NCBI RefSeq assembly: GCF_029338355.1
Contig: NZ_CP119802.1
Span: 248,001-312,000 of the forward strand
From: Halosegnis marinus
GTDB lineage: Archaea > Halobacteriota > Halobacteria > Halobacteriales > Haloarculaceae
Direction: 5' to 3'
DNA length: 64,000 bases
Shown here: positions 1 through 64,000 of the stretch, in pieces
How the letters are laid out: each line of letters begins with the position of its first letter
Numbering within the stretch: position 1 is the stretch's first letter
The notes under the pieces: generated by a model
What the model saw: the letters and a program-made list of their open reading frames with translations, nothing else
Database searches by the model: none
What the model was told of the DNA's origin: nothing
Translations under genes and position numbers: made by a program

Positions 1-795
1 GTACCGCTTGAACCCCGCGACGAACGAGCCGTTCTCGGTGAGCGCGGCCTGTCGCATGTGGTTCGGCACGTCCGGTTCCTCCACGAGGAAGAGCGCCTCG
101 CCGCCATCGTAGTCCATGCTGGGGTCGACGAAGGTGCCGCGCCACGGGAGCGGACCGGTGGCGAAGCGGAAGTCGATGGCCGGCAGGTCCGTGCGGATGG
201 TGTCCACTACGTCCGCCTGCACGCGCCGCTCCGCGTCGTCGAGCAGGTCCGGGTGGTAGAACAGCGCGTGGACGGCGACCCCGCGGTCGATGGCGTCCTC
301 GATGGCCGGGCGGACGGCGTCGAGGTACTCGAAGCTCTTCGTGAGGACGTAGGCCTCGCGCTCGGCCTCGTGGTAGAGCCGCCGGGTCTCCGACTCCGAG
401 GGGTCCCCCACGTCCACGACGTAGAACAGCTCCTCGGCGGGCGTCACGCCGCCGGCGGCGCTCGCGAAGGCGGGTTCGAACCGCGAGAGGAAGGCGTCGC
501 GCTCCTCGTCGACGGCGCGCTCGAACGACTCGTACTCCTGGCGCTTGTTCTCCTTCGCGCGGGCGAGCACCGTCTCGGGGTCGTGGGGCTGGTACTCCTT
601 CGGGCGGCCGGGAATCACCTTCAGGTAGCCGTCGTCGGCCAGCGAGTCGAGCACGCCGTAGATGCGGGCCTTCGGGATGCCGGTCGCCTCCGCGAGGTTG
701 GGGGCCGTCGTCCGGCCGACGCGGAGCAGTTCGGCGAGCGCCGTCGCCTCGTACTCCGTCAGCCCCAGCGTCTCGAACAGCCCCACGTCGCTCAT
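1..795 (-). CDS. trmB: TrmB-family sugar-sensing transcriptional regulator (3' end outside window)
   Basis: The reading frame starts at ATG 795 and runs off the left edge without a stop. The N-terminus (MSDVGLFETLGLTEYEATAL) is a TrmB-type winged helix: after the helix-turn-helix (about residues 25-55) comes the wing ending in the GRPKEYQP motif at about residues 64-71. A coiled linker and a PLD-like sensor domain follow. In Halobacterium the family switches gluconeogenesis and glycolysis genes in response to sugar. A TATA-like CTTATG at 819-825 fits a leaderless transcript. The divergent spacer carries a TACT-N8-GAGTA site matching the published Halobacterium TrmB motif, which supports TrmB proper over a generic paralogue. 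The missing C-terminus prevents confirmation of the ligand domain. Confidence 0.85.
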   Translation of the reverse strand, partial: MSDVGLFETLGLTEYEATALAELLRVGRTTAPNLAEATGIPKARIYGVLDSLADDGYLKVIPGRPKEYQPHDPETVLARAKENKRQEYESFERAVDEERDAFLSRFEPAFASAAGGVTPAEELFYVVDVGDPSESETRRLYHEAEREAYVLTKSFEYLDAVRPAIEDAIDRGVAVHALFYHPDLLDDAERRVQADVVDTIRTDLPAIDFRFATGPLPWRGTFVDPSMDYDGGEALFLVEEPDVPNHMRQAALTENGSFVAGFKRY

Positions 796-843
796 ACCCC
801 CGCTGGCTCCCGGCGACGCATAAGTGGCCGGGGAACCGTCCCC

Positions 844-868
844 GGAAGGTATTTGTTCCTTCCAAATA
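844..868. promoter_or_regulatory. Overlapping inverted repeats in the trmB divergent promoter
   Basis: GGAAGG (844-849) and CCTTCC (858-863) form an inverted repeat with an 8-base spacer. TATTTG (850-855) and CAAATA (863-868) form a second one with a 7-base spacer. They cover the place where the TATA box of the rightward small gene should be (about 862-869). They may be a second operator or chance structure in an AT-richer promoter. Confidence 0.35.
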
Positions 869-870
869 GT

Positions 871-887
871 TACTCGTATACCGAGTA
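871..887. promoter_or_regulatory. TrmB operator (TACT-N8-GAGTA)
   Basis: TACTCG-TATAC-CGAGTA is a perfect inverted repeat and fits the TACT-N7/8-GAGTA motif reported for Halobacterium TrmB. It lies upstream of the trmB TATA box (819-825) but between the likely TATA box and the start codon (891) of the divergent small gene. By the known position rule for TrmB sites this predicts activation of trmB and repression of the small gene. Confidence 0.7.
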
Positions 888-890
888 ACC

Positions 891-1052
891 ATGTCCGACA
901 CGCCCTCCGAGACGACGCCCGACGCGCCCGCTCCCGACGAGCAAGCCGAGTCCGACGACGGGGAGGCCCTCGACGCCCACCTCGCCGACCTCGACGACGG
1001 CTGCGGCTGCGTCGAGGTGTGGAAACACACGAGCGAGTCGCGCGACGAGTAA
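891..1052 (+). CDS. Small acidic CGC-motif protein, function unknown
   Basis: A 53-residue acidic protein starting at ATG 891. The first half is Asp/Glu/Pro-rich and probably disordered. It ends with a compact conserved-looking piece, DGCGCVEVWKHTSE, whose two cysteines are one residue apart. I recall tiny haloarchaeal proteins with a similar ending, but no function is known to me. The start lies about 25 bases after an AT-rich TATA-like stretch and directly after the TrmB operator, so expression is probably tied to sugar status. Confidence 0.6.
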   Translation: MSDTPSETTPDAPAPDEQAESDDGEALDAHLADLDDGCGCVEVWKHTSESRDE

Positions 1053-1098
1053 CGGGCTGTCGGAACCTTTTCACCGGCGGGCGGCGCACCGTCCGACG

Positions 1099-2142
1099 AT
1101 GGACCGCGCCGACGTCTGCGTGCTGTTGCCGACGATGAACGAGGAGCGGACGGTCGGCGACGTGGTGCGGGACTTCCGCGACCACGGCTTCGAGCGCGTC
1201 CTCGTCGTCGACGGCGGCTCGACGGACGGGACGCGGGAGCTCGCGCGCGAGGCGGGCGCCCGCGTGGTCGAACAGCGCGGCACGGGGAAGGGACAGGCCG
1301 TCCGGCAGGCGGTCGCCGAGGAGATAGACGCCCCCGTCGTATTGATGGCCGACGCCGACGGCACCTACCGGGCCGCCGACGCCGGGCGAATGGTCGCGCC
1401 CATAGCCGAGGGGCGCGCGGACCACGTCATCGGCGACCGGTTCGCCGACATGGAGGACGGGGCGATGACCCGGCTCAACGGCGTCGGGAACCGCCTCACG
1501 AACGGCGCCTTCCGGCTCATCCACGGCCGGGACTTCGCGGACATCCTCTCGGGCTACCGGGCGTTCACCCGCGAGTCGTTCGACCGCTACTCGCTGTCGG
1601 CCGACGGCTTCGGCATCGAGACGGAGCTGGCCGTCGAAGCGGTGAAACACGGGACGCACGTCGAGGTCGTCCCCGTCACCTACGGGGCGCGTCCGGACGA
1701 GTCCGAGACGAACCTCCACCCCGTGAAGGACGGCGCGCGCATCTTCCTCACGCTGTACCGGCTGGCGAAGACGAACAACCCCCTGTTCTACTTCGGGAGC
1801 GTCGGCGTCGCCTCGTTGTTCGCGGGGCTCGCCGTCGCCGGCTACGTCGCCTACGAGTGGTTCGTGGTCGAGCCGCCCGTCTCGCACGAGGCGCTCGCCG
1901 TCGTCGCGGCCGCCGGCATCATCCTCGGGGTTCAGCTGGTGATGTTCGGCGTGCTCTCGGACATCGTGGTCGCGGTGAACCGCGAACAGACCCGCCGGCT
2001 GGAGGAGCTGGCCGAACAGCTCTCGGGGGCAGACGAGGCGGTCGCGCGCGGCGACTGGGAGACCGAGGCGAAAACGGCGGCCGTCGACCCGGACGACTCA
2101 GAACGGGAGCAGGCCGCGCAGCCGCGCGATGACGCTCAGTGA
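1099..2142 (+). CDS. aglJ: AglJ-type dolichyl-phosphate hexosyltransferase (GT2)
   Basis: A 347-residue family 2 glycosyltransferase. The N-terminal GT-A fold shows LLPTMNEE, VVDGGSTDGT (about 36-45) and the DADGTY metal/nucleotide motif (about 84-89). VIGDRFADM and DILSGYRAFTR are typical of AglJ, which adds the first hexose to dolichol phosphate in S-layer glycoprotein N-glycosylation in Haloferax. Two membrane helices follow at about 235-255 and 265-290, then an acidic cytoplasmic tail of some 60 residues. The tail overlaps the convergent gene by 45 bases. The rest of an agl cluster is not in the window. Other dolichol-phosphate hexosyltransferases are the main alternative. Confidence 0.8.
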   Translation: MDRADVCVLLPTMNEERTVGDVVRDFRDHGFERVLVVDGGSTDGTRELAREAGARVVEQRGTGKGQAVRQAVAEEIDAPVVLMADADGTYRAADAGRMVAPIAEGRADHVIGDRFADMEDGAMTRLNGVGNRLTNGAFRLIHGRDFADILSGYRAFTRESFDRYSLSADGFGIETELAVEAVKHGTHVEVVPVTYGARPDESETNLHPVKDGARIFLTLYRLAKTNNPLFYFGSVGVASLFAGLAVAGYVAYEWFVVEPPVSHEALAVVAAAGIILGVQLVMFGVLSDIVVAVNREQTRRLEELAEQLSGADEAVARGDWETEAKTAAVDPDDSEREQAAQPRDDAQ

Positions 2143-2421
2143 CGCGCGCTCGCGGCGCTCCTCGAAGACGGGGTGGAGCTCGTCGAGCAGCCGGCGTTCG
2201 GACTCGAAGCGGCGACTCCTCGTCTCCGCGACGGCCTCCGAGAGTCGGACCTCGCTGCCCGCCGCGTCGTACGGGACTGCGGGGTCGCCGGTCCGCTCGA
2301 CGAGTTCCTCCGCGGTGACGGGGAACTCGACGCCGTCGAGGTGCGGGTCGAGCGCGGCGATGCCGAACGCGAGCGTGTCGGGGTCGTCCGTGCTGTCGCC
2401 CGTCGGTGGTCGGACACCCAT
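2098..2421 (-). CDS. Conserved haloarchaeal protein (DUF5789-like)
   Basis: A 107-residue soluble protein starting at ATG 2421. It opens MGVRPPTGDSTDDPDTLAFG and continues with an ALDPHLDGVEFPVTAEELVE segment, a pattern I associate with the haloarchaeal DUF5789 group (recalled, not searched). The C-terminal half (DELHPVFEERRERAS) is helical and charged. No catalytic motif is visible. The coding sequence reads through the last 45 bases of aglJ on the other strand. Longer in-frame starts upstream exist, but they would invade the divergent ribbon-helix-helix gene. Confidence 0.55.
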   Translation of the reverse strand: MGVRPPTGDSTDDPDTLAFGIAALDPHLDGVEFPVTAEELVERTGDPAVPYDAAGSEVRLSEAVAETRSRRFESERRLLDELHPVFEERRERASLSVIARLRGLLPF

Positions 2422-2508
2422 TACCGGCGGTTCGCGCTCCGGTGCCGAAAACGCGTCGGAGCCGTCCCGACCGACAGCCACAACCGCCCGGCCGCCCCAG
2501 GGGCGGCT

Positions 2509-2718
2509 ATGACGGAGTACACCACCGTCTCCATCCCGAAGGACCTCGCGGAGCGCGTCGAGGGGACCATCGAGGGAACCAGTTTCTCGTCGACGTCGGA
2601 CCTCGTGCGCTTCCTGCTCCGGAGCATCGTCATCCAGCACCAGAAGCGCGGCGAGCTCACGGAGGCGGAGTTCCAGGAGATAGCCGACCAGCTGGAGGAC
2701 CTCGGCTACCTGCGCTAG
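2509..2718 (+). CDS. Ribbon-helix-helix (CopG/Arc) DNA-binding protein
   Basis: A 69-residue protein, MTEYTTVSIPKDLAERVE..., with the classic RHH layout: a short beta strand (TTVSIPKDL), helix A to about residue 20, the turn TSFSSTSDLVRF, and helix B. The C-terminal helix (EAEFQEIADQLEDLGYLR) may help dimerisation. Such proteins act as dimeric repressors or toxin-antitoxin antitoxins, but no toxin gene lies beside it. Its stop codon shares CTAG with the convergent gene. Confidence 0.75.
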   Translation: MTEYTTVSIPKDLAERVEGTIEGTSFSSTSDLVRFLLRSIVIQHQKRGELTEAEFQEIADQLEDLGYLR

Positions 2719-3125
2719 CCCTCGAAGGCGACTTCCGGGGGCGCGGCGTCGAGGAGCGTCAGCTCCAGCCGGCGGCCGCTGCGGTCGAACGCGCGTACCG
2801 AGTCGCGCTCGTACGGCGGCACGGCGACGAACACCACCTCGTGGAGGTCGTCCTCGCGGGTGAGTTCGGCGGGCCCGGCCGGGTGGGAGACGAACCGCCC
2901 CTGCGAGCCCGGGGTTCCGAGGTCCATCCCGAACACCGCCCGCACGGAGCCGCCGGTGTCGGGGAGGTAGAAGTCCGTGTACACCTGTCGGTCCGGGTCG
3001 AGGTCGACCGCGCCGTCGAGTTCCCCCGCCGGGCGCGTCGTCAGCGCGACCGTCACCGACGACGGGTCGCGGTCGCCGGCGATGTCGAGCAGGGCGTCCA
3101 CCAGTCCGGCCGTCGCGTACACCAC
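2715..3125 (-). CDS. JAMM/MPN-like protein with degenerate metal motif
   Basis: A 136-residue protein starting at GTG 3125. I do not know a named family for it, but its layout matches the JAB1/MPN fold: N-terminal helix (GLVDALLDIA), strand (SVTVALTT), then VFGMDLGTPGSQGRFVSHP followed by T-RE-D and a strand ending in VRAFD. In active JAMM peptidases the motif is HxHP-x(6-8)-S-xx-D with an upstream Glu. Here the first His is Val, the Ser is Thr, and the Glu position appears to be Ser. It is probably an inactive MPN-minus protein with a binding or scaffold role. The function is unknown. Confidence 0.5.
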   Translation of the reverse strand: MVYATAGLVDALLDIAGDRDPSSVTVALTTRPAGELDGAVDLDPDRQVYTDFYLPDTGGSVRAVFGMDLGTPGSQGRFVSHPAGPAELTREDDLHEVVFVAVPPYERDSVRAFDRSGRRLELTLLDAAPPEVAFEG

Positions 3126-3258
3126 GTCCGGTATTACGCGTCGGCCCGGATAATCCCGTCGTCGCGCGACTAAACAGCCCTTTATTGATGTGTCCCGGGT
3201 GACTGTAGTTCGATACTCCCCGCCGAACGGCTTTATTTACACCACATTTGTGACAAAA

Positions 3259-3267
3259 ACTTTATAA
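3259..3267 (+). promoter_or_regulatory. TATA box for the small membrane peptide gene
   Basis: CTTTATAAC lies about 30 bases before ATG 3294 in an AT-rich stretch (3181-3300). This is the spacing expected for a leaderless haloarchaeal transcript. Confidence 0.6.
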
Positions 3268-3293
3268 CAACGCGGGCCATCCGGTAGGGTGTA

Positions 3294-3431
3294 ATGTCCG
3301 ATGCAAGCTCGGTTTCGGAGTTCGTTGCCCAGCACCCGAAGATGGCCGGCGCCCTGTTCACGATGATGCTGCTGCTCACGCAGGCGGGCGGCGTCATGGC
3401 GGGGAACAGCAACCCGATCGTCGGGCCGTGA
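3294..3431 (+). CDS. 45-residue single-helix membrane peptide facing a CHAT protease gene
   Basis: The reading frame is MSDASSVSEFVAQHPKMAGA followed by a hydrophobic run (about residues 18-36, Met/Leu-rich) and the short tail NSNPIVGP. It could be one membrane-spanning helix, a holin-like peptide, or an uncleaved signal sequence. It has its own TATA box and a leaderless start. I recall very similar tiny haloarchaeal proteins (DUF7503-type, uncertain). The gene ends 12 bases from the stop of the convergent CHAT protein gene and nothing else lies between, which suggests a functional pair. Confidence 0.65.
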   Translation: MSDASSVSEFVAQHPKMAGALFTMMLLLTQAGGVMAGNSNPIVGP

Positions 3432-3443
3432 AATCGAACGCGG

Positions 3444-5528
3444 TCAGAAACTGAACTCGTCGCTCCACGCGAAGTCGTGGCCTATCTGGAGAGGGATGAC
3501 TTCGAGCGAAAGGAAATCGCGGAGTGACTGCTTATCGACGGTGAAATCCGCAACAGGGCTACCGATGAGGTAGTGTTCGTCGTTTCCTTCGAAGTTCGGT
3601 CTGGTCATCGTGCCGACGCCTAAACGTCCGGCGTAGTACGAGCGATAGAACACGTCGTACGTGTCCTCGTCTGTCTGGTTCACCTCGAGCAGGTTCGGAA
3701 TCAGACTCTCGGCGTGCGCGATATCCATGTTCCCGTCGCCGATGACGATGTACTGATTGCCGACGATGGAGCGTTCGGCCGCGATGTTCAGTCCAGCGCG
3801 CAGCGGGAACCCCCGGTTCAGGAGCCGCGACATCGCCTTCCCGACCCGGATCGCGCCGCTGTTGATGACCTCGTCGAGGGTGACGATGCCGCCGACGGCG
3901 CCCTTCTCGATGAGCGCCATCCCCTGCTCGTACGAGGTGCAGGCGTTGAGGAAGAAGGTGTCCATGGCGACGGCGTCGAGCTCGCGCACGTCGAGCATCC
4001 CGTCGGAACAGCGGAACCCCTCGCGCTCGATGTGGCCGATGTAGTGGAAGTAGTCGACCTCGGACTCGAGGACGATGGCGAGCCGGTCGGTCGTGAGGTC
4101 CTCGTAGAACGTCACCTCGAAGGGGAGTTCCTCGCGCGACCCGTAGACGCCGCGGGCGGTCTCGTGTTCGTCGAGCATCTCGTCGTCGTTGCAGACGACG
4201 ACGATCTCCACGTCCCCTTCCTTCTCGCCGCGGTCGAGGCGGTTGCGGAACGCCTGCGGGAGCGCCTTCGAGGCGCCGACCGGCGCGCCGGGGCCGACCC
4301 ACGCCTGTTCGATGGAGTCGGCGCTCTCGGGTTCGATGACCGGGGGCGACCACGTCTCCTCGTCGCGGGCGCGCCCGGCCCGCGAGCGCGTCGCGACCCC
4401 GCCGGCGGCCCGGGTACGCGTGAACTCCTCGATGGCGGCCAGCTGGCTCCGGTTCCGCGTCGGCTCGCGGTCGGCCGGCGTGCGCACGACGGCGAGGTCG
4501 TCCACGAGGAACGGGAGCGTCTCGACGCTGTCCGCGTCGGGCGTGACGTGGGCGGTGAGCTTCCACTGCGGGACGTACGCCGAGACCGCGTCGAACGGCA
4601 CGTCGAGGTAGCGCGCCAGCCGGTCGGTCGGGTCGGCGTCGTACAGGGCGGCGAAGTCGAGGTCGAGCCCGTCCTCCACGGCGGCGCGCTCGTGGAGCGG
4701 CACGTCGTAGATGCCCTCAGTGCGCGTCAGACAGTCGAGGAGGAACGTCTGCTTGAGCACGCGCTCGACCTCCCGCTCGAAGCCGTAGCGGCTGTCGAGC
4801 ACGTGTTCGAAGCCGTCGTCGCCGACCAGCCGCGGGACCGGCCCGGGTCGCACGTCGGCGCCGAGGTAGTAGGCCAGCGGTGCGACGACGAACACCGGGC
4901 CGAGTTCCGGGGGCACCTCCACGTGGAGCCCCGAGTCGGGCGTCGTCAGCATCTCGGGGACGTGGAGTTCCTCGCCGACGGCGAGTTCGGGCGGGTGGCC
5001 CCGTAGGGTGGGGAACGACCGCTCGGGCGAGAGCGTCTTCAGCGCCGAGGGGAGCGCGGAGACGGCCCGCATCAGGTCGTGCGGGTCGTCGGTCGTCGTC
5101 ACCGTCGTCGCCGGCCGCTCGTGGTACGAGCGCGCGCCGACGAGCATCTCCGTGGGGTCGTCGGCCGTTATCGTCATCGTGACCGCATCGAGCGCGACGG
5201 TCATCGGTCCCGAGAGCGCCACGTAGAGCTTGACGGGGCCGGACACCTCGAAGACGTACTCGCCGGCCGGGAAGCGCCGCTCGGAGAAGTGTTCGAAGTC
5301 GGCGAGGACGTCGCCGTCGCCGTCGCGCAACAGCGCGCCCGGCACCTCCTCGACCCTGAGCCGGCCCGCGGTGACCGTCACCGCGCCGTCGAGCGGATAC
5401 GCGAACTCGCGGGTCGCCGGCTCGGGGGAGACCGCCGTGTCCGTCCGGAGCCGGCACTGCCGCTGTTCGATCCGGTCCTCGATGACGAGACCGGTGTCGT
5501 CCTCGGCCGCACGGATTGATACCGTCAT
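3444..5528 (-). CDS. CHAT-domain (caspase-like) protein
   Basis: A 694-residue soluble protein with no signal peptide or membrane helix. Residues 1 to about 330 are beta-rich and unrecognised; about 330-400 is a charged linker. The C-terminal region is a CHAT caspase-like fold: VDYFHYIGH places the catalytic His at about 499, and FLNACTSYEQG places the catalytic Cys at about 530. CHAT enzymes cut proteins, and in bacteria they act in immune or death pathways (TPR-CHAT of type III-E CRISPR, gasdermin-linked CHAT). This one has no TPR repeats. It lies 71 bases downstream of the MBL-like gene on the same strand and converges on a 45-residue membrane peptide. The last roughly 300 bases are visibly lower in G+C than the middle. 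Confidence 0.8.
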   Translation of the reverse strand: MTVSIRAAEDDTGLVIEDRIEQRQCRLRTDTAVSPEPATREFAYPLDGAVTVTAGRLRVEEVPGALLRDGDGDVLADFEHFSERRFPAGEYVFEVSGPVKLYVALSGPMTVALDAVTMTITADDPTEMLVGARSYHERPATTVTTTDDPHDLMRAVSALPSALKTLSPERSFPTLRGHPPELAVGEELHVPEMLTTPDSGLHVEVPPELGPVFVVAPLAYYLGADVRPGPVPRLVGDDGFEHVLDSRYGFEREVERVLKQTFLLDCLTRTEGIYDVPLHERAAVEDGLDLDFAALYDADPTDRLARYLDVPFDAVSAYVPQWKLTAHVTPDADSVETLPFLVDDLAVVRTPADREPTRNRSQLAAIEEFTRTRAAGGVATRSRAGRARDEETWSPPVIEPESADSIEQAWVGPGAPVGASKALPQAFRNRLDRGEKEGDVEIVVVCNDDEMLDEHETARGVYGSREELPFEVTFYEDLTTDRLAIVLESEVDYFHYIGHIEREGFRCSDGMLDVRELDAVAMDTFFLNACTSYEQGMALIEKGAVGGIVTLDEVINSGAIRVGKAMSRLLNRGFPLRAGLNIAAERSIVGNQYIVIGDGNMDIAHAESLIPNLLEVNQTDEDTYDVFYRSYYAGRLGVGTMTRPNFEGNDEHYLIGSPVADFTVDKQSLRDFLSLEVIPLQIGHDFAWSDEFSF

Positions 5529-5599
5529 GCGCTCGTCGCTCCCGTCCCGCGATTTCGTACCCCGGCTTGTCGAGGTGCGCGCAAAAACCTACCGGGGCG

Positions 5600-6268
5600 T
5601 CAGGAGACGAGCCCCTTCAGCGCGTTGAGATAGGCGGTCGGCGCGCGCTTTCGCGAGGTGGCGACGGCCTCCCGTATCGCGTCGCTCGCGTCGTCGAGGA
5701 CGCCCGCGCCGTGGCCGACGAGCACGCGCTCGGCGTCGAACTCCCGGAGCCGCTTCGGGGGGAACAGCCGCAGCATCGGGTGGACCCCGAGCCGCTCGTC
5801 GCCCGCGAGGAAGAACGGCGCCGTGCCGACCGCCTCGGGGACGAGCAGGGTTCCGGCCTCGGAATCGAACAGCGCCGCCTCCTGCCAGAAGCCGTTGTCC
5901 ATCAGCCGCTCGACGGAGTAGGCCGTGTCCGCGAGCGCGTCGCCGAGCGGTTCGGTCTCCGTGTCGGCGTCGATGTCCGTCATCCACGCGGGCGCGTACA
6001 CGTCCACGTCGTGGCGCTCGGCGAACGTCACGGCGTCGCGGCCGTGGCGGTCGAGGAGGAGGACGACGCCCGCCACCTCGCCGAGGTCGCCGTATATCCC
6101 CTCGACGCCGTCGGCGTCCACGGGGTCCACGAGCCACACGCCCTCGTCGGTCGCGAGCGCGTGGGAGGCCCGCTGCATCCCCTCGTCTGGGTAGGCCAGC
6201 CAGCCGACGCCCCCGTCGAAGCGGTCTATCTCGCGCGGTTCGCCGGACCCCGAGCCCTTGATCGGCAT
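5600..6268 (-). CDS. Metallo-beta-lactamase-fold-like protein lacking the metal motif
   Basis: A 222-residue protein. Strand order and the pieces GVWLVDPVDADG, VVLLLDRHGRDAVTFAERHD and VLVGHGAGV resemble an MBL-fold hydrolase. The HxHxDH zinc motif is replaced by a DRHGRDA-type sequence, so only one His and one Asp remain and normal di-metal chemistry is unlikely. The final GHG element, typical of the fold, is kept. It may be a catalytically altered or non-enzymatic haloarchaeal paralogue. It is followed by a TTTTT run (about 5584-5588, bottom strand) that could end transcription before the CHAT gene. Confidence 0.55.
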   Translation of the reverse strand: MPIKGSGSGEPREIDRFDGGVGWLAYPDEGMQRASHALATDEGVWLVDPVDADGVEGIYGDLGEVAGVVLLLDRHGRDAVTFAERHDVDVYAPAWMTDIDADTETEPLGDALADTAYSVERLMDNGFWQEAALFDSEAGTLLVPEAVGTAPFFLAGDERLGVHPMLRLFPPKRLREFDAERVLVGHGAGVLDDASDAIREAVATSRKRAPTAYLNALKGLVS

Positions 6269-6354
6269 GTCTCCATGCAGGGGCGCGCGGCGCTTAAACG
6301 GTGGCTCGCCGGCAGGCCGGCAGGGCTTAACACGCTCGCGGGGAACGACGCCGT

Positions 6355-6855
6355 ATGGACGAGCACGCGACCGAGTACGCCCACGTCGTCGTGGACGAGT
6401 TGCCCGACGCGCCGAACCCCACCCGCCACAAGAAGGAGGTGGACGAGGCGGTCGGGGCGACCGAGTTCGGCTTCAACGTCGTCACAGCCGACCCCGGCGA
6501 GAAGGTACCGTGGGGGTATCACAGTCACCCCGACCACGAGGAGCTGTTCTACGTGCTCGACGGGAGCCTGCTCGTGGAGACGCCCGAACGGGAGTACGAG
6601 GTCGCGGCGGGAGAGGCGTTCTTCGTCCCGCGGGGCAAGCCGCAGCGTGCCGTCGCGGGCGGGGACGGGTGCCGGCTGGTGGCGACGGGCGCGCCGAAGG
6701 CGACGGACGGGGCGGTCATCGAGGAGGAGTGTCCCGAGTGCGGGGAGACGACCGGGCGCGACTACCGCGCCGAGGAGGTGGACGAGACGACGGTGTACGT
6801 CCTCTCCTGTGCGGCCTGTGGCGCCGAGACGGACCGGCTCACGCCCGGCCCCTAA
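6355..6855 (+). CDS. Cupin protein with C-terminal zinc ribbon
   Basis: A 166-residue protein. A single cupin domain (about 38-115) carries motif 1 (GYHSHPDHEELFYVLDG, with two His and one Glu for the metal) and a downstream FVPRGKPQR segment. Residues about 122-160 add CPEC...CAAC, a four-Cys zinc ribbon. This fusion is uncommon for small cupins, which usually end after the barrel. The ligand is unknown; a sugar, a small organic acid or a sensory role are possible. The stop overlaps the convergent gene by four bases. Confidence 0.7.
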   Translation: MDEHATEYAHVVVDELPDAPNPTRHKKEVDEAVGATEFGFNVVTADPGEKVPWGYHSHPDHEELFYVLDGSLLVETPEREYEVAAGEAFFVPRGKPQRAVAGGDGCRLVATGAPKATDGAVIEEECPECGETTGRDYRAEEVDETTVYVLSCAACGAETDRLTPGP

Positions 6856-7139
6856 CCCAGGAGGCCGGTGTCTATCTCGACGCCGGGCGGCGAGACGACG
6901 AGGAAGCCGCGGAAGTGCATCAGCTCGCCGCCGAGTTCCTTCACGCGGGGGGCGAACCCCTCCGCGAGTTCGGGGAGCTCCCCCTCGATGTCGAGCACGA
7001 GGGTGTTGCCCGCCTCGACGGCCGCGACCCACTCCCCCGGCGGGGTGGAGCCGTCGAGCACGCCGAGCACGATACGGTCGCCGTCGGGGAGGTCTATCTC
7101 CCCTTCCGCGGTCTGGAGGTCGAGGTCGAAGTCGCTCAT
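6852..7139 (-). CDS. Conserved haloarchaeal protein (DUF5779-type)
   Basis: A 95-residue protein starting at ATG 7139, MSDFDLDLQTAEGEIDLPDG. The sequence ends FRGFLVVSPPGVEIDTGLLG, a block I recall from the haloarchaeal DUF5779 family. It has no membrane segment or known catalytic motif. An upstream in-frame start would add 34 Arg-rich residues out of keeping with this acidic protein, so the internal ATG is preferred. Confidence 0.6.
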   Translation of the reverse strand: MSDFDLDLQTAEGEIDLPDGDRIVLGVLDGSTPPGEWVAAVEAGNTLVLDIEGELPELAEGFAPRVKELGGELMHFRGFLVVSPPGVEIDTGLLG

Positions 7140-7454
7140 GCGAGTCGCCACGACCCCCGGTAGCAAAAAGCCACGCTCGCGGGGGGCGACCGAACGTCCA
7201 CCGCGGACCGCGCGCGAGCCGCGCAGGAGAATATTTCGCACTCTGAATTGCGGAAGTTTCAGTGAACCGCGTAGTTAAATCGGCGCGCGGAACCAATCAC
7301 ACCCCGAGAGTATTAGGACATATATCCACACACGCATGCATTGATGTCGTCCGGTTTTCCGCTGGCGCGGCGGCGACGGGGACGACTCCGTTCCGTGGCA
7401 ACATCTGTCTCGACGAAACGGTTAAATATCCCGTCGGGCATCGGGACGGTTGCT
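7140..7454. other. AT-richer intergenic promoter region upstream of leuA
   Basis: About 315 bases without a convincing gene. G+C is clearly below the surroundings. It holds several TATA-like runs (near 7231, 7273 and 7321) and the likely leuA core promoter at its right end. Open frames across it have no protein-like composition. Confidence 0.5.
7421..7430 (+). promoter_or_regulatory. leuA TATA box
   Basis: GTTAAATATC lies about 27 bases before the ATG at 7455, the usual spacing for a leaderless transcript that begins at that ATG. This makes 7455 the likely translation start, although the frame then changes (see leuA). Confidence 0.6.
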
Positions 7455-8676
<1,222 letters not shown>

Positions 8677-8740
8677 GCCGACCGGCCGCGGCCGCCGTCC
8701 GCGGACAGCCGCGCGGCAAGGCTTGCAGCGTGGGCGAGGG

Positions 8741-8746
8741 TTATAC
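8741..8746 (+). promoter_or_regulatory. TATA box of the ilvB leader
   Basis: TTATAC lies about 27 bases before the ATG at 8770, which indicates an internal promoter between leuA and ilvB whose leaderless transcript starts at the leader peptide. Confidence 0.5.
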
Positions 8747-8769
8747 CCCCCGACGCCGAGGTGCCGGCA

Positions 8770-8838
8770 ATGCGACGCGACCCGACGACCGCCGGTCGCC
8801 CGGCGACGAGCGTCGCGGCCGTCATTGTAGGGGCGTAA
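8770..8838 (+). CDS. Putative branched-chain leader peptide upstream of ilvB
   Basis: A 22-codon ORF, MRRDPTTAGRPATSVAAVIV plus GA, between leuA and ilvB. It has its own TATA box at leaderless spacing. Its end has three Val and one Ile codon, products of the downstream pathway. Two short hairpins (CGACC/GGTCG at 8786-8798 and GCGACG/CGTCGC at 8803-8816) overlap the ORF. A 93-base pyrimidine-rich spacer with no strong terminator follows before ilvB. The layout resembles a bacterial ilv leader (ivbL). Regulation by translation of the leader is inferred from layout only. Confidence 0.45.
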   Translation: MRRDPTTAGRPATSVAAVIVGA

Positions 8839-8931
8839 CCGCCTCTCACCCTACTCCTCCCGACAGTCCGCGCGCACCGCCGTCGACCGACCAGTACCAC
8901 CGACCGATGCACCACACACGACCCCACACGT

Positions 8932-10680
8932 ATGAGTAGCGAACAGGCAGTCCCGACCGAGGAGTCCGGCGACGCGGAGGGGACGCCCGACCCCGTGAGC
9001 ACGGGCGCGGCGTCCGTCGTCCGGGCGCTGGAGAACGCCGGCGTGGAGTACCTCTTCGGCGTGCAGGGCGGGGCCATCATGCCCGTCTACGACGCGCTGT
9101 ACGACTCCGAGATGCGCCACATCACGATGGCCCACGAGCAGGGCGCGGTCCACGCGGCCGACGCCTACGGCATCGTGAGCGGCGACCCCGGCATCTGCAT
9201 GGCCACGTCCGGGCCGGGGGCGACGAACCTCGTCACCGGCATCGCGGACGCGGACATGGATTCCGACCCCGTGCTCGCGCTCACCGGGCAGGTGCCGACG
9301 GACTTCGTCGGCTCCGACGCCTTCCAGGAGACGGACACGACGGGCGTCACCCGCCCCATCACGAAGGAGAACTACTTCGCCTCGGACGCGGACACCGTCG
9401 GCGACGTCGTCGGCGAGGCGTTCGCGATGGCGAAGCGCGGCCGGCAGGGCCCGACGCTCGTGGACCTGCCGAAGGACGTGACGAACGCGGAGACGGACCG
9501 CGAACCCGGCCCGGCGCGCACGCCCGACACCTACCGGCCCGCGGAGACGGCCGACGAGGCGACGGTGACCGCCGCGGCCGAGGCGTTCGCCGCGGCCGAG
9601 CGACCCGTGATTCTGGCGGGCGGCGGCGTCATCAAGGCGGAGGCGAGCGCCGCGGTGCGGGAGTTCGCTATCGACCACGAGGTGCCCGTCGTCACGACGA
9701 TGCCGGGCATCGGCGCGTTCCCCGAGGACCACGACCTCTCGCTGAAGTGGGCGGGGATGCACGGCACCGGCTACGCGAACATGGCGCTCACGATGAGCGA
9801 CTGTATCCTCGCCGTCGGCACGCGCTTCGACGACCGGCTGACGGGCGGCGTGGAGACGTTCGCGCCCGACGCCGAGATACTCCACGTCGATATCGACCCC
9901 GCGGAGATATCGAAGAACGTCGAGGCCGACTACGGCCTCGTCGGGGACGCCCGCGCCGTCGTCGGCCAGTTCGCCGACGCGGTCGTCGGGTCGCCCGACA
10001 CCGACGCGTGGTGCGAGCAGTGCGCCGAGTGGAAGCGGGAGTACCCGCTCGACTACCACATCGACGAGGACGCGCCCGTCAAGCCGCAGTTCGTCGTCGA
10101 GGCCGTGGACGCCGCGACCGGGGACGACACCGTCGTCACCACCGGCGTCGGCCAACACCAGATGTGGGCCTGCCAGTACTGGACCTACACCGAGCCCCGG
10201 ACGTGGGTCTCCTCGCACGGCCTCGGCGCGATGGGCTACGGCGTCCCCGCCGCCATCGGCGCGCGCTACGCCGCCGACGACGACCAGTCGGTCGTCTGCT
10301 TCGACGGCGACGGCTCCTTCCTGATGACGTGTCAGGAACTCACCGTCGCGGCGCGCGAGGAACTGGACATCACCGTCTTCGTCCTGAACAACGAGTTCAT
10401 CGGGATGGTGCGCCAGTGGCAGGACGGCTTCTTCGAGGGCCGGCGGATGGCCTCGGAGTACGACTGGATGCCCGAGTTCGACACCCTCGCGGAGGCGTTC
10501 GGCGCGAAGGGGTTCCGCATCGACACGTACGACGACGTGGAGGACACGATAGAGGCGGCGCTCGCGTACGAGGGCCCCTCCGTCGTGGACGTCCACATCG
10601 ACCCCGAGGAGGACGTGTTCCCGATGGTGCCCAGCGGCGGGGACAACGGCCTCTTCGCCCTGCGGGGTGACCACCTGTGA
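8932..10680 (+). CDS. ilvB: Acetolactate synthase large (catalytic) subunit
   Basis: A 582-residue ThDP enzyme making acetolactate or acetohydroxybutyrate, the first common step of Val/Leu/Ile synthesis. The N-terminal pyrimidine-binding domain shows [20 protein letters not shown] and the cofactor-activating Glu in [15 protein letters not shown]. The C-terminal ThDP/Mg motif is [12 protein letters not shown]...NNEFIG. The length is normal for the family. It pairs with IlvN, whose GTG start overlaps the ilvB stop. A Val/Ile leader ORF lies 93 bases upstream. Confidence 0.95.
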
Positions 10681-11312
10681 GCTCACAGGACGACCCGCCG
10701 GAGAACGGCCTGCTCGGCGCGGACCCGGACGACCGGCCGCGGCCGCGGGGCCGGCGCAACAGTCAGGGCATCCGTATCGACCCCGAGGTGGAGGCCGAGC
10801 GGTCGCCGCGCCGCACGACCATCACCGCGCTCGTGCAGAACGAGCCGGGGGTGCTGTCGAAGGTGTCCGGGCTGTTCAGCCGCCGGCAGTACAACATCGA
10901 GTCGCTGACCGTCGGCACGACACAGGAGACGGAGTGGTCGCGCATCACCGTCGTCGTGGAGGAGCCGGACCCCAACATCGACCAGATAGAGAAACAGCTC
11001 GACAAGCTGGTCCCGGTCATCCACACGCGCGAACTCGACGAGAACGCCGTCGCGCGCGAACTCGTCCTCGTCAAACTCGACGCCGAGGACCCCGCGAAGG
11101 TCCACGCCATCACCGAGATGTACGACGGCCGCACGCTCGACGCCGGGCCGCGCACCGTCACGGTGGAGCTGACCGGCTCGGAGCGGAAGATAGACGACGC
11201 GCTCGACGCCCTCCGGCAGTTCGGCGTCCGCGAGATAGCCCGCACGGGGCAGACGGCGCTGGCCCGTGGCGAGACGAAGACCTCCACGGTCCCCGACGAC
11301 CTCAAGCCATGA
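10677..11312 (+). CDS. ilvN: Acetolactate synthase regulatory subunit
   Basis: A 211-residue protein starting at GTG 10677 inside the ilvB stop (GTGA). After an acidic extension of about 45 residues, an ACT domain ([20 protein letters not shown]...[11 protein letters not shown]) binds the feedback inhibitor, normally valine. A second ferredoxin-like domain typical of the archaeal and bacterial small subunit follows. Overlap with both neighbours argues for coupled translation with ilvB and ilvC. Confidence 0.93.
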
Positions 11313-12337
11313 CAGACTTCGAGAACCCCGTGTACTACGACGACAACGCTGACGAATCGCACCTCGCGGAGAGAACCGTAGCCGTGCTCGGCTACGGCAG
11401 CCAGGGCCACGCCCACGCGCAGAACCTCGACGACTCCGGCGTCGACGTGGTGGTCGGCCTCCGCAAGGGGTCGAGTTCCCGCGACGCGGCCGAGGCCGAC
11501 GGCCTCCGCGTGGCGACGCCCGTCGCCGCCGCCCGCGAGGCCGACCTCGTGAGCGTCCTCGTGCCCGACACCGTCCAGCCGGCGGTGTACGACGACATCG
11601 AGGAGGCGCTGGAGCCGGGCGACACCCTCCAGTTCGCGCACGGCTTCAACATCCACTACAACCAGATCCGGCCGCGCGAGGACGTGAACGTCCAGATGGT
11701 CGCGCCGAAGTCGCCGGGCCACCTGGTCCGTCGGAACTTCGAGAACGACGAGGGGACGCCCGGCCTGCTCGCCGTCTATCAGGACGCGACGGGCGACGCC
11801 CACGACGTGGGGCTGGCCTACGCGAAGGCCATCGGCTGCACCCGCGCGGGCGTCATCGAGACGACGTTCCGCGAGGAGACGGAGACGGACCTGTTCGGCG
11901 AGCAGGCGGTGCTGTGTGGCGGCGTCACCAGCCTCGTCAAGCAGGGGTACGAGACGCTCGTGGACGCGGGCTACTCGCGCGAGATGGCCTACTTCGAGTG
12001 TCTGAACGAACTGAAGCTCATCGTCGACCTGATGTACGAGGGCGGGCTCGGCGAGATGTGGGACTCCGTCTCCGATACGGCGGAGTACGGCGGGCTCACA
12101 CGCGGCGACGCGGTCGTGGACGAGCACGCCCGCGAGAACATGGAGGAGGTGCTGGAGGCGGTGCAGGACGGCACCTTCGCCCGCGAGTGGATCTCCGAGA
12201 ACCAGACCGGGCGGCCGAGCTACACCCAGCTCCGGCAGGCCGAGTCCGACCACGACATCGAGGACGTGGGCGCGGACCTCCGCGCGCTGTTCGCGTGGGG
12301 CGGCGAGGAGCGGGAGGAGGTGCCCGCCGATGACTGA
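11309..12337 (+). CDS. ilvC: Ketol-acid reductoisomerase
   Basis: A 342-residue class I reductoisomerase converting acetolactate to 2,3-dihydroxy-isovalerate with NADPH and Mg. The Rossmann motif is [13 protein letters not shown] (about residues 29-41). The knotted C-terminal domain includes [13 protein letters not shown] and the metal-ligand region [20 protein letters not shown] 11309 overlaps the ilvN stop (ATGA). An Arg/Gly-rich frame open upstream is read-through within ilvN and is not used. Confidence 0.95.
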
Positions 12338-12554
12338 GGACCGAACGCTCGGGGAGACGAGCCACACGAACCCCTACACGGACGAGACGTTCGGCGAGAC
12401 GCAGACGTACGGGCGCGGGCGAGTCGTGGCCGCCGACGGCGGCGAGCGCGACTCGTCGCCGGAGCCGGACACCATGGCCGACGTGGACCACACGCCCCGC
12501 GAGAACGCGCCGAGCGCCAACGCCGCCTACGACCCGGCGGACGGGTCGGTATGA
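12330..12554 (+). CDS. Small conserved protein inside the ilv-leu operon
   Basis: A 74-residue acidic, probably disordered protein. It contains [20 protein letters not shown], a Gly/Tyr-rich piece with no known domain. It starts 8 bases inside ilvC and its end overlaps the leuC start (ATGA), so it is co-translated with both. I recall an unnamed gene at the same place in Haloferax. Its position suggests a role linked to the reductoisomerase or isomerase, but the function is unknown. Confidence 0.6.
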
Positions 12555-13969
12555 GCTCCGGCACCCTCTACGACAAGGTGTGGGAGCGTCACAAGGTGGG
12601 CGAACTCCCGAACGGCGAGGACCAGCTGTTCGTCGGCCTCCACCTGATGCACGAGGTGACGAGCCCGCAGGCGTTCGGGATGCTCCGCGAGCGCGACCTC
12701 GACGTAGCCTTCCCCGAGCGCACCTTCGCGACGACGGACCACATCATCCCCACCACCCCGGAGGAGCGCGAGCGCCCGTTCGCCGACGAACAGGCGGAGA
12801 CGATGCTGCAGGCGCTCGAACGCAACACCGAGGAGGCCGGCATCGAGTTCTTCGACCTCGACTCCGGCAAACAGGGCATCGCGCACGTCGTCGGGCCGGA
12901 ACTCGGCCTGACCCAGCCCGGCCAGACCATCGTCTGCGGCGACTCGCACACCTCGACGCACGGCGCGTTCGGGGCCGTCGCGATGGGCATCGGCACCTCG
13001 CAGATACGCGACGTGCTGGCCACCGGCTGTATCGCCGCCGAGAAGATGGACGTGCGCCGCGTGGAGGTGACGGGCGAACTCGGCGACGGCGTCGGGGCGA
13101 AGGACCTCATCCTCCACATCATCGGCGAACTCGGCGTGGACGGCGGCGTCGGCCACGTGTACGAGTACGCGGGCGAGGCCATCGAGCGGCTGGACATGGA
13201 GGGCCGCCTCGCGGTCTGTAACATGTCCATCGAGGGCGGCGCGCGCGCCGGCTACATCAACCCCGATCAGACCACCTACGAGTACCTCCGTGGGCGCGAG
13301 TACGCGCCCGAGGGCGAGGAGTGGGACCGGCTCATGGAGTACTGGGAGTCGGTCGCCTCCGAGCCGGACGCCAAGTACGACGACGTGGTGACCGTGGACG
13401 CGGACGACCTCGAACCGATGGTGACGTGGGGCGTCAACCCCGGGCAGGTCGTCGGCGTGACGGAGCCGGTGCCCGGCCCCGACGAGTTCGCGGGGAAGGA
13501 CCGCGACAACGCCGAGAAGGCCTACGAGCACATGGGCGTCGAACCCGGCGAGACGATGGAGGGGTACGACGTGGACGTGGCGTTCCTCGGCACCTGCACG
13601 AACGGGCGCGTCTCCGACTTCCGCGAGGCCGCGGCCGTGCTGGAGGGCGAGACGGTGGACCCGGACGTGCGCGCGCTCGCCGTCCCCGGCTCCGAGACCG
13701 TCCGAAAACAGTGCGAGGCGGAGGGCATCGCCGAGGTGTTCGAGGAGGCCGGCTTCCAGTGGCGGCGGGCCGGCTGTTCGATGTGTCTCGCGATGAACGG
13801 CGACGCGCTGGAGGGCGACGAGGTGTGCGCCTCCTCGTCGAACCGGAACTTCGTCGGCCGGCAGGGGTCGAAGGACGGGCGCACGGTCCTCATGTCCCCG
13901 GCGATGGTCGCCGCGGCGGCGGTCGAGGGCGAGATAGCCGACGCCCGCGCGTTCGGGGGTGACGCCTGA
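12551..13969 (+). CDS. leuC: 3-isopropylmalate dehydratase large subunit
   Basis: A 472-residue aconitase-family protein that isomerises 2- to 3-isopropylmalate together with LeuD. The 4Fe-4S ligands are visible: the Cys of FLGTCTNGR and the CSMC pair in [35 protein letters not shown] and [11 protein letters not shown] are family signatures. Homoaconitase-type paralogues exist, but the leu operon context favours LeuC. Confidence 0.94.
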
Positions 13970-14562
13970 TGGTTCGCGCCATCCGCCGCGTGACCGGCAC
14001 GGGCGTCCCCGTCCGCGGGGACGACATCGACACGGACCAGATCGTGCCGGCTCGCTTCCTGAAGGAGGTCACCTTCGACGACATGGGCGAGTACGCGTTC
14101 TACGACGCCCGGCGCGACGACGACGGGAGCCTCAACGACCACCCGTTCAACGAGTACCGCGGCGCGCGCGTGCTCGTCGTCAACGACAACTTCGGCTGCG
14201 GCTCCTCCCGTGAGCACGCCCCACAGGCGCTGCTCCGGTGGGGAATCCACGGCATCGTCGGCGAGTCGTTCGCGGAGATATTCCGCGACAACTGCACCGC
14301 GCTCGGGATTCCGACCGTGACGGCCGAGCCGGAGACGGTGACGGAGTTACAGAACTTCGTCGAGTCGGACCCGGACGCCGGCATCGAGATAGACCTCGCC
14401 AACGAGCGGGTCGTCTTCGACGACACCGAGGTCGGGGTGACCGCCGACCCGGCGATGCGCGAGTCGCTCGTCGAGGGCGAGTGGGACACGACCGCGCTGA
14501 TGTACCAGAACCTCGACCGGACCCGGGAGACGGCCGCCTCGCTCCCGTACACCGACTCGTGA
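13969..14562 (+). CDS. leuD: 3-isopropylmalate dehydratase small subunit
   Basis: A 197-residue swivel-domain partner of LeuC. It shows [15 protein letters not shown] at the N-terminus, [13 protein letters not shown] (substrate loop, about 77-89) and [18 protein letters not shown] 13969 uses the last base of the leuC stop codon. The length is that of the bacterial-type LeuD rather than the shorter archaeal form. Confidence 0.94.
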
Positions 14563-15527
14563 GCCGGGTCTGCGTCGTCGAGGGCGACGGCGTCGGGCGG
14601 GAGGTCGTCCCGGCCGCCGTCTCGGTGCTCGACGCGGTCGCCGACTTCGAGTACGTCCGCGCGGAGGCGGGCGACGCCGTCGCCGAGCGCACGGGCACGC
14701 CGCTCCCCGACGAGACGTACGACGCCGTCGCGGCCGCGGACGCGACCCTGTTCGGCGCGGCCGGCGAGACGGCCGCCGACGTGATCCTCCCCCTGCGGGA
14801 GGCCGTCGGCTCGTTCGTCAACGTCCGACCCGCCCGCGCCTACCCCGGCGTGGACGCGCTCCGGCCGGAGACGGACGTGGTCTTCCTCCGGGAGAACACC
14901 GAGGGCGTCTACGCGGGCCACGAGGACCGGCTGTCGGCCGACCTCTCGACGCTGACGCGCGTGACGACCACCTCCGCCTCCGAACGGCTGGCGGAGTACG
15001 CCTGCGACTACGTGGGCGAGGGCGGCCGCTTCCACGTCGCCCACAAGGCGAACGTGATGCGCGAGACGGACGGGCGCTTCCGCGACGCCGTCGTCCGCAT
15101 CGCCGACGCCCGCGGCGTGGAGACGGAGGAGGTACTGATGGACGCGTTCGCGACGCGACTCCCGCTCGAGCCGGGGGCGTTCGACGTGGTCGTCTGTCCG
15201 AACCTCGCGGGCGACGTGCTCTCCGACCTCGCCGCGGGCCTGGTCGGGGGGCTCGGCCTCCTGCCGTCGGCGAACGTCGGGCCGGACAACGCGCTGTTCG
15301 AGCCGGTCCACGGCACCGCGCCGGACATCGCCGGCGAAGGGGTCGCCAACCCCGCGGCGGCGATACTCTCGGCCGCGATGCTGCTGGAGCATCTCGGCTA
15401 CGACGACGAGGGCGCGGCCGTTCGGAGCGCGGTCGAGTCGGTCCTCGCGGAGGGGCCGCACACGCCCGACGTAGGCGGCGACGCCTCGACGGACGAGGTG
15501 GCAGCGGCGGTCGTCGCGCGGCTGTAG
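14559..15527 (+). CDS. leuB: 3-isopropylmalate dehydrogenase
   Basis: A 322-residue NAD-dependent beta-decarboxylating dehydrogenase, the last leucine-specific oxidation. GTG 14559 overlaps the leuD stop (GTGA) and gives [20 protein letters not shown]. Signatures are [44 protein letters not shown] and the NAD-binding [19 protein letters not shown] second, longer open frame upstream lies within leuD and is not used. This is the last gene of the operon. Confidence 0.93.
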
Positions 15528-15535
15528 TCGCGGCG

Positions 15536-15733
15536 CTACTCCTCGGAGTCGGCCGGCGTCACCCGCCCGAAGCCGTCCGGCAGGACCCGGACGGCGAACG
15601 CGGCGACGCCGAGGGCCACGCCCGCGGCGCCGATACCCGCGGCGAAGATTCCGGGGAGCGCCGGTTCGCGGGCGACGAGGACGAGCAGGAGGGCGAACAG
15701 GAGGGCGTCGCGGGTGGTAGCGCTGTCGGACAC
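15536..15733 (-). CDS. Small two-helix membrane protein
   Basis: 65 residues starting at ATG 15733. Two hydrophobic stretches (about 10-22 and 27-50) are joined by REPALPG, with an acidic tail. No family recognised. It ends 8 bases from the leuB stop on the opposite strand. Confidence 0.55.
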   Translation of the reverse strand: MSDSATTRDALLFALLLVLVAREPALPGIFAAGIGAAGVALGVAAFAVRVLPDGFGRVTPADSEE

Positions 15734-15775
15734 GCTCGCGAAACGGCACCGGACGTTGCAAAAGCTTGCGGCCGG

Positions 15776-16222
15776 CTACTCGTCGGTTCCGTCGCGGTAC
15801 GCTGCCACCACGTCCTCCCACGACCCTTTCTCCTCCAGATGGCGCTGGAGTTCGCGCGCGTACCCCTGCGTGAGTTCCTCGGCCTCGCGGACGCGCTCCT
15901 CGGTGTCGCCCGAGGAGCCGCCGTCCCCGCCCAACCCGAGGGCGGAGGTGATGTTCGAGAGGATGCCGCCCGACGACTCCTCCTGTCCCCCGGGGCCCAT
16001 CGGGGTGCGTTCCTCGACCTTCTCCACCTCGGGCATGATGTCGGGGAGCCGCGAGGTGTCGGCGTACAGCCGCGGCTCGTCGCCGTCCTCGATGTCGAAC
16101 TCCGTCGCGGTCATCACGAGCCCCCACTCCTGTCGGGAGAAGCCGCTCGCCTCGACCCGGTCCGCGAACTCCGTATCGACCGCCATGCGCGCGCCGACGA
16201 TGCGGTCCTGCCAGTCGGTCAT
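15776..16222 (-). CDS. Conserved haloarchaeal protein (DUF5799-like)
   Basis: A 148-residue acidic soluble protein. The N-terminal part (MTDWQDRIVGARMAVDTEF, SGFSRQEWGLVMTATEF) looks well conserved and I associate it with DUF5799. A Gly/Ser-rich linker (about 78-106) leads to a charged helical tail. No enzyme motif is visible. The function is unknown. Confidence 0.55.
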   Translation of the reverse strand: MTDWQDRIVGARMAVDTEFADRVEASGFSRQEWGLVMTATEFDIEDGDEPRLYADTSRLPDIMPEVEKVEERTPMGPGGQEESSGGILSNITSALGLGGDGGSSGDTEERVREAEELTQGYARELQRHLEEKGSWEDVVAAYRDGTDE

Positions 16223-16303
16223 GGGCGGACGTGGGTCGCGGTGCCGTATCAGCGTTTCCTCGCGCGGCGGCGAAAGAAGGAGGACGAACTGCGACTCGTC
16301 GCG

Positions 16304-16696
16304 TTACTCGACGGTGATGTCCGCGTACATCCCCTCGTGGAGGGCGGCGTGGACGTGGCAGATCTCCTCGCCCAGTTCCGTGAGCGCCGCCTTCTGCTCG
16401 TCGTCGAGGTCGGCCTCGACCTCCAGCGTGAAGGCGACGGAGCCGTCCACGAGGTCGTCGTCCTCGTCGAGGTCGGCCTCGGCGCTCGTCTCGATGCGCC
16501 CGAGGTCGAGGTCGTGTTCGCGCTGTGCGCCCGCCCGGAAGGCGAACGTGTAACACGACGCGTAGTCGGCGAGGAGGACCTCGTTCGGCGAGGGCCCTTC
16601 CTCCTTCGTCGCGTCGATGGAGAGTTCGTAGTTGCCGACCCGGCTCGTCGCGGCGAAGCCGCCGTCGTTGACGGTGTGGGATTCGAGGTCTGCCAT
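16304..16696 (-). CDS. OsmC-family protein
   Basis: 130 residues with the OsmC layout: an N-terminal beta hairpin (NYELSIDATKEEGPSPNEVL), a central helix with the resolving-type Cys in LADYASCYTFAFRAGAQ (about residue 48), and a second Cys in GEEICHVHAALHEGM. OsmC/Ohr proteins reduce organic hydroperoxides using two cysteines. Both cysteines are in the usual places, so peroxidase activity is possible. Confidence 0.75.
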   Translation of the reverse strand: MADLESHTVNDGGFAATSRVGNYELSIDATKEEGPSPNEVLLADYASCYTFAFRAGAQREHDLDLGRIETSAEADLDEDDDLVDGSVAFTLEVEADLDDEQKAALTELGEEICHVHAALHEGMYADITVE

Positions 16697-16748
16697 TGCG
16701 TCCGTCGGATGGGCCGCCGCCGTTAAAAAGGTAGTCTGGGGGTCGCTC

Positions 16749-17471
16749 TCAGAGAGTGAACGTCTCGTCGCCGTCGAGAACGACGACCTCGGCGTCGCTC
16801 CCGGTCGCCTTCACCTCGCGGACGAAGTCGTCCGTGTCTATCTCGACGGGCGGGAAGGTGTCGTAGTGCATCGGAATCGCGTAGTCGGCGTCCACCCAGT
16901 CGACGGCGATGGCGGCCTGTGTGGGCCCCATCGTGAAGTGGTCGCCCGCGGGGACGGCGGCCACGTCGGGTTCGAGGAACGGGCCGATGACGTCGCGCAT
17001 CTCCGACATGAGCGCCGTGTCGCCGGCGTGGTAGAACGCCTCGCTCTCGGGGTCCGTCTCCTGCGTCGGCTTCGTGGTCGAGACGACGAAGCCGGCCGGC
17101 GGCCCCGCCGACTGCTCGAAGCCGGTCATGATGCCGTTCGTGTGGTCCGCGCGGACCATCGTGACGAACGCGTCGCCGCACTCGACGGTACCGCCCATGT
17201 TCATCCCCATCCCGCCGACGGCGTTCTCGAAGCCGAGCTCCTCCTCGGCGTAGGCGGCGAGTTCCGGCACCGCGACGAGCGTCGCGTCGGAGAACTCCCC
17301 GGCGTGGGCGATGTGGTCGGCGTGGCCGTGCGTGAGCAGGACGAAGTCCGGCTGGTCCACGTCCGACGGTTCGAGCGCCGTCTTGGGGTTGTCGAAGAAC
17401 GGGTCGATGAGCAGCCGCGTGTCGCCCACCTCGACGGCGAACGTCGAGTGGCCGTGCCAAGTAATGTCCAT
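16749..17471 (-). CDS. UPF0173-type metal-dependent hydrolase (MBL fold)
   Basis: A 240-residue MBL-fold protein starting at ATG 17471 ([20 protein letters not shown]). It carries the full metal motif [12 protein letters not shown] and later FYHAGDT and [10 protein letters not shown], the UPF0173 pattern. The substrate is unknown. An upstream in-frame extension of about 110 residues covers the divergent promoter and reads as Arg/Ser-rich non-coding sequence, so the internal start is preferred. Confidence 0.8.
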
Positions 17472-17571
17472 GCGCGTTCGAATACTCGTGGCAGCCACAT
17501 AACCGTTCAGGCGGCGGAAGGAGCCGGGGCCGCGTCCAAGTTTTTTCCCGTCGCCGCACGGACGACGGGGT

Positions 17572-17748
17572 ATGCAGGAAGCGTACGCGCAGCTCACCTG
17601 TCCGGCCTGCGAGAAGCACTGGGAGACGGACGCCAACACCGCGCCCGACACGGACGCCGACTTCGCGTGTCCGGACTGCGGCGAGCGCCGCCCGCTCTCG
17701 GAGTTCGCGCACACGAGCCGCGACCTGGAGGTGCTGCGCGAGCTATGA
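17572..17748 (+). CDS. Small zinc-ribbon protein
   Basis: 58 residues with CPAC (about 10-13) and CPDC (about 33-36), a four-Cys zinc ribbon. The C-terminus [12 protein letters not shown] is helical and charged. It resembles small haloarchaeal putative zinc-binding proteins. It may bind RNA, DNA or a protein. Its stop overlaps the start of the next gene (ATGA), so the two are co-translated. Confidence 0.65.
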
Positions 17749-17924
17749 CGGCGACCTTCGAACTGTACGAGGACAAGGAGGGGAAGTACCGGTGGCGGCT
17801 GCGCCACGCCAACGGCAACATCATCGCGGACTCGGGCGAGGGGTACGCCTCGAAGCAGAAGGCGAAGCAGGGCATCGAGTCGGTGCGGAAGAACGCCCCC
17901 GACGCCGCCGTCGAGGAGCAGTAG
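17745..17924 (+). CDS. DUF1508 (UPF0339) family protein
   Basis: 59 residues: [20 protein letters not shown] then [20 protein letters not shown], the hallmark of DUF1508 small alpha-beta proteins (HVO_2922-like, structure known but function not). It overlaps the upstream zinc-ribbon gene by four bases. Confidence 0.8.
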
Positions 17925-17952
17925 CTAAACGCCTCCGGGCGCTCGCCCCGCT

Positions 17953-18381
17953 ATGGACGTTGCCGTCTTCGACCGCGACGACCCCGACTTCGAGCCGGCG
18001 CTCGCGCTCCGAACGCGGGTGTTCGTCGAGGAGCAGGACGTGCCGATGGACCGCGAGGTGGACGGGCTGGACCCCGAGGCGACCCACTTCCTCCTCCGCG
18101 ACCCGGACCCGGTCGCCGTCGCGCGGGTCCGCGACCACGAGGGCGACCTGAAGGTCGAGCGCGTGGCCGTCGCCCGCGAGCGCCGCGGCGAGGGGTACGG
18201 TGACGCCGTCATGGACGCCGTGGAGTCGTGGGCGCGCGAGAACGGATACGACCGTCTCGTCCTCGACGCGCAGGTCCCCGTCGTCGGCTTCTACGAGGGG
18301 CGCGGCTACACGGTGCAGGACGACGAGCCGTTCGACGACGCGGGCATCCCCCACCGGCGGATGGCGACGCGCCTCGGGTAG
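17953..18381 (+). CDS. GNAT-family N-acetyltransferase
   Basis: 142 residues. Strand-helix pattern with FVEEQDVPMDREVDGLD near the N-terminus (ElaA/YjcF-like) and the acetyl-CoA pyrophosphate loop RERRGEGYGDAVM at about 75-87. VVGFYEGRGYTVQDDE is the usual C-terminal block. Substrate unknown. Confidence 0.8.
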   Translation: MDVAVFDRDDPDFEPALALRTRVFVEEQDVPMDREVDGLDPEATHFLLRDPDPVAVARVRDHEGDLKVERVAVARERRGEGYGDAVMDAVESWARENGYDRLVLDAQVPVVGFYEGRGYTVQDDEPFDDAGIPHRRMATRLG

Positions 18382-18424
18382 GGACCGCGGGTAGGCCTAT
18401 CCGTCCGGCCCCCGACGACACGGT

Positions 18425-19096
18425 ATGGCGACGACCGAGGGGACGTTCCGCGTCTACCGCGTGCTCGACGCGGTGGCACACCTGAACCTCCTCGACACGG
18501 CCGAGAGCCGGCTGTACACCGTCTTCGAGTCCGGCTACCCCGACGACCTGCAGGCGACCGTTGACGGCCTCGCCACGGGCGCCCTCGTCTCGGGGACCGT
18601 CGAGGGCGACCCGGACGACCCCGACGAGCCGTGGCACCTGCTCGACGCCGAGCGCGACCCGGACCGGAGCGTCCTCGTGGACTTCGCCACGGGCGTCCGG
18701 TACCCCGAGGTGGCCCGCGAGGCGTGGGATGAGGCCGGCGAGGCGGCCGGCGACGACCCCGTCCGCCCGACCGGGCGCGCGCTCGGCCACGACGGCGACC
18801 CCGCGGGCGAGGTGTGGGTCCAGCCGCGCGACGCGCTCCCGGACGGCGCGTTCACCCTGCCGGCGGTGGCGGGCCGCCTCCCGCTGGAGCCGTGGCTCCG
18901 CGAGTTACCGTACACGGAGGAACGACCCGCCGAACTGCTGGTCGTGGACGCCGGCGGGCCGGGCGAGCCGACGACGGAGCCGTACGGCGTCCTCCTCTTC
19001 TTCACGGCGGCCGGGCACGCGCTGGCCGACCGCTACCGGGAGCGATGGGACCTGCCGCGCGGCGCGGACTCGCGGCCCGACTTCGACCCCTACTGA
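18425..19096 (+). CDS. Conserved haloarchaeal protein (DUF6663-like)
   Basis: A 223-residue acidic protein beginning MATTEGTFRVYRVLDAVAHL. It has no membrane helix or catalytic motif. WHLLDAERDPDRSVLVDFAT and PWLRELPYTEERPAELLVVD look like conserved core strands. I tentatively link it to DUF6663 from memory. Its 3' end overlaps the convergent phosphatase gene by 7 bases. Confidence 0.5.
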   Translation: MATTEGTFRVYRVLDAVAHLNLLDTAESRLYTVFESGYPDDLQATVDGLATGALVSGTVEGDPDDPDEPWHLLDAERDPDRSVLVDFATGVRYPEVAREAWDEAGEAAGDDPVRPTGRALGHDGDPAGEVWVQPRDALPDGAFTLPAVAGRLPLEPWLRELPYTEERPAELLVVDAGGPGEPTTEPYGVLLFFTAAGHALADRYRERWDLPRGADSRPDFDPY

Positions 19097-19542
19097 CGGT
19101 GCGCCGCGAGGTAACAAACCGCGAGCGTACACAGCGCCGGGTGGGCGACCGCGGTTCGCCGGTGTTCGGCGACGACGCCGAACGCCTCGTGGAAGCCGCG
19201 GCCCTCGGCGGCGGCGAGCGCCGTCGCGGCGACGGTCGCGCTACGCGAGACACCGGCCCGGCAGTTGACGAGGACCGGCCCCTCGCCGCGGCGCTCCCGG
19301 ACGGTATCGACGGCGGCGGCGAACTCGGCCGGCGTGTTTCCGGGCCCGTCCACGAGCGGCCGGTGGTGGGTCGTGGCCGCCGACGGGTCGGCCGTGAGTG
19401 AGACGACCGCCGCGAACGACCGCGGGGGCGACTCCGCGGCCGCACGGTTCCCCACGAAGAGGTCGCGGTTCCCGACGCGGCGGACCACGGGGTCGGGGTC
19501 GGCGTACCCGAAGGGACGGACGGCGACGTTCGGGTCCGGCAC
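19090..19542 (-). CDS. Dual-specificity-type protein phosphatase
   Basis: 150 residues with the Cys-phosphatase loop VNCRAGVSRSATVAATAL: nucleophile Cys at about 94 and Arg at about 100 (C-x5-R). An Asp at about 65 (RPLVDGP) could be the general acid. The residue before the Cys is Asn, where most members have His. Likely targets are phosphoproteins or phosphorylated small molecules. No partner kinase is in the window. Confidence 0.75.
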   Translation of the reverse strand: MPDPNVAVRPFGYADPDPVVRRVGNRDLFVGNRAAAESPPRSFAAVVSLTADPSAATTHHRPLVDGPGNTPAEFAAAVDTVRERRGEGPVLVNCRAGVSRSATVAATALAAAEGRGFHEAFGVVAEHRRTAVAHPALCTLAVCYLAAHRQ

Positions 19543-19575
19543 GGGAACGGGACGTGCCGACCCTCCGGCAAAGCG

Positions 19576-20382
19576 TTACCGCTCCAGGCCGAGGTCGTGG
19601 CTCATCGAGTTCCCGGGCCGCGGCACGCCCTTCGCGGTGTACGTCTCGCCGTCCACGAACGACGCGGCGGGCGAGGCGAGGAACACGGCGAGGTCGGCTA
19701 TCTCCTCGGGGTGGCCGATGCGGCGGCTGGTCTTCTCGCGCGGGGGCATGTCGGACTCGTCGATGCCGAGCGTCTCCGCGACGCCGGGCGTCTGGACGAG
19801 ACCGGGCGCGATGCAGTTGACGCGGACGCCGTCAGAGTCCCACTCCGTCGCGAGCGTCTCGGTCAGCCGGATGATGGCGGCCTTCGCCGCGCCGTAGTGG
19901 CTCTCGCCGGGCGCGGCGTGCTGGCCGTTGACCGAGGCCATGTTGAGTATCGTGCCGCCGTCGCCCCCCTCGGACTCGCGGAGGTACTCGCCCGCGACCT
20001 GACAGCAGCGGTAGGTGCCGCCGAGGTTCAGGTCGGTGACGGCGTCCCAGCCGCCCTCGGAGATGTCCTCGAAGGCGGCGACGAACTCGCCGCCCGCGTT
20101 GTTGACGACGACGTCGAGGCCGCCGAGGTCGTCGGCCGCGGCGGCGAAGAACGCCTCCACGTCCTCGCGCTCGCGCACGTCGCACTCGTAGGCGACCGCG
20201 CGCCCGCCGTCGCCCTCGTTGATGCCATCGGCGACCGGGCCGACGCGGTCCATCGACCGCGAGCAAATGGCCACGTCCGCGCCCGCGGCGGCGAACGTCT
20301 CCGCGATTGCCTGACCGATACCCTGCGACGCGCCCGTGACGAGCACGTTCGCGCCCGCGACCGAGAAGTCGGGTGCCTGCAT
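19576..20382 (-). CDS. Short-chain dehydrogenase/reductase (FabG-like)
   Basis: A 268-residue classical SDR. Cofactor motif TGASQGIGQAIAE (about 16-28), NNAGGEF, the catalytic Ser in NMASVNG and Tyr-x3-Lys in SHYGAAKAA. The C-terminal tail includes FVDGETYTAKGV. The substrate cannot be told from sequence; sugar or 3-oxoacyl reductase roles are typical. Confidence 0.8.
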   Translation of the reverse strand: MQAPDFSVAGANVLVTGASQGIGQAIAETFAAAGADVAICSRSMDRVGPVADGINEGDGGRAVAYECDVREREDVEAFFAAAADDLGGLDVVVNNAGGEFVAAFEDISEGGWDAVTDLNLGGTYRCCQVAGEYLRESEGGDGGTILNMASVNGQHAAPGESHYGAAKAAIIRLTETLATEWDSDGVRVNCIAPGLVQTPGVAETLGIDESDMPPREKTSRRIGHPEEIADLAVFLASPAASFVDGETYTAKGVPRPGNSMSHDLGLER

Positions 20383-20432
20383 ACGGTTCGACGGGGAGGG
20401 GGACCACTTCGCTCTGTCGCTCGCGCCGTCGG

Positions 20433-20621
20433 CTATCCGAACAGCGCCGGGAGCAGGACGACGAAGAACAGCACCACGAGCACGGCGACGAGCAGGAGGC
20501 CGCCGAGCAGGAGCGGGTCGGCCGCCCCGACGACGAACACCCGGCCGAGCGCGACGACGAGCGCGCCCGTGGCGGTGCCGGCGACGACCTGGAGCGTGGA
20601 GGGTTCGGCGAGTTCGACCAC
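20433..20621 (-). CDS. Small two-helix membrane protein
   Basis: 62 residues with two strongly hydrophobic segments (about 10-31 and 36-60) and almost no loop. No family recognised. It lies between an SDR and a divergent FAH hydrolase. Confidence 0.5.
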   Translation of the reverse strand: MVELAEPSTLQVVAGTATGALVVALGRVFVVGAADPLLLGGLLLVAVLVVLFFVVLLPALFG

Positions 20622-20699
20622 ACCCCCTCTACGCCCCGGGGGGACTCAAGCTTGCGGGCGCTCGGAAACCCTTATTCGCCCGCCACGAGAGCGCCGGGT

Positions 20700-21464
20700 A
20701 TGCGACGCATCCGCTTTCGCGACCACGCGGGCGACGTGCGCCTCGGCGAACTCGCCGACGACGAGATACACGCGTTTCCCCACGACGGGAGCCGCATCGC
20801 GGGCGCGGAGACGTTCGACCCCGCGGGCGTCGATGTCCTCCCCCCGTGCGAGCCGTCGAAGATAGTGTGCGTCGGCCTCAACTACGCCGACCACGCCGAC
20901 GAGCAGGGGAAGGACGTCCCCGACCGTCCCCTGCTGTTCCTGAAGCCGCCGAACACCCTCGCCGGCCACGGCGACGACGTGACGCTCCCCGCGGGGAAGG
21001 AGCGCATCGACCACGAGGCCGAACTCGGCGTGGTCATCGGCGAGCGGGCCGCGAAGGTGTCCGCCGACGAGGCGATGGAGTACGTCGCGGGGTACACCTG
21101 CGTCAACGACCTCTCGAACCGCGACGACCAGAACGTCGAGCAGAACTGGGTGCGCGGCAAGGCGTTCGACGAGTCGGCCCCCGTCGGCCCCGTCCTCGCC
21201 ACGCCCGACGAGGTGCCCGACGACGCGGCCGTGCGCTGTCGCGTCAACGGCGACCTCCGGCAGGACTCCTCGCGCGACCGCTTCATCTTCCCCGTCCCCG
21301 ACCTGATCGAGGAGGTAACGACCTACCTCACCCTCGAACCCGGCGACGTGATATCGACCGGGACGCCGGAGGGCGTCGGTCCCCTCGCCGACGGCGACGA
21401 GGTCGAGGTCGAGGTCGAGGGCGTCGGGACCCTGACCAACACCGTCACGATACCCGGCGAGTAG
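20700..21464 (+). CDS. Fumarylacetoacetate hydrolase-family protein
   Basis: 254 residues, starting at ATG 20700, 28 bases after a CTTATT TATA-like box. The FAH fold is shown by KIVCVGLNYADHADE, the metal-binding ERIDHEAELGVVIGE, GYTCVNDLSNRD and GDVISTGTPEGVGPL. Family members hydrolyse or decarboxylate acylpyruvates or 2-hydroxyhepta-dienedioates, and some are oxaloacetate decarboxylases. The substrate is not predictable here. Confidence 0.85.
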   Translation: MRRIRFRDHAGDVRLGELADDEIHAFPHDGSRIAGAETFDPAGVDVLPPCEPSKIVCVGLNYADHADEQGKDVPDRPLLFLKPPNTLAGHGDDVTLPAGKERIDHEAELGVVIGERAAKVSADEAMEYVAGYTCVNDLSNRDDQNVEQNWVRGKAFDESAPVGPVLATPDEVPDDAAVRCRVNGDLRQDSSRDRFIFPVPDLIEEVTTYLTLEPGDVISTGTPEGVGPLADGDEVEVEVEGVGTLTNTVTIPGE

Positions 21465-21495
21465 GCTTTTTCTCGCCGCGGCCGAACCCTCCGGT

Positions 21496-21915
21496 ATGAA
21501 CGTCCGCTCCTCCGACCTCGCGGCGTACGTCCTCCTCGCGCTCCCGGTTCTGGCGGGGCTCCTCCTGTGGGGCGCGCTTCCCGACCGGATGGCCATCCAC
21601 TTCGGAACGAGCGGCGCGCCGGACAACTACGTGGCGCGGCCGCTCGGCGTCGTGCTCGCGCCCGGCGTCGGCCTGTTCGCCGTCCTCGTGACCCGGTACG
21701 CGCCCGACTGGCTGAGCAGGACGTACACGGCCCCGCAGGTGGAGCGCGCGACGGTGGTGTTCGTCGCCGGCGTCGTCGCCTACGTGCAGGGGTTCGTCCT
21801 CGCGTGGAACCTCGGCTACCGCGCCGACCCGACGCTGCTCGCGGTGGCCCCGGTGCTGGTCGCCGCGGGCGCGTTCGCGGTGTACACCTACGCGCGCGGC
21901 GGCGCCTCGGCCTGA
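21496..21915 (+). CDS. DUF1648-domain membrane protein
   Basis: 139 residues, four predicted membrane helices. The DUF1648 signature LPDRMAIHFGTSGAPDNYVA lies just after helix 1. Its last base is the first base of the next gene, which has the same domain, so the two may form a heteromer. Function unknown. Confidence 0.65.
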   Translation: MNVRSSDLAAYVLLALPVLAGLLLWGALPDRMAIHFGTSGAPDNYVARPLGVVLAPGVGLFAVLVTRYAPDWLSRTYTAPQVERATVVFVAGVVAYVQGFVLAWNLGYRADPTLLAVAPVLVAAGAFAVYTYARGGASA

Positions 21916-22535
21916 TGGCGCGGCGGCTGGACGCGCTCGGTATCGGCGCGTGCCTCCTGCTCGCGGGCCTGTTCGCCGCGACGTACGCCGCGCTCCCCGA
22001 CACCCTCGTCACCCACTGGAACGCCGCGAACGAGCCGGACGGCCGGCTCGCACGGCCCGTCCTCGTCGCCGTCTCGCTCGCGCTCGTCGCCGGGACGTAC
22101 GGCCTGTTCCGCGCGCTCGCGTGGGCCGTGCCCGACGTCGAGGCCGACGACCCGCTGTATCTCACGGTCGCGGGGGCGACGCTCGCCTTTCTCGTAGCCG
22201 TCGACGGCTTCCTCGTCGCGTGGAACCTCGGTTACCGCCTCCCGGTCGGGACCGTCGTCCCCGTCGCCGTCGGGGCGCTGCTCGCCGTCCTCGGCGGCGC
22301 GATGGTCCGGTTCGACACGGCCGCGAGCGGCGCGACGTGGCCGACGGACCCGACGCAGCGCGCGCACGTCTCGCGCACCGTGGGCGGGAGCCTCGTGGTC
22401 GCGGGGGGCTGGTGTCTCGCCGGCCTCGTCGTGCCCGAACACGCGACCGTGCTCGTCGTCCTCGGCGCGACGGTCGTGCCGCTGGTCGGCCTCGGCTACG
22501 CCGTCGCCACGCTCCCCGCGAACGACAACGCCTAA
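21915..22535 (+). CDS. SdpI/DUF1648-like membrane protein
   Basis: 206 residues with about six membrane helices. It repeats the DUF1648 signature (LPDTLVTHWNAANEPDGRLA) and adds a C-terminal part with PTDPTQRAHVSRTVGGSLVVAG, similar to SdpI immunity proteins. ATG 21915 shares a base with the previous stop. SdpI protects Bacillus from a toxin; here only the fold resemblance is seen. Confidence 0.65.
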   Translation: MARRLDALGIGACLLLAGLFAATYAALPDTLVTHWNAANEPDGRLARPVLVAVSLALVAGTYGLFRALAWAVPDVEADDPLYLTVAGATLAFLVAVDGFLVAWNLGYRLPVGTVVPVAVGALLAVLGGAMVRFDTAASGATWPTDPTQRAHVSRTVGGSLVVAGGWCLAGLVVPEHATVLVVLGATVVPLVGLGYAVATLPANDNA

Positions 22536-22537
22536 GT

Positions 22538-22551
22538 TTAGGCTTGCCTAA
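22538..22551. promoter_or_regulatory. DtxR/Idr-like iron box
   Basis: TTAGGC-TT-GCCTAA is a perfect inverted repeat and resembles DtxR/IdeR-type metal-repressor sites. It begins 3 bases after the stop of the membrane protein gene and ends 9 bases before the GTG of the next gene, where a leaderless promoter would lie. Binding would block initiation when iron is high. The regulator gene is not in the window. Confidence 0.6.
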
Positions 22552-22560
22552 TCCCGCGGC

Positions 22561-23100
22561 GTGAAGCTGACGCGACGGGACGCGCTGGCCGCGCTCTCGG
22601 GGGCCGGCATCGTCGCCGCGGGCGGCGCGGCCGCGCTCGCGCGCGAGGACATCGACGCCGGGGACGGGGACGGAGAGCCGTCGCTGGACCGCGTGCTCGC
22701 CACGCTCGTCGCGGCCGCGGAGACGACGTACCCGAGCGAGGTGGAGGGGATTCCGGACTTCGTGGAGGCGTACTCGCTCGGGCGCATCGAGGGGCGCGAG
22801 GGGTATCTGGCGGGGGTGCGCGAGGCCGTCGGCCAACTGGACGAGACGGCGCGCGCGTGGGAGGGGGCACCGTTCGCTGACCTCGACGGCGCGACCCGCG
22901 ACGACGTGCTCCGCTCGCTCGGCGTCCACACCGCCGAGGAGGTGCCCGACGGCACCATCCCCGAGCGCGTCCGCTACTACGTCGTGAACGAGGTGCTGTA
23001 CGCGCTGTACGCGTCGCCGACCGGGGGCCGGCTGGTCGGCATCGAGAACCCGCAGGGGTACCCCGGCGGGACGGAGAGTTACCGGCGGGGGCCGCGGTGA
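22561..23100 (+). CDS. Tat-exported gluconate 2-dehydrogenase subunit 3-like protein
   Basis: 179 residues starting at GTG 22561. The N-terminus has a twin-arginine signal (LTRRDALAALSGAGIVAAGG). The body (DRVLATLVAAAETTYPSEVEGIPDFVE, YYVVNEVLYALYASPTGG, GYPGGTESYRRGP) matches the small subunit of membrane-bound gluconate 2-dehydrogenase-type flavoprotein complexes. It probably carries its GMC partner out through Tat, because that partner lacks a signal. The stop overlaps the GMC start (GTGA). Confidence 0.8.
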   Translation: MKLTRRDALAALSGAGIVAAGGAAALAREDIDAGDGDGEPSLDRVLATLVAAAETTYPSEVEGIPDFVEAYSLGRIEGREGYLAGVREAVGQLDETARAWEGAPFADLDGATRDDVLRSLGVHTAEEVPDGTIPERVRYYVVNEVLYALYASPTGGRLVGIENPQGYPGGTESYRRGPR

Positions 23101-24683
23101 GCCGCGTCTGTGTCGTCGGCGCGGGGCCGGCGGGCGCGCTCGTCGCGGACCGCCTCGCCGACCGCGGCCACGACGTGACCGTGCTGGAGGCCGGCCCGCG
23201 CTTCGACCCGGGCGAGGACCGCGAGCGCATGGAGCGCGCCATCCGCCCGGCCCACACGGACCCCGAGGTGTGGGAGATGGGCGGCGACCGGGACGCCTTC
23301 ACCGCGTCGGGGCCGCACTACTACCCGCTGAACGTCTCCCGCGTGAAGGGCGTGGGCGGCTCCACGAACCACTGGCAGGGGATGGTGATGCGGCTCCACG
23401 AGGCGGACCTCGCCGGCGCGAACAACGGCCCTGCGTGGCCGCTCTCGTACGAGGACCTCCGCCCCTACTACCTCGCCGCGGAGCGCGCGCTCGGCGTCGC
23501 CGGGGCCTCGGACAACCCCTACGCGCCGCCCCGGGAGGAACCGCATCCGATGCCGGCGTTCCCCCCCTCCTACTCGGACTCGCTGTTCGCCGAGGCGTGC
23601 GAGGCCGTCGGCGTCGATATGCACTCGGTGCCGAACGCGCGCAACTCCGAGCCGTACGACGACCGGTCGGCCTGCGTCGGCTACGGCACCTGCAAGCCGG
23701 TCTGCGCCTCGGGCGCGAAGTACTCGGCCGACCACACGATAGCGAAGGCGGAGGCGAAGGGCGTCGAGGTGGTCGCCGAGGCCCCCGTCCAGCGACTCGT
23801 CACCGACGCGTCGGGCGAGCGCGTCGCCCGCGCCGAGTACGTGACGGAGGGCGAGACGCGCACGCTCGACGCCGACGGGTTCGTCCTCGCCGCGGGCGGC
23901 GTCGAGATTCCCCGCCTGCTCCTGCTGTCGGCCGACGACGCCCACCCCGACGGGCTGGCGAACTCCTCGGGGCTCGTCGGACGCTACTTCCACGAACACC
24001 TGTTCGCGGGGATGGGCGGGACGCTCGACGAGCCGACGAGACAGAACCACGTCGGCTTCATCACCTCGGAGTCCCACCGGTTCTACGACGACCCCGGCGC
24101 GGGGACGGACGCGATTCCCGCGTCGGACGCCGACCTCGCCCCGTTCAAACTGGAGTTCCTCAACTACGCCGGCCCCTCGCCCGTGGAGATGGCGCTCGCC
24201 GGCGACGGGTGGGGAGACGACCTGCTCGACAGGCTCCGGGACGCCTACGGCACCCACGTGGCGATGGGCGGCCTCGTCGGGCAGCCCCCGCTCGCGCGCA
24301 ACCGCATCCGGCTGGACGAGTCGCGCACGGACGACCACGGCAACCCCGTCCCCGACGTGGTGTGGGAGATAGACGCGAAGACCCGGCGCACCCTCGCCCG
24401 CGCCAACGAGATACAGCGCGCCGTGCTGGAGGCGATGGGCGTCGATATCGGATGGTCCGTCGGTCCCGAGAACACCGGCCCCGCGTACCACCACATGGGG
24501 ACGACGCGGATGAGCCGCGACCCCGACGCGGGCGTCGTCCGCCCCGACTGCCGCACCCACGACGTGGCCAACCTCTGGCTCCCCTCCTCCTCGGTGTTCC
24601 CCAACGGCGGGGCGGTGAACCCGACGCTCACCATCGCGGCCCTCGCCCTCCGAACCGCGGACGCCGTCGATTCGGCCTTGTGA
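23097..24683 (+). CDS. GMC-family FAD oxidoreductase (gluconate/sorbose dehydrogenase-like)
   Basis: 528 residues. An FAD-binding Rossmann motif at the very N-terminus (VCVVGAGPAGALVADRLADR), GGSTNHWQGMVMRL, a Cys-containing block CVGYGTCKPVCASGAKYSA typical of gluconate or fructose dehydrogenase large subunits, and the C-terminal HHMGTTRM and GGAVNPTLTIAAL motifs. It oxidises a sugar or polyol and passes electrons to the respiratory chain. No cytochrome subunit follows. It shares the iron-box promoter with its small subunit. Confidence 0.85.
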   Translation: MSRVCVVGAGPAGALVADRLADRGHDVTVLEAGPRFDPGEDRERMERAIRPAHTDPEVWEMGGDRDAFTASGPHYYPLNVSRVKGVGGSTNHWQGMVMRLHEADLAGANNGPAWPLSYEDLRPYYLAAERALGVAGASDNPYAPPREEPHPMPAFPPSYSDSLFAEACEAVGVDMHSVPNARNSEPYDDRSACVGYGTCKPVCASGAKYSADHTIAKAEAKGVEVVAEAPVQRLVTDASGERVARAEYVTEGETRTLDADGFVLAAGGVEIPRLLLLSADDAHPDGLANSSGLVGRYFHEHLFAGMGGTLDEPTRQNHVGFITSESHRFYDDPGAGTDAIPASDADLAPFKLEFLNYAGPSPVEMALAGDGWGDDLLDRLRDAYGTHVAMGGLVGQPPLARNRIRLDESRTDDHGNPVPDVVWEIDAKTRRTLARANEIQRAVLEAMGVDIGWSVGPENTGPAYHHMGTTRMSRDPDAGVVRPDCRTHDVANLWLPSSSVFPNGGAVNPTLTIAALALRTADAVDSAL

Positions 24684-24821
24684 ATCTCTACCAGAGGAGG
24701 ACCAACCCTTTTACCTCGCCGCCGAAGGGTCGGGTACGGATGTTCCTCCCCTCCGCGTGACTGCGCTGGTCTCCGCCGCCAGCCACGGTTGCCCGCCCGC
24801 CAACCGCCGACACTGGCACGC

Positions 24822-26057
24822 ATGTCACGCACGATACTCGCCGCACGAACCGACAGTGGAACCGCCGACACGACCGAACTAGCCGCGCTGCTGGCGGCCG
24901 AGGGCCACGAGGTGTGTGCGACCCTCGCCGCGACCCGGCGCGAACACCCGGACACGAACCTCGGGCCCGCGCTGCTCGACCGCGTCGCGACGGCCGTTCG
25001 CGACCACGACGCGGAGACCGTCGCCGTCGACGCCGACCTCACGCCCGCACAGACGCTCGCCGTCGCCGACGAACTGCCCGACGGGGTCCGCGTCCGCGAC
25101 CGCACGCGAGTCGTCCTCGACACCTTCGCCGACCGCGCCGGCACCGAGGCCGCCCGCGTCCAGGTCCGCATCGGCCGGCTGGAGTACGAGCGGGAGCTCC
25201 AGCGCGAACTGCTCTCGGCCGGCGACGTCGAGGGGTTCTGGCCGGACGACGACCACCGGAGCGTCCGGGCCATCGAGCGACGGCTGACCAAAGCCCGTGC
25301 GGAACTCCGGGACCTCCCCGACCCGCGCGAGCGCTACCGCGACCGGCGCGAGGCGGGGTTCGACCTCGTGGCCGTCGTCGGCTACACGAACGCCGGGAAG
25401 TCCACCCTCGTCCGACGGCTCGCGGACGACATGACGCTCGACCGGGCGGGGAGCGGCAGCGCGAGCGTCGAGGACCGTCCCTTCGAGACGCTCTCGACGA
25501 CGACCCGGCGGGCGACGTTGAACGGAAGGCGCGTCCTGCTCACCGACACCGTCGGGTTCGTCTCCGACCTCCCGCACGACCTCGTCCGGTCGTTCGACGC
25601 CACGTTCGCGGCCGCCTACGAGGCCGACGCCGTCCTGCTCGTCGTCGACGCCGCGGACCCGCCCGAGCGCATGGCGCGCAAGGTCCGGGTCGCGCGCGAA
25701 CAGCTCTCGGACGCCGACGGGACCGTGGTTCCCGTCCTCAACAAGACGGACGCCGCGAGCGACGAGCGACTCCGCGCGGCGGCCGACCGCTTCGACGGCC
25801 CCGTGACCGCGAGCGCGACGGAGGGCGACCTCGCCGACGTGCGCGAGCGCCTGCTCGACGCGCTCCCGACCGCGACGGCCACCCTCGACCTGCCGAACGA
25901 CGGCGAGAGCATGTCGCTCGTCTCGTGGTGTCACGACCGCGCGGACGTGCGCTCCGTCGAGTACGGCGAGCGGGTCACGGTCGAACTGGCCGGGAACCCG
26001 GCGGTCGTCGCGGAGGCCGAACGTCGCGCTTCAGAAGGGGAGGCCGCCGGCCAGTAG
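24822..26057 (+). CDS. hflX: HflX-type GTPase
   Basis: 411 residues starting at ATG 24822. N-terminal HflX domain (about 1-115), a coiled region (VRIGRLEYERELQREL), then the G domain from about 180: GYTNAGKST (G1), LLTDTVGFVSDLPHDLVRSF (G3 and neighbour), LNKTDA (G4). HflX binds the large ribosomal subunit and splits stalled ribosomes under stress. The last 27 bases overlap the convergent membrane protein gene. Confidence 0.9.
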   Translation: MSRTILAARTDSGTADTTELAALLAAEGHEVCATLAATRREHPDTNLGPALLDRVATAVRDHDAETVAVDADLTPAQTLAVADELPDGVRVRDRTRVVLDTFADRAGTEAARVQVRIGRLEYERELQRELLSAGDVEGFWPDDDHRSVRAIERRLTKARAELRDLPDPRERYRDRREAGFDLVAVVGYTNAGKSTLVRRLADDMTLDRAGSGSASVEDRPFETLSTTTRRATLNGRRVLLTDTVGFVSDLPHDLVRSFDATFAAAYEADAVLLVVDAADPPERMARKVRVAREQLSDADGTVVPVLNKTDAASDERLRAAADRFDGPVTASATEGDLADVRERLLDALPTATATLDLPNDGESMSLVSWCHDRADVRSVEYGERVTVELAGNPAVVAEAERRASEGEAAGQ

Positions 26058-26525
26058 CCCGGCGTCGATGAGAAGCAGGACGGCGAGCGCGGCCGCGCCG
26101 CGCAGGAACGGCTTCGCCTCGCGGGCCGGTTCGCGGAGCTTGCCGGCGTCGAGGCCCCGGCGCAGGCGCGCGCCGGCGATCTCGACGAGCGCGGTCATCG
26201 CGACCCAGAGGACGAGCATCGTGAGAACGAGGTGTCCGCGGGGCGACCCGACCAGCGACTCGAACGTGTAGAGGTTCCCGGCCTGGTGGCCCCCCGTCAG
26301 GAGGAGGACGACGGCCGAGGCGCGGGAGACGGTCGTCAGGCCCCCGGTGACGCGGGCGAACGCCTCGTTGCCGATATCGCCCGCGACCGCGGCGGGGTTG
26401 ACGAACAGCGCGACGTAGAGCACGCTCCCCGTGAGCGCGGCGGCGAAGACCATGTGTAACACGTACGACACCGACAGCACCGCCTGATTGACCCCCGACT
26501 GCAGCGGGACCGCGAGGAAATCCAT
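26031..26525 (-). CDS. Four-helix membrane protein (CopD-like)
   Basis: 164 residues with four helices; a His in helix 1 (VLHMVFAAALTGSVLYVALF) and another in GGHQAGNLYTF. The pattern recalls CopD/DUF2269-type membrane proteins that bind heme or copper, but the match is weak. It lies upstream of no obvious metal gene. Confidence 0.5.
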   Translation of the reverse strand: MDFLAVPLQSGVNQAVLSVSYVLHMVFAAALTGSVLYVALFVNPAAVAGDIGNEAFARVTGGLTTVSRASAVVLLLTGGHQAGNLYTFESLVGSPRGHLVLTMLVLWVAMTALVEIAGARLRRGLDAGKLREPAREAKPFLRGAAALAVLLLIDAGLLAGGLPF

Positions 26526-26582
26526 GTGCGGGGGTCGGACGCCGCCCCCCTCAATCTACCGCTCGCGGCGGGTCGGCCCCCG

Positions 26583-29500
26583 TCAGTCGTCGCCCGGTGC
26601 GCCTGCAAGCGTCGACGGCTCCGTCTCCCCCTCGACGCGCTCGACGCGGACGCTCGACACCTTGTACTCGGGGATGCCGGACTCGGGGTCCACGGTGTCG
26701 CCCTGTGTGAGCGCGTTCGCCGCGCCCTCCGCGAAGTGCATCGGGACGAAGACGACCCCCTCGCCCACGCGGTCGGTGACGAACGCACGGACGACGACGG
26801 ACCCGCGCGCGGAGGCGACCCGGACGTACTCGTCGTCCGCGACGCCGAGCGACTCCGCCGTCGCCGGGTGTATCTCCACGAACGACTCGGGGACGTGGTG
26901 GGTCAGCCCCGGGGCACGTCGGGTGAGCGTCCCGGTGTGGAAGTGGTACATCACCCGCCCGGTCGTGAGGGTGAGCGGGTACGTCTCGTCGGGGAGTTCG
27001 CCGGGCCGGCCCATGTCGGCGGGGACGAAGCGGGCCTTCCCGTCCTCGAAGTTGAAGCCGTCCTCGTAGAGGTAGCGCGTCCCGGGGTCGTCTGCGTCCC
27101 GGCAGGGCCACTGGAGGCCGCCCTCGGCGTCGAGTCTGTCGTGGCTGATGCCGCCGTAGATGGGTGCCAGCGAGGCTATCTCGTCCATCGCGTCGGCGGG
27201 CGAGTCGTAGTCCCAGTCCGCGCCGAACCGCGCCGCGACCTCGGTCAGGATATCGAAGTCCGCGCGCGCCTTCCCCGGTGCGTCGCGCGCCGGGCGGACG
27301 CGCTGGACGCGCCGCTCCGTGTTCGTGAACGTGCCGTCCGTCTCCGCGAACGAGGCGGCGGGAAGTACCACGTCGGCGTGTTCGGCCGTCTCCGTGCGGA
27401 AGAGGTCCTGCACGACGAGGAACTCCAGCGCGTCGAGCGCCTCGTCGGCGTGGCCGATATCGGGCTCGGAGAGCGCGGGGTTCTCCCCCATCACGTACAG
27501 CCCCCGGACCTCGCCGTCGAGCGCGGCGTCGAACACCTCGGGCACCTTCAGCCCGTACTCCGCGGGCGGCTCCGCGCCCCACACGTCGGCGAAGTCGGCG
27601 CGCACGTCGGGGTCGGCCGGGTCCCGGTAGCCCGGGAGCTTGTTCGGGAGCGTGCCCATGTCGCCGCCCCCGCCCTGGACGTTGTTGTGGCCGCGGAACG
27701 GCGAGAGGCCGGCGTTCGGCTTGCCGACCTGCCCGAGCACGAGCGCGAGGTTCGCCACCGCGAGGACGTTGGCCGTCCCGTGGCTGTGCTGGGTCAGCCC
27801 CATCGCCCAGCCGAAGACGACGTTCTCGGCGTCGGCGAGCGTCTCCGCCGCGCTCGCGAGCTCCTCGGGCGGGACGCCCGCCAGCCGCTCGACCTCCGCG
27901 GGCGTGAACGGCTCGACCTTCTCGCGGAGTTCGTCGAAGCCGTGGACGTGTTCCTCGACGTAGTCCGCGTCGTGGAGGTCGTGTTCGATGACGTACCGGG
28001 TGAGGCCGTTGAGCCACGCCACGTCGTAGCCCGGGTCCGTCCGCGTGTACTGGTCGGCGTGTTCCGCGATGCCGGTCCTTCGGGGGTCGAAGACGACGAG
28101 GTCAGCGCCGTCGCGGACGTTCTGTTTGATGCGCGTCGCGAGGACCGGGTGCGACTCGGTGGTGTTCGACCCGGTTATCAGGTAGGCGTCCGCGCCGGCC
28201 ACGTCCGCGATGGAGTTCGTCATCGCGCCGTAGCCGACGGTCTGGAGCAGCGCCGCGACCGTCGAGGAGTGACACAGGCGCGCGCAGTTGTCGATGTTCG
28301 GCGTCCGGAGTACGTCGCGCGCGAGCCGCTGCATCAGGTAGTTCTCCTCGTTCGTCGCCTTCGAGGAGGCGAACGCGGCCAGCGCCTCGGGCCCGTAGTC
28401 GTCGCGGATGCGCTCGAACCCCTCGACCACCCGGTCGAGCGCCTCGTCCCACGACGCCGGTTCGAGGTCGCCGTCGCGGCGGACGAGCGGCTTCGTGAGC
28501 CGGTCGTCGCTCCCCGCGAACTCGTAGCCGAACTTCCCCTTCACGCACGTCGAGAAGTCGTTCGCCGGCGCCCCCTCGGGGTCGGTGGCGCGCACCCCGA
28601 GCACCTCGTCGCCCTTCGTGTGGACCTCGAAGCGACAGCCGACCGCACAGTAGCCGCAGGTGGTCTCGGTGGCGTCGATGTCGCGGCCCCGGAAGCGCGC
28701 CGTCGCGTCGGCGACGTCGAACAGCCGTCCCTCGGGGAGCGTCTTGGCGGCGACGGCCTCGGCCGCGTGTTCGGCCGCGAGGAAGCCCCGCTCGCCGGCG
28801 TCGCGGGCCGACGCCCGCGCCCGCGCCATGAACCGCGCGACGCCCGACTTCCCCTCGGCGGGGTCGGGGCGGTCCTCGCCGCCGACGGTCTTCCCGATGG
28901 AGTTCTTCTGATTGAACCCCGGAATCGGGAGCGTCTGAGCGTCCGCGTAGCCCGTCTCCACGAGCGACCCGGTCGGACAGACGGTGGCGCAGTGGCCACA
29001 CGAGACGCACTGGGAGTCGGCCATCGTCTCCGCGTCGCTCATGAACCCGATGCGGGTGTCCTCGCCCGTCCCTTCTATCCTGAGCACTCCCTGCACCTGC
29101 ACGTCGTTGCAGGCCTCGACACAGCGGTTGCAGGTGATGCACTTGTTCCGGTCTATCTGGATGTTGGGCGAGGAGTCGTCGAGCGGTTCGTACTCGCTCC
29201 GGTCGTCGAAGACGCCGTAGCGCGGGTGCTCGACGCCCTGCTCGACGGCCGTGTCCTGGAGCTCACACCGGCCGTTCTTCCCGCAGGTCGTACACCGGAG
29301 GTTGTGGTTGGAGAGGACGAGGTCGAGGTTCACCTCGCGGGCCTCGGCGGCCTCCGCGGCGTCGGTGCGCACCTCGGTGCCGTCGCGCGCCGGCCGCGAA
29401 CACGAGGCCACGAGGTCGCCGTCCGCCTCGACGGTGCAGGTCCGGCAGGTGGAGCGCGGCCCCACGAGGTCCGTGGCCTCGCTCTCGCGGTCGTAGCGAC

Positions 29501-29732
29501 ACAGCGCGGCCACGTCGTCGCCCGCGCCCGCGGCCTCGACGGCGTCGAGCAGGGTCGCGCCGGCCGGCACCGTCACCTCCGTGCCGTCGACGGTCAGGGT
29601 CGTCTCCGCCGCCGCGCCGACGGGCGGGTCGTTCGCGGTGCCCGTCTCGAAGTCCTCCGTCAGCGGCGTCTCATGGGTCGGGTTATCGACACCCGGCACC
29701 CGCGGCAGGGGGTCGTCGGCGCTCACGGGCAC
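26583..29732 (-). CDS. fdhA: Formate dehydrogenase alpha subunit (molybdopterin)
   Basis: 1049 residues. N-terminal 2Fe-2S ferredoxin domain (Cys about 78, 96, 99, 111), NuoG-like His-Cys segment (HNLRCTTCGKNGRC), two 4Fe-4S ferredoxin motifs (CITCNRCVEAC about 198-208; CVSCGHCATVC about 242-252), then a molybdopterin core with its own 4Fe-4S site (CGYCAVGC about 359-366 and Cys 396). The Mo ligand is Cys at about 487 in ARLCHSST, not selenocysteine. C-terminal MopB domain. It oxidises formate to CO2 in the cytoplasm, or acts in reverse. The start overlaps the upstream NuoF-like subunit by 10 bases. Confidence 0.88.
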   Translation of the reverse strand: MPVSADDPLPRVPGVDNPTHETPLTEDFETGTANDPPVGAAAETTLTVDGTEVTVPAGATLLDAVEAAGAGDDVAALCRYDRESEATDLVGPRSTCRTCTVEADGDLVASCSRPARDGTEVRTDAAEAAEAREVNLDLVLSNHNLRCTTCGKNGRCELQDTAVEQGVEHPRYGVFDDRSEYEPLDDSSPNIQIDRNKCITCNRCVEACNDVQVQGVLRIEGTGEDTRIGFMSDAETMADSQCVSCGHCATVCPTGSLVETGYADAQTLPIPGFNQKNSIGKTVGGEDRPDPAEGKSGVARFMARARASARDAGERGFLAAEHAAEAVAAKTLPEGRLFDVADATARFRGRDIDATETTCGYCAVGCRFEVHTKGDEVLGVRATDPEGAPANDFSTCVKGKFGYEFAGSDDRLTKPLVRRDGDLEPASWDEALDRVVEGFERIRDDYGPEALAAFASSKATNEENYLMQRLARDVLRTPNIDNCARLCHSSTVAALLQTVGYGAMTNSIADVAGADAYLITGSNTTESHPVLATRIKQNVRDGADLVVFDPRRTGIAEHADQYTRTDPGYDVAWLNGLTRYVIEHDLHDADYVEEHVHGFDELREKVEPFTPAEVERLAGVPPEELASAAETLADAENVVFGWAMGLTQHSHGTANVLAVANLALVLGQVGKPNAGLSPFRGHNNVQGGGGDMGTLPNKLPGYRDPADPDVRADFADVWGAEPPAEYGLKVPEVFDAALDGEVRGLYVMGENPALSEPDIGHADEALDALEFLVVQDLFRTETAEHADVVLPAASFAETDGTFTNTERRVQRVRPARDAPGKARADFDILTEVAARFGADWDYDSPADAMDEIASLAPIYGGISHDRLDAEGGLQWPCRDADDPGTRYLYEDGFNFEDGKARFVPADMGRPGELPDETYPLTLTTGRVMYHFHTGTLTRRAPGLTHHVPESFVEIHPATAESLGVADDEYVRVASARGSVVVRAFVTDRVGEGVVFVPMHFAEGAANALTQGDTVDPESGIPEYKVSSVRVERVEGETEPSTLAGAPGDD

Positions 29733-31183
29733 TCACCCGCGGGACACCGCCCCTCGGCGTGGGCACGGAATTCGGGCCCGAACTCCTCGACGGCGGTGAG
29801 GACGGGCCGGGCGGCCGCGACCCCGAACGAACACAGCGAGGTGTCGCGCACCGTCCGCCCGAGTTCCGTCAGCCTCCCCTCGTCGAACCGGCCGTCGTAG
29901 AGGTCCCGTAACATCCCGTGGAGCTGTTTCGACCCCTCGCGACAGGGGACGCAGCGCCCGCAGTTCTCCTCGCGGGCGAGCTTCGCGCGGCGGCCCGCGA
30001 GCGCGACGGCGCAGTCGTCCTCGCCGTGGAGCGCTATCGCGCCCTCGGTGCCGAGTCGCGCGGCGGCCATCGCGTCCGCGTTCGCCGGCGTGTCGAGCGA
30101 GCGCGTCAGCCCGCCGAACCGCCCGCCGACGGTCGCGAACCGGAACTCGGGCGTGCCGAGCGCGCCCGTCGCCTCGCGCAGCGGCGCGTCCGTCGGTATC
30201 TCGACCGTCGCGCGCTCGTGGTCCATCGACACCGTCACCAGCCTGGTGCCGGGGTCGGCGCGCGCGCCGACGGTACCTTCGCGGACGAGCGCGACGACCT
30301 GCGCCAGCGTCCGGGGGGTGTGTATCGCCGTCGGCCGGCCGAACAGCCCGTACTCGGCGGGGCCGGGCGGGCGGCGGCGCGCCTCGATGCGGTCCGCGCC
30401 CTCCATCGATTCGAGCGCCATCGTGGGCTCCGCGACGCGGAAGTCGTCGGGCGCGGCGACGACCTCGACCCGGTCGCCCGCGACGGCCTCGATTCTGGCC
30501 GCCGCGAGGTCCGCGTCCGCGGGCAGGAGCACGACCGTCTCCGTCGCGCCGACGATTCGCGCGACCGCGAGCGCGCCGTCGATAACCGTGGCGGGGTCGG
30601 CTTCGAGCAGGAGGCGGTCGCCCGTGATTCGGGAATCGGACTCGGCGGCGTTGACGACGACGACCGGGTCGCCCGAGGCCTCGCGGGCGAGGTCCCAGGT
30701 CTCGTGGACCGCGTCGGCGTCGACGGTCGCGCCGTCGCCCCGGCCCCGCGGCCGGAGGCCGGCCTCGCGGACCGCCGCCTCGACGGCGTCCGAGTCCGTG
30801 TGGACGCCGTCGGTCAGAGGGGCGGCATCGGCCGGGTCCGCCCACCCCGCGCGGGCGAGGACGCGACGCTCGCCCGTCGAGAGCGTCGGGTGCGAGAAGG
30901 CCGGGCGCGCCTCGTGGCCGCCGTCGGCGACTTCGAGCGCGCCGTCGGTCGGGAGCCGTCCCTCGGCGACGGCCGCGGCGAGCGGTTCGGCGTCGGCGGG
31001 CGCGACCCGTGCGTGGACCGCGGTGCGGCCGCCGACCGTGGCGAACGCGAGCGGTTCGAGCGCCGCCGCGCCCGCCGGCCCGACCTCGCGGACCGTCGCG
31101 CCGGCCGCGCGGGCGGCGGAGGCCACGGCGGCACCGCCGGTCGCCCCGCCGACGGTCACGCGGAGCGTGTCCTCGGATGACAT
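29723..31183 (-). CDS. NuoF-like electron-transfer subunit of formate dehydrogenase, degenerate
   Basis: 486 residues starting at ATG 31183. The layout follows FdhB/HoxF/NuoF: a thioredoxin-like start, the NuoF body, and a C-terminal 4Fe-4S site (ENCGRCVPCREGSKQLHGML plus SLCSFG) that is intact. Two parts have decayed. The first domain has Ala where the 2Fe-2S cysteines belong (GPAGAAALEPLAF). The FMN/NAD glycine motif GRGGAGFPTGxKW is replaced by LRPRGRGDGATVDADAVHETW. NAD(H) binding is therefore doubtful, and it may wire formate electrons to another acceptor. It overlaps fdhA by 10 bases. Confidence 0.75.
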   Translation of the reverse strand: MSSEDTLRVTVGGATGGAAVASAARAAGATVREVGPAGAAALEPLAFATVGGRTAVHARVAPADAEPLAAAVAEGRLPTDGALEVADGGHEARPAFSHPTLSTGERRVLARAGWADPADAAPLTDGVHTDSDAVEAAVREAGLRPRGRGDGATVDADAVHETWDLAREASGDPVVVVNAAESDSRITGDRLLLEADPATVIDGALAVARIVGATETVVLLPADADLAAARIEAVAGDRVEVVAAPDDFRVAEPTMALESMEGADRIEARRRPPGPAEYGLFGRPTAIHTPRTLAQVVALVREGTVGARADPGTRLVTVSMDHERATVEIPTDAPLREATGALGTPEFRFATVGGRFGGLTRSLDTPANADAMAAARLGTEGAIALHGEDDCAVALAGRRAKLAREENCGRCVPCREGSKQLHGMLRDLYDGRFDEGRLTELGRTVRDTSLCSFGVAAARPVLTAVEEFGPEFRAHAEGRCPAGECP

Positions 31184-31289
31184 ACGCCGACCACGGCCGC
31201 GACCGTCTAAAGGGTACCCGACGGCCGGCGTCGGGGGGTCGTGCGGCCGTGTGAGCACTCTTAAGGCCGGGCCGCCGCTTCTCCCGCAC

Positions 31290-32357
31290 ATGCAACCACG
31301 GGACCTGTCCGCGCACACGCCCTACGAGGCCGGGCGCGGCATCGAGGAGACGGCCCGCGAGCTGGGGGTCGACCCCGAAGACCTCGTGAAGCTCTCCTCG
31401 AACGAGAACGCGTGGGGACCGTCGCCGAAGGCCGTCGTCGCCATCCGCGAGGCCGCCGCCGCGGTCCACGCCTACCCGAAGGCCTCCCACGCCGACCTGC
31501 AGGCCGCGCTCGCCGACCGCTTCGACGTGGCGGACGGGCAGGTGTGGCTCGCCAACGGCGGCGACGGCGCGCTCGACTACCTCGCGCGCGCCCTGCTCGC
31601 CCCCGGCGACGAGGTGCTCGTCCCCGAGCCGGGCTTCGCCTACTACGCGATGTCCGCGCGCTTCCACCACGGTCGCGTGAACGAGTACCCCCTCCGCAAG
31701 GCCGAGGACTTCGAGCAGACCGCCGAGGGCGTCCTCGACGCGTACGACGGCGAGCGCGTCGTCTACGTCACCTCGCCGCACAACCCCGCCGGCACCGAGA
31801 TGCCGCCCGACGAGGTGCGCGCGCTCGCCGACCGCACGAACGACGACACCCTCGTCGTCGTGGACGAGGCGTACGGGGAGTTCTCCGAGACCCCCTCCGC
31901 CGTCTCCCTGCTGGGGGAGCGCGACGACGTGGCCGTCCTCCGCACCTTCTCGAAGGCGTACGGGCTGGCCGGCTGTCGGCTCGGCTACGCGGTCGTCCCC
32001 GACGACTGGGCCGACGCCTACGCCCGCGTGAACACGCCCTTCGCCGCCTCCGAGATAGCTTGCCGCGCGGGGCTCGCGGCGCTGGAGGACGACGACCACG
32101 TCGAGCGCACCGTCGAGGGCGCGAGGGAGTCGCGCGAGTACATGTACGAGCACCTGGACTGCCCGACGTGGGAGTCGGGCGGCAACTTCGTCCTCGCGGA
32201 GGTGGGCGACGGCACCCGCGTCTTCGAGGCCGCGAAGCGGGAGGGCGTCATCGTCCGGGACACGACCTCGTTCGGCCTCCCGGAGTGCGTCCGCATCACC
32301 TGCGGCACGCCCGAGATGACGGAGCGCGCCGTCGGGACGGTGAACGACCTGCTATGA
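31290..32357 (+). CDS. hisC: Histidinol-phosphate aminotransferase
   Basis: 355 residues, fold-type I PLP enzyme of histidine synthesis. LSSNENAWGPSPKAV, YPKASHADLQAALA, VTSPHNPAGTEM, VVDEAYGEF and the PLP lysine in RTFSKAYGLAGCRLGY are family motifs. ATG 31290 lies 27 bases after CTTAAG. Downstream genes overlap, so it heads a three-gene operon. Confidence 0.9.
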   Translation: MQPRDLSAHTPYEAGRGIEETARELGVDPEDLVKLSSNENAWGPSPKAVVAIREAAAAVHAYPKASHADLQAALADRFDVADGQVWLANGGDGALDYLARALLAPGDEVLVPEPGFAYYAMSARFHHGRVNEYPLRKAEDFEQTAEGVLDAYDGERVVYVTSPHNPAGTEMPPDEVRALADRTNDDTLVVVDEAYGEFSETPSAVSLLGERDDVAVLRTFSKAYGLAGCRLGYAVVPDDWADAYARVNTPFAASEIACRAGLAALEDDDHVERTVEGARESREYMYEHLDCPTWESGGNFVLAEVGDGTRVFEAAKREGVIVRDTTSFGLPECVRITCGTPEMTERAVGTVNDLL

Positions 32358-32863
32358 GGGTCGCGCTCACGGGCACTCCCGGCACGGGGAAGACGACCGC
32401 CGCGGACCTCGCCGACGCGGGCCTCGACACGGTACACCTGAACGAGGTCATCCGCGAGGAGGGGTTCGACACCGGCACGGACGAGGAGCGCGGCTCCCTG
32501 CTCGCCGACACCGAGGCGCTCGCCGACTGGCTCGACGGCCGCGACGACGCTCTCGTCGAGTCGCACCTCGCGCACCTGTTCGACGCCGACCGCGTCGTCG
32601 TCCTCCGGTGTCACCCCGACGAACTCGTCGAACGGCTCACCGCACGGGGCGACTCCGAGGCGAAGGCGCGGGAGAACGCCGAGGCCGAGGCGCTCGACGT
32701 GGTGCTCTCGGAGGCCGTCGCCGAACACGGCGCGGGGAACGTGTACGAGATAGACACCACCGGACGCGACCCAGAGGCCGTCGCCGCCGACATCGAGGCC
32801 GTCGTCGCCGGCGAGCGCGAGCCCTCCGCGGGAACCGTGGACTTCCTGGGGTGGCTCGGGTGA
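32354..32863 (+). CDS. Putative adenylate kinase (Fap7/AK6 family)
   Basis: 169 residues. P-loop GTPGTGKTTAADLADAG at the start, then HLNEVIREEGFDTG and VVLRCHPDELVERLTARGDSEAKARENAEAE, which is the NMP-kinase-like pattern of archaeal Fap7/AK6. These take part in late 18S/16S rRNA processing and have adenylate kinase activity. It overlaps hisC (ATGA) and the next gene. Confidence 0.82.
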   Translation: MRVALTGTPGTGKTTAADLADAGLDTVHLNEVIREEGFDTGTDEERGSLLADTEALADWLDGRDDALVESHLAHLFDADRVVVLRCHPDELVERLTARGDSEAKARENAEAEALDVVLSEAVAEHGAGNVYEIDTTGRDPEAVAADIEAVVAGEREPSAGTVDFLGWLG

Positions 32864-33465
32864 CGCTCGACCAGTACCGCGACGTGGCCGACCGCGCGCT
32901 CGCCCCGCTCGTGAACGCCGCCGTCTCGCTCGGCATCACCCCGAACGGCATCTCCGTGCTCGCCTTCGCCGTGGCGACGGCCGCCGGGGCGAGCTACTGG
33001 GTCGCGGACCCCGGCACGCTCCCGTACCTCCTCGGCGCGGTCCTCGTCTTCTGTAACGGCGTCCTCGACCTCCTCGACGGGATGGTGGCACGACGCACGG
33101 ACACGGCGTCGGCGGCGGGCGACCTCCTCGACCACGTCCTCGACCGCTACGCGGATATCGTCGTCCTCGTGGGGCTGGCGGGCGGGACGGGCGAGTTCGC
33201 CATCGGGCTGGCTGCCGTGACGGGCGTGTTGATGACCTCCTACCTCGGGACGCAGGCACAGGCCGTCGGCCTCGACCGCGTGTACGGCGGGCTCGTGGGC
33301 CGTGCGGACCGTCTCGCTATCATCGGCGTCGTCACCGCCGTCGCGGCGTTCACGACCGCCGGCTACGCGGGGCTGTCGCTCGTCGGCCTCCTGCTCGTCT
33401 TCTTCGCCGTCGTGGGGCACCTGACCGCGCTCCAGCGGTTCTACTACGCGATGCGGGCGCTCTAA
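32860..33465 (+). CDS. CDP-alcohol phosphatidyltransferase-family membrane enzyme
   Basis: 201 residues starting at GTG 32860 inside the previous stop. The CDP-alcohol motif D-x2-DG-x2-AR-x8-G-x3-D-x3-D is complete (LDLLDGMVARRTDTASAAGD and the following Asp residues, about 67-93). About six membrane helices. In haloarchaea such enzymes make archaetidylinositol- or archaetidylglycerol-phosphate from CDP-archaeol. Which polar head it uses is not clear. Confidence 0.82.
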   Translation: MTLDQYRDVADRALAPLVNAAVSLGITPNGISVLAFAVATAAGASYWVADPGTLPYLLGAVLVFCNGVLDLLDGMVARRTDTASAAGDLLDHVLDRYADIVVLVGLAGGTGEFAIGLAAVTGVLMTSYLGTQAQAVGLDRVYGGLVGRADRLAIIGVVTAVAAFTTAGYAGLSLVGLLLVFFAVVGHLTALQRFYYAMRAL

Positions 33466-33476
33466 CCCCGGACACC

Positions 33477-36305
33477 CTAGTCCCAGAAGGCGTTCGTCCG
33501 CGCGTACTCGCGTTCGCGCGCGAGGATGTCGCGGTAGAAGTCGTCCTCGTCCTCGCGGAGCTTGTTGATGACCCGGGCCGCGTTGCGCGGGCCGACCCCG
33601 CGGGCCGCCAGCGCGACGACCGCCTTCTTCCCGTGCCCCTGCACGAGCGACCCGGCGGTGAAGGCGCGCTCGACCATCCGCTCCTCTTCCTCGTCGCGCT
33701 CCGCCTTCGGCTTCCGGATGGCCTTCACCACCTCGTCGGCCCAGGGATTGAGCGCGGCGATGCGTGTCGACCCGCACTCCGGGCAGGTCGGCGGGTCCGA
33801 GATGCGCTTCACCTGTCGCTTCGTCTCCCAGTCGCCGCAGTGGAGACAGTAGAGCAGCATCCGGTCGTTCTCGATGCGCTCCTTCACCGTCTCGATGACG
33901 GACGCGTCGGCGTTCTCCGGCGAGAGCAGTTCCTGGCCCGAGGAACGACCGGCCAGCCCCACCGGGGTGCGCTCGCCGACCGTCTCGACCGCGACCTCGC
34001 GGCGGCGTATCGACTCCAGGACGGCGGCGGCCCGCTCGGCGTCGAGGTCGACGTGGAGGGTCTCGCGGAGCGCCTCGTCGTAAACGGGCGTGTCGCGCAG
34101 CGCCTCCAGCAGTCGGTCGCGGCCGAAGCCGCGGCCGGACTTCCACCCTTTGAGCGCGCCGAACTTGGCCGCGACCTGCGCGAGCGTGTACTTCAGCGCG
34201 TCCGAGTTCTTCAGCGAGAGTTCGATGAGCGGTTCGACGTGGCCGGGGTCGGTGTCGAACAGCAGGTCCACGACGTCGCCGATGTAGATGCCCGAGGGCA
34301 CCTCCATCTCGATGCGGTAGGGGTCGGTCTCCAGCGCGACGGAGGAGCCGGTGCGCTGGCCGACGAGCGCGGAGAGCAGCCGGCCGAGCGTCTCGTTCGC
34401 CTTGTGGCCGAGCGCGGCGTTGAGGACGATCTCGCGGCCGTACCCCTCCACCAGGACGGTCTCGTCGGTGGGCATCGCGGCCTCGTGGCGGGCGACGGGG
34501 TCGAGCGCGCGCCGCGCGGTGTGCTCGTCGGTCGGGTACTCCTCGGCCATGCCGCGGGCGACACCAGCGACCGACTGCCCGGCGTCGAGCGCGGCCTTCG
34601 CCTCGCCGCGCATCTCGCCCACGCGCTGGGCCACGTCGTAGGGCACTGGGATTTCCTGGCCCGTCCACGACGGCACCTCGCCGCCGGGGTCCTCGACGGG
34701 CGTGACCTTCACCTGCTCGTCGTCCTCGTCCACGTTGGTGATGCGCCACATCTCGCCGCCCTGGATGAACACCTCGCCGGGGGCGGCGAAGTTGACGACG
34801 AACCGCTCGGCGAGCGTCCCGACGGTGCGCCCGGAAGCCATGTCCACGACCCGGAAGTTCTGCTCGTCGGGGATCATCGAGAGGTTGTTGTAGAAGTACT
34901 CCCACGTGCCGCGCGACTTCTCCAGCCGGTCGTGGTCCTCCTCCAGCCACAGCACGTGATTGGCAGAGAGCTCCCGAACCACGTCCTTGAACGTCGCCTC
35001 GTCGAGGTCGCGGTACGGGTACGCGCGCCGGACGATCTCGTAACAGCCCCGCGCCGATATCTCGCCGAAGCCCATCAGGACGCCGGCGATCTGGTTGGCG
35101 ACGGTGTCGAGGCTCCCGTGGTGGATAGCCGCGTCCTCCACGACCCCCTCCTCTGCCATCCGGGTGATGGCCAGCGCCTCGAAGGTGTCGTCCGGGCGGG
35201 TCGTGATGACCGTCCCCGACGACACGGCGCCCGACTCGTGGCCGGCGCGCCCGACCCGCTGGAGCAGGCGCGCCACCTCGCGCGGGCTCTGGTACTGCAC
35301 CACGTGGTCGATGGAGCCCACGTCGATGCCGAGTTCCATCGAGGAGGTACACATCAGCGCGTCTATCTCGCCGGCCTTCAGCCGGTCCTCCACGTCGATA
35401 CGGGCGGACTTCGACAGCGAGCCGTGGTGGACGGCCACGTCGGTGCCGTACTCCTTCAGCCGGGAGCCGAGCCCCTCGGCCGTCGTCCGGGTGTTGACGA
35501 ATATCAGGGTGGAGTCGTTCTCCGACACCACCTCGTCGATGTACCGGACCTGGCTCGCCACCGCCGCGTCCGTGACGAGTTCGGAGGCGAGCACCTCGTC
35601 CTCGCTCGTCACCTCCGGCTCGACCACGCGCACGTCGATGGCCGCGGCGTCGGTCGTCTCCACGACGGCGCAGTCGCGGTCCCCGGTGAGGAAGCGACCC
35701 ACCTCCTCGGGGTCGCCAACCGTCGCTGAGAGGCCGATACGCTGGAACGCGCCCGCGTACTCGCGGAGGTGTTCGAGCCCGATAGCCAACTGTGCCCCCC
35801 GCTTCGAGGCCGCGAGTTCGTGGACCTCGTCCACGACGACGTGTTCGACGTCTTCCAGGGCGCGCCGGAGCTTCTTCCCCGTGAACATCGCCTGCAGCGT
35901 CTCGGGCGTCGTCACCAGCACGTCGGGCGGGTCGTCGGCCTGCTTCGAGCGCTGGTAGTCGGTCGTGTCGCCGTGGCGCACGTCCACCTCGATGTCGAGC
36001 GTCCCGCCCCACCAGTCTAGCCGCTCGCGCATGTCGCGGTTCAACGCGCGCAGGGGGGTGACGTACAGCGCCTGTATCCCGTGGGTCGGGTCGCGCTCGG
36101 AGATGGCCGACAGGACCGGCAGCATCGCCGTCTCCGTCTTACCGGTGCCCGTGGGCGCGACCACGAGGGCGTTGCGGCCGCTCGCGAGGGGCGGAATCGC
36201 CTTGCGCTGCGGCTCCGTCGGGCGCGTGAAGCCGCGCTCCGAGAGCGCCGCCCGCACCGGGTCGGACAGCGCCGCGAACGCGTCGAGTCCCTGCGCGTCG
36301 CTCAC
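33477..36305 (-). CDS. Lhr-type superfamily 2 helicase
   Basis: 942 residues. RecA domain 1 has Q-motif TRPTEPQRKAIP, Walker A APTGTGKTETAM and the DEVH box; RecA domain 2 has FVNTRTTAEGLGSRL and QRVGRAGHESG. A winged helix and the Lhr-core domain follow. Near residue 825 is a four-Cys zinc ribbon (CLHC...CPEC), then a short tail. The zinc ribbon and size fit archaeal Lhr2-like enzymes. These 3'-5' helicases act in DNA repair. It is transcribed alone. Confidence 0.85.
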   Translation of the reverse strand: MSDAQGLDAFAALSDPVRAALSERGFTRPTEPQRKAIPPLASGRNALVVAPTGTGKTETAMLPVLSAISERDPTHGIQALYVTPLRALNRDMRERLDWWGGTLDIEVDVRHGDTTDYQRSKQADDPPDVLVTTPETLQAMFTGKKLRRALEDVEHVVVDEVHELAASKRGAQLAIGLEHLREYAGAFQRIGLSATVGDPEEVGRFLTGDRDCAVVETTDAAAIDVRVVEPEVTSEDEVLASELVTDAAVASQVRYIDEVVSENDSTLIFVNTRTTAEGLGSRLKEYGTDVAVHHGSLSKSARIDVEDRLKAGEIDALMCTSSMELGIDVGSIDHVVQYQSPREVARLLQRVGRAGHESGAVSSGTVITTRPDDTFEALAITRMAEEGVVEDAAIHHGSLDTVANQIAGVLMGFGEISARGCYEIVRRAYPYRDLDEATFKDVVRELSANHVLWLEEDHDRLEKSRGTWEYFYNNLSMIPDEQNFRVVDMASGRTVGTLAERFVVNFAAPGEVFIQGGEMWRITNVDEDDEQVKVTPVEDPGGEVPSWTGQEIPVPYDVAQRVGEMRGEAKAALDAGQSVAGVARGMAEEYPTDEHTARRALDPVARHEAAMPTDETVLVEGYGREIVLNAALGHKANETLGRLLSALVGQRTGSSVALETDPYRIEMEVPSGIYIGDVVDLLFDTDPGHVEPLIELSLKNSDALKYTLAQVAAKFGALKGWKSGRGFGRDRLLEALRDTPVYDEALRETLHVDLDAERAAAVLESIRRREVAVETVGERTPVGLAGRSSGQELLSPENADASVIETVKERIENDRMLLYCLHCGDWETKRQVKRISDPPTCPECGSTRIAALNPWADEVVKAIRKPKAERDEEEERMVERAFTAGSLVQGHGKKAVVALAARGVGPRNAARVINKLREDEDDFYRDILAREREYARTNAFWD

Positions 36306-36395
36306 TGCGCGGTCGTAGGTGTGGGAGGCGATTAAGCGACACGGATGGGTCGGTTCCGCGGACGGAAGCCGACCGCGGACGGCCCGGCGGACGGC

Positions 36396-37010
36396 CTACC
36401 CGGCGCGCTCCGCGACCAGCACGCCGACCTGCTCGTGGACCATCTCGACGGCGGTGAGGACGAAGCCGGCGTCGGTGAGCGCGTCCGCGAGCACCCCCAC
36501 GGTGGCGGGGTCGTCCACCTCGGGGGAGTAGAACGGTTCCGAGGGGTCGGCCTCGCCGAACAGCATCACGTCGCCCAGCACGAACGTGTGCGGGCCGAGG
36601 CCGGCGATGACCTCGATGGCCTCGCGCTTCTCGTCGTCGGAGAGGTGGTGCATGGCGAAGTTCGAGACGACCACGTCCGCGGGGCCGTCGTAGTCGGGGT
36701 CGCGGAACTCCCCGTAGCCGAACTCGACGTTCGTCAGGCCCGCCTCCTCTGCCTTCGCGCGGGCCTGGTTCATCATGCCCTCGCTGATGTCCCGGCCGAC
36801 GACGCGGGCGGCGTCGCCCGCGAGCGCGAGGCCGATGGCGCCCGTCCCGCAGCCGAGGTCGAGCACCGTCCCGTCGGGCGAGAGCGCGTCCCGGGCGTGG
36901 TCGATGACGAGGCTCGCACAGGCCTCGTACTCGTCGCTGTTCTGTCCCTCGTCGTAGTCGCCGGCGTACTCGTCGAACCGCGCGGCGTGTTCCTCAACGG
37001 TCCGTTTCAT
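36396..37010 (-). CDS. Class I SAM-dependent methyltransferase
   Basis: 204 residues with motif I VLDLGCGTGAIGLALAG (about 49-65), DVVVSNFAMHHLSDDE (motif IV-like) and a C-terminal sheet. It starts 17 bases inside the RNase P Rpp30 gene. The motif set is generic, so the substrate (tRNA, small molecule or protein) is open; the neighbour hints at RNA. Confidence 0.75.
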   Translation of the reverse strand: MKRTVEEHAARFDEYAGDYDEGQNSDEYEACASLVIDHARDALSPDGTVLDLGCGTGAIGLALAGDAARVVGRDISEGMMNQARAKAEEAGLTNVEFGYGEFRDPDYDGPADVVVSNFAMHHLSDDEKREAIEVIAGLGPHTFVLGDVMLFGEADPSEPFYSPEVDDPATVGVLADALTDAGFVLTAVEMVHEQVGVLVAERAG

Positions 37011-37698
37011 CGTCCTCGGTTCGGACCCCCGGCTCTATGAAGGAGTCGGACGCGACCTCCCGGTTGCGCGCCGCGACCCGACCCCACTCCCGGAGGCCCT
37101 CGCGGGTCCACTCGGGGTCGAAGCCGGCCCGTTCCGCGAGCGCGACCAGTTCGCGGGGCGCGCGCAGTTCGAGGTGCGACGCGGGGTTCGCGCTCACGAC
37201 GTACGGCGCGTCGTAGTAGCCGACTACCTCGCGGAGTTTCCGGAGCGCGGCGAGCGTCCGCACGCGGGAGCCGCCGTCGTCGCGGAGGACGGCCCCGAAG
37301 TCGAACTCGATGCGGACGCCGTTGCGCTTCGCGGCCTTCGCGAGCACGTGGTTGAAGCCGCCGTCGTCGCGCGTCGGGTGGGCGAGCACGTCCACGCGCT
37401 CGCTCTCGCAGGCGAAGCGGTTCGTCGCGTCGTCGCCCCCGTGGACGGCGACGAGCGTGCGCTCCTCCCGGTAGCGCTTCACGAGCGAGGCGAGCTGCGA
37501 GCGGTCGTCCGTGCGGAGCTCGATGGCGTCCACGACGTCCACGTCGTACTCGTCGGCGACGGCCGCGCGGTCGTAGTCGGCCTGCCGGTCGCCGTGGTTG
37601 CGGACGACGACGCCCTCGTAGCCGTACTCGGCGGCGGTCAGGGCGTGGCGGGCGACGGTCGCGTCGCCGTCGGGGTGCGCGTGGACGCCCTCGTACAT
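36994..37698 (-). CDS. rnp3: RNase P protein component 3 (Rpp30)
   Basis: 234 residues, PHP-like TIM barrel of the archaeal RNase P Rpp30 family: MYEGVHAHPDGD at the start, RNHGD, VDVLAHPTRDDGGFNHVLAK, GVRIEFDFGAVL and VVSANPASHLELRAPRELVA. It works with Pop5 (Rnp2) in tRNA 5' processing; rnp2, often next door, is not here. An acidic tail (EPGVRTEDDETDR) overlaps the downstream methyltransferase start. Confidence 0.88.
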   Translation of the reverse strand: MYEGVHAHPDGDATVARHALTAAEYGYEGVVVRNHGDRQADYDRAAVADEYDVDVVDAIELRTDDRSQLASLVKRYREERTLVAVHGGDDATNRFACESERVDVLAHPTRDDGGFNHVLAKAAKRNGVRIEFDFGAVLRDDGGSRVRTLAALRKLREVVGYYDAPYVVSANPASHLELRAPRELVALAERAGFDPEWTREGLREWGRVAARNREVASDSFIEPGVRTEDDETDR

Positions 37699-37731
37699 AC
37701 CCGGCCGTCGCCGCGCGGGGACAAAGGGCTT

Positions 37732-38547
37732 TCAGTACACCGAGGCGAGGAACTCCCGCAGGGCCTCGTTCGTCGCTTCGGGGTTCTCCAGGTTCGAGGA
37801 GTGGCCCGCCTCGGGAATCCGTGCGAGGTCGGCGCCGAGCGCGTCGGCCGTGGCCTCGGCCTTCTCCATCGCGATGCTCACGTCCTCCGTGCCGTGGGTG
37901 ACGAGCGCCGGGCAGTCGAGGTCCGCGGCCCGGTCCGTGAAGTCGTCCCGGTGGAGCCACGACGCGATCTCGTTGTGGATGGCGAGGCCCGGGTACGTGT
38001 CCCACTTGCGCGCCCACGCCTCGACGAGGCCGGGGTGCTCGGTGCGGGTCGTCTCGCCGAACAGCTGGTGTTTGGCTACCTCGACCGCCGACTCGGTGGG
38101 GTGGCCCGTCTCCTTCATCTGCTCGATGAGCGCGCCGTACTGCTCGCGGTCGGCCTCCGAGTGGGTGCCGGCGTCCGAGTCCACGAGCACGATGGCCTCG
38201 ACCCGGTCGGGGTGGTGCTCGGCGGCGCGCAGCGCCGTGAACCCGCCCATCGACATCCCGACGAGGACGGCCGACTCGATGCCGAGGCCGTCGAGCAGGG
38301 CCGCGTAGTCGTCCGCGAGGTCGTCGAGGTCGTACTCGTCGGCGTAGCGGTCGGTGCGCGCCCGGAGGTCGTAGGCGACACACCGGTAGTCGCCCGCGAG
38401 CGCGTCGAGTTGCGGGTCGAACATCGTGCGGTCCATCAGGGTCCCGTGGGCGAAGACGACCGCCGGGCCGTCGCCGACGTCCGTGGCGACGGTCGCCGGT
38501 CGCTCCGTGTAGCGGGCCGCGCCGCGGTCCTCGTTGTCGCGTGACAT
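37732..38547 (-). CDS. Alpha/beta hydrolase
   Basis: 271 residues starting at ATG 38547. FAHGTLMDRTMFDPQ (oxyanion region), nucleophile elbow GMSMGG (Ser about 96), late Asp in GTEDVS and His in EAGHSSNLENPE complete the triad. Typical of 3-oxoadipate enol-lactonase-like or carboxylesterase enzymes; the substrate is unknown. Confidence 0.8.
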   Translation of the reverse strand: MSRDNEDRGAARYTERPATVATDVGDGPAVVFAHGTLMDRTMFDPQLDALAGDYRCVAYDLRARTDRYADEYDLDDLADDYAALLDGLGIESAVLVGMSMGGFTALRAAEHHPDRVEAIVLVDSDAGTHSEADREQYGALIEQMKETGHPTESAVEVAKHQLFGETTRTEHPGLVEAWARKWDTYPGLAIHNEIASWLHRDDFTDRAADLDCPALVTHGTEDVSIAMEKAEATADALGADLARIPEAGHSSNLENPEATNEALREFLASVY

Positions 38548-38650
38548 GAACCGGAGGTGGCGGGGTCGGAGCATAAGCGTGTGGTCGGGAGGGCCGACGG
38601 CCGACCGACAGCCCACAACCCTTTTTCCGGCCGGCCGTGAGGGGGGTACA

Positions 38651-39460
38651 ATGAGCGACCTCCGCGACCTGTTGGGCGGAATCGTCGACGACGTCGACGC
38701 GATACTGCTGTTCTCGCCCAGCGGCACCTACCACGAGTCGTTCGCGGACGCGGAGGTCCCCGTAATCGTCGTCGCGGGGGAGGACACGGTCGACGCCGAG
38801 CGGTTCGTGGAACTCCCGCTGGCGTTCGCCGACGTGCGCGACCGCATCCGGTTCGGGATGGAGGGCGCGCTCGACGCCGGCTTCGTGGAGGAGGAACACG
38901 TCGTCGCCTGCGCGACCAACGTCTTCGAGGGGGCCATCGACACCGTCACGCGGGTGAACGCCGACTCCTTCTCGCGCTCGGGCGTCTACGACCTGTTCGT
39001 CGAGTCGCGTGCCGACCCGTCGGTCATCCGCGACGTGTTCGAGGTCGCCGTCGAACTGGGCAAGAAGGGGCAGAAGGGCAAGCAGGTCGGCGCGCTGTTC
39101 GTCGTCGGCGACGCCGGGAAGGTGATGAACAAGTCCCGACCGCTCTCGTACAACCCCTTCGAGAAGAGCCACGTCCACGTCGGCGACCCCATCGTGAACG
39201 TGATGCTCAAGGAGTTCTCCCGGCTGGACGGCGCGTTCGTCGTCTCCGACTCCGGGAAGATCGTGAGCGCGTACCGCTACCTCGAACCCAGCGCCGAGGG
39301 GACGGACATCCCGAAGGGGCTCGGCGCGCGCCACATGGCCGCGGCGGGCATCACCCGGGAGACGAACGCGGTCTGTATCGTGCTCTCGGAGTCCGACGGC
39401 CTCGTTCGGGCGTTCCAGGGCGGCGACCTCATCCTCGAACTCGACCCGGAGGAGTACTGA
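38651..39460 (+). CDS. dacZ: Diadenylate cyclase DacZ (c-di-AMP synthesis)
   Basis: 269 residues. The N-terminal half is a pyruvate-kinase-like alpha/beta domain. The C-terminal DAC (DisA_N) domain has the DGA motif (SRLDGAFVVSDSG) and the RHx motif (GLGARHMAAAGITRE) and ends in ESDGLVRAFQGGDLIL. It joins two ATP into c-di-AMP, which in Haloferax is essential and osmotically regulated. A mechanosensitive channel gene starts 2 bases after its stop. Confidence 0.92.
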   Translation: MSDLRDLLGGIVDDVDAILLFSPSGTYHESFADAEVPVIVVAGEDTVDAERFVELPLAFADVRDRIRFGMEGALDAGFVEEEHVVACATNVFEGAIDTVTRVNADSFSRSGVYDLFVESRADPSVIRDVFEVAVELGKKGQKGKQVGALFVVGDAGKVMNKSRPLSYNPFEKSHVHVGDPIVNVMLKEFSRLDGAFVVSDSGKIVSAYRYLEPSAEGTDIPKGLGARHMAAAGITRETNAVCIVLSESDGLVRAFQGGDLILELDPEEY

Positions 39461-39462
39461 CC

Positions 39463-40266
39463 GTGCCCCACGACGCCGGCGGAACGGGCCTCGACGCGAC
39501 GCTTCACCGGCTGCTCGCCGACCGCTTCGAGCTGTTCGTCGGCATCGTCGTGTTCCTGCTCGCGCTCGTCGCGGGGGTACTCACGCGCCGGTACGTCCGG
39601 CGCCTGCTCCGGGGACTCGACGTCCCGACGGCCGTGGAGGGAACGCCGTTCGAGCGGACGGCACAGCGGCTCGGCACCTCGACCGTCGGCCTGCTCGCGA
39701 ACCTCTGTGGGCTGTTCGTCCTCGTCGTCGGCGGACTGGTCGCGCTCCGGCTCGTCAACGCCCTCCCGCAGGACCTGCTCACGACCCGGCTGACGGACTT
39801 CTTCCGGCAGCTGTTCATCGCGGTCATCGTCCTCATCGTCGGCGTCATCACGGGCGACAAGCTCGACCTCTACGTCCGCGAGCGGCTCCGGAGCGTGAAG
39901 GTGCCCGAGGCGGGTATCGTCCCGACGCTGGCGAAGTACAGCGTCTTCTACGTCGCGGCGCTCGTCGCGCTCTCACAGCTCGGCGTCGCCACGCTCCCCC
40001 TGCTCGTGTTGCTCGCCGCCTACGCGTTCGGCCTCGTCCTCCTCGGCGGGCTGGCGACGAAGGACCTGCTCGCGTCGGCGGCCGCGGGCGTCTATCTCCT
40101 GCTGACGGAGCCGTACGCCATCGGCGACGAGGTGGAGGTGGACGGCCGCCGCGGCATCGTCCAGGAGGTGGACACGTTCGTCACGCGCGTCGAGGCCGAG
40201 GGCGAGGAATACGTCGTCCCGAACCACCGCGTGTTCCGGCGCGGCATCGTCGTCGTCCGGAGCTAG
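39463..40266 (+). CDS. MscS-family mechanosensitive channel
   Basis: 267 residues starting at GTG 39463. Four to five helices, then the MscS beta domain (TEPYAIGDEVEVDGRRGIVQEVDTFVT...VPNHRVFRRGIVVVRS). It stops after the beta domain, lacking the usual C-terminal alpha-beta part. Being directly coupled to dacZ, it may respond to turgor together with c-di-AMP. The stop shares CTAG with the convergent gene. Confidence 0.85.
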   Translation: MPHDAGGTGLDATLHRLLADRFELFVGIVVFLLALVAGVLTRRYVRRLLRGLDVPTAVEGTPFERTAQRLGTSTVGLLANLCGLFVLVVGGLVALRLVNALPQDLLTTRLTDFFRQLFIAVIVLIVGVITGDKLDLYVRERLRSVKVPEAGIVPTLAKYSVFYVAALVALSQLGVATLPLLVLLAAYAFGLVLLGGLATKDLLASAAAGVYLLLTEPYAIGDEVEVDGRRGIVQEVDTFVTRVEAEGEEYVVPNHRVFRRGIVVVRS

Positions 40267-40694
40267 AGCCGCCCGCTCCCGACGAGCGAGAGCGCCAGCG
40301 CCCCGAGGACGACCAGCGCCGCCGCGGCCGCCTCGGGAACCGCCGAGGAGACGTCCGCGGCGAAGCCCGCAACGAGCAACAGCGCCGCGCCCGCCGCCCG
40401 GAACGGCGTCCGGGCCAGTTGTCGCGCGAACGCCCGCACCGACCAGTAGCCGAGCGTCAGCGCGCCGGACACCGAGCGCCGCGGCGCCGGCGGGTCGGTG
40501 CGCTCGAAGCCGGCGAGGGCCGGGCGGGAAACGGCTACGAGGCGACCCGAGTGGACGCGCCGCCCCTCGGCGTCGCCGACGAGCAACAGGGTGGCCCGCC
40601 CGTCGGGCAGGCCGACGAGACGGTACACCCCCTCGGGGACGGCGGCGTCCGTGGGGGACAGGTACGCCGACACCGCCGCCGTCTCGGGGTCCAT
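40263..40694 (-). CDS. Membrane protein of unknown function
   Basis: 143 residues. A soluble N-terminal part (PEGVYRLVGLPDGRATLLLVGDAEG) is followed by an Arg-rich stretch and two C-terminal membrane helices (about 97-140). No family recognised. It meets the channel gene at a shared CTAG. Confidence 0.5.
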   Translation of the reverse strand: MDPETAAVSAYLSPTDAAVPEGVYRLVGLPDGRATLLLVGDAEGRRVHSGRLVAVSRPALAGFERTDPPAPRRSVSGALTLGYWSVRAFARQLARTPFRAAGAALLLVAGFAADVSSAVPEAAAAALVVLGALALSLVGSGRL

Positions 40695-40733
40695 GGCCGC
40701 CCTATCGCCGGCGGCGGCATAACGGTGTCCGCC

Positions 40734-41243
40734 CTACGCGTCGCGCTCGACCGGCTCCGCGGGGACGCCCGCGACCGTCACGCCCGGCGGCACGTCGTCG
40801 GCCACGAGCGACCCGGCGGCGACCTGCGCGTCCGCGCCGATCTCGACGCCGGGGAGGACGACGGCCTTCGCGCCCACCATCGCCCGCTCGCCCACGACCA
40901 CGTCGCCGAGGCGGTACTCGTCCTGCAGGAACTCGTGGCACAGCAGCACGGAGTCGTAGCCGACGATGCAGTCGTCGCGCAGGGTGACGCGCTCGGGCCA
41001 GAACACGTCCGGGGTCGCCTCCAGCCCCCACGAGACGCCCTCGCCGACGGTCGCCCCGAGCCGACGAAGCGCCCAGTTCTTCAGCCGGAGCGAGGGAGCC
41101 AGCCGCGCGACCAGCACGAACAGGTAGTTGTAGACGACCCGGAGGACGCTCTTCTCGTCGGTCCACGACCACAGGGAGTTTCGCGGCCCCTCGGTCGGGT
41201 GTCGCTCCAGCCGGTCGTACCGGGTGCCGGTGTCGTCGCTCAC
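40734..41243 (-). CDS. Hexapeptide-repeat acyltransferase
   Basis: 169 residues. Left-handed beta-helix repeats (ATVGEGVSWG, VTLRDDCIVGYDSV, VVVGERAMVGAKAVVLPGVE, IGADAQVAAGSLVADDVPPG) end with AGVPAEPV, the usual sugar O-acetyltransferase closing motif. Substrate not predictable; surface glycan modification is likely for this family. Confidence 0.8.
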   Translation of the reverse strand: MSDDTGTRYDRLERHPTEGPRNSLWSWTDEKSVLRVVYNYLFVLVARLAPSLRLKNWALRRLGATVGEGVSWGLEATPDVFWPERVTLRDDCIVGYDSVLLCHEFLQDEYRLGDVVVGERAMVGAKAVVLPGVEIGADAQVAAGSLVADDVPPGVTVAGVPAEPVERDA

Positions 41244-41268
41244 GGGCGGCCTTGGACGCCGGGGGGTT

Positions 41269-43182
41269 TCACTCTGTCCGGTCGTCGCCCGTGCGGTCGC
41301 CGGGGTCCAGCGTCTCGGCCTCGCGCTCCCGCACCCTGATGCCCTTCCCCTGCAGGTGTCGGGTACGCGACCGCGCGAAGTCCTCCTCCTCCGTGCCGCG
41401 CGTGGCGAGGACGTACATCCGCGCCTTGCCGACGGGGCGCATCGTCCGGCCCGCGCGCTGGGCGCCCTGCCGGCGGCTTCCGCCGAGGCCCGACGCGGCG
41501 ACGGCTATCTCGGCGTTCGGCAGGTCGATACCCTCGTCGCCGACCCGCGAGACGACGAGCGCGTCGCGCGGCCCGTTGCGGAACTCGTCGAACAGTTTGC
41601 GCCGGCGCGCGTGGGGCATCTCCCCGGAGACGAACGGTATCGACAGCGCCTCCGCGAACGCCTCGCCCTGCGCGATGTACTCGACGAATATCAGCGCCTT
41701 CGCGCCCGGGTGGTCGCGGAGTATCGCCCGCGTCTCGCGTATCTTCGCGGGGTTCTCCGCCGCGGCCTGTCGCCGCTCGTGGCCCGCGGCGTCGGCGTAC
41801 GCGTTCGCCGACTCGTCGTCGGCCCACGGCACCGTGCGTATCTCGATTTCGGGTTCGGCGACGTAGCCGGCGTCGAACAGCGCCGCCCAGTTCGTCCCGA
41901 TGGGCGGCCCGACGAGGGTGAATATCTCCTTCTGCTTGTCGTCCTCGCGGATGGGGGTCGCCGACAGCCCGAGGCGGTGTTTCGCCTGCAGGTCGGCCGA
42001 GCGGCGGTGGATGGGCGACGGGATGTGGTGGACCTCGTCGTAGACGATGAGCCCCCACTTCCGGTCGTCGAACAGGTGGCGGTGGCGGTCCATCCCCGCG
42101 GTCTGATAGGTAGCGACCGTGACCGGCCGTATCTCCTTTTTGCCGCCGTGGTACTCGCCGACCTGCTCGTCGGCGAGCGAGGTGTGTTCGAGGATGGTCT
42201 CCTTCCACTGGGCGGCGAGTTCCCGGCCGGGCACGAGAATCAGGGTCTCGCCCTCGATGGCGCTCATCACGCCCATCGCGGCGACGGTCTTGCCCGAGCC
42301 GGGGGGTCCGACGAGGATGCCCGAGCGCTTCTCGACGAAGCGGTTCACCCACTCGTGTTGGTAGTCGCGGAGGTCGACGCGGAGGTCGAGGGGGAGCGCC
42401 TCGCCCGTGTCGAGGTGGCGGGTGTCGAGGACGGGGTAGCCCGCCTCGTAGAGCGCGCGCTTCACCGCGGCGACCGACTCCTCCGCCACCCACGCCTCGG
42501 TGTCGGAGATGCGGGCGCGGAGTTGGCCCTCGTCCAGCTCGCGCTCGGCGATGTTGCCGAGCAGGTCCGCGTTCCGGGCTTCGAGCACGGTGTAGCCGTC
42601 CTCGTGCGAGCGGAGCCGGAACTTCCGCGCGCGCTCCCACTGGGACTTCACCCACTCCTCCAGCGCCTCGTTGCGCTCGCCGAGCGCCTGCCGCATCGTG
42701 CGTTCGAGGCCCGCGAAGTCGTCGTACGGCGCGGCCCACACGTCCTCCTCGCGCACCTCGTACACGTAGCCGTGTTCGCGGTTGGCGTCCTCCAGGTGGG
42801 CGAACTGCGAGAGCTGTGCGCGGGTGAACTGCGAGGGGGCGTCGACGACGACCTGTCTGCGCCCGGGAAAGACGACGATACGCTCGCGGTCGGCCGTCTC
42901 CTTGTAGTCGGTCGGGAACCAGACGGTCGGGTCGGCCTCCACGTCGGCGGACTCGACGCGGCCCGACCCGGCGAGGGCTTCGAGCGCGGCCAGCGCCTCG
43001 GTCTGCGTGCAGTCGAGCAGGCGCGAGAGTTCGGTCGCCGTCAGCAGCGGGCGGCCCGCCGATTCCAGCGCGTCGTAGAAGGCGTCGAGGGTGAGGTCGG
43101 GCGCGTCCCCGTCGCGGGTGTCCGGGGCCGCGTCGGCGTCGGGGGCGGCCCCCTCGTCGGGGCCGCCGTCGGAGTCGGTCAC
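41269..43182 (-). CDS. XPB/Rad25-like DNA helicase
   Basis: 637 residues. GTG 43182 (MTDSDGGPDEG...) is preferred over an upstream TTG. After an acidic start and a winged-helix-like segment (about 35-85), a damage-recognition region precedes RecA 1 with Walker A GPPGSGKTVAAMG, DEVHHIPS and LSATPIRED. RecA 2 has FVEYIAQGEAF, SRVGDEGIDLPNAEIAV and QRAGRTMRP. XPB-like helicases open DNA in repair and, in archaea, work with Bax1, which is not adjacent. Confidence 0.85.
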   Translation of the reverse strand: MTDSDGGPDEGAAPDADAAPDTRDGDAPDLTLDAFYDALESAGRPLLTATELSRLLDCTQTEALAALEALAGSGRVESADVEADPTVWFPTDYKETADRERIVVFPGRRQVVVDAPSQFTRAQLSQFAHLEDANREHGYVYEVREEDVWAAPYDDFAGLERTMRQALGERNEALEEWVKSQWERARKFRLRSHEDGYTVLEARNADLLGNIAERELDEGQLRARISDTEAWVAEESVAAVKRALYEAGYPVLDTRHLDTGEALPLDLRVDLRDYQHEWVNRFVEKRSGILVGPPGSGKTVAAMGVMSAIEGETLILVPGRELAAQWKETILEHTSLADEQVGEYHGGKKEIRPVTVATYQTAGMDRHRHLFDDRKWGLIVYDEVHHIPSPIHRRSADLQAKHRLGLSATPIREDDKQKEIFTLVGPPIGTNWAALFDAGYVAEPEIEIRTVPWADDESANAYADAAGHERRQAAAENPAKIRETRAILRDHPGAKALIFVEYIAQGEAFAEALSIPFVSGEMPHARRRKLFDEFRNGPRDALVVSRVGDEGIDLPNAEIAVAASGLGGSRRQGAQRAGRTMRPVGKARMYVLATRGTEEEDFARSRTRHLQGKGIRVREREAETLDPGDRTGDDRTE

Positions 43183-43230
43183 TACCGCTCGTAGCGCGGC
43201 GACGGACAAAAGCGGCGCGCGTCGCGGCGA

Positions 43231-44529
43231 CTACTCGCCGCGGAGTTCGGCCATGTGCTCGACGCGCCGGGCCACGAGGTCCGCCTTCCCGATGTCGTGG
43301 CGCGCGCGCAGGCCCTCCTCGCCGGCGGCGGCGAGCGCGTCCTCGGCTATCGTCTCGGCTTCGGCGATACTGTCGGCGACGCCGACGACCGCGAACGACC
43401 GGGAGGTGGTCGTGTAGACGCCGTCCTCGCGGGCGTCCACGCTGGCGTAGTAGAGCAGCGCGTCGCCGGCGCTCTCCTCGTCGATGCGGACCTTCGCGCC
43501 GGCCTTCGGGTCAGTCGGGTACCCCTCGGGGACGGCGTACTTGCAGACCGTCGCGCGCCGGTCGAAGACGAGTTCCGGGAGCGGCCGGCCGTCGCGCGCG
43601 GCGGTCACCACGTCCATGAACGGCGTGTCGAGGACCGGGAGGGTGTTCATCGCCTCCGGGTCGCCGAAGCGGGCGTTGAACTCCACGATCTTCGGGCCCT
43701 CGGCGGTGAGCATGAACTGCCCGTACAGAATCCCCTTGTACTCGGGCATCGCGTCGACCACGGCGCGGACGATATCGACGGCCGCGGCGTAGTCGCCCCG
43801 GGTCATGAAGGGGAGTTCCGGGGTCGCGTCGGAGTAACTGCCCATCCCGCCCGTGTTCGGCCCCTCGTCGCCCTCGTAGGCGCGCTTGTGGTCCTGCACG
43901 GCCGGGGCGGGCCGCACGTCGCCGTTGGCGACGAACGCCTGCACGGTGAACTCCTCGCCGACCAGCCGCTCCTCCAGGACGACGCGGTCGTACGACTCCT
44001 CGCGGAGGTACGCCTTCGCCTCCGCCGGCGTACACTGGTCCCCGATGACGCGGACGCCCTTGCCCCCGGTGAGGCCGGCGGGCTTGACCGCGAGGTCGCC
44101 GTCGTAGCCGTCGATGAAGTCGCAGGCGGCGTCGGTGTCGTCGAACACCTCGAAGGCGGGGTTGCCGGGGATTCCGTGCTCGTCGAGGAACTCCCGCTGG
44201 AAGCTCTTGTCCGTCTCGATGCGCGCCTCCGTCGAGTTCGGCGCGAACGCGTACACGCCGGCCTCGTCCAGCGCGTCGCTCACGCCCGCGGCGAGGGGTG
44301 CTTCCGGGCCGACGACGGCCACCGTCGCGTCCACCTCGTCGGCGTAGGCGACGACCGCGTCGGGGTCCGTCTCGTCGAGCGTCTCGACCCCGGCCGCGAG
44401 CGACGCGATGCCGGGGTTGCGGTTCGACGCGCAGGCGTACAGCGTCGCGTCCGACTCGGCCACCGCGCGGGCGACCGCGTGTTCGCGGCCGCCGCCGCCG
44501 ACCAAGAGGACGCGCTCGTCTCCGTACAT
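43231..44529 (-). CDS. purD: Phosphoribosylamine-glycine ligase
   Basis: 432 residues, ATP-grasp enzyme of purine synthesis making GAR. RVLLVGGGGREHAVARAV at the start, GPEAPLAAGVSDALDEAG, VKPAGLTGGKGVRV (ATP lysines), ERLVGEEFTVQAFV, HKRAYEGDEGPNTGGMGSYS and FNARFGDPEAMNTLP are diagnostic. purF lies 11 kb away, so purine genes are scattered. Confidence 0.93.
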   Translation of the reverse strand: MYGDERVLLVGGGGREHAVARAVAESDATLYACASNRNPGIASLAAGVETLDETDPDAVVAYADEVDATVAVVGPEAPLAAGVSDALDEAGVYAFAPNSTEARIETDKSFQREFLDEHGIPGNPAFEVFDDTDAACDFIDGYDGDLAVKPAGLTGGKGVRVIGDQCTPAEAKAYLREESYDRVVLEERLVGEEFTVQAFVANGDVRPAPAVQDHKRAYEGDEGPNTGGMGSYSDATPELPFMTRGDYAAAVDIVRAVVDAMPEYKGILYGQFMLTAEGPKIVEFNARFGDPEAMNTLPVLDTPFMDVVTAARDGRPLPELVFDRRATVCKYAVPEGYPTDPKAGAKVRIDEESAGDALLYYASVDAREDGVYTTTSRSFAVVGVADSIAEAETIAEDALAAAGEEGLRARHDIGKADLVARRVEHMAELRGE

Positions 44530-44591
44530 ACGCGAGGGAGGACGGCACGGGAGTGTAAAGGTTGTCTCTCAACGCGGCGAGCATATACAGA

Positions 44592-44606
44592 AACGTGCCT
44601 ACTCGT
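44592..44606. repeat. Left copy of 15-bp direct repeat bounding the SDR insert
   Basis: AACGTGCCTACTCGT. Identical to 45852-45866, where it spans the stop codon and last codons of the acyl-CoA ligase gene. It marks the left end of a lower-G+C block. Confidence 0.7.
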
Positions 44607-44640
44607 TGGAATCCTCGGGCTTCGATGGTCTTCCGAGACC

Positions 44641-44657
44641 GTGCTGAATAGAGGGCG
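44641..44657 (+). repeat. Left arm of imperfect inverted repeat inside the insert
   Basis: GTGCTGAATAGAGGGCG. It matches the bottom strand of 45795-45813 apart from a two-base gap, and lies 34 bases inside the left direct repeat. Confidence 0.5.
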
Positions 44658-44680
44658 CGAGGGTATCAGCACCCCTCTCG

Positions 44681-45643
44681 CTAGTTCGGTTCAGGGAGGT
44701 CGAACGAGACCCCCGTGAGGTCTTCGGAGACGTCCCAGAGACGGCGGGCGAGTGTCTCATCGTATGACCGGTCGCTCGACGGCTGGACGACCGGGTCGCC
44801 GTACATGTTCATGAAACCGTCGGGGCCGACGTACTCGCCGCCGTCGATACTCGGGTCGAGGGCGGCGTAGAGCATCGACTCTGCGCCACGTTCGGCGCTC
44901 CGTACGATCACTGCGTTCAGGAGTCTCATCAGCAGGAGGTCGGGTCGGAATCCGCCCTGTGTGGCGCTGTGGTCCAGGAGGTTCGTCTTGGACCCACCCG
45001 GGTGGCAGCCGAGGCTCTTCACGCTCGCCTTCGCCATGCGGAGTCGACGGTCGAGTTCGTATGCAAAGAGGAGGTTCGCGAGTTTCGACTGCCCGTACGC
45101 CCCCCACGCACTGTACGACTCCTCGCCCTGAAGGTCCTCGAAGTCGATATCGGCTTTCCTGTGCCCGGCACTACTCTGCACAACGACACGGGACTCCCCC
45201 GTGGTCTGCTGTAAGACGGGGAGGAGGTGGGCGGTGAGTGCGAAGTGTCCGAGGTGGTTGACGCCGAACTGGTACTCGAATCCCTGTTCGGTCTCCGTGC
45301 GTGGGATAGCCATCACACCCGCGTTGTTACAGAGTACGTCGAGCGCGTCGTACGTCGACGTGAACCACTCGGCGAACGCCGAGACCGACTCGAGGTCCGC
45401 GAGGTCGAGCTCGTTCACTGTCAGTGACGCTCCCGGGACCTCGGCTTCGATTCGCCGTTTCGCGTCCTCGCCGCGCTCGATGCTCCGGCACGCCATCACG
45501 ACGTGTGTACCCTTCTCGGCGAGCCCCTTCGTCACCTCGAAGCCGAGTCCGCTGTTCGCCCCTGTCACCACGGCTGTCCCGACAGCAGGCAGTTCGCCAG
45601 CTACGTCGTCGACTGAATCGGTAGAATCGCGTCGTTCAGACAT
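44681..45643 (-). CDS. SDR oxidoreductase in a lower-G+C insert (retinol-dehydrogenase-like)
   Basis: 320 residues. Extended SDR-type start (TAVVTGANSGLGFEVTKGLA), CRSIERGEDAKRRI, NNAGVMAIPRTETEQGFEYQ, FGVNHLGHFALTAHLLPVL, the catalytic SSAGH and Tyr-x3-Lys in GAYGQSKLANLL. This is the pattern of retinol/WW-domain oxidoreductase-like SDRs. Codons ending in A or T are more common than in neighbours, and G+C is lower (55-67 percent in sampled lines, against about 77 percent in the adjacent ligase). Flanking repeats suggest it was acquired. Substrate unknown. Confidence 0.82.
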   Translation of the reverse strand: MSERRDSTDSVDDVAGELPAVGTAVVTGANSGLGFEVTKGLAEKGTHVVMACRSIERGEDAKRRIEAEVPGASLTVNELDLADLESVSAFAEWFTSTYDALDVLCNNAGVMAIPRTETEQGFEYQFGVNHLGHFALTAHLLPVLQQTTGESRVVVQSSAGHRKADIDFEDLQGEESYSAWGAYGQSKLANLLFAYELDRRLRMAKASVKSLGCHPGGSKTNLLDHSATQGGFRPDLLLMRLLNAVIVRSAERGAESMLYAALDPSIDGGEYVGPDGFMNMYGDPVVQPSSDRSYDETLARRLWDVSEDLTGVSFDLPEPN

Positions 45644-45711
45644 TGGTGATAGGTGCGCGGAGAGACGAAACGAGGTGCAAGCTCATATCAGCGACCATTT
45701 CGTCGGATAGC

Positions 45712-45831
45712 TCACGCCCGCCCGTGCTGGTGATGACTGAGGTTCATCTGGAGGATACAATAGCGTTTGCCAGCAACTAGTTCGTCGATAGACTCGCCCT
45801 CTATATTCAGCACGCGGTATCCGTCAGGCAC
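45712..45831 (-). CDS. Small ORF or gene remnant beside the insert end
   Basis: A 39-codon frame from GTG 45831, MPDGYRVLNIEGESIDELVA then GKRYCILQMNLSHHQHGRA. Codon use is like the SDR insert, not the host. Its first part overlaps the right inverted-repeat arm, whose degenerate left copy would read VLNRGREGI. It could be a tiny gene or the rest of a longer one. No homologue recognised. Confidence 0.3.
   Translation of the reverse strand: MPDGYRVLNIEGESIDELVAGKRYCILQMNLSHHQHGRA
45795..45813 (-). repeat. Right arm of imperfect inverted repeat inside the insert
   Basis: On the bottom strand GTGCTGAATATAGAGGGCG, matching 44641-44657 except for an extra TA. It lies 38 bases inside the right direct repeat. 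Confidence 0.5.
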
Positions 45832-45851
45832 GGAGGGCTTCGAAAGAGCTG

Positions 45852-45866
45852 AACGTGCCTACTCGT
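45852..45866. repeat. Right copy of 15-bp direct repeat, at the 3' end of the acyl-CoA ligase gene
   Basis: AACGTGCCTACTCGT covers the ligase stop codon (45859-45861) and the bases around it. The other copy is at 44592-44606. This is the arrangement left by insertion at a gene end with target or att duplication. Confidence 0.7.
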
Positions 45867-47508
45867 CGGTCAGCGACGCGCGCCTGACCTTCCCGGTCGC
45901 GGTCGTCGGCAGGCTCTCCCGGAACGCGATGTCGCGGGGGTACTCGTACTTGGCGAGGCGCTCGCGGACGTGCTCCCGGAGCGCCTCGCGGGTCGCCTCG
46001 GTCGGCTCCCACCCCTCGGCGAGGACGACGAACGCCTTCGGCACCTCGCCGCGCTCGTCGTCCGGGACGCCGACGACGGCGGCGTCGGCGACCGCGGGGT
46101 GGCCGGCGAGCGACTCCTCTATCTCGACGGGGCCGATGCGGTAGCCCGCGGAGATGATGACGTCGTCCTTGCGCGCCTCGAACGCGAGGTAGCCGTCGGC
46201 GTCCATCCGGCCGAGGTCCTCGGTGAGCAGCCAGCCGTTGCGCACCTTCGCCGCGGTCTTCTCCGGTTCGTTCCAGTACTCGACGAAGCACACCGGGTCG
46301 CCCTCGTAGCGGACGGCTATCTCCCCGACCTCGCCGGGCGGAACGGTCGTCTCGGCCGTGTCGGGGTCCACGATGGCGAGGTCGTGGCCCGGCCCCGCGA
46401 GGCCGATGTACCCCTCGCGCGACTCGGCGAGCGCGGTGCAGTCGCCCGCGACCATGTTCGCCTCCGTCTGCCCGTACCCCTCGTGGACGACCGCGCCGCC
46501 GAACGCGTCCGCGGCCCACGTCGCGACCGACGGGCCGAGCGACTCGCCGCCCGAGGCGACGACCCGGACGCGCTCGGCCTCTGCCTCCAGGGTCATCATC
46601 ACGCGGAGCGCGGTCGGCGGCGCGAAGAAGTGGGTCACGCCGTGGCGGTCCAGCAGGTCGAAGGTCCGGCCCGCGTCGAAGGGGCCGCCGGCCTCGTCCA
46701 CGACGAGCGTCCGCCCGTAGTAGAGCGCGGGGACGACCACGTCGAACAGCGAGGCGATCCACGCCCACTCCGACGGCGTGTGGAAGGTGTCGCCGTCGCG
46801 CAGGTCGAGGTTACAGAACGTCGTGAGGAAGAGCGGCAGGTGGCCGAGCAGCATCCGGTGGGCGTGGCGCACCCCCTTCGGGTTCCCCGTCGTCCCGGAG
46901 GTGTAGATGAGCAGCGCGTCGTCCTCCGCGGCGGTATCGACGGCGTCGAGGCTCTTCTCCTCCCCCGCGACCGCCTCGTCGTAGGCCGTCTCGTCGCCGC
47001 GCGGGTCGCCGTCCACGAGGACGACGCTCTCGACGCACGCGGGTCGCGCCTCGCGGAAGGCCTCGGCGGCCGACCCCTCCACGACGGCCGCGACCGCCCC
47101 GGCGTCGGCCAGCCGGTACTCGACTGCGTCCGGCCCGAACAGCGTCGAGAGCGGGACCGATACCGCGCCCAGTTTCCAGCAGGCGACGTGCGCGACGGCC
47201 GTCTCGACGCGCTGGGGGGCGTTCACGCCGACGCGGTCGCCACGCTCGACGCCCTCGGCGCGGAGATGGCGGGCCAGCGCGCTCGCCGCCGCGTCGAGGT
47301 CAGCGTACGTCAGGGTTCGGGTTCCGTCCCCGTCGTCGGCGACGAGTGCCAGGGCCTCGGGCGTCTCGGCCGCCCAGCGGTCACAGACGTACGCGGCCAT
47401 GTTGAACCGGTCCGGTAGCTCCCACTCGAAGGCCTCCCGTAGCTCCCCGTAGCTCCCCCACTCGCGCTCGTGGAAGCGGTAGGCGTCGAGCCGTTCGGTC
47501 GGTGCCAT
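45859..47508 (-). CDS. Acyl-CoA synthetase (AMP-forming)
   Basis: 549 residues starting at ATG 47508. Adenylation core motif YTSGTTGNPKGVRHAHRM, EGYGQTEANM, the hinge region TEDLGRMDADGYLAFEARKDD and the catalytic C-terminal lysine in PTTATGKVRRASL. The sequence type (WNEPEKT, SAGYRIGPVEIEESL) fits acetyl- or medium-chain acyl-CoA synthetases. Start chosen because the region upstream covers a divergent promoter. The 3' end borders the SDR insert. Confidence 0.85.
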   Translation of the reverse strand: MAPTERLDAYRFHEREWGSYGELREAFEWELPDRFNMAAYVCDRWAAETPEALALVADDGDGTRTLTYADLDAAASALARHLRAEGVERGDRVGVNAPQRVETAVAHVACWKLGAVSVPLSTLFGPDAVEYRLADAGAVAAVVEGSAAEAFREARPACVESVVLVDGDPRGDETAYDEAVAGEEKSLDAVDTAAEDDALLIYTSGTTGNPKGVRHAHRMLLGHLPLFLTTFCNLDLRDGDTFHTPSEWAWIASLFDVVVPALYYGRTLVVDEAGGPFDAGRTFDLLDRHGVTHFFAPPTALRVMMTLEAEAERVRVVASGGESLGPSVATWAADAFGGAVVHEGYGQTEANMVAGDCTALAESREGYIGLAGPGHDLAIVDPDTAETTVPPGEVGEIAVRYEGDPVCFVEYWNEPEKTAAKVRNGWLLTEDLGRMDADGYLAFEARKDDVIISAGYRIGPVEIEESLAGHPAVADAAVVGVPDDERGEVPKAFVVLAEGWEPTEATREALREHVRERLAKYEYPRDIAFRESLPTTATGKVRRASLTDE

Positions 47509-47590
47509 ACCGCCCGTCCACGCGACACGGTAACAAACCTTGCTCCCTGCGAGCGCGGGGGCCTTTACGCCTCCCCGCCGAACGCGGGGT

Positions 47591-49723
47591 ATGACCGCAG
47601 ACCCGCTGGCGCGCAACCGCCTCGACGAGGAGGCGTCGCCGTACCTCCGGCAGCACGCCGACAACCCCGTGCACTGGCAGCCGTGGGACGACGCGGCGCT
47701 CGACGCGGCGCGCGAGCGCGACCGGCCGATATTCCTCTCGGTCGGCTACTCGTCGTGCCACTGGTGTCACGTGATGGCCGAGGAGAGCTTCGAGGACGAG
47801 GGTATCGCCGCGACGCTCAACGAGTCGTTCGTCCCCGTGAAGGTGGACCGCGAGGAGCGCCCGGACCTCGATTCCCTCTACATCACCGTCTGCCGGCTGG
47901 TCCGCGGGCAGGCCGGATGGCCCCTCACGGTGTTCTGTACGCCCGAGGGGAAGCCGTTCTTCGTCGGGACCTACTTCCCGCCGGAGGCGAAGCGGAACCA
48001 GCCCGGCTTCCGACAGCTGGTCGAACACGTCGCCGCGGCGTGGGACGACCCGGAGGAGCGCGAGGAGATAGAGGCCCGCGCCGAGCAGTGGACCGCGGCG
48101 GCGCGCGGGGAGTTGGAGGACGTGCCCGACGCGCCGGGTGAGGCCCCGGACGCGGAGTTCCTCGACGGCGCGGCCGCGTCGGCGGTGCGGGGGGCCGACC
48201 GCGACCACGGCGGGTTCGGCCGCGGCCAGAAGTTCCCGAACCCGCCGCGGGTGGACCTCCTCCTGCGCGCGGCCGACCGCACCGGGACCGAGGTGTACGC
48301 GGACGTGGCCCGCGAGACGCTGGACGCGATGGCCGCGGGCGGCCTCCACGACCACCTCGGCGGCGGCTTCCACCGCTACTGCACGGACCCGGAGTGGGTC
48401 GTCCCTCACTTCGAGAAGATGCTGTACGACCAGGCCGGCCTCGTGCGGACGTTCCTCGCCGGCCACCAGCTACTCGGGGAGGAGCGGTACGCCGACGCGG
48501 CCCGCGGGGCGCTGGCGTTCGTGGAGCGCGATCTGACCCACGAGGACGGCGGCTTCTTCTCGACGCTCGACGCGCGCTCCCCCTACGAGGGCCAGCGCGT
48601 CGAGGGGGCCTACTACGTCTGGACGCCCGAGGACGTGCGCGCCGCCGTCGGGGACGACACGGACGCCGACCTGTTCGCCGCGCGCTACGGCGTCACGGAA
48701 GCGGGCAACTTCGAGCCGGAACAGGACGTGACGGGCTCGACCGAGTCGTGGACCGTCCTCACCGAATCCGCGAGCGTCGCTTCCCTCGCCGCGGAGTTCG
48801 ACCTCCCCGAGGACGAGGTCGAGGAGCGACTCGACCGCGCGACGGACCGAGCGCGCGACTACCGCGCCGAGCGCCCGGCCCCGAACCGCGACGAGAAGGT
48901 GCTCGCAGGCTGGAACGGCCTCATGGTTTCGGCGTTCGCGGAGGCCGGCATCGCGCTGGACGAGCGGTACGCCGAGGTCGCGGCCGACGCGCTCGGCTTC
49001 GTCCGCGAGCGCCTGTGGGACGGCGAGCGGCTCTCGCGCCGGTGGAAGGATAGCGACGTGAAGGGCGACGGCTACCTGGAGGACTACGCGTTCCTCGCGC
49101 GCGGCGCGCTCAACACCTACGAGGCGACCGGCGACGCGGACCACCTCGCGTTCGCGCTGGACCTCGCCCGCGCGCTCGTCCGCGACTTCTACGACGACGC
49201 GGCGGGGACGCTCTACTTCACGCCCGCGGGCGGCGAGTCGCTCGTCGCTCGCCCGCAGGAACTCGGCGACTCCTCGACGCCGTCGAGCACGGGCGTCGCC
49301 GTCGAGACGCTGGACGCGCTCTCGCACTTCACGACGGACGACACGTTCGCGGAAGTGGCGGAGACCGTGGTCGAAACCCACGCGAGCACGCTCGAATCCG
49401 ACCCGCTCCAGCACGCGGCGTTCGTCCTCGCGGCGGACGCGCTCGCGGTCGGGCGGACGGAACTCACCGTCGCGGCCGACGGCCTCCCCGACGCGTGGCG
49501 CGCGACGCTCGCGGAACGGTACCTCCCGCTGCGGCTCCTCTCCGTTCGCCCGCCGACGGACGAGGAGATGGAGTCGTGGCTCGACCGGCTTGGACTCGAC
49601 GAGGCGCCGCCGATATGGAACGCGCGCGGCGCGAGGGACGGCCCGACGGTGTACGCCTGCCGGAACCGCGCCTGCTCGCCGCCGCGGGACGACCTCGCGG
49701 CCGCGCTCGACTGGCAGGTCTAG
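47591..49723 (+). CDS. YyaL-like thioredoxin-domain/six-hairpin protein (DUF255)
   Basis: 710 residues. The N-terminal DUF255 thioredoxin-like domain has NRLDEEASPYLRQHADNPVH and the redox pair in YSSCHWCHVMAEESF. The rest is an (alpha/alpha)6 barrel like N-acylglucosamine epimerases (GGLHDHLGGGFHRY, VPHFEKMLYDQAGL, DEKVLAGWNGLMVSAFAEAG). Widespread and conserved, function not settled. ATG 47591 lies about 28 bases after CTTTAC. The stop shares CTAG with the convergent gene. Confidence 0.88.
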   Translation: MTADPLARNRLDEEASPYLRQHADNPVHWQPWDDAALDAARERDRPIFLSVGYSSCHWCHVMAEESFEDEGIAATLNESFVPVKVDREERPDLDSLYITVCRLVRGQAGWPLTVFCTPEGKPFFVGTYFPPEAKRNQPGFRQLVEHVAAAWDDPEEREEIEARAEQWTAAARGELEDVPDAPGEAPDAEFLDGAAASAVRGADRDHGGFGRGQKFPNPPRVDLLLRAADRTGTEVYADVARETLDAMAAGGLHDHLGGGFHRYCTDPEWVVPHFEKMLYDQAGLVRTFLAGHQLLGEERYADAARGALAFVERDLTHEDGGFFSTLDARSPYEGQRVEGAYYVWTPEDVRAAVGDDTDADLFAARYGVTEAGNFEPEQDVTGSTESWTVLTESASVASLAAEFDLPEDEVEERLDRATDRARDYRAERPAPNRDEKVLAGWNGLMVSAFAEAGIALDERYAEVAADALGFVRERLWDGERLSRRWKDSDVKGDGYLEDYAFLARGALNTYEATGDADHLAFALDLARALVRDFYDDAAGTLYFTPAGGESLVARPQELGDSSTPSSTGVAVETLDALSHFTTDDTFAEVAETVVETHASTLESDPLQHAAFVLAADALAVGRTELTVAADGLPDAWRATLAERYLPLRLLSVRPPTDEEMESWLDRLGLDEAPPIWNARGARDGPTVYACRNRACSPPRDDLAAALDWQV

Positions 49724-50673
49724 ACCGGGACGCGCGCCAGCCACTTCGCCGGGTCGTCCAGTTCCTCGTCCGTCGGGAGGTTCGCCTCCGAGTCCCAGAC
49801 GGCGCTCGCGCCCTCGACGCCGCGCTCGTCGGCGACGGCGTCGAAGAACGCCTTGCCGCGCTCGTACTGCTCGCGCTTCATGCCCAACCCGAGCAAGCGA
49901 CGGACGAGCTTTCCGATGGGCCCCTTCCCGCCGCGCCGCTCGTCGAGTTTTCTGCGGAGGTCGTCGTACTCCTCGTCGAACGCGCGGTCCATCACGAGTT
50001 CGGCGTACCCCTCGACGGCGGTCATGGCGACGTTCACCTCCGTCAGGGCCGCGCGGTCGAACTGCCCCTCGGTGAGCCCCGCGACGCCCTCCCGCATCCG
50101 CTCCTCGAGGAGTTCGGAGAGCCACGGCGCGGCCCCGAACTCGGCGGCGTGGGCAACCTCGTGGAAGGCTATCCAGCGGCGGAAGCGCGGCTCCGGCACG
50201 TCGAGCAGGCCGGCGACCTTCCCGATGTTCGGGTGGACGAAGTAGAGCGCGTGGTCGTCCCCCTCGGCGAGCAGGAGCGGGTCGTACTGGCCGAGGACGT
50301 TGTTGGCGAGGAAGCCGAGGGTCACGCCCATCGTGCCGGTGTTGACGGAGCGCGCGAGGCCGGGGACCGGGCCGACGGCCTCCTCCGCGAGCGGCTCCAT
50401 CACCCGGCGGAAGGTGGCGACGTTCGCGTCGATCCAGTGGTGGCGGTGTTGCACCTCGACGGTGTCGGGGAGGTCGAAGTCGACGGCGGCGACCTCGCGA
50501 ACCCGGTCGCGGGCGTCGCGCACGTCGCGGGCGTACCCCTCGCGCTCGGCGTCGGTGAGCGTCAGGTCGCCCGGCTCGACCGCGGCCTTCGCGGCCGCCG
50601 CGGCGGCGTCCCAGTCCACGGGACCGTCGCCCTCGCTCTCCGCGACGGCGCGCACGGCGCGAAACAGTGTCAT
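49720..50673 (-). CDS. Zincin metalloprotease-like protein (DUF2342)
   Basis: 317 residues starting at ATG 50673. The zinc site is IAFHEVAHAAEFGAAPWL (HExxH), with a likely third ligand Glu in AVEGYAEL. FVHPNIGKVAGLLDVPEPRF and NVAMTAVEGYAELVMD mark the DUF2342 / F420-biosynthesis-associated zincin group. No F420 gene lies nearby. No signal peptide, so it acts in the cytoplasm. Confidence 0.8.
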   Translation of the reverse strand: MTLFRAVRAVAESEGDGPVDWDAAAAAAKAAVEPGDLTLTDAEREGYARDVRDARDRVREVAAVDFDLPDTVEVQHRHHWIDANVATFRRVMEPLAEEAVGPVPGLARSVNTGTMGVTLGFLANNVLGQYDPLLLAEGDDHALYFVHPNIGKVAGLLDVPEPRFRRWIAFHEVAHAAEFGAAPWLSELLEERMREGVAGLTEGQFDRAALTEVNVAMTAVEGYAELVMDRAFDEEYDDLRRKLDERRGGKGPIGKLVRRLLGLGMKREQYERGKAFFDAVADERGVEGASAVWDSEANLPTDEELDDPAKWLARVPV

Positions 50674-50735
50674 GGGTTCCCGTTCGTCGCGCCGGCTATA
50701 GGCCTTCTCCACGCGGCGCGGCCGCCGCGCGCCGG

Positions 50736-50918
50736 TCACTCGGCGCGGTCCCGGAGCGCCAGCCCCGCGACCGCGGCGAGGAGCGCCCCCGTGCCCGCCG
50801 CGAGCCCGACGCCGAGGGCGCCGATTCCGGGGGCCGCCGCGGCCGTCGCCCCGCCGACCGCGCCGCCGATGCCGGCTCCGGCCGCCCCGTACCGCTCGTC
50901 GTCGGTCGTGTCGGTCAC
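50736..50918 (-). CDS. Small Gly/Ala-rich membrane protein
   Basis: 60 residues from GTG 50918 (MTDTTDDERYG). The remainder is a Gly/Ala-rich hydrophobic stretch forming one or two helices, ending LALRDRAE. An upstream start would add Arg-rich residues. No family recognised. Confidence 0.45.
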   Translation of the reverse strand: MTDTTDDERYGAAGAGIGGAVGGATAAAAPGIGALGVGLAAGTGALLAAVAGLALRDRAE

Positions 50919-50992
50919 GGTCGCCCGTCGCGCCGCGGGACGGAAAAACACGGCGGCGGAACGGATTTACAGCCGCCCCCGCTCGCCCGGAT

Positions 50993-51751
50993 ATGAACGG
51001 GGCCGCCGACCGCTTCGCCGGCACCGAGGGGTACTACGCCGCCTACCGGCCGGACTACCCCGACGCGCTCGTCGCGGACCTCGCGGACGGGTTCGCGCTC
51101 GGCGCCGACGCGCGCGTCCTCGACTTGGGCTGTGGCACCGGGCGGTTGGCCGTGCCGCTCGCCCGACACGCGAGCGTCGTCGGGATGGACCCGAACCCGA
51201 CGATGCTCGACCGCGCGCGGGGGCGCGCCGACGCGGCCGGCGTCGCGGTCGAGTGGGTCGAGGGGTCGGACGCGGACCTCCCGCCGCCGGGCGGGTCGCT
51301 CCGGCTGACGACGATGGGCCGGTCGTTCCACTGGATGGAGGCGACGCGGACCCTCCGGCGGCTGGACCGGGCGACCGAACCGGGCGGCGGCGTGGCGCTC
51401 GTCGGCGACCCCGAGTGGCTCGTGCGCGGGACGGAGCCGTGGCAGGAAGCGGTGTACGAGGTCGTGACGGAGTTCGTCGAGGACGTGCCCGAGCGCACCG
51501 GGCCGGTGACGTACGACCGGACGTGGGCCGACGTGCTCGCCGGGTCCGCGTTCGCCGACACGCGGGTCCGCGAGTACACGGTCGAACGGGAGTGGACCGT
51601 CGAGGAGGCGGCGGGGTACGTACAGTCGCTGTCGTACTGTGCGGGAATCGAGGACAGGGCGGCGTTCGAGGCGGCCGTGCGCGACCGCCTCGGCGAGGGA
51701 CCGTACGCGGAGACGGCCGAGTACCGGGCGACGGTCGGCGTCAGGCGATGA
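50993..51751 (+). CDS. Class I SAM-dependent methyltransferase
   Basis: 252 residues. ADRFAGTEGYYAAYRPDYP near the start, motif I VLDLGCGTGRLAVPLARHA (about 42-60), GMDPNPTMLDRAR and GRSFHWMEATRTLRRL, the pattern of UbiE/Coq5-like or Tam-type methyltransferases. ATG 50993 is 28 bases after ATTTACA. Substrate unknown. The last 11 bases overlap the convergent HxlR gene. Confidence 0.78.
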   Translation: MNGAADRFAGTEGYYAAYRPDYPDALVADLADGFALGADARVLDLGCGTGRLAVPLARHASVVGMDPNPTMLDRARGRADAAGVAVEWVEGSDADLPPPGGSLRLTTMGRSFHWMEATRTLRRLDRATEPGGGVALVGDPEWLVRGTEPWQEAVYEVVTEFVEDVPERTGPVTYDRTWADVLAGSAFADTRVREYTVEREWTVEEAAGYVQSLSYCAGIEDRAAFEAAVRDRLGEGPYAETAEYRATVGVRR

Positions 51752-52085
51752 GGCTCTCCTCGTCGGGGTCGAGCCAGTCCTCCGCCCACTCCTCGATGGC
51801 CTCGAAGACGGGGCCGAGCGACTCGCCCTTCGCGGTCAGGGAGTAGAAGGTGGCGACGGGCGCGTCCTCCTCCAGCCGCCGGTCGACGAACCCCATCTCG
51901 CCGAGGTCGTCGAGCACCCGCGAGAGGGTGCGCGACGAGGCGTCGGTCGACCGCTTCAGTTCGTTGAATCGCTTCTCGCCCTCCTGCAGGTCGTGCAGGA
52001 CGATGAGCCGCCACTGCGACCCGATCTGCTCGAGCGAATCGATGACGACGCAGGCCTCCTCGCTGTATCGGTCCTCGGATGACAT
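51741..52085 (-). CDS. HxlR-family transcriptional regulator
   Basis: 114 residues starting at ATG 52085. A Cys near the N-terminus (SEEACVVIDSLEQIGSQWRL) followed by the HxlR winged helix (FNELKRSTDASSRTLSRVLDDLGEMGFVDRR, then PVATFYSLTAKGESL). Such regulators sense electrophiles or quinones by a Cys. The divergent neighbour is an MhqD-like esterase, a classic target pair. Confidence 0.82.
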   Translation of the reverse strand: MSSEDRYSEEACVVIDSLEQIGSQWRLIVLHDLQEGEKRFNELKRSTDASSRTLSRVLDDLGEMGFVDRRLEEDAPVATFYSLTAKGESLGPVFEAIEEWAEDWLDPDEESLIA

Positions 52086-52089
52086 CGCT

Positions 52090-52150
52090 GTTACCTGCTT
52101 GCACGAATGTCCGCGAGCGTATAAGTAGTTTCCCCGCACTACCAAGTAAC
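52090..52150. promoter_or_regulatory. HxlR/esterase divergent promoter with imperfect inverted repeat
   Basis: GTTACCTGCT near 52090 and, inverted, GTTACTTGGT ending at 52150 flank the promoter and match at 8 of 10 bases. A TATA box (GTATAAGTAG, about 52119-52128) lies between them, 29 bases before ATG 52154. The repeats may be HxlR half-sites. Confidence 0.45.
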
Positions 52151-52153
52151 ACC

Positions 52154-52189
52154 ATGAAATCGCAGACGCGACGCGAGGTGCGCGACTGA
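52154..52189 (+). CDS. Eleven-codon leaderless mini-ORF coupled to the esterase gene
   Basis: MKSQTRREVRD, starting at leaderless distance from the TATA box. Its TGA overlaps the esterase ATG (TGATG), so ribosomes ending here could restart on the esterase. It may be a leader or the stub of a lost gene. Confidence 0.35.
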   Translation: MKSQTRREVRD

Positions 52190-52806
52190 TGGTCCACGAG
52201 AACACGCCGGCCCGCGCGGGCGCCGACCCGAGCGAGGCGAACGCCGCGGTCGTGATGACGCACGGCCGCGGCGCGACCGCCCGGTCCATCCTCGCCATGC
52301 ACCGTGAGTTCCCCCGCGACGACGTGGCCTACGCCGCGCCGCAGGCGACGAACAACACGTGGTACCCCCACTCGTTCCTCGAACCCGTGGAGAAGAACGA
52401 ACCCGGACGCACCGGCGGCCTCGACGCCATCGACCGCATCGTCGAGGGCTTCGTCGACGACGGCATCGAGCGGGAGAACGTCCTGCTGATGGGCTTCTCG
52501 CAGGGCGCGTGCCTGACGAGCGAGTACGCCGCGACCCGGCCCGAGCGCTACGGCGGCGTCGCGGCGCTGTCGGGCGGCGTCATCGGTGACGAGGTCGGCG
52601 AGTACGAGGGCGACATGGCCGGCACCGAGGTGTTCCTCGGCTGTTCGGACGTGGACCCGCATATCCCCGTCGAGCGCGTCCACGACACCCGCGACGTGTT
52701 CGAGTCGCTGGGCGCAGACGTGGAGGAGCGAATCTACGAGGGGATGGGTCACGGCGTCAACGAGGACGAACTCGACTACCTGCGCGGCGTCGTCGCCGAC
52801 CTGTAA
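52189..52806 (+). CDS. MhqD-like phospholipase/carboxylesterase
   Basis: 205 residues, alpha/beta hydrolase. VVMTHGRGATARSI (oxyanion), nucleophile elbow GFSQGACL (Ser about 105), Asp in SDVDPHIP and His in EGMGHGVNEDEL. In Bacillus the mhqD esterase belongs to the quinone-stress regulon; here it is divergent from an HxlR regulator, which supports a similar job. No ring-cleaving dioxygenase is adjacent. Confidence 0.8.
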   Translation: MVHENTPARAGADPSEANAAVVMTHGRGATARSILAMHREFPRDDVAYAAPQATNNTWYPHSFLEPVEKNEPGRTGGLDAIDRIVEGFVDDGIERENVLLMGFSQGACLTSEYAATRPERYGGVAALSGGVIGDEVGEYEGDMAGTEVFLGCSDVDPHIPVERVHDTRDVFESLGADVEERIYEGMGHGVNEDELDYLRGVVADL

Positions 52807-52824
52807 TCGGCCGCCGACGCGCGG

Positions 52825-53082
52825 TCAGTCGCCGAAGCCGGCCGCCTCGGGGTCGGTGTACTCCTCGTCGTCGCCCCCGAGTTTCTTCCTCGCCAGCAGG
52901 GCGATAGCCGCGAGGAACAGGAGGCCGACGAGCGCCGCGAGCCACGGCTTCCCCGTCGAGTCGGGGGCGTCGTCCGCAGTGTCGTCGGTCTCGACCTCGA
53001 CGCCCGGGAGGCCGCTGCCCGGGGCGTTCGCCGTGAACTGTGCGCCGTCCAGATGCAGTTCGAGGAGGGTGAACTTCGCCAT
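52825..53082 (-). CDS. Small single-helix membrane protein
   Basis: 85 residues. N-terminal strand-like part (MAKFTLLELHLDGAQFTANA), an acidic linker, then one helix (PWLAALVGLLFLAAIALLA) followed by RKKLGGDDEEY. No signal-cleavage site is evident. Unknown function. Confidence 0.55.
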   Translation of the reverse strand: MAKFTLLELHLDGAQFTANAPGSGLPGVEVETDDTADDAPDSTGKPWLAALVGLLFLAAIALLARKKLGGDDEEYTDPEAAGFGD

Positions 53083-53160
53083 ACCGTCCGTTCACCGTCC
53101 CCGGCCTTATCCGTTCGGGAGAACCGGGAGGTTTTCGGGCGAACGGGCCGGGCCGCGAGT

Positions 53161-54228
53161 ATGGACGACGACCGCCGCGCGTTCCTCGACGACCTGCTCG
53201 CCACCGCGACCCCCAGCGGCTTCGAGACGGCCGGCCAGCGGGTGTTCCTCGACCGCGTCGAACCGCTCGCCGACGAGACACACACGGACGCGTACGGCAA
53301 CGCCGTCGCCGTCCACGAGGGCGACCCGGACACGGACGTGTCGGTCGTGCTCGCCGGCCACGGCGACGAGATCGGGCTGATGGTGCGGGACGTAACCGAC
53401 GACGGCTTCCTGAAGCTGACGCGCGTCGGCGGCGCGGACAAGACCGTCACGCGGGGCCAGTACGTCACGGTCCACGGGAGCGACGGCCCCGTCTCCGGCG
53501 TCGTCGGGCAGGTCGCCATCCACCTCCGCGACCGCGGCGACGAGGACACCAGCGAGATAAACGAGATGCACGTCGATATCGGCGCCGCGGACGGCGACGA
53601 GGCGCGAGAGCTGGTGGAGGTCGGCGACCCCATCACCTTCGAGACCGAGGTCCGCGACCTCGAAGGGTCGCTCGTCGCCGCCCGCGGGATGGACAACCGC
53701 ACGGGCGTGTGGACCGCCGCCGAGGGGTTCCGGCGCGCGGTCGAGCGTGACGCCGACGCCACGGTGTACGCCGTCTCCACCGTGCAGGAGGAGATCGGTC
53801 GCAAGGGCGCGCGGATGGTCGGCTACGACCTCGACCCGGACGTGGTGGTCGCCGCGGACGTGACCCACGCGACCGACACGCCCGAGGCCCCCGGGACCAA
53901 GGGGTCGGGCATCGAACTCGGGGGCGGCCCCGCCGTCGGGCGCGGCTCGGGCAACCACCCGGTCGTCGTCGAGGCGATACGGGAGACCGCCGACGACGAG
54001 GACCTCGACCTCCAGCTGTCCGCGGCGGGCTCCGACACCGGCACCGACGTGGAGAGCTTCTACACCGCGCGCTCGGGCGTCGCCGCGGTGAACGTCTCCA
54101 TCCCGAACCGCTACATGCACACTCCGGTCGAGGTCATCGACACCGGGGACCTCGCCGAAGTGGGCGACCTGATGGGCGCGTTCGCGGCCGCCGCGGAGCA
54201 GTACGCGCCGTTCGCGGTCGAGGTGTAG
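53161..54228 (+). CDS. M42-family aminopeptidase (TET-like)
   Basis: 355 residues. Metal ligands in AGHGDEIGLMV (His), ARGMDNRTGVW (Asp), STVQEEIGRKGAR (Glu pair), ADVTHATD (Asp) and the C-terminal MHTPVEVI (His) are all present. Archaeal TET peptidases form dodecamers that trim peptides released by the proteasome. The start is ATG 53161. Confidence 0.88.
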   Translation: MDDDRRAFLDDLLATATPSGFETAGQRVFLDRVEPLADETHTDAYGNAVAVHEGDPDTDVSVVLAGHGDEIGLMVRDVTDDGFLKLTRVGGADKTVTRGQYVTVHGSDGPVSGVVGQVAIHLRDRGDEDTSEINEMHVDIGAADGDEARELVEVGDPITFETEVRDLEGSLVAARGMDNRTGVWTAAEGFRRAVERDADATVYAVSTVQEEIGRKGARMVGYDLDPDVVVAADVTHATDTPEAPGTKGSGIELGGGPAVGRGSGNHPVVVEAIRETADDEDLDLQLSAAGSDTGTDVESFYTARSGVAAVNVSIPNRYMHTPVEVIDTGDLAEVGDLMGAFAAAAEQYAPFAVEV

Positions 54229-54266
54229 GCCGCGCCGCTTTTGACACGGAGGCCCGCAGTCGGCCC

Positions 54267-55268
54267 GTGCGCAGACTCGTCCGCTTCCTCGTCGGCGTCG
54301 CGCTCGGCGGGGGTGCGCTCGCCGCCTACGTCGTGTTCGTGGGCGTCGAGGACGTGCTCGCCCGGGCCGCGACGGTCACGGCCGGCGCGCTCGCCGCGGT
54401 GGTCCTCCTCGTCGTCGCCGAGTCGGTCGTCGACGGCGTCGGCGTCTGGGCCTCCGTCCGGCCGCTGAACGGCGGGCTCTCCCCGGCCCGGAGCGTCCAG
54501 TTCGCGCTCGCGGGCGACTTCTTCGACACGCTCTCGCCGGCCGGCCCGGTCACCTCCGAGCCGGTGATGGCGCGGTTCATCGGCGTCGCCACCGACACCG
54601 GCTACAGCGACGCGCTCGGCGTGCGCTCCGTCGCGAAGTACGTGAAGTCGGGCGCGCAACTGCTCCTCTCGGGCGTGCTCGCCGTCGCACTGCTCGCCGG
54701 CGGCTCGGCCCCGAGCGAGGTGCTCGCCCTGCTGGGGGCGGCCCTCGTCGGCCTCGCCGTGTTGGGTCTCGCGCTGGTGCGGGCCCGCGCCGTCGTCACG
54801 GCCGTCGTCGTGGCCGCCGTCTCGCCGGTCGTCCGGCGCGTCTCGGGGCTCTACCGCGACGACCCGCACGGGCGGGACTTCGTCGCCGCGGCCGCGGAAC
54901 GGTTCTGGGCGCGGGCGCTCCGCTTCCGAGAGTCGCCGGGGCTGGTCGCGCTCATCGCGCTCGGCGGCCTGCTCGAACAGGTCCTGACCGCGGGGGCGCT
55001 GTGGGTCGCGCTCGCCGGGACGGGGACGATCGTCGCCCTCGTGCCGCTCGTCGCCGTCGTCCCCGTCCCGCAGGCCGCGAGCGTCGTGCCCGTGCCCGCG
55101 AGCCTCGGGGCCTACGACGTGCTGCTCGCCGGGGTGCTGGTCGCGATGACCGGCGCGCCCGGCGTCGCGGCGGCGACGGCGGTGCTCGTCGTGCGGGCCG
55201 TCGCGCTCCCGGTCGCCATCGGGGGTGGCGGCCTCGCGGTCGCGTTCCTTCGCGGGTGGACGCCGTAA
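54267..55268 (+). CDS. Lysylphosphatidylglycerol synthase TM/UPF0104-like membrane protein
   Basis: 333 residues starting at GTG 54267. Seven to eight helices with the flippase-like family marks LAGDFFDTLSPAGPVTSEPVMA and VPVPQAASVVPVPASLGAYDVLLAG. Related domains occur in AglD and MprF and are thought to handle lipid or lipid-linked sugars. The role here is unknown. Confidence 0.75.
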   Translation: MRRLVRFLVGVALGGGALAAYVVFVGVEDVLARAATVTAGALAAVVLLVVAESVVDGVGVWASVRPLNGGLSPARSVQFALAGDFFDTLSPAGPVTSEPVMARFIGVATDTGYSDALGVRSVAKYVKSGAQLLLSGVLAVALLAGGSAPSEVLALLGAALVGLAVLGLALVRARAVVTAVVVAAVSPVVRRVSGLYRDDPHGRDFVAAAAERFWARALRFRESPGLVALIALGGLLEQVLTAGALWVALAGTGTIVALVPLVAVVPVPQAASVVPVPASLGAYDVLLAGVLVAMTGAPGVAAATAVLVVRAVALPVAIGGGGLAVAFLRGWTP

Positions 55269-55320
55269 CCCCACTCCGCCATCCCGGTGTATTTAAGCCC
55301 GCCCGCCATTCGTTCGTGGT

Positions 55321-55503
55321 ATGGCCGACCGACCGCTCGACGTGCTCGAAGCCACGCTCGACGAGGACGTGACGGTGACGCTGAAGGGCGGCGACACCGT
55401 CGAGGGCACCCTCACCGGATACGACCAGCACATGAACCTCGTGCTGGAGGGCGAGAACACAACGATTATCCGCGGCGACAACGTCGTTTCGATTCAACCA
55501 TGA
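55321..55503 (+). CDS. Short LSm (Sm-like) RNA-binding protein
   Basis: 60 residues with Sm1 ([29 protein letters not shown]) and Sm2 ([10 protein letters not shown]). The loop between them is very short, as in haloarchaeal Lsm. It forms a ring that binds small RNAs. TATTTAAG lies 28 bases upstream. The L37e gene overlaps its stop, the usual archaeal pairing. Confidence 0.92.
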
Positions 55504-55676
55504 CCGGCGCAGGTACGCCATCTCAGGGGAAGAAGAACAAGACGACGCACGTCAAGTGTCGACGCTGCGGCGAGAAGTCCTACCACAGTCGCAAGAAGGT
55601 CTGTGCCTCCTGCGGCTTCGGCAAGACCGCGAAACGGCGCGGCTACGAGTGGCAGGGCAAGACGGGCGACAACTGA
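55500..55676 (+). CDS. rpl37e: Ribosomal protein L37e
   Basis: 58 residues, basic, with the zinc ribbon CRRC...CASC and [12 protein letters not shown]. It starts 4 bases before the LSm gene ends (ATGA). Located in the large ribosomal subunit. Confidence 0.93.
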
Positions 55677-55804
55677 ACGGCTTTCTCTCTCGTCTCGCGA
55701 GCGTCCGAGCGGCAGCGCCGCCCGTCATCGGCGCGAGATAATCCACGAACGTGTATAGGCAGCCCCGTGCATCGGGTGACCTGCGCACAACCACGGTGTT
55801 TTTG

Positions 55805-55818
55805 GTTCGCCGGCGAAC
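55805..55818. promoter_or_regulatory. Perfect palindrome upstream of purF
   Basis: GTTCGCCGGCGAAC is a perfect 14-bp palindrome, 12 bases before the purF ATG, within a larger GGTGTT...AACACC repeat (about 55795-55821). A TATA-like GTGTATAGG lies further up (about 55751-55759), which would put the palindrome in the 5' leader. It could be an operator or an RNA hairpin. Confidence 0.4.
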
Positions 55819-55830
55819 ACCTCCGCGTAC

Positions 55831-57291
55831 ATGACGCGGGAGCTCTCCGGGCCGCGCGAGAAGTGCGGCGTCGTCGGCGTGTCGCTCGACGACCGGGCCG
55901 CGGCCCGCCCCCTCTACTACGCGCTGTACGCGCTCCAGCACCGCGGCCAGGAGTCGGCGGGCATCGTCACCCACGACGGCTTCCAGCAGCACGACCACGT
56001 CGAGATGGGACTGGTCGGCGACGCGTTCACGGAGGCGGACCTCGACGGCCTGGCCGGCGGCGTCGGCATCGGGCACGTCCGCTACCCGACCGCGGGGAGC
56101 GTCGATACCTCCTGTGCCCAGCCCTTCTCCGTCTCGTTCAAGTCCGGGTCGCTCGGGCTCTCGCACAACGGCAACCTCGTCAACGCCGGGGAGATACGCG
56201 ACGAACTCGCCGGCCACGGCCACGCCTTCACCAGCGACGGCGACACCGAGGTCATCGCCCACGACCTCGCGCGCAATCTGCTGGAGGCCGACCTCGTGCG
56301 CGCGGTGAAGCGCACGATGGGGCGCATCCACGGCTCCTACTCGCTCACCATCATGCACGACGACACCGTCCTCGGCGTGCGCGACCCGGAGGGGAACCGC
56401 CCCCTCTGTATCGGGGAACTGGAGGACGGCTACATCCTCGCCTCGGAGTCGGCGGCCATCGACGTGCTCGACGGCGAACTCGTCCGCGACGTCCGTCCCG
56501 GCGAACTCGTCGTCCTCGACGACGACGGGCAGGGGTTCGAGTCGTACCAGCTGGTGGAGTCCGAACGCTCCGCGCACTGCTTCTTCGAGCACGTCTACTT
56601 CGCGCGGCCGGACTCGCGCATCGACGGCAACCTCGTCTACGACGTGCGCCGCGAGCTCGGCCGACAGCTGTGGGAGGAGTCGGGCGTCGACTCCGACGTG
56701 GTGATGCCCGTCCCCGACTCGGGGCGCGCGTTCGCCTCCGGCTACGCCGAGGCCGCACAGGACGAGGGCGCGAGCGTCGAGTTCGCGGAGGGGCTGATGA
56801 AGAACCGCTACGTCGGCCGCACGTTCATCATGCCGACGCAGGACGCCCGCGAGCGCGCCGTCCGCCTGAAGCTCAACCCCATCCGCGACGTGGTGGAGGG
56901 GAAGACCGTCACCGTCATCGACGACTCGATCGTCCGCGGGACGACCTCCCGCCAACTGGTGGAGCTACTGCGGGACGTGGGCGCCGAGGCGGTCCACTTC
57001 CGGGTCGGCGCGCCCGCCATCGTCGCGCCCTGCTACATGGGCATCGACATGGCGACCCGCGAGGAACTCATCGCCGCCGACGCGACGACCGAGGAGATAC
57101 GCGCCGAGATAGGTGCCGACTCGCTGTCGTACCTCTCGGTCGGCGCGGTGGCGACGGCGCTGGAGGAGGCGGAGGCCGACCTCTGTCTCGGCTGTGTCAC
57201 CGGGGAGTACCCCTACGACATCGACGGCGAGACGACCGACCGCGACGTCGAGCGACCCGTCGTGGGCGACGCCGCGCCGGCCGACGACTAG
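55831..57291 (+). CDS. purF: Amidophosphoribosyltransferase
   Basis: 486 residues, first step of purine synthesis. After an 11-residue propeptide (MTRELSGPREK) the Ntn nucleophile is Cys12 in CGVVGVSLDD. The glutaminase domain has LQHRGQESAGI and LSHNGNLVNAGE; the PRT domain has VIDDSIVRGTTSRQLVELL. The cysteines near the C-terminus (CYMGIDMATREELIAA, DLCLGCVTGEYPYDI) fit a 4Fe-4S-type PurF. The stop shares CTAG with the convergent gene. Confidence 0.93.
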   Translation: MTRELSGPREKCGVVGVSLDDRAAARPLYYALYALQHRGQESAGIVTHDGFQQHDHVEMGLVGDAFTEADLDGLAGGVGIGHVRYPTAGSVDTSCAQPFSVSFKSGSLGLSHNGNLVNAGEIRDELAGHGHAFTSDGDTEVIAHDLARNLLEADLVRAVKRTMGRIHGSYSLTIMHDDTVLGVRDPEGNRPLCIGELEDGYILASESAAIDVLDGELVRDVRPGELVVLDDDGQGFESYQLVESERSAHCFFEHVYFARPDSRIDGNLVYDVRRELGRQLWEESGVDSDVVMPVPDSGRAFASGYAEAAQDEGASVEFAEGLMKNRYVGRTFIMPTQDARERAVRLKLNPIRDVVEGKTVTVIDDSIVRGTTSRQLVELLRDVGAEAVHFRVGAPAIVAPCYMGIDMATREELIAADATTEEIRAEIGADSLSYLSVGAVATALEEAEADLCLGCVTGEYPYDIDGETTDRDVERPVVGDAAPADD

Positions 57292-57848
57292 TACACCACG
57301 TACAACAGCAGATAGACGACGTTCCCCAGGACGAACGAGACGAGCCACAGCGACGCGGCCGCGCGACCCACGCGCTTGTGGCGCGTCCCGAACACCTCGG
57401 CGATGGGGCGGGTCGCGGCGAGCAGGAGGACGTAGTAGAGGAGCGGGATACAGACGATAGCGAGCAGGACGTGGACGGCGAGCAGCGGCAGGTAGAGGTA
57501 CGTCTCCACGCCGGCCGGGCCGGGGAACGGCGCGGGCCCCTGTATCGTCACCTTGTAGAGGTACAACACGAGGAAGGCGACGAACAGCCCGAGCGAGGCC
57601 ACCATCGCGGCGCGGTGGCGCTCGTACTCGCCGCGGCGCGCGAACCGGACGCCCGCGAGGATGGTCACGACGGCGACCGCCGAGACGGCGGCGTTGACGT
57701 GCGGGATGGCGTCGAACACCGCGTCGGAGGCCACGGGGAGCAGCGACTCGGGGATGACGCGGAGCGCCGCCCCGAACACCAGCGCGAGCGAGACGACCGA
57801 GAGGACGGCGGTGAGTTCGGGTATCCGCCGGCGGACGGCCTGTTGCAT
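57288..57848 (-). CDS. DUF420-family membrane protein
   Basis: 186 residues starting at ATG 57848; five helices. IPHVNAAVSAVAVVTI, GEYERHRAAMVASLGLFVAF and YLPLLAVHVLLAIVCIPLLYY with several conserved His residues mark DUF420, often found beside heme-copper oxidase assembly genes. None is adjacent here. Confidence 0.78.
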   Translation of the reverse strand: MQQAVRRRIPELTAVLSVVSLALVFGAALRVIPESLLPVASDAVFDAIPHVNAAVSAVAVVTILAGVRFARRGEYERHRAAMVASLGLFVAFLVLYLYKVTIQGPAPFPGPAGVETYLYLPLLAVHVLLAIVCIPLLYYVLLLAATRPIAEVFGTRHKRVGRAAASLWLVSFVLGNVVYLLLYVVY

Positions 57849-57935
57849 ACGCCGCGGTAGGGCCGCCGGGGCCAAAACCCCTCGTGTCAGCGGGGCTGTA
57901 CGGGACTTTATTCGGCGCTGCGTGTTAAGCCGTGT

Positions 57936-58310
57936 ATGCCCAACAGGGGGGAACTCCTCCAGCAGTTGGCGACCGAGTCCGGGGTGAACCTGCGGACGTG
58001 TCTGGAGTACCGCGACGGCGAGATGCGCTACCTCTACCGCCGCGACGACATCGAGAGCGAGGGGGCCCGCGACATCGCCCGTCAGCTCCGGGAGCTGTAC
58101 GCGGCAGAGGACCGGCTGGCGGACTCCGGGCAACTCCCCGGCATCGGGGAGCTTCGCGGGTCGGCCCACTACTTCGACGAGGTGTTGATACTCACGCTCC
58201 CGGACGCGGAGGACCCGACGTTCGGCTTCTCGGTGAGCGTGGACATCGGCAGCGACCTGACCGCCTTCCTCGACGACTGTCGCGAGACGCTGTTCGACGA
58301 GGCGGCGTAG
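57936..58310 (+). CDS. Conserved haloarchaeal protein, unknown function
   Basis: 124 residues, acidic, soluble. MPNRGELLQQLATESGVNLR, then YRRDDIESEGARDIARQLRE and a beta-rich end (DEVLILTLPDAEDPTFGFSV). CTTTATTC lies about 30 bases upstream. No known domain seen. Confidence 0.6.
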   Translation: MPNRGELLQQLATESGVNLRTCLEYRDGEMRYLYRRDDIESEGARDIARQLRELYAAEDRLADSGQLPGIGELRGSAHYFDEVLILTLPDAEDPTFGFSVSVDIGSDLTAFLDDCRETLFDEAA

Positions 58311-58343
58311 CCGTCGCTCCCCGACTTGCTTCGGTAGGATGAT

Positions 58344-58409
58344 GCGTGGGTGCTGTCCTTCGGACGAGCACCCGCACTGTTGTTCCGGTGACCGTAGGTC
58401 ACCCGAGCA
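58344..58409 (-). other. Two stable hairpins downstream of tRNA-Leu
   Basis: GGGTGCT-GTCC-TTC-GGAC-G-AGCACCC (58348-58373) and GGTGACC-GTA-GGTCACC (58388-58404) form strong stems. An outer pair GCACTG (58374) / CAGTGC (58409) would reach into the tRNA 3' end. TGCGTGGG at 58343-58350 repeats the tRNA acceptor 3' strand (58412-58419). Candidates: a small RNA processed from the tRNA transcript, a bidirectional terminator, or an old att copy. Confidence 0.4.
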
Positions 58410-58411
58410 GT

Positions 58412-58496
58412 GCGTGGGACCGGATTTGAACCGGCGGACCTCTACAGGACAGCGCCCTCAACGCTGCGCCGTTGGCCTGGCTTGGCTACCCACGCA
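58412..58496 (-). tRNA. tRNA-Leu(GAG)
   Basis: 85 nt on the bottom strand. Acceptor stem GCGTGGG/CCCACGC, discriminator A, T arm GCCGGTTCAAATCCGGT. Anticodon stem CAGCG/CGCTG with loop TTGAGGG, anticodon GAG, which reads CUC/CUU Leu codons. The long variable arm (about TCCTGTAGAGGTCC) is as expected for Leu. No intron; CCA is not encoded. Confidence 0.95.
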
Positions 58497-58532
58497 CGCC
58501 GTGTCGTGTGCATCCCATCGTACTGTGGTGGG

Positions 58533-58541
58533 ATATAAAAG
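58533..58541 (-). promoter_or_regulatory. TATA box of tRNA-Leu
   Basis: On the bottom strand TTTTATATC lies about 37 bases before the mature tRNA 5' end, a normal place for the archaeal tRNA promoter with a short 5' leader. Confidence 0.6.
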
Positions 58542-58638
58542 ACGAACGGTTCGGCGGCGGGCGCTTTCCTCGGCGCGCCCGCCCGGAGGACGGCCGCGAA
58601 CGCGGGCTTGAAGTAGGTTCCGCGAGCTACTGGTACCC

Positions 58639-59169
58639 ATGGCGAAGTACTCCACGGGCGGGGTCGGCTCCGACGACGCCGACAGCTGCGAGCTGTGCGG
58701 CAAGGAGGGGGTGAGCCTCTCGGAGCAGAGCGTGGCGGGCGCGACGCTACAGGTCTGCGCCGAGTGTGCCCGGCACGGCGAGGGCGGGAAGCGGAGCTCC
58801 GGCGGCTCGGGCGGCTCCGGCGGCGACGGGAGCGGCCGCGGCGACGAACAGGACCGCCGGCGGAAGGCCGCACGGAACACCGCCCGGCTCGCGGACGCGA
58901 ACACGGGCGACGCGACCCGGTGGGAGAAGGAGGGGACCGACTACCAGGACGACCCGCTCCCCTACCTCCTGCGCGACTACGGCGAGAAGATGGCAGAGGC
59001 GCGGCAGTCCGCGGGCCTCCAGCCCGACGAACTCGCGGGCGAACTCGGCGTCACGGAGGCCGACGTGCTCGCCGTCGAGCAGGGGCGCGCGAACCGCGCG
59101 AACATCCCCGGCTCGCTCATCACGGCCATCGAGGAGCGGCTGAACGTCCAGCTCTCCGAGGACGCCTGA
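58639..59169 (+). CDS. MBF1-like HTH protein with zinc ribbon
   Basis: 176 residues. N-terminal zinc ribbon (CELC...CAEC, about 19-22 and 42-45), a Gly/Ser-rich basic linker, then a Cro-type helix-turn-helix (YGEKMAEARQSAGLQPDELAGELGVTEADVLAVEQGR). This is the archaeal multiprotein bridging factor 1 architecture. It binds ribosomes or transcription factors. Transcribed alone. Confidence 0.85.
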   Translation: MAKYSTGGVGSDDADSCELCGKEGVSLSEQSVAGATLQVCAECARHGEGGKRSSGGSGGSGGDGSGRGDEQDRRRKAARNTARLADANTGDATRWEKEGTDYQDDPLPYLLRDYGEKMAEARQSAGLQPDELAGELGVTEADVLAVEQGRANRANIPGSLITAIEERLNVQLSEDA

Positions 59170-59199
59170 TTTTTGACGGACGGGCGCGACCCCCGACCC

Positions 59200-60372
59200 A
59201 TGACCGGTAGCCGTGCCCCCGTCGACCCGGGGACGCTGTCGTTCGAGGCGACCGTCGAGTCCGGCGGCCGCGAGGTGACGCTCTCCGAGACGTACTTCTA
59301 CCCCGAGGGCGGCGGCCAGCCCGCCGACCGCGGCACCCTCGACGGGCACCGCGTCGCGGACGTCCAGACACGCGACGGCCGGGTCGTCCACACGCTCGCG
59401 GATGGCGAACTGGCCGCCGGCGCGAGCGTAACGGGCAGCATCGACCCCGAGTTCCGGCGCTACTGTGCCCGCGCACACACCGCCAGCCACGCGCTGTACG
59501 GCGCGGGCCGCCGCCTGCTCGACGACCTCGGCTACGGCGGCTTCGGCATCACCGAGGAGCGCGTCCGCGTCGACTTCACGACGAGCACGGACATCACGGA
59601 CGGGACGCTCGCCGAACTCGAACGCCTCGTCAACCGCGCCGTCTGGGAGTCGCGCAACGTGACGTGGGAGGAGCGGCCGCGCGCCGACGCGCTGAACGAC
59701 GACGCCGTCGCGTTCAACACCAAGACGGAGGAGGGGCTGGCCGGCGACACCGTCCGCGTCGTCAGCATCGACGGCTGGGACGAGGCCGCGTGCGGCGGCA
59801 CCCACGTGACGAACACGAGTGAAATCGGCCCCGTGACGGTGCTCTCGCGGTCGAACCCCGGCGAGGGGCTGACGCGCGTCGAGTTCGCCGTCGGCCCGAC
59901 GGGCATCGACCGCCGCGCGACCGAGAAGCGCGCGGCCCTCGACGCGGCGGCCGCGCTCGGGACGAACGTCGAGAGCCTCGCCGACCGGGTCGCCGCCCTC
60001 CGCGCGGAGCGCGACGACCTCAAAGCCGAGCGCGACGACCTCGCGGCGGAACTCACAGCCCGCGAGGTCGCCGACCTCCCCACGGTCGAGCGCGACGGCC
60101 GGACGTGGCTCGTGGGCGAACTCGACCGGGACGCGAACACGCTCGCCGAGACGGCCCGCCCGCTGGCCGGCGACCGCGCGGCCGTCGTCGCGCTCGTCGC
60201 CCCGGACGGCTCGCTGGCGGTGGCGACGGACGGCGAGGTCGGTGCGGACGAGGTGGTCGGCGAGGTGACCGAGACGTTCGGCGGCGGCGGGGGCGGCTCC
60301 CCGACCGTCGCGCAGGCCGGGGGGCTGGACGCCGACGCGGACGCCGTGGTCGCGTTCCTGCGCGGCGAGTAG
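59200..60372 (+). CDS. alaX: Alanyl-tRNA editing protein (AlaX, long form)
   Basis: 390 residues starting at ATG 59200. The editing domain has the zinc sites HTASHAL (HxxxH) and CGGTHVTNT (CxxxH). YFYPEGGGQPADRG is the usual N-terminal strand pair. A coiled segment (about 260-285) leads to a DHHA1 domain ending in GGGGGGSPTVAQAGG. It hydrolyses mischarged Ser/Gly-tRNA(Ala). A TTG upstream in frame is less likely. Confidence 0.88.
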   Translation: MTGSRAPVDPGTLSFEATVESGGREVTLSETYFYPEGGGQPADRGTLDGHRVADVQTRDGRVVHTLADGELAAGASVTGSIDPEFRRYCARAHTASHALYGAGRRLLDDLGYGGFGITEERVRVDFTTSTDITDGTLAELERLVNRAVWESRNVTWEERPRADALNDDAVAFNTKTEEGLAGDTVRVVSIDGWDEAACGGTHVTNTSEIGPVTVLSRSNPGEGLTRVEFAVGPTGIDRRATEKRAALDAAAALGTNVESLADRVAALRAERDDLKAERDDLAAELTAREVADLPTVERDGRTWLVGELDRDANTLAETARPLAGDRAAVVALVAPDGSLAVATDGEVGADEVVGEVTETFGGGGGGSPTVAQAGGLDADADAVVAFLRGE

Positions 60373-60413
60373 CGGAACGGGCGATTTTTGCGCCCCGCGT
60401 CGTAGGGTGTGGT

Positions 60414-61541
60414 ATGGACCTGAACGCGGAACAGCGGGCGATACGCGACACCGTCCGCGAGTTCGCCGCCGAGGAGGTGCGCCCCACCGCCCGCGAGGCC
60501 GACGAGACGGAGACGTTCCCCGAGGACGTGTGGGACGGCCTCGCCGACATCGGCGTCACGGCGATGACGACGCCCGAGGCGTACGGCGGCCTCGACGTGG
60601 ACGGGCTGACGTACGCGCTCGTCAACGAGGAGCTCGCCTACGGCCAGCTCGCCGTCGCCACCGCCCTCTCCGTCCACTGTCTCGCCACCTCCTGTATCGC
60701 GGAGTTCGGCGACGAGGCGCAGAAGGAGGAGTTCCTCCCCGAGATGGTGGACGGCCGCCCGGTCGGCTGTTTCGCGCTCTCGGAGCCGCAGGCCGGGTCG
60801 AACCCGGCGGACATGACGACGCAGGCGCGCCGCGAGGGCGACGAGTACGTCATCGACGGGACGAAGCAGTGGATAACGAACGGCGAGCGCGGCGACGTGG
60901 TCGTGCTGTTCGCCAAGACCGACCGCGAGGACCCCTCGACGGTGACGCAGTTCGTCGTCCCGAAGGACACCCCGGGCGTCGAGGTGGGGCGGAAGGAGGA
61001 GAAGCTCGGGCTGCGAGCCTCCGACACGACGACGCTCACGTTCGACGGCGCGCGCATCCCCGCGGAGTACCGGCTCACGGAGGAGGGCCGGGGGCTGGCC
61101 GCCGCCCTCTCGATTCTGACCGGCGGGCGCGTCGGCATCGCCGCGCAGGCCGTCGGCCTCGCGCAGTCCGCGGTGGACGAAGCGAAGCAGTACGCACAGG
61201 ACCGCGAGCAGTTCGACAAACCCATCGCCGACATCCAGACCATCCGGCACAAGCTGGCGCAGATGGAGACGGACACGCAGGCCGCCCGCCTGCTCACCTA
61301 CGACGCGGCCGAACAGTTGCACTCGGGCGACCCGCCCGCCAAGGCCGCCTCGATGGCGAAACTGCGCGCCTCGGAGACGGCGATGGACGTGACGAACGAG
61401 GCCGTCCAGATACACGGCGGCTACGGCTACACGACGGACTTCCCCGTCGAGCGGATGTACCGCGACGCGAAGATAACGACCATCTACGAGGGGACGACCC
61501 AGATACAGCGGACGGTCGTCGCCCGCGAGATGCTGGACTGA
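60414..61541 (+). CDS. Acyl-CoA dehydrogenase
   Basis: 375 residues, FAD enzyme. CFALSEPQAGSNPADMTT and KQWITNGERGD (FAD/substrate motifs), GRVGIAAQAVGLAQSAVDEA, QFDKPIADIQTIRHKLAQME, and the catalytic Glu in KITTIYEGTTQIQRTVVARE. Typical of short/medium-chain acyl-CoA dehydrogenase. ATG 60414 is about 30 bases after GATTTTTG. The next gene starts on its last base. Confidence 0.9.
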   Translation: MDLNAEQRAIRDTVREFAAEEVRPTAREADETETFPEDVWDGLADIGVTAMTTPEAYGGLDVDGLTYALVNEELAYGQLAVATALSVHCLATSCIAEFGDEAQKEEFLPEMVDGRPVGCFALSEPQAGSNPADMTTQARREGDEYVIDGTKQWITNGERGDVVVLFAKTDREDPSTVTQFVVPKDTPGVEVGRKEEKLGLRASDTTTLTFDGARIPAEYRLTEEGRGLAAALSILTGGRVGIAAQAVGLAQSAVDEAKQYAQDREQFDKPIADIQTIRHKLAQMETDTQAARLLTYDAAEQLHSGDPPAKAASMAKLRASETAMDVTNEAVQIHGGYGYTTDFPVERMYRDAKITTIYEGTTQIQRTVVAREMLD

Positions 61542-62077
61542 TGGGCGGGAGAGCGGTCGTCTACGACCTCGACGACACGCTCGTCCGGCTCTCGGTGGCG
61601 TGGGACGCCGTGACCGACGAGTGCGTCGCCGCGCTCGAACGCCGGGGCGTCGACCGCGAGTACGGCGACCTCTGGGACGCCTACCGGACCGCGCGCGAGA
61701 CGGGCCACCTCCCGCTCGTGGACGGCATCATCGCGCGTCACGAGCGGGCAGGCGCGCGCACGAGCGAGCGGCTGCCGTGTGCCGACCTGCTCGCCCGGGA
61801 CGCGCCCGCGGCCGTCTGCTCGCTCAATAGCGTCGGCGCGTGCCACATCGCGCTCGGCGTCCACGGCCTGCGCGACCACGCGCCGGTCGTCGTCGGCCGC
61901 GACTCCGTCGAGGCCGAGAAGCCGGACCCGGAGCCGCTGCTCGCGGCGATAGACCGGCTGGGCGTCGAGCGAGAGGACGCCGTCTTCGTCGGCGACGGCG
62001 CGCGCGACGAGCGGACCGCGGAGCGCGCGGGCGTGGAGTTCGCCTACGTCGAGGAGTGGCTCGACCGGGTGGGCTGA
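61541..62077 (+). CDS. HAD-superfamily hydrolase
   Basis: 178 residues. Motif I VVYDLDDTLVRLSV (nucleophile Asp), motif II-like CSLNSVGACH, motif III Lys in EAEKPDPEPLL and motif IV VFVGDGARDERTAERAG. A phosphoglycolate-phosphatase-like enzyme with unknown substrate. ATG overlaps the acyl-CoA dehydrogenase stop (TGATG). Confidence 0.82.
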   Translation: MGGRAVVYDLDDTLVRLSVAWDAVTDECVAALERRGVDREYGDLWDAYRTARETGHLPLVDGIIARHERAGARTSERLPCADLLARDAPAAVCSLNSVGACHIALGVHGLRDHAPVVVGRDSVEAEKPDPEPLLAAIDRLGVEREDAVFVGDGARDERTAERAGVEFAYVEEWLDRVG

Positions 62078-62087
62078 CACCCCCTCC

Positions 62088-62092
62088 TTTTT
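62088..62092 (+). terminator. Poly-T terminator after the HAD gene
   Basis: Five T residues 11 bases after the stop codon, preceded by a C-rich run. Archaeal termination often needs only a T run. No hairpin is needed or seen. Confidence 0.35.
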
Positions 62093-62150
62093 CGCGGCGG
62101 CCGGGCGAACCTGACGACCATGTCATCCGACGGGCGGACGAGAGGTGCCG

Positions 62151-62378
62151 ATGAACGACGCCGGACGGACCCCGCGCGAGTGGGCCGCGCTGTTCCTGTT
62201 GGTGGTCGGCGGGGCGGCGCTGGTCCTCGCCGTTCCGGGCCGGCACGAGTCGCTCGCGGTCGAGTTCGGCTACCGAGGGGCCGAGCCGTATCTCTACACG
62301 ACGGCGGTCGCGGGCATCGTCGGGTCGCTCGCGGCACACCCCGAGCGGTCGGTACTCGGCGGATTCGGGGGCGACTAG
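62151..62378 (+). CDS. Small two-helix membrane protein
   Basis: 75 residues from ATG 62151 (MNDAGRTPREWAAL). Two helices (about 10-28 and 46-62) with a GRHESLAVEFGYRGAEPY loop. A GTG six bases earlier is also possible. The stop shares CTAG with the convergent gene. Confidence 0.55.
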   Translation: MNDAGRTPREWAALFLLVVGGAALVLAVPGRHESLAVEFGYRGAEPYLYTTAVAGIVGSLAAHPERSVLGGFGGD

Positions 62379-62623
62379 TCGGCCTCGCGGTCGGCGGCGC
62401 GGCGGCGCGCGAGGAGGTAGACGACGACGGCGGTGAGGAACCAGACGACGGCGCCGACGCGGACGGCGAACAGCGCCTTGTCGCCCCACGTCGGGAGCGC
62501 GACGCCCGTCGAGGCGACGGCGACGACGGGGGCGCCGACGACGATGGTGGCGACGAAGGTGACCTGCATCACCCACGCGAAGTCCACCCCGTCGGGGTCG
62601 CTCGTCTCGACGCGCTCGGGCAT
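62375..62623 (-). CDS. Small membrane protein (DUF5822-like)
   Basis: 82 residues starting at ATG 62623. MPERVETSDPDGVDFAWVMQ then two helices and a basic tail (LLARRRAADREAD). I associate this start with the haloarchaeal DUF5822 family from memory. Function unknown. Confidence 0.6.
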   Translation of the reverse strand: MPERVETSDPDGVDFAWVMQVTFVATIVVGAPVVAVASTGVALPTWGDKALFAVRVGAVVWFLTAVVVYLLARRRAADREAD

Positions 62624-62719
62624 GGTCGGCCTCGGGACGCGCGGCGGTAAGCGGTTACGGTCCGGGGCCAGCGGGGGCGATGCCGGGGCTTTATCGCGCC
62701 GCGCGGCCGACCCGGGAGT

Positions 62720-63526
62720 ATGCGAGCGAAGGACATCCGCGCGAAGGCAGGCGTGGAGCCCGTCACGATGCTCACCGCCTACGACGCCCCCACCGCCGAG
62801 GTGGTCGACGAGGCCGGGGTCGATATGATCCTCGTCGGCGACTCCGTCGGCAACACCCAGCTCGGCTACGACTCCACGCTCCCCGTGACGCTCGACGAGA
62901 CGGCGAGCCACACGGCCGCCGTCGCCCGCGCGACGGAGAACGCGCTCGTCGTCGCGGACATGCCGTTCCTCTCGTACGGCGCGAGCCTCGAGACGGGCGT
63001 CGAGAACTGCGGCCGGATGCTGAAGGAGGCCGGCGCGGACGCTGTGAAACTGGAGTGCGGTCCCCACACGGTGGAACTCACCGACCGGCTGACGGACCTC
63101 GGCGTCCCCGTGCAGGCCCACCTCGGGCTCACGCCCCAGCACGAGAACGAGACGGGGCTGTTCCGCCAGGGGACCGACGGCGAGGCGGCCCGCGAGATAG
63201 CCGACCTCGCCGCGGCCCACGAGGAGGCGGGCGCGTTCTCGCTCGTCCTCGAACACGTGCCCGCGAACCTCGCCGCGGCCGTGACCGACGACCTCGAGAT
63301 ACCGACCATCGGCATCGGGGCCGGCCCGGACTGCGACGGGCAGGTGCTCGTCGTGGACGAGGTGCTCGGCCGGTCGACCGGCACGGCGCCGTTCTCGAAG
63401 TCGTGGGGCGACGTGCGCGGCGAGATGGAGCGGGCCGTCGCCGGCTACAAGGACGACGTGGAGTCGGGGGACTTCCCCGCCGCGGAGCACTCCCACTACG
63501 AGGAGCGGCTGGACGACGTTTACTGA
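62720..63526 (+). CDS. panB: 3-methyl-2-oxobutanoate hydroxymethyltransferase
   Basis: 268 residues, first step of pantoate synthesis from 2-oxoisovalerate. MLTAYDAPTAEVVDEAGVDM, LVGDSVGNTQLGYDSTLPVT, VVADMPFLSYGAS, VKLECG, AHLGLTPQ and PTIGIGAGPDCDGQVLV are diagnostic (Mg ligands Asp in VGDS, Asp in ADMP, Glu in KLEC). The substrate comes from the ilv pathway encoded earlier in this window. CTTTAT lies about 30 bases upstream. The 3' end overlaps the convergent gene by 7. Confidence 0.92.
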   Translation: MRAKDIRAKAGVEPVTMLTAYDAPTAEVVDEAGVDMILVGDSVGNTQLGYDSTLPVTLDETASHTAAVARATENALVVADMPFLSYGASLETGVENCGRMLKEAGADAVKLECGPHTVELTDRLTDLGVPVQAHLGLTPQHENETGLFRQGTDGEAAREIADLAAAHEEAGAFSLVLEHVPANLAAAVTDDLEIPTIGIGAGPDCDGQVLVVDEVLGRSTGTAPFSKSWGDVRGEMERAVAGYKDDVESGDFPAAEHSHYEERLDDVY

Positions 63527-64000
63527 GCGAGGAAGGCCGCGACGCGGTCGTTCCACGCGCCGGGCCGCTCCAGCATCGACAGGTGCGCGCAGTCGTCGAG
63601 CAGCGCGACCTCGCAGTCCGGCAGTTCCGCGCCGAGGTACTCCGTGAACGAGGGCGGCGTCATCCCGTCGTGTTCGCCCGTTATCGCGAGCGAGCGCGTC
63701 CCGACCTCGTCCAGTCGGTCGCGGGCGTCGAACGCGTCGCAGGTGCGGAAGTCCCGCTCCGTGACCGCCGCCCCCGCGTCGCGCATCGCGGCGGCCGCGC
63801 GCTCGACGGGCGCGCTCGCGGGGTCGTGAAAGAGCAGGTCGGGCGCCGACAGCGCCTCGACGGCCGCGTCGAAGTCGCTCCCGATGAGGCCGAGCAGGTC
63901 GTCGCCGACGCCGAGTTTCGCGCCCGTGCCACACAGCACGAGCGCGTCGGGGGAGAGGCCGTGTTCGAGGACGGCCCACAGCGCGACGGCCCCGCCCATC
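63520..64000 (-). CDS. Alpha/beta hydrolase (5' end outside window)
   Basis: The frame enters from the right edge with MGGAVALWAVLEHGLSPDAL, the part just after a nucleophile elbow (GxSMGG), so the N-terminal third including the Ser is missing. The acid Asp is in ITGEHDGMTPPSF and the His in DDCAHLSMLERP. The C-terminus is like 3-oxoadipate enol-lactonase-type enzymes. The Met at the edge is not the start. Confidence 0.75.
   Translation of the reverse strand, partial: MGGAVALWAVLEHGLSPDALVLCGTGAKLGVGDDLLGLIGSDFDAAVEALSAPDLLFHDPASAPVERAAAAMRDAGAAVTERDFRTCDAFDARDRLDEVGTRSLAITGEHDGMTPPSFTEYLGAELPDCEVALLDDCAHLSMLERPGAWNDRVAAFLAQ

Follow-up and report, generated by a model that had tools for sequence, protein, structure and literature searches.

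A candidate Gly-Pro tail code connecting haloarchaeal CHAT-family proteases with their microprotein partners

The convergent pairing of a CHAT-family protease gene with a gene for a 45-residue microprotein, noticed in Halosegnis marinus, is confirmed and proves nearly universal among haloarchaea. The partner's one durable feature is a C-terminal Gly-Pro (GP) end, and for this reason the GP tail is the part most likely to contact the protease. We tentatively consider the pair to be a protease-plus-partner module, in which the microprotein would dock on the protease through its GP tail and serve as regulatory ligand or anchor, and give this reading nearly an even chance.

The pair is located in a 64-kb stretch of H. 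marinus DNA, which is referred to here as the window (Table 1). An earlier note on this DNA described a 694-aa CHAT protein and a 45-aa peptide encoded convergently with a 12-nt gap, and both reading frames are present at those positions. The promoter ascribed there to the peptide gene is also borne out: a TATA-like TTTATAA lies about 27-33 nt 5' of the peptide ATG at this locus, and a BRE/TATA-like stretch (AAAAWTTTATAT) about 27-35 nt before the peptide start is conserved in 98 upstream regions. Judging from the promoter-to-ATG distance, the peptide transcript is probably leaderless. The pair was also said to have no neighbour that explains it. This holds within the window, but elsewhere about half of the paired CHAT genes (51/108 in subfamily A, defined below) have DUF7504 (PF24336) as their immediate upstream gene, for instance at L055, L060, L083 and L104, and HalX response regulator genes are often located nearby downstream. 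DUF7504 is absent from the H. marinus locus. The 222-aa ORF located there upstream of the CHAT gene (5600-6268, minus strand) has no Pfam match and is unrelated to DUF7504; at about 21 related loci, where synteny is conserved, this ORF likewise precedes CHAT. The families that recur as neighbours include no CRISPR and no Cas7-11-like family, and PADLOC has no match for the CHAT-peptide pair.

Table 1. Features of the CHAT-microprotein locus (positions within the window)
Feature	Position	Strand	Basis
BRE/TATA-like promoter GACAAAAACTTTATAAC	3252..3268	+	about 27-33 nt ahead of the peptide ATG
DUF7503 microprotein, 45 aa	3294..3431	+	Pfam PF24335, E = 3e-19
His-Pro-Lys motif, residues 14-16, start of the hydrophobic helix	3333..3341	+	peptide alignment
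Hydrophobic helix, signal-peptide-like, residues 17-36	3342..3401	+	alignment profile
C-terminal Gly-Pro codons of the peptide	3423..3428	+	GP end in relatives
Convergent intergenic gap, 12 nt	3432..3443	.	between the peptide and CHAT stops
CHAT-family cysteine protease, 694 aa (predicted)	3444..5528	-	dyad, profile, predicted fold
Catalytic CHAT domain, residues ~435-605	3714..4226	-	structural match to SAVED-CHAT 8tl0
Catalytic Cys530 codon	3939..3941	-	invariant, 137/137
Catalytic His499 codon	4032..4034	-	invariant, 137/137
Asp448 codon, candidate S1-pocket acid, directly after the first catalytic-domain strand	4185..4187	-	D 129, E 6 of 137
Tyr296 codon, candidate Gly-Pro tail recognition residue	4641..4643	-	127/127 partnered CHATs; putative role
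N-terminal beta-sandwich, residues 1-133	5130..5528	-	separate AF2 model, pLDDT 91.9

By profile and predicted fold the 694-aa protein belongs to the CHAT family of clan CD, and it is predicted to be proteolytically active. It has no Pfam, NCBIfam or PADLOC match above cut-off and does not reach the Pfam CHAT profile PF12770, which is matched by 21 of 59 family members (best E = 7.7e-5). In the AlphaFold2 model (pLDDT 87.3, pTM 0.88) His499 follows strand 491-497 and Cys530 follows strand 522-528, which are the places expected in a caspase-like fold, behind strands 3 and 4 respectively. The earlier note had placed the dyad at about these residues and proposed its conservation among homologues as a check; both residues are invariant in all 137 aligned homologues. 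Structure comparison has found RgpB (Z 20.4, 2.9 Å over 241 residues, model residues 321-605) and separase (Z 18.5) as matches to the protease module, at 11-16% sequence identity, along with SAVED-CHAT 8tl0 (Z 18.4, 169 residues, 2.3 Å, residues 435-605, VIA-align) and Csx29 (Z 14.4). The beta-rich N-terminal region of 330 residues, which had been described as unrecognised, can be kept only in part: residues 1-133 alone are beta-rich, and the gingipain/separase-like protease module takes in residues 321-434. The beta-sandwich 1-133 has only noise-level similarity to PDB structures (GH31/GH2/YidC sandwiches, best Z 8.3), and PDB sequence searches gave nothing useful. Position 448, a candidate S1-pocket acid from what is generally known of clan CD, is Asp or Glu in 135 of the 137 homologues (D 129, E 6); by analogy with gingipains and metacaspases this suggests a preference for a basic P1 residue.

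The microprotein has the architecture MSDASSVSEFVAQ-HPK-MAGALFTMMLLLTQAGGVMA-GNSNPIV-GP and is matched by Pfam DUF7503 (PF24335) at 68.8 bits, the gathering cut-off being 27 (E = 3e-19). Helical peptides of this kind share a common plan: [HN]-P-[RK], a hydrophobic stretch, QAG, A-x-A, an uncharged tail and the GP end. The P and R/K of the motif are present in all 96 aligned helical peptides, and the tail after the helix contains just 0.2% Asp/Glu and 1.2% Lys/Arg (92 peptides). GP forms the very C-terminus in 89 of 97 distinct helical peptides, the other eight ending without it. By the positive-inside rule this tail would be extracellular and so separated from the protease, which has no signal peptide. 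Membrane orientation matters here, since a tail on the outside could not reach a protease in the cytosol.

Adjacency in haloarchaeal genomes, which had been proposed as a check on the pairing, was found at all levels of sampling. Among 20 relatives, 14 of which have a match, each of the 16 DUF7503 matches adjoins a convergent CHAT match; a peptide-first sample, drawn from different genomes, yielded a convergent CHAT gene at 20 of 20 loci, with a gap of -17 to 80 nt, and such a gene is present at all 36 peptide loci examined. Starting from the protease, a helical peptide is located beside 95 of 108 subfamily-A CHATs, the subfamily being defined by a manually set score threshold (>=730) and the count covering those with enough downstream sequence. 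The commonest gaps in these 95 pairs are 0 nt (26) and -4 nt (15), with a range of -17 to 126 nt. The 13 CHATs lacking a helical peptide are mostly from Haloplanus, the others being L077 (peptide masked), L109 (displaced), L117 (replaced) and the second CHATs in tandem L141 and L146. At the two tandem loci a single peptide gene lies between two CHAT genes, convergent with the first and divergent from the second. A head-to-head arrangement of CHAT and GP partner is seen at L163. The pair arrangement is kept in several neighbourhoods and on plasmids.

At the genome scale, the CHAT family is present in 271 of 292 haloarchaeal genomes and DUF7503 in 250 of them; all 20 CHAT-less genomes that are listed by name are also without DUF7503 (21 are CHAT-less in all). 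The Fisher P value for co-occurrence (~1e-20) is descriptive, as the genomes are related and the unlisted 21st CHAT-less genome was assumed to be peptide-free; likewise, the pairing counts come from sequences of shared ancestry and are not independent. Outside Halobacteria, CHAT relatives were found in only four of 247 genomes drawn from the phylum, and all of them are distant. These relatives (G321, G330, G339, G348) contain parts of both halves of the protein and come from one non-haloarchaeal family of the phylum. The first scan of genome contigs with a single protein as query and a scan of viral contigs found no relative.

Haloplanus could be taken to have lost the peptide, but the strand opposite to CHAT carries tail repeats there, which rules out such a loss. 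A short helix-free leader is followed by a unit of 13 residues, for example YTADGNSGGISGP, in 2-13 copies; the unit ends with SGP and the last copy ends exactly at the stop codon. In DNA this is a 39-nt tandem repeat facing the Haloplanus CHATs at L167-L172, L079 and L097. In the L167 copies 12 of 14 variable sites are third codon positions, and the L170 partner contains no Lys or Arg at all. G312 (L131), a genome of the same GTDB genus, has a normal helical peptide and is a close neighbour of the repeat forms in tree order, so the repeat form is most simply read as derived.

Other partners have diverged in other ways. The Halococcus morrhuae partner is helix-free and ends with YSGP; the partners in two g89 genomes (a genus) are divergent, carrying NPQ but still ending with GP; in further partners RPW replaces the helix-edge P-[R/K], or the motif is absent. 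In other CHAT clades the facing ORF also ends with GP, with little other similarity among the partners. Some of these are soluble (...RAKRVSTYGGP or ...DGSSSPYTGP), others are helices with tails of 20-50 residues, sometimes with a few residues beyond GP. Automatic helical-versus-soluble labels were unreliable and were not used; some partner labels were assigned manually. Two genomes of one genus (G159 and G202) have 12-13 CHAT-family matches each (loci L184-L185, L191-L192, L196-L197, L201-L202 and L204-L210), and many of these CHATs face their own long-tailed helical partner ending with GP or with GP and a few residues.

Only 0.92% of all stop-to-stop segments in the CHAT loci end with GP. 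Every third base is found in the C-terminal Gly and Pro codons of the peptides, and each of the three stop codons is in use. As Gly, Pro and stop codons vary, codon usage indicates that the GP end is selected at the protein level; the same variety rules out GP as a DNA-level feature.

A candidate counterpart of the GP end on the protease side is Tyr296, which is present in 127 of 127 partnered CHATs and in 8 of 28 unpartnered ones. As it emerged post hoc from a scan of all alignment columns against the unpaired clade N, the P value attached to it is descriptive. Few columns are kept in GP-paired CHATs and not in clade N; Tyr296, Gly272 and Leu278 stand out. Among the CHATs outside that scan, the unpaired L147, L158, L187, L198, L199 and L210 also lack Tyr296, and eight others keep it. 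Since clade N is nested between paired clades (local support 0.99), the partner and Tyr296 were, most simply, lost together. A within-genome swap test for CHAT-partner coevolution was weakly positive (131/216). Instead of a GP partner, clade N loci (L148-L157, L162, L166, L174) mostly have a TbsP-type transcription regulator gene just downstream. The second CHAT paralogue of the source genome, L147 (G000:C1:2587509-2589452), has no GP partner, and a larger multi-helix membrane ORF overlaps its gene end by 4 nt.

We propose that the GP tail may dock close to Tyr296, in the half of the protease that is not catalytic. The microprotein would then regulate the protease as its ligand and, in most species, also anchor it to the membrane. 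The copy number of the tail, reached by clustering of helices or by the covalent tandem repeats of Haloplanus, could set the valency, and the upstream DUF7504 product, where present (about half of the loci), may deliver the signal. We infer the Tyr296 contact, the docking, the sign of the regulation and the biological output of this module. In a broader form, haloarchaeal CHAT proteases would read a C-terminal Gly-Pro code, each having its own microprotein (membrane helix, soluble peptide or tandem repeat) with a GP tail that docks close to Tyr296 and tunes the protease through the number of its copies; this wider proposal is possible, though the chances lean against it.

An accessory role (ligand, anchor or regulator) is favoured over the other protein-level roles because, in the genomes searched, CHAT genes persist without the partner and the partner was not found without CHAT. 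The microprotein could instead be a dedicated substrate or effector whose GP tail is recognised and whose cleavage elsewhere frees an active fragment. The CHAT active sites never degenerate (137/137), a partner dedicated to a CHAT protease is in most cases its substrate (established for Csx29-Csx30 and SAVED-CHAT), and the invariant P-[R/K] at the helix edge of helical peptides, together with Asp/Glu448 (135/137), would fit a basic P1 as in gingipains. We nevertheless consider this role rather unlikely, as the partners share neither a cleavage site nor an effector part, given the NPQ and RPW variants, the helix-free partners and the L170 partner devoid of Lys and Arg, and clade N retains an intact protease without a GP partner. 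The same variants and partners rule out universal cleavage after P-[R/K]. The death-effector role suggested in the earlier note by analogy with gasdermins fares worse: the partners in Haloplanus and Halococcus morrhuae, and several partners of paralogues, have no helix, and yet the C-terminal Gly-Pro remains. A pore built from the helix thus fails as a general mechanism, and a pore-forming effector is ruled out as the general role.

The peptide may also be seen as the precursor of a short secreted signal, with a mature peptide of 8-10 residues ending with GP. Its signal-like helix, which closes on an A-x-A-like sequence, and the uncharged tail after it would suit such a precursor, and so would the Haloplanus tandem repeats with their near-perfect protein conservation, which resemble multicopy pheromone precursors; however, the Haloplanus and several other partners have no signal-like segment, and no transporter or receptor is consistently adjacent to the pair among the recurrent neighbour families, so we find secretion improbable. 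Restraint of a toxic protease by an inhibitor or antitoxin has a precedent in separase-securin, where a clan CD protease is inhibited, and the conserved peptide promoter suggests constant expression. That the partner is an essential inhibitor is quite improbable, considering that intact-dyad CHATs of clade N and other paralogues persist with no GP partner, though Tyr296 is mostly lost there. Finally, the tail-to-tail layout with a gap of 0 or -4 in 41 of 95 pairs might reflect antisense or terminator coupling without any interaction of the proteins. With GP selected on the protein under free codon choice, gaps varying from -17 to 126 nt and the head-to-head L163, hardly any weight can be given to this explanation.

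Pfam assigns no function either to DUF7503, the helical partner, or to DUF7504, and neither is mentioned in the full-text papers searched (open-licence literature). Searches of the same literature for CHAT, caspase and the DUF names retrieved no description of a CHAT-microprotein system. The CHAT fold and the Pfam DUF were already known; the CHAT-DUF7503 link, the Gly-Pro rule, the Haloplanus repeats and the association with Tyr296 were not found in the literature searched. The pairing ties two unexplained haloarchaeal families into one near-core system. If the tail docks as proposed, this would be a simple protease-ligand code that outlasts the replacement of everything else in the ligand, and the Haloplanus repeats constitute a natural experiment on what the ligand can discard. 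DUF7503 is present in the genetic model Haloferax volcanii, which makes the system directly testable. The family also provides candidate caspase-fold proteases for Archaea, where caspase-like activity has been reported in H. volcanii in an abstract that cites a lack of gene homologues (PMC3615174). That activity is aspartate-specific, in contrast to the basic preference suggested by the acidic residue 448, and we do not claim identity.

Among known systems, gingipains RgpB/Kgp (C25) and separase (C50) are the best structural matches of the protease module and share its His/Cys dyad, but the haloarchaeal protein differs from them in its N-terminal half and in having a microprotein partner. Gingipains also stand apart as virulence proteases that are secreted. 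Bacterial gasdermin systems, the analogy drawn in the earlier note, similarly place a caspase-fold protease beside a membrane protein gene, and the gasdermins are cleaved by proteases; the haloarchaeal partner, in contrast, has 45 residues with one helix or none and no gasdermin-sized pore domain. The type III CRISPR CHATs (Csx29/TPR-CHAT and SAVED-CHAT) have a CHAT catalytic domain and a gene paired with a dedicated partner, as in Craspase (type III-E), where Csx29 cleaves Csx30. Unlike them, the haloarchaeal CHAT carries no TPR or SAVED region, has a beta-sandwich at the N-terminus and no Cas7-11-like recurrent neighbour, and its partner is a convergently encoded 45-aa microprotein with a GP tail.

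Follow-up and report, generated by a model that had tools for sequence, protein, structure and literature searches.

A single-gene cassette with transposon-type tips and inner cores in Halosegnis marinus, a likely member of a two-layer haloarchaeal mobile system

Introduction

Haloarchaea exchange genes heavily, and we know of no single-gene vehicle of the kind considered here in this group. Mobile insertion cassettes, transporter IS and elements of the IS5 family resemble the locus analysed in this study in carrying a passenger gene between inverted ends of insertion sequence type, in their target duplication and in a transposase that is supplied in trans. All of these differ from it in that the haloarchaeal inner cores bound an exchangeable cassette and permit arrays. 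Passages of PMC7986276 name the transporter IS (tIS) as IS derivatives that carry passenger genes. Elements that lack a transposase and have inverted ends, some with duplications, also occur in Haloquadratum as MITEs and SMRs, but these are described as mostly non-coding and short, and the passages of PMC3119063 that treat them describe no cassette arrays.

Integrons and superintegrons share with the haloarchaeal arrays their length and directionality, cassettes of mostly a single gene, one conserved junction site and a tyrosine recombinase, whereas the haloarchaeal site has two dissimilar cores and the arrays sit between transposon tips. Integrons are known in other archaea, and the main text of the paper on them contains neither ‘Halobact’ nor ‘haloarchaea’ (PMC9668308). 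The word ‘cassette’ is missing from the main text of a review of archaeal tyrosine recombinases (PMC8371274). No description of the present cassettes or arrays was found in the open-licence literature, which does not prove their absence elsewhere; they form a family that is widespread in salt-loving archaea and apparently undescribed.

The DNA analysed here is a 64,000-nucleotide stretch of the Halosegnis marinus genome (the window), in which a preliminary description made from the sequence had pointed to a block of lower G+C content at 44592-45866. In our view, this block is likely to be a unit with a single cassette that belongs to a mobile system of two layers in haloarchaea.

Results and Discussion

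The observation of the block was confirmed. It is flanked by a 15-bp direct repeat (44592-44606 and 45852-45866) with the stop codon of the ligase gene inside the right copy, it carries an SDR open reading frame on the minus strand (44681-45643), and it has inverted arms at 44640-44667 and 45787-45814 (28 nt, 82% complementary), all as had been described. The claimed differences in composition also held: G+C is 0.62-0.64 inside and 0.69-0.75 outside in 500-bp windows, a drop of approximately 0.10, and the codon distance of the SDR gene to four neighbouring genes is 0.26-0.31 compared with 0.14-0.18 among the neighbours themselves. The GC3 of the SDR gene is 0.79, that of the four neighbours 0.94-0.96. 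Two of the earlier claims required amendment. The 15-bp repeat is real, and its best interpretation is a target duplication of 8 bp, AACGTGCC, extended by 7 bases that also match. The arms are real but are not the ends of the element, which are formed by outer tips approximately 40 bp farther out. The parts of the element are as follows.

44592..44599, no strand: left 8-bp target-site duplication, AACGTGCC
44600..44640, plus strand: left terminal tip, long type, first bases degenerate
44641..44667, plus strand: A core, GTGCTGAATAGAGGGCGCGAGGGTATC
44681..45643, minus strand: cargo SDR oxidoreductase, 320 aa (PF00106; best NCBIfam match NF004846, 348.6 bits, cut-off 268)
45787..45813, minus strand: B core, GTGCTGAATATAGAGGGCGAGTCTATC
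45814..45851, minus strand: right terminal tip, short type
45852..45859, no strand: right 8-bp target-site duplication, AACGTGCC, overlapping the ligase stop codon
44600..45851, minus strand: whole element, 1,252 bp, with the minus-strand order short tip, B core, SDR, A core, long tip

Each end thus consists of a tip of the GGCTCTGTTGAAA type and an inner core (GTGCTGAATA...), and the tips of the window element are degenerate. The A and B cores have similar arms (GATAC / GTATTCAGCAC) and unlike 7-bp centres (GCGCNCT in A, AGAGGRT in B), with B before the gene and A after it. Holding a 320-aa open reading frame, the element is not short and non-coding in the manner of a MITE. The 15-bp repeat on its own is not unusual in the window, across which there are 16 exact direct repeats of at least 15 bp within 2 kb, the block’s own among them; the element’s pair of ends, unlike this repeat, exceeds chance.

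A search for further copies of the arms, which the preliminary description had proposed, found the core GTGCTGAATA six times in the host genome, twice at the block, and its reversed control not at all. The other host copies have longer ends, in which an outer tip like GGCTCTGTTGAAATCCTCAG (approximately 37-42 nt in all) is followed by the arm, and the arm pattern GTGCTGAATANAGRG is present in 46 of 97 genomes of relatives. A model built from 36 ends, including the two of the window, gave nine matches in the host genome and matches in 161 of the 243 genomes of the order (E ≤ 1e-8); in this survey, and in that of array sites below, at most 17 matches per genome were scored. Both ends of the block match the model (E 1.5e-12 and 7.9e-12), values that are not independent, since two of the 36 training rows are the block’s own ends.

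Pairing of opposite ends yielded 99 pairs, of which 55 entered the duplication test after removal of those with no outer tip, too near the end of a locus or present as identical copies. A perfect 8-bp duplication lay directly outside both tips (offset 0) in 24 of the 55 inverted end pairs, compared with none of 2,000 pairings in which left and right flanks were combined at random and the same 25 offsets were allowed. Given this difference, we take the ends to be transposon ends and the window element to span 44600-45851; its own perfect duplication sits one base in (offset 1,1). A target duplication of constant length is what would be expected of a non-autonomous element of the IS5 family. Direct evidence of movement comes from a BASS-transporter cassette, 98.4% identical, that stands at two sites with different duplications, GTTCATGT in L226 and GTACATCC in L256. 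The tip family and its duplications are established by these sequence comparisons, and the transposition layer is well supported.

As to the insertion site, the proposed look for empty sites in relatives was answered in part: no exact one was found, because two congeners (G001, G005) carry another gene between purD and the ligase gene. We take this gene, from its sequence, to be a histidine kinase (L110, L111). Within the material examined, the SDR gene did not occur at the same place without the repeat.

The preliminary description had guessed at a non-autonomous cargo unit, a guess that gains support from the tip family with its 8-bp duplications and from the existence of IS5-family elements that share both features. 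Where elements that have such tips and duplicate 8 bp carry a transposase gene, its product is a 273-aa enzyme of the IS5 family (PF01609, 64 bits; NF033579, 210 bits, cut-off 140). L177 has the transposase inside, the same tips and a perfect 8-bp duplication, and its terminal inverted repeats, those of an autonomous IS5 element, are common to the cassette; more such elements were judged from their flanking ends by eye. Some of the IS5-type elements hold a passenger gene (L177, L284, L289), which is presumably acetyltransferase-like in L284 and pilin-like in L289. One IS5-type element (L086/L295, genome G074) has a tip-plus-core end of the cassette kind and the duplication AGGGCCAA, as read from its flanks, and its close relative in a genome of the same genus (G002) is the L289 element with the pilin-like gene. 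In the first layer of the proposed system, then, the outer tips of IS5 type would allow a single cassette or an entire array to insert as one unit and to duplicate 8 bp of the target. An IS5 enzyme provided in trans may act as transposase on the cassette tips, and transposition at this level would carry units to new places.

The sole IS5 relative found in the host genome is a transposase that is 41% identical; it is intact and adjoins an HNH-like gene on contig C2 (L288 1842-2666). The IS6 family was also considered as mover, sharing the 8-bp duplication and a GG...CTGT tip, and was rejected: its transposase (PF13610) is absent from the host genome, and among 30 IS6 loci of the surveyed genomes, those with readable ends have other tips, such as GGCACTGTCTAGTT.

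The tips, the 8-bp duplications and the autonomous IS5 elements with passenger genes would all be accounted for if the transposition layer were the only one, the block being an ordinary mobile insertion cassette whose cores are subterminal parts of its ends, and arrays being nested insertions. The arrays speak against this. Cassette junctions within them consist of one site of approximately 97 bp with two cores approximately 44 nt apart; they are without tips, and the 44-nt gap and the orientation are fixed. A model of 25 such sites found matches in 139 of 243 genomes (E ≤ 1e-6), and 670 kb of shuffled DNA contained no match of at least 14 bits. Site directions were counted in nine array stretches, weak half-sites included. 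They are uniform in 34 of 35 sites over 37 kb in G188, in 9/9 in G139, 8/8 in G160b, 7/7 in G261 and 6/6 in G112, and mostly so in G098 (9/11) and Haloarcula marina (8/10); G254 has 12 minus followed by 7 plus sites and G160a two of each. Of the adjacent full sites (134 distinct ones in all) that lie no more than 3 kb apart, 73 pairs have the same orientation and a single pair the opposite one. Both the arrays and the orientation of their sites can be regarded as established.

Array runs for which tips were found mostly start at a short tip and finish at a long one, an order that makes the window element an array of one. Inspection by eye of the tips that bound long arrays revealed no duplications that match, a point against the two-layer reading. 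The A centre is predominantly GCGC plus three bases (98 readable sites) and the B centre predominantly AGAGGAT or AGAGGGT, eight each among 26 readable sites; the unequal numbers of centres reflect the search patterns used.

Comparison of the same cassette in different places shows where sequence identity stops. A search of 392 genomes of the order with the whole block gave one near copy, in a genome of another family (G374), which is 95% identical over window positions 44642-45815. In an alignment by single bases, identity is 0.87-0.96 over the stretch that the cores bound (0.87-0.93 in core and non-coding parts) and 0.47 and 0.51 in the tips, which are of the same two types in both genomes despite this low identity. 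The inspected flanks of the G374 copy hold no matching duplication. The suggestion to look for the SDR gene as a cassette elsewhere is thereby borne out, with the same cassette from core to core between different tips. An SRPBCC cassette of the host is likewise 97.9% identical to one on a Haloarcula marina plasmid, and identity again ends at the cores: on one side a tip in one genome stands against an array junction in the other, and on the other side a short tip against a long tip. In further pairs, counted without copies at the same locus, most boundaries fall between model positions 63 and 73 (B side) and between 20 and 28 (A side), the exceptions being L317/L196 (65, 41), L352/L349 (84, 20) and L145/L081 (89, 30).

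That the block is a resident gene of low G+C content with chance repeats has in its favour that 15-bp repeats are common in the window. This reading is already contradicted by the duplications around end pairs and by the core-to-core match in another family, and the presence of like ends in 161 of 243 genomes also opposes it, so that we give it almost no credence. Nor is a transposition layer by itself a likely explanation, given array junctions without tips, the fixed gap and orientation, and cassettes whose boundaries fall at the cores while the tips differ.

We return to a system of two layers. The 44-nt spacer between the cores is not carried along with the cassette, which would not be predicted of a single crossover within the spacer. 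In the second layer, crossovers at the B core and the A core that bound a gene would exchange it between different elements and arrays. Since the cores share inverted arms and have different centres, each core would be expected to pair with its own kind, A or B. Crossovers at both cores would then replace the cassette without disturbing tips or spacer, in agreement with the observed boundaries; it is from this pattern of spacers and tips that we infer the double crossover.

The preliminary description had also suggested an integrase-mediated cassette, and this second guess finds support in the arrays with their double-core site and in a recombinase encoded between half-sites, which may be the enzyme concerned. 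A 234-aa tyrosine recombinase (PF00589) adjoins the sites, and WP_254274372.1 of Haloarcula marina is an example of the enzyme; R65, R184, W207 and Y216 are invariant in eight of its sequences, and the motif histidine is replaced in one. On plasmids, a half-site lies no more than 100 bp away in six of nine loci of this recombinase clade, usually with the A half upstream and the B half downstream; of the remaining loci, one has a site at 332 bp, one at 656 bp and one has none. Nine control plasmid loci with distant integrases include none with a half-site within 100 bp and none with one nearer than 3.6 kb. In the set of genome loci, which overlaps in part with that of plasmid loci, half-sites lie within 120 bp in 14 of 18 clade members and in neither of two distant ones. 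This placement between half-sites, too, argues against the transposition layer alone. The enzyme of the second layer is probably the tyrosine recombinase whose gene is flanked by A and B halves in the arrays of other species, and it may act at the cores.

The distribution of the clade counts against this reading, since 19 of 243 genomes contain it (E ≤ 1e-50) and 139 have sites; at this threshold it was found neither in the host genome nor in G188, the genome with the largest array. Counts per genome from the site-model and recombinase surveys were used to examine co-occurrence. Sites are present in 17 of the 19 clade-bearing genomes and 122 of the 224 others (Fisher p 0.003), and at least 10 sites in 8 of 19 and 18 of 224, respectively (p 2e-4). 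Since neither enzyme clade was found in the host genome, the unit is probably stranded, or resident, there. Short tyrosine recombinases of a distant clade, encoded on haloarchaeal plasmids (L371-L375), stand repeatedly beside large DNA methyltransferase genes, with a BREX PglX gene beyond the methyltransferase in two cases.

The main rival to a role for the recombinase is host recombination: both layers would be real, and exchange would proceed by homologous or microhomology-mediated recombination at the cores, with the recombinase only inserting at the site. The boundaries do lie at the most conserved stretches, and the recombinase is far rarer than the sites, both of which favour this explanation. 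It does not sit well with the near-uniform orientation of sites (73 to 1), nor with cores that consist of inverted arms around a short centre, which is the layout expected of a tyrosine recombinase site. We regard host recombination as a serious possibility, though short of an even one, and keep site-specific exchange as the working interpretation of the second layer.

Directional arrays of single-gene cassettes (34/35 sites in G188, 9/9 in G139, 8/8 in G160b), a conserved joining site and a tyrosine recombinase might suggest that the system is an integron. Single strands of two array sites, however, fold no better than shuffles into a hairpin of attC type (z 0.87, 0.67, -0.24 and 0.40, both strands), which argues against an integron and not against a double-strand site. 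The recombinase scores 22.5 bits against the integron integrase model TIGR02249 (cut-off 265), placing it outside that family, and gene direction is random relative to the site (36/70), so that cassette genes do not mostly follow it. Integron descent was rejected on the hairpin and recombinase results, and an integron as such seems to us highly improbable.

Our reading is of an integron-like cassette system, not an integron, on IS5-type transposons, and the SDR copy would have arrived at the present locus by the two-layer route. The stronger proposition is that haloarchaea possess a gene-cassette system that evolved in convergence with integrons, with a double-crossover swap at two dissimilar tyrosine-recombinase sites (A and B), arrays of up to approximately 30 genes and IS5-type ends, of which the window would hold a one-cassette outpost; we consider the case for it evenly balanced. 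To our knowledge, dual-site cassette exchange is known solely as a laboratory method (recombinase-mediated cassette exchange). If the A/B mechanism is true, nature employs it as well, and integron-like gene storage evolved independently in Archaea. With a searchable site, a candidate recombinase and a candidate transposase, the question can be tested in laboratory strains.

The cargo varies between elements. In the host genome it comprises, besides the SDR gene, which is presumably expressed, a 315-aa membrane protein without Pfam hit, a CAAX protease-like protein and an SRPBCC protein; the membrane protein we would liken to GIDE from its sequence. These three lie in a second, multi-cassette stretch (L037 2843-6006; host C1:740842-744005) that has one full array site at C1:741969-742061 and in which the SRPBCC unit has two short tips. 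Other genomes have cassettes with a GDT1 transporter, HEAT repeats, an acetyltransferase and a BASS-type transporter, the last named by sequence reading and record annotation, as well as proteins that we take, from their sequences, to be of the HNH and NUDIX types. A Pfam scan of 20 of the 70 parsed cassette proteins, 16 of which matched (one is from an IS605-type transposase gene), added methyltransferases, RibD_C, glyoxalase, P450, CNNM and L-PSP endoribonuclease. A relative of the BASS-transporter cassette on a Haloferax lucentense plasmid (L312) is annotated as an arsenic resistance protein and adjoins merA.

Two negative results also weigh against the two-layer reading. None of 29 loci with other SDR relatives lies inside such ends, and one has a separate small element nearby; in G013, the motif near an SDR relative belongs to a separate 379-bp element beside the gene. 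A pattern for a short one-core element matched none of 392 genomes, and one 107-bp one-core example is present in L153. Elements of the tip family of 379-383 bp occur in two genera (L112 3052-3431, L123 2203-2586). On the Halobacterium sp. DL1 plasmid CP007061, a cas6 gene has another small family member directly upstream (L314 2046-2493), whose 8-bp duplication, gatgaact, is perfect.
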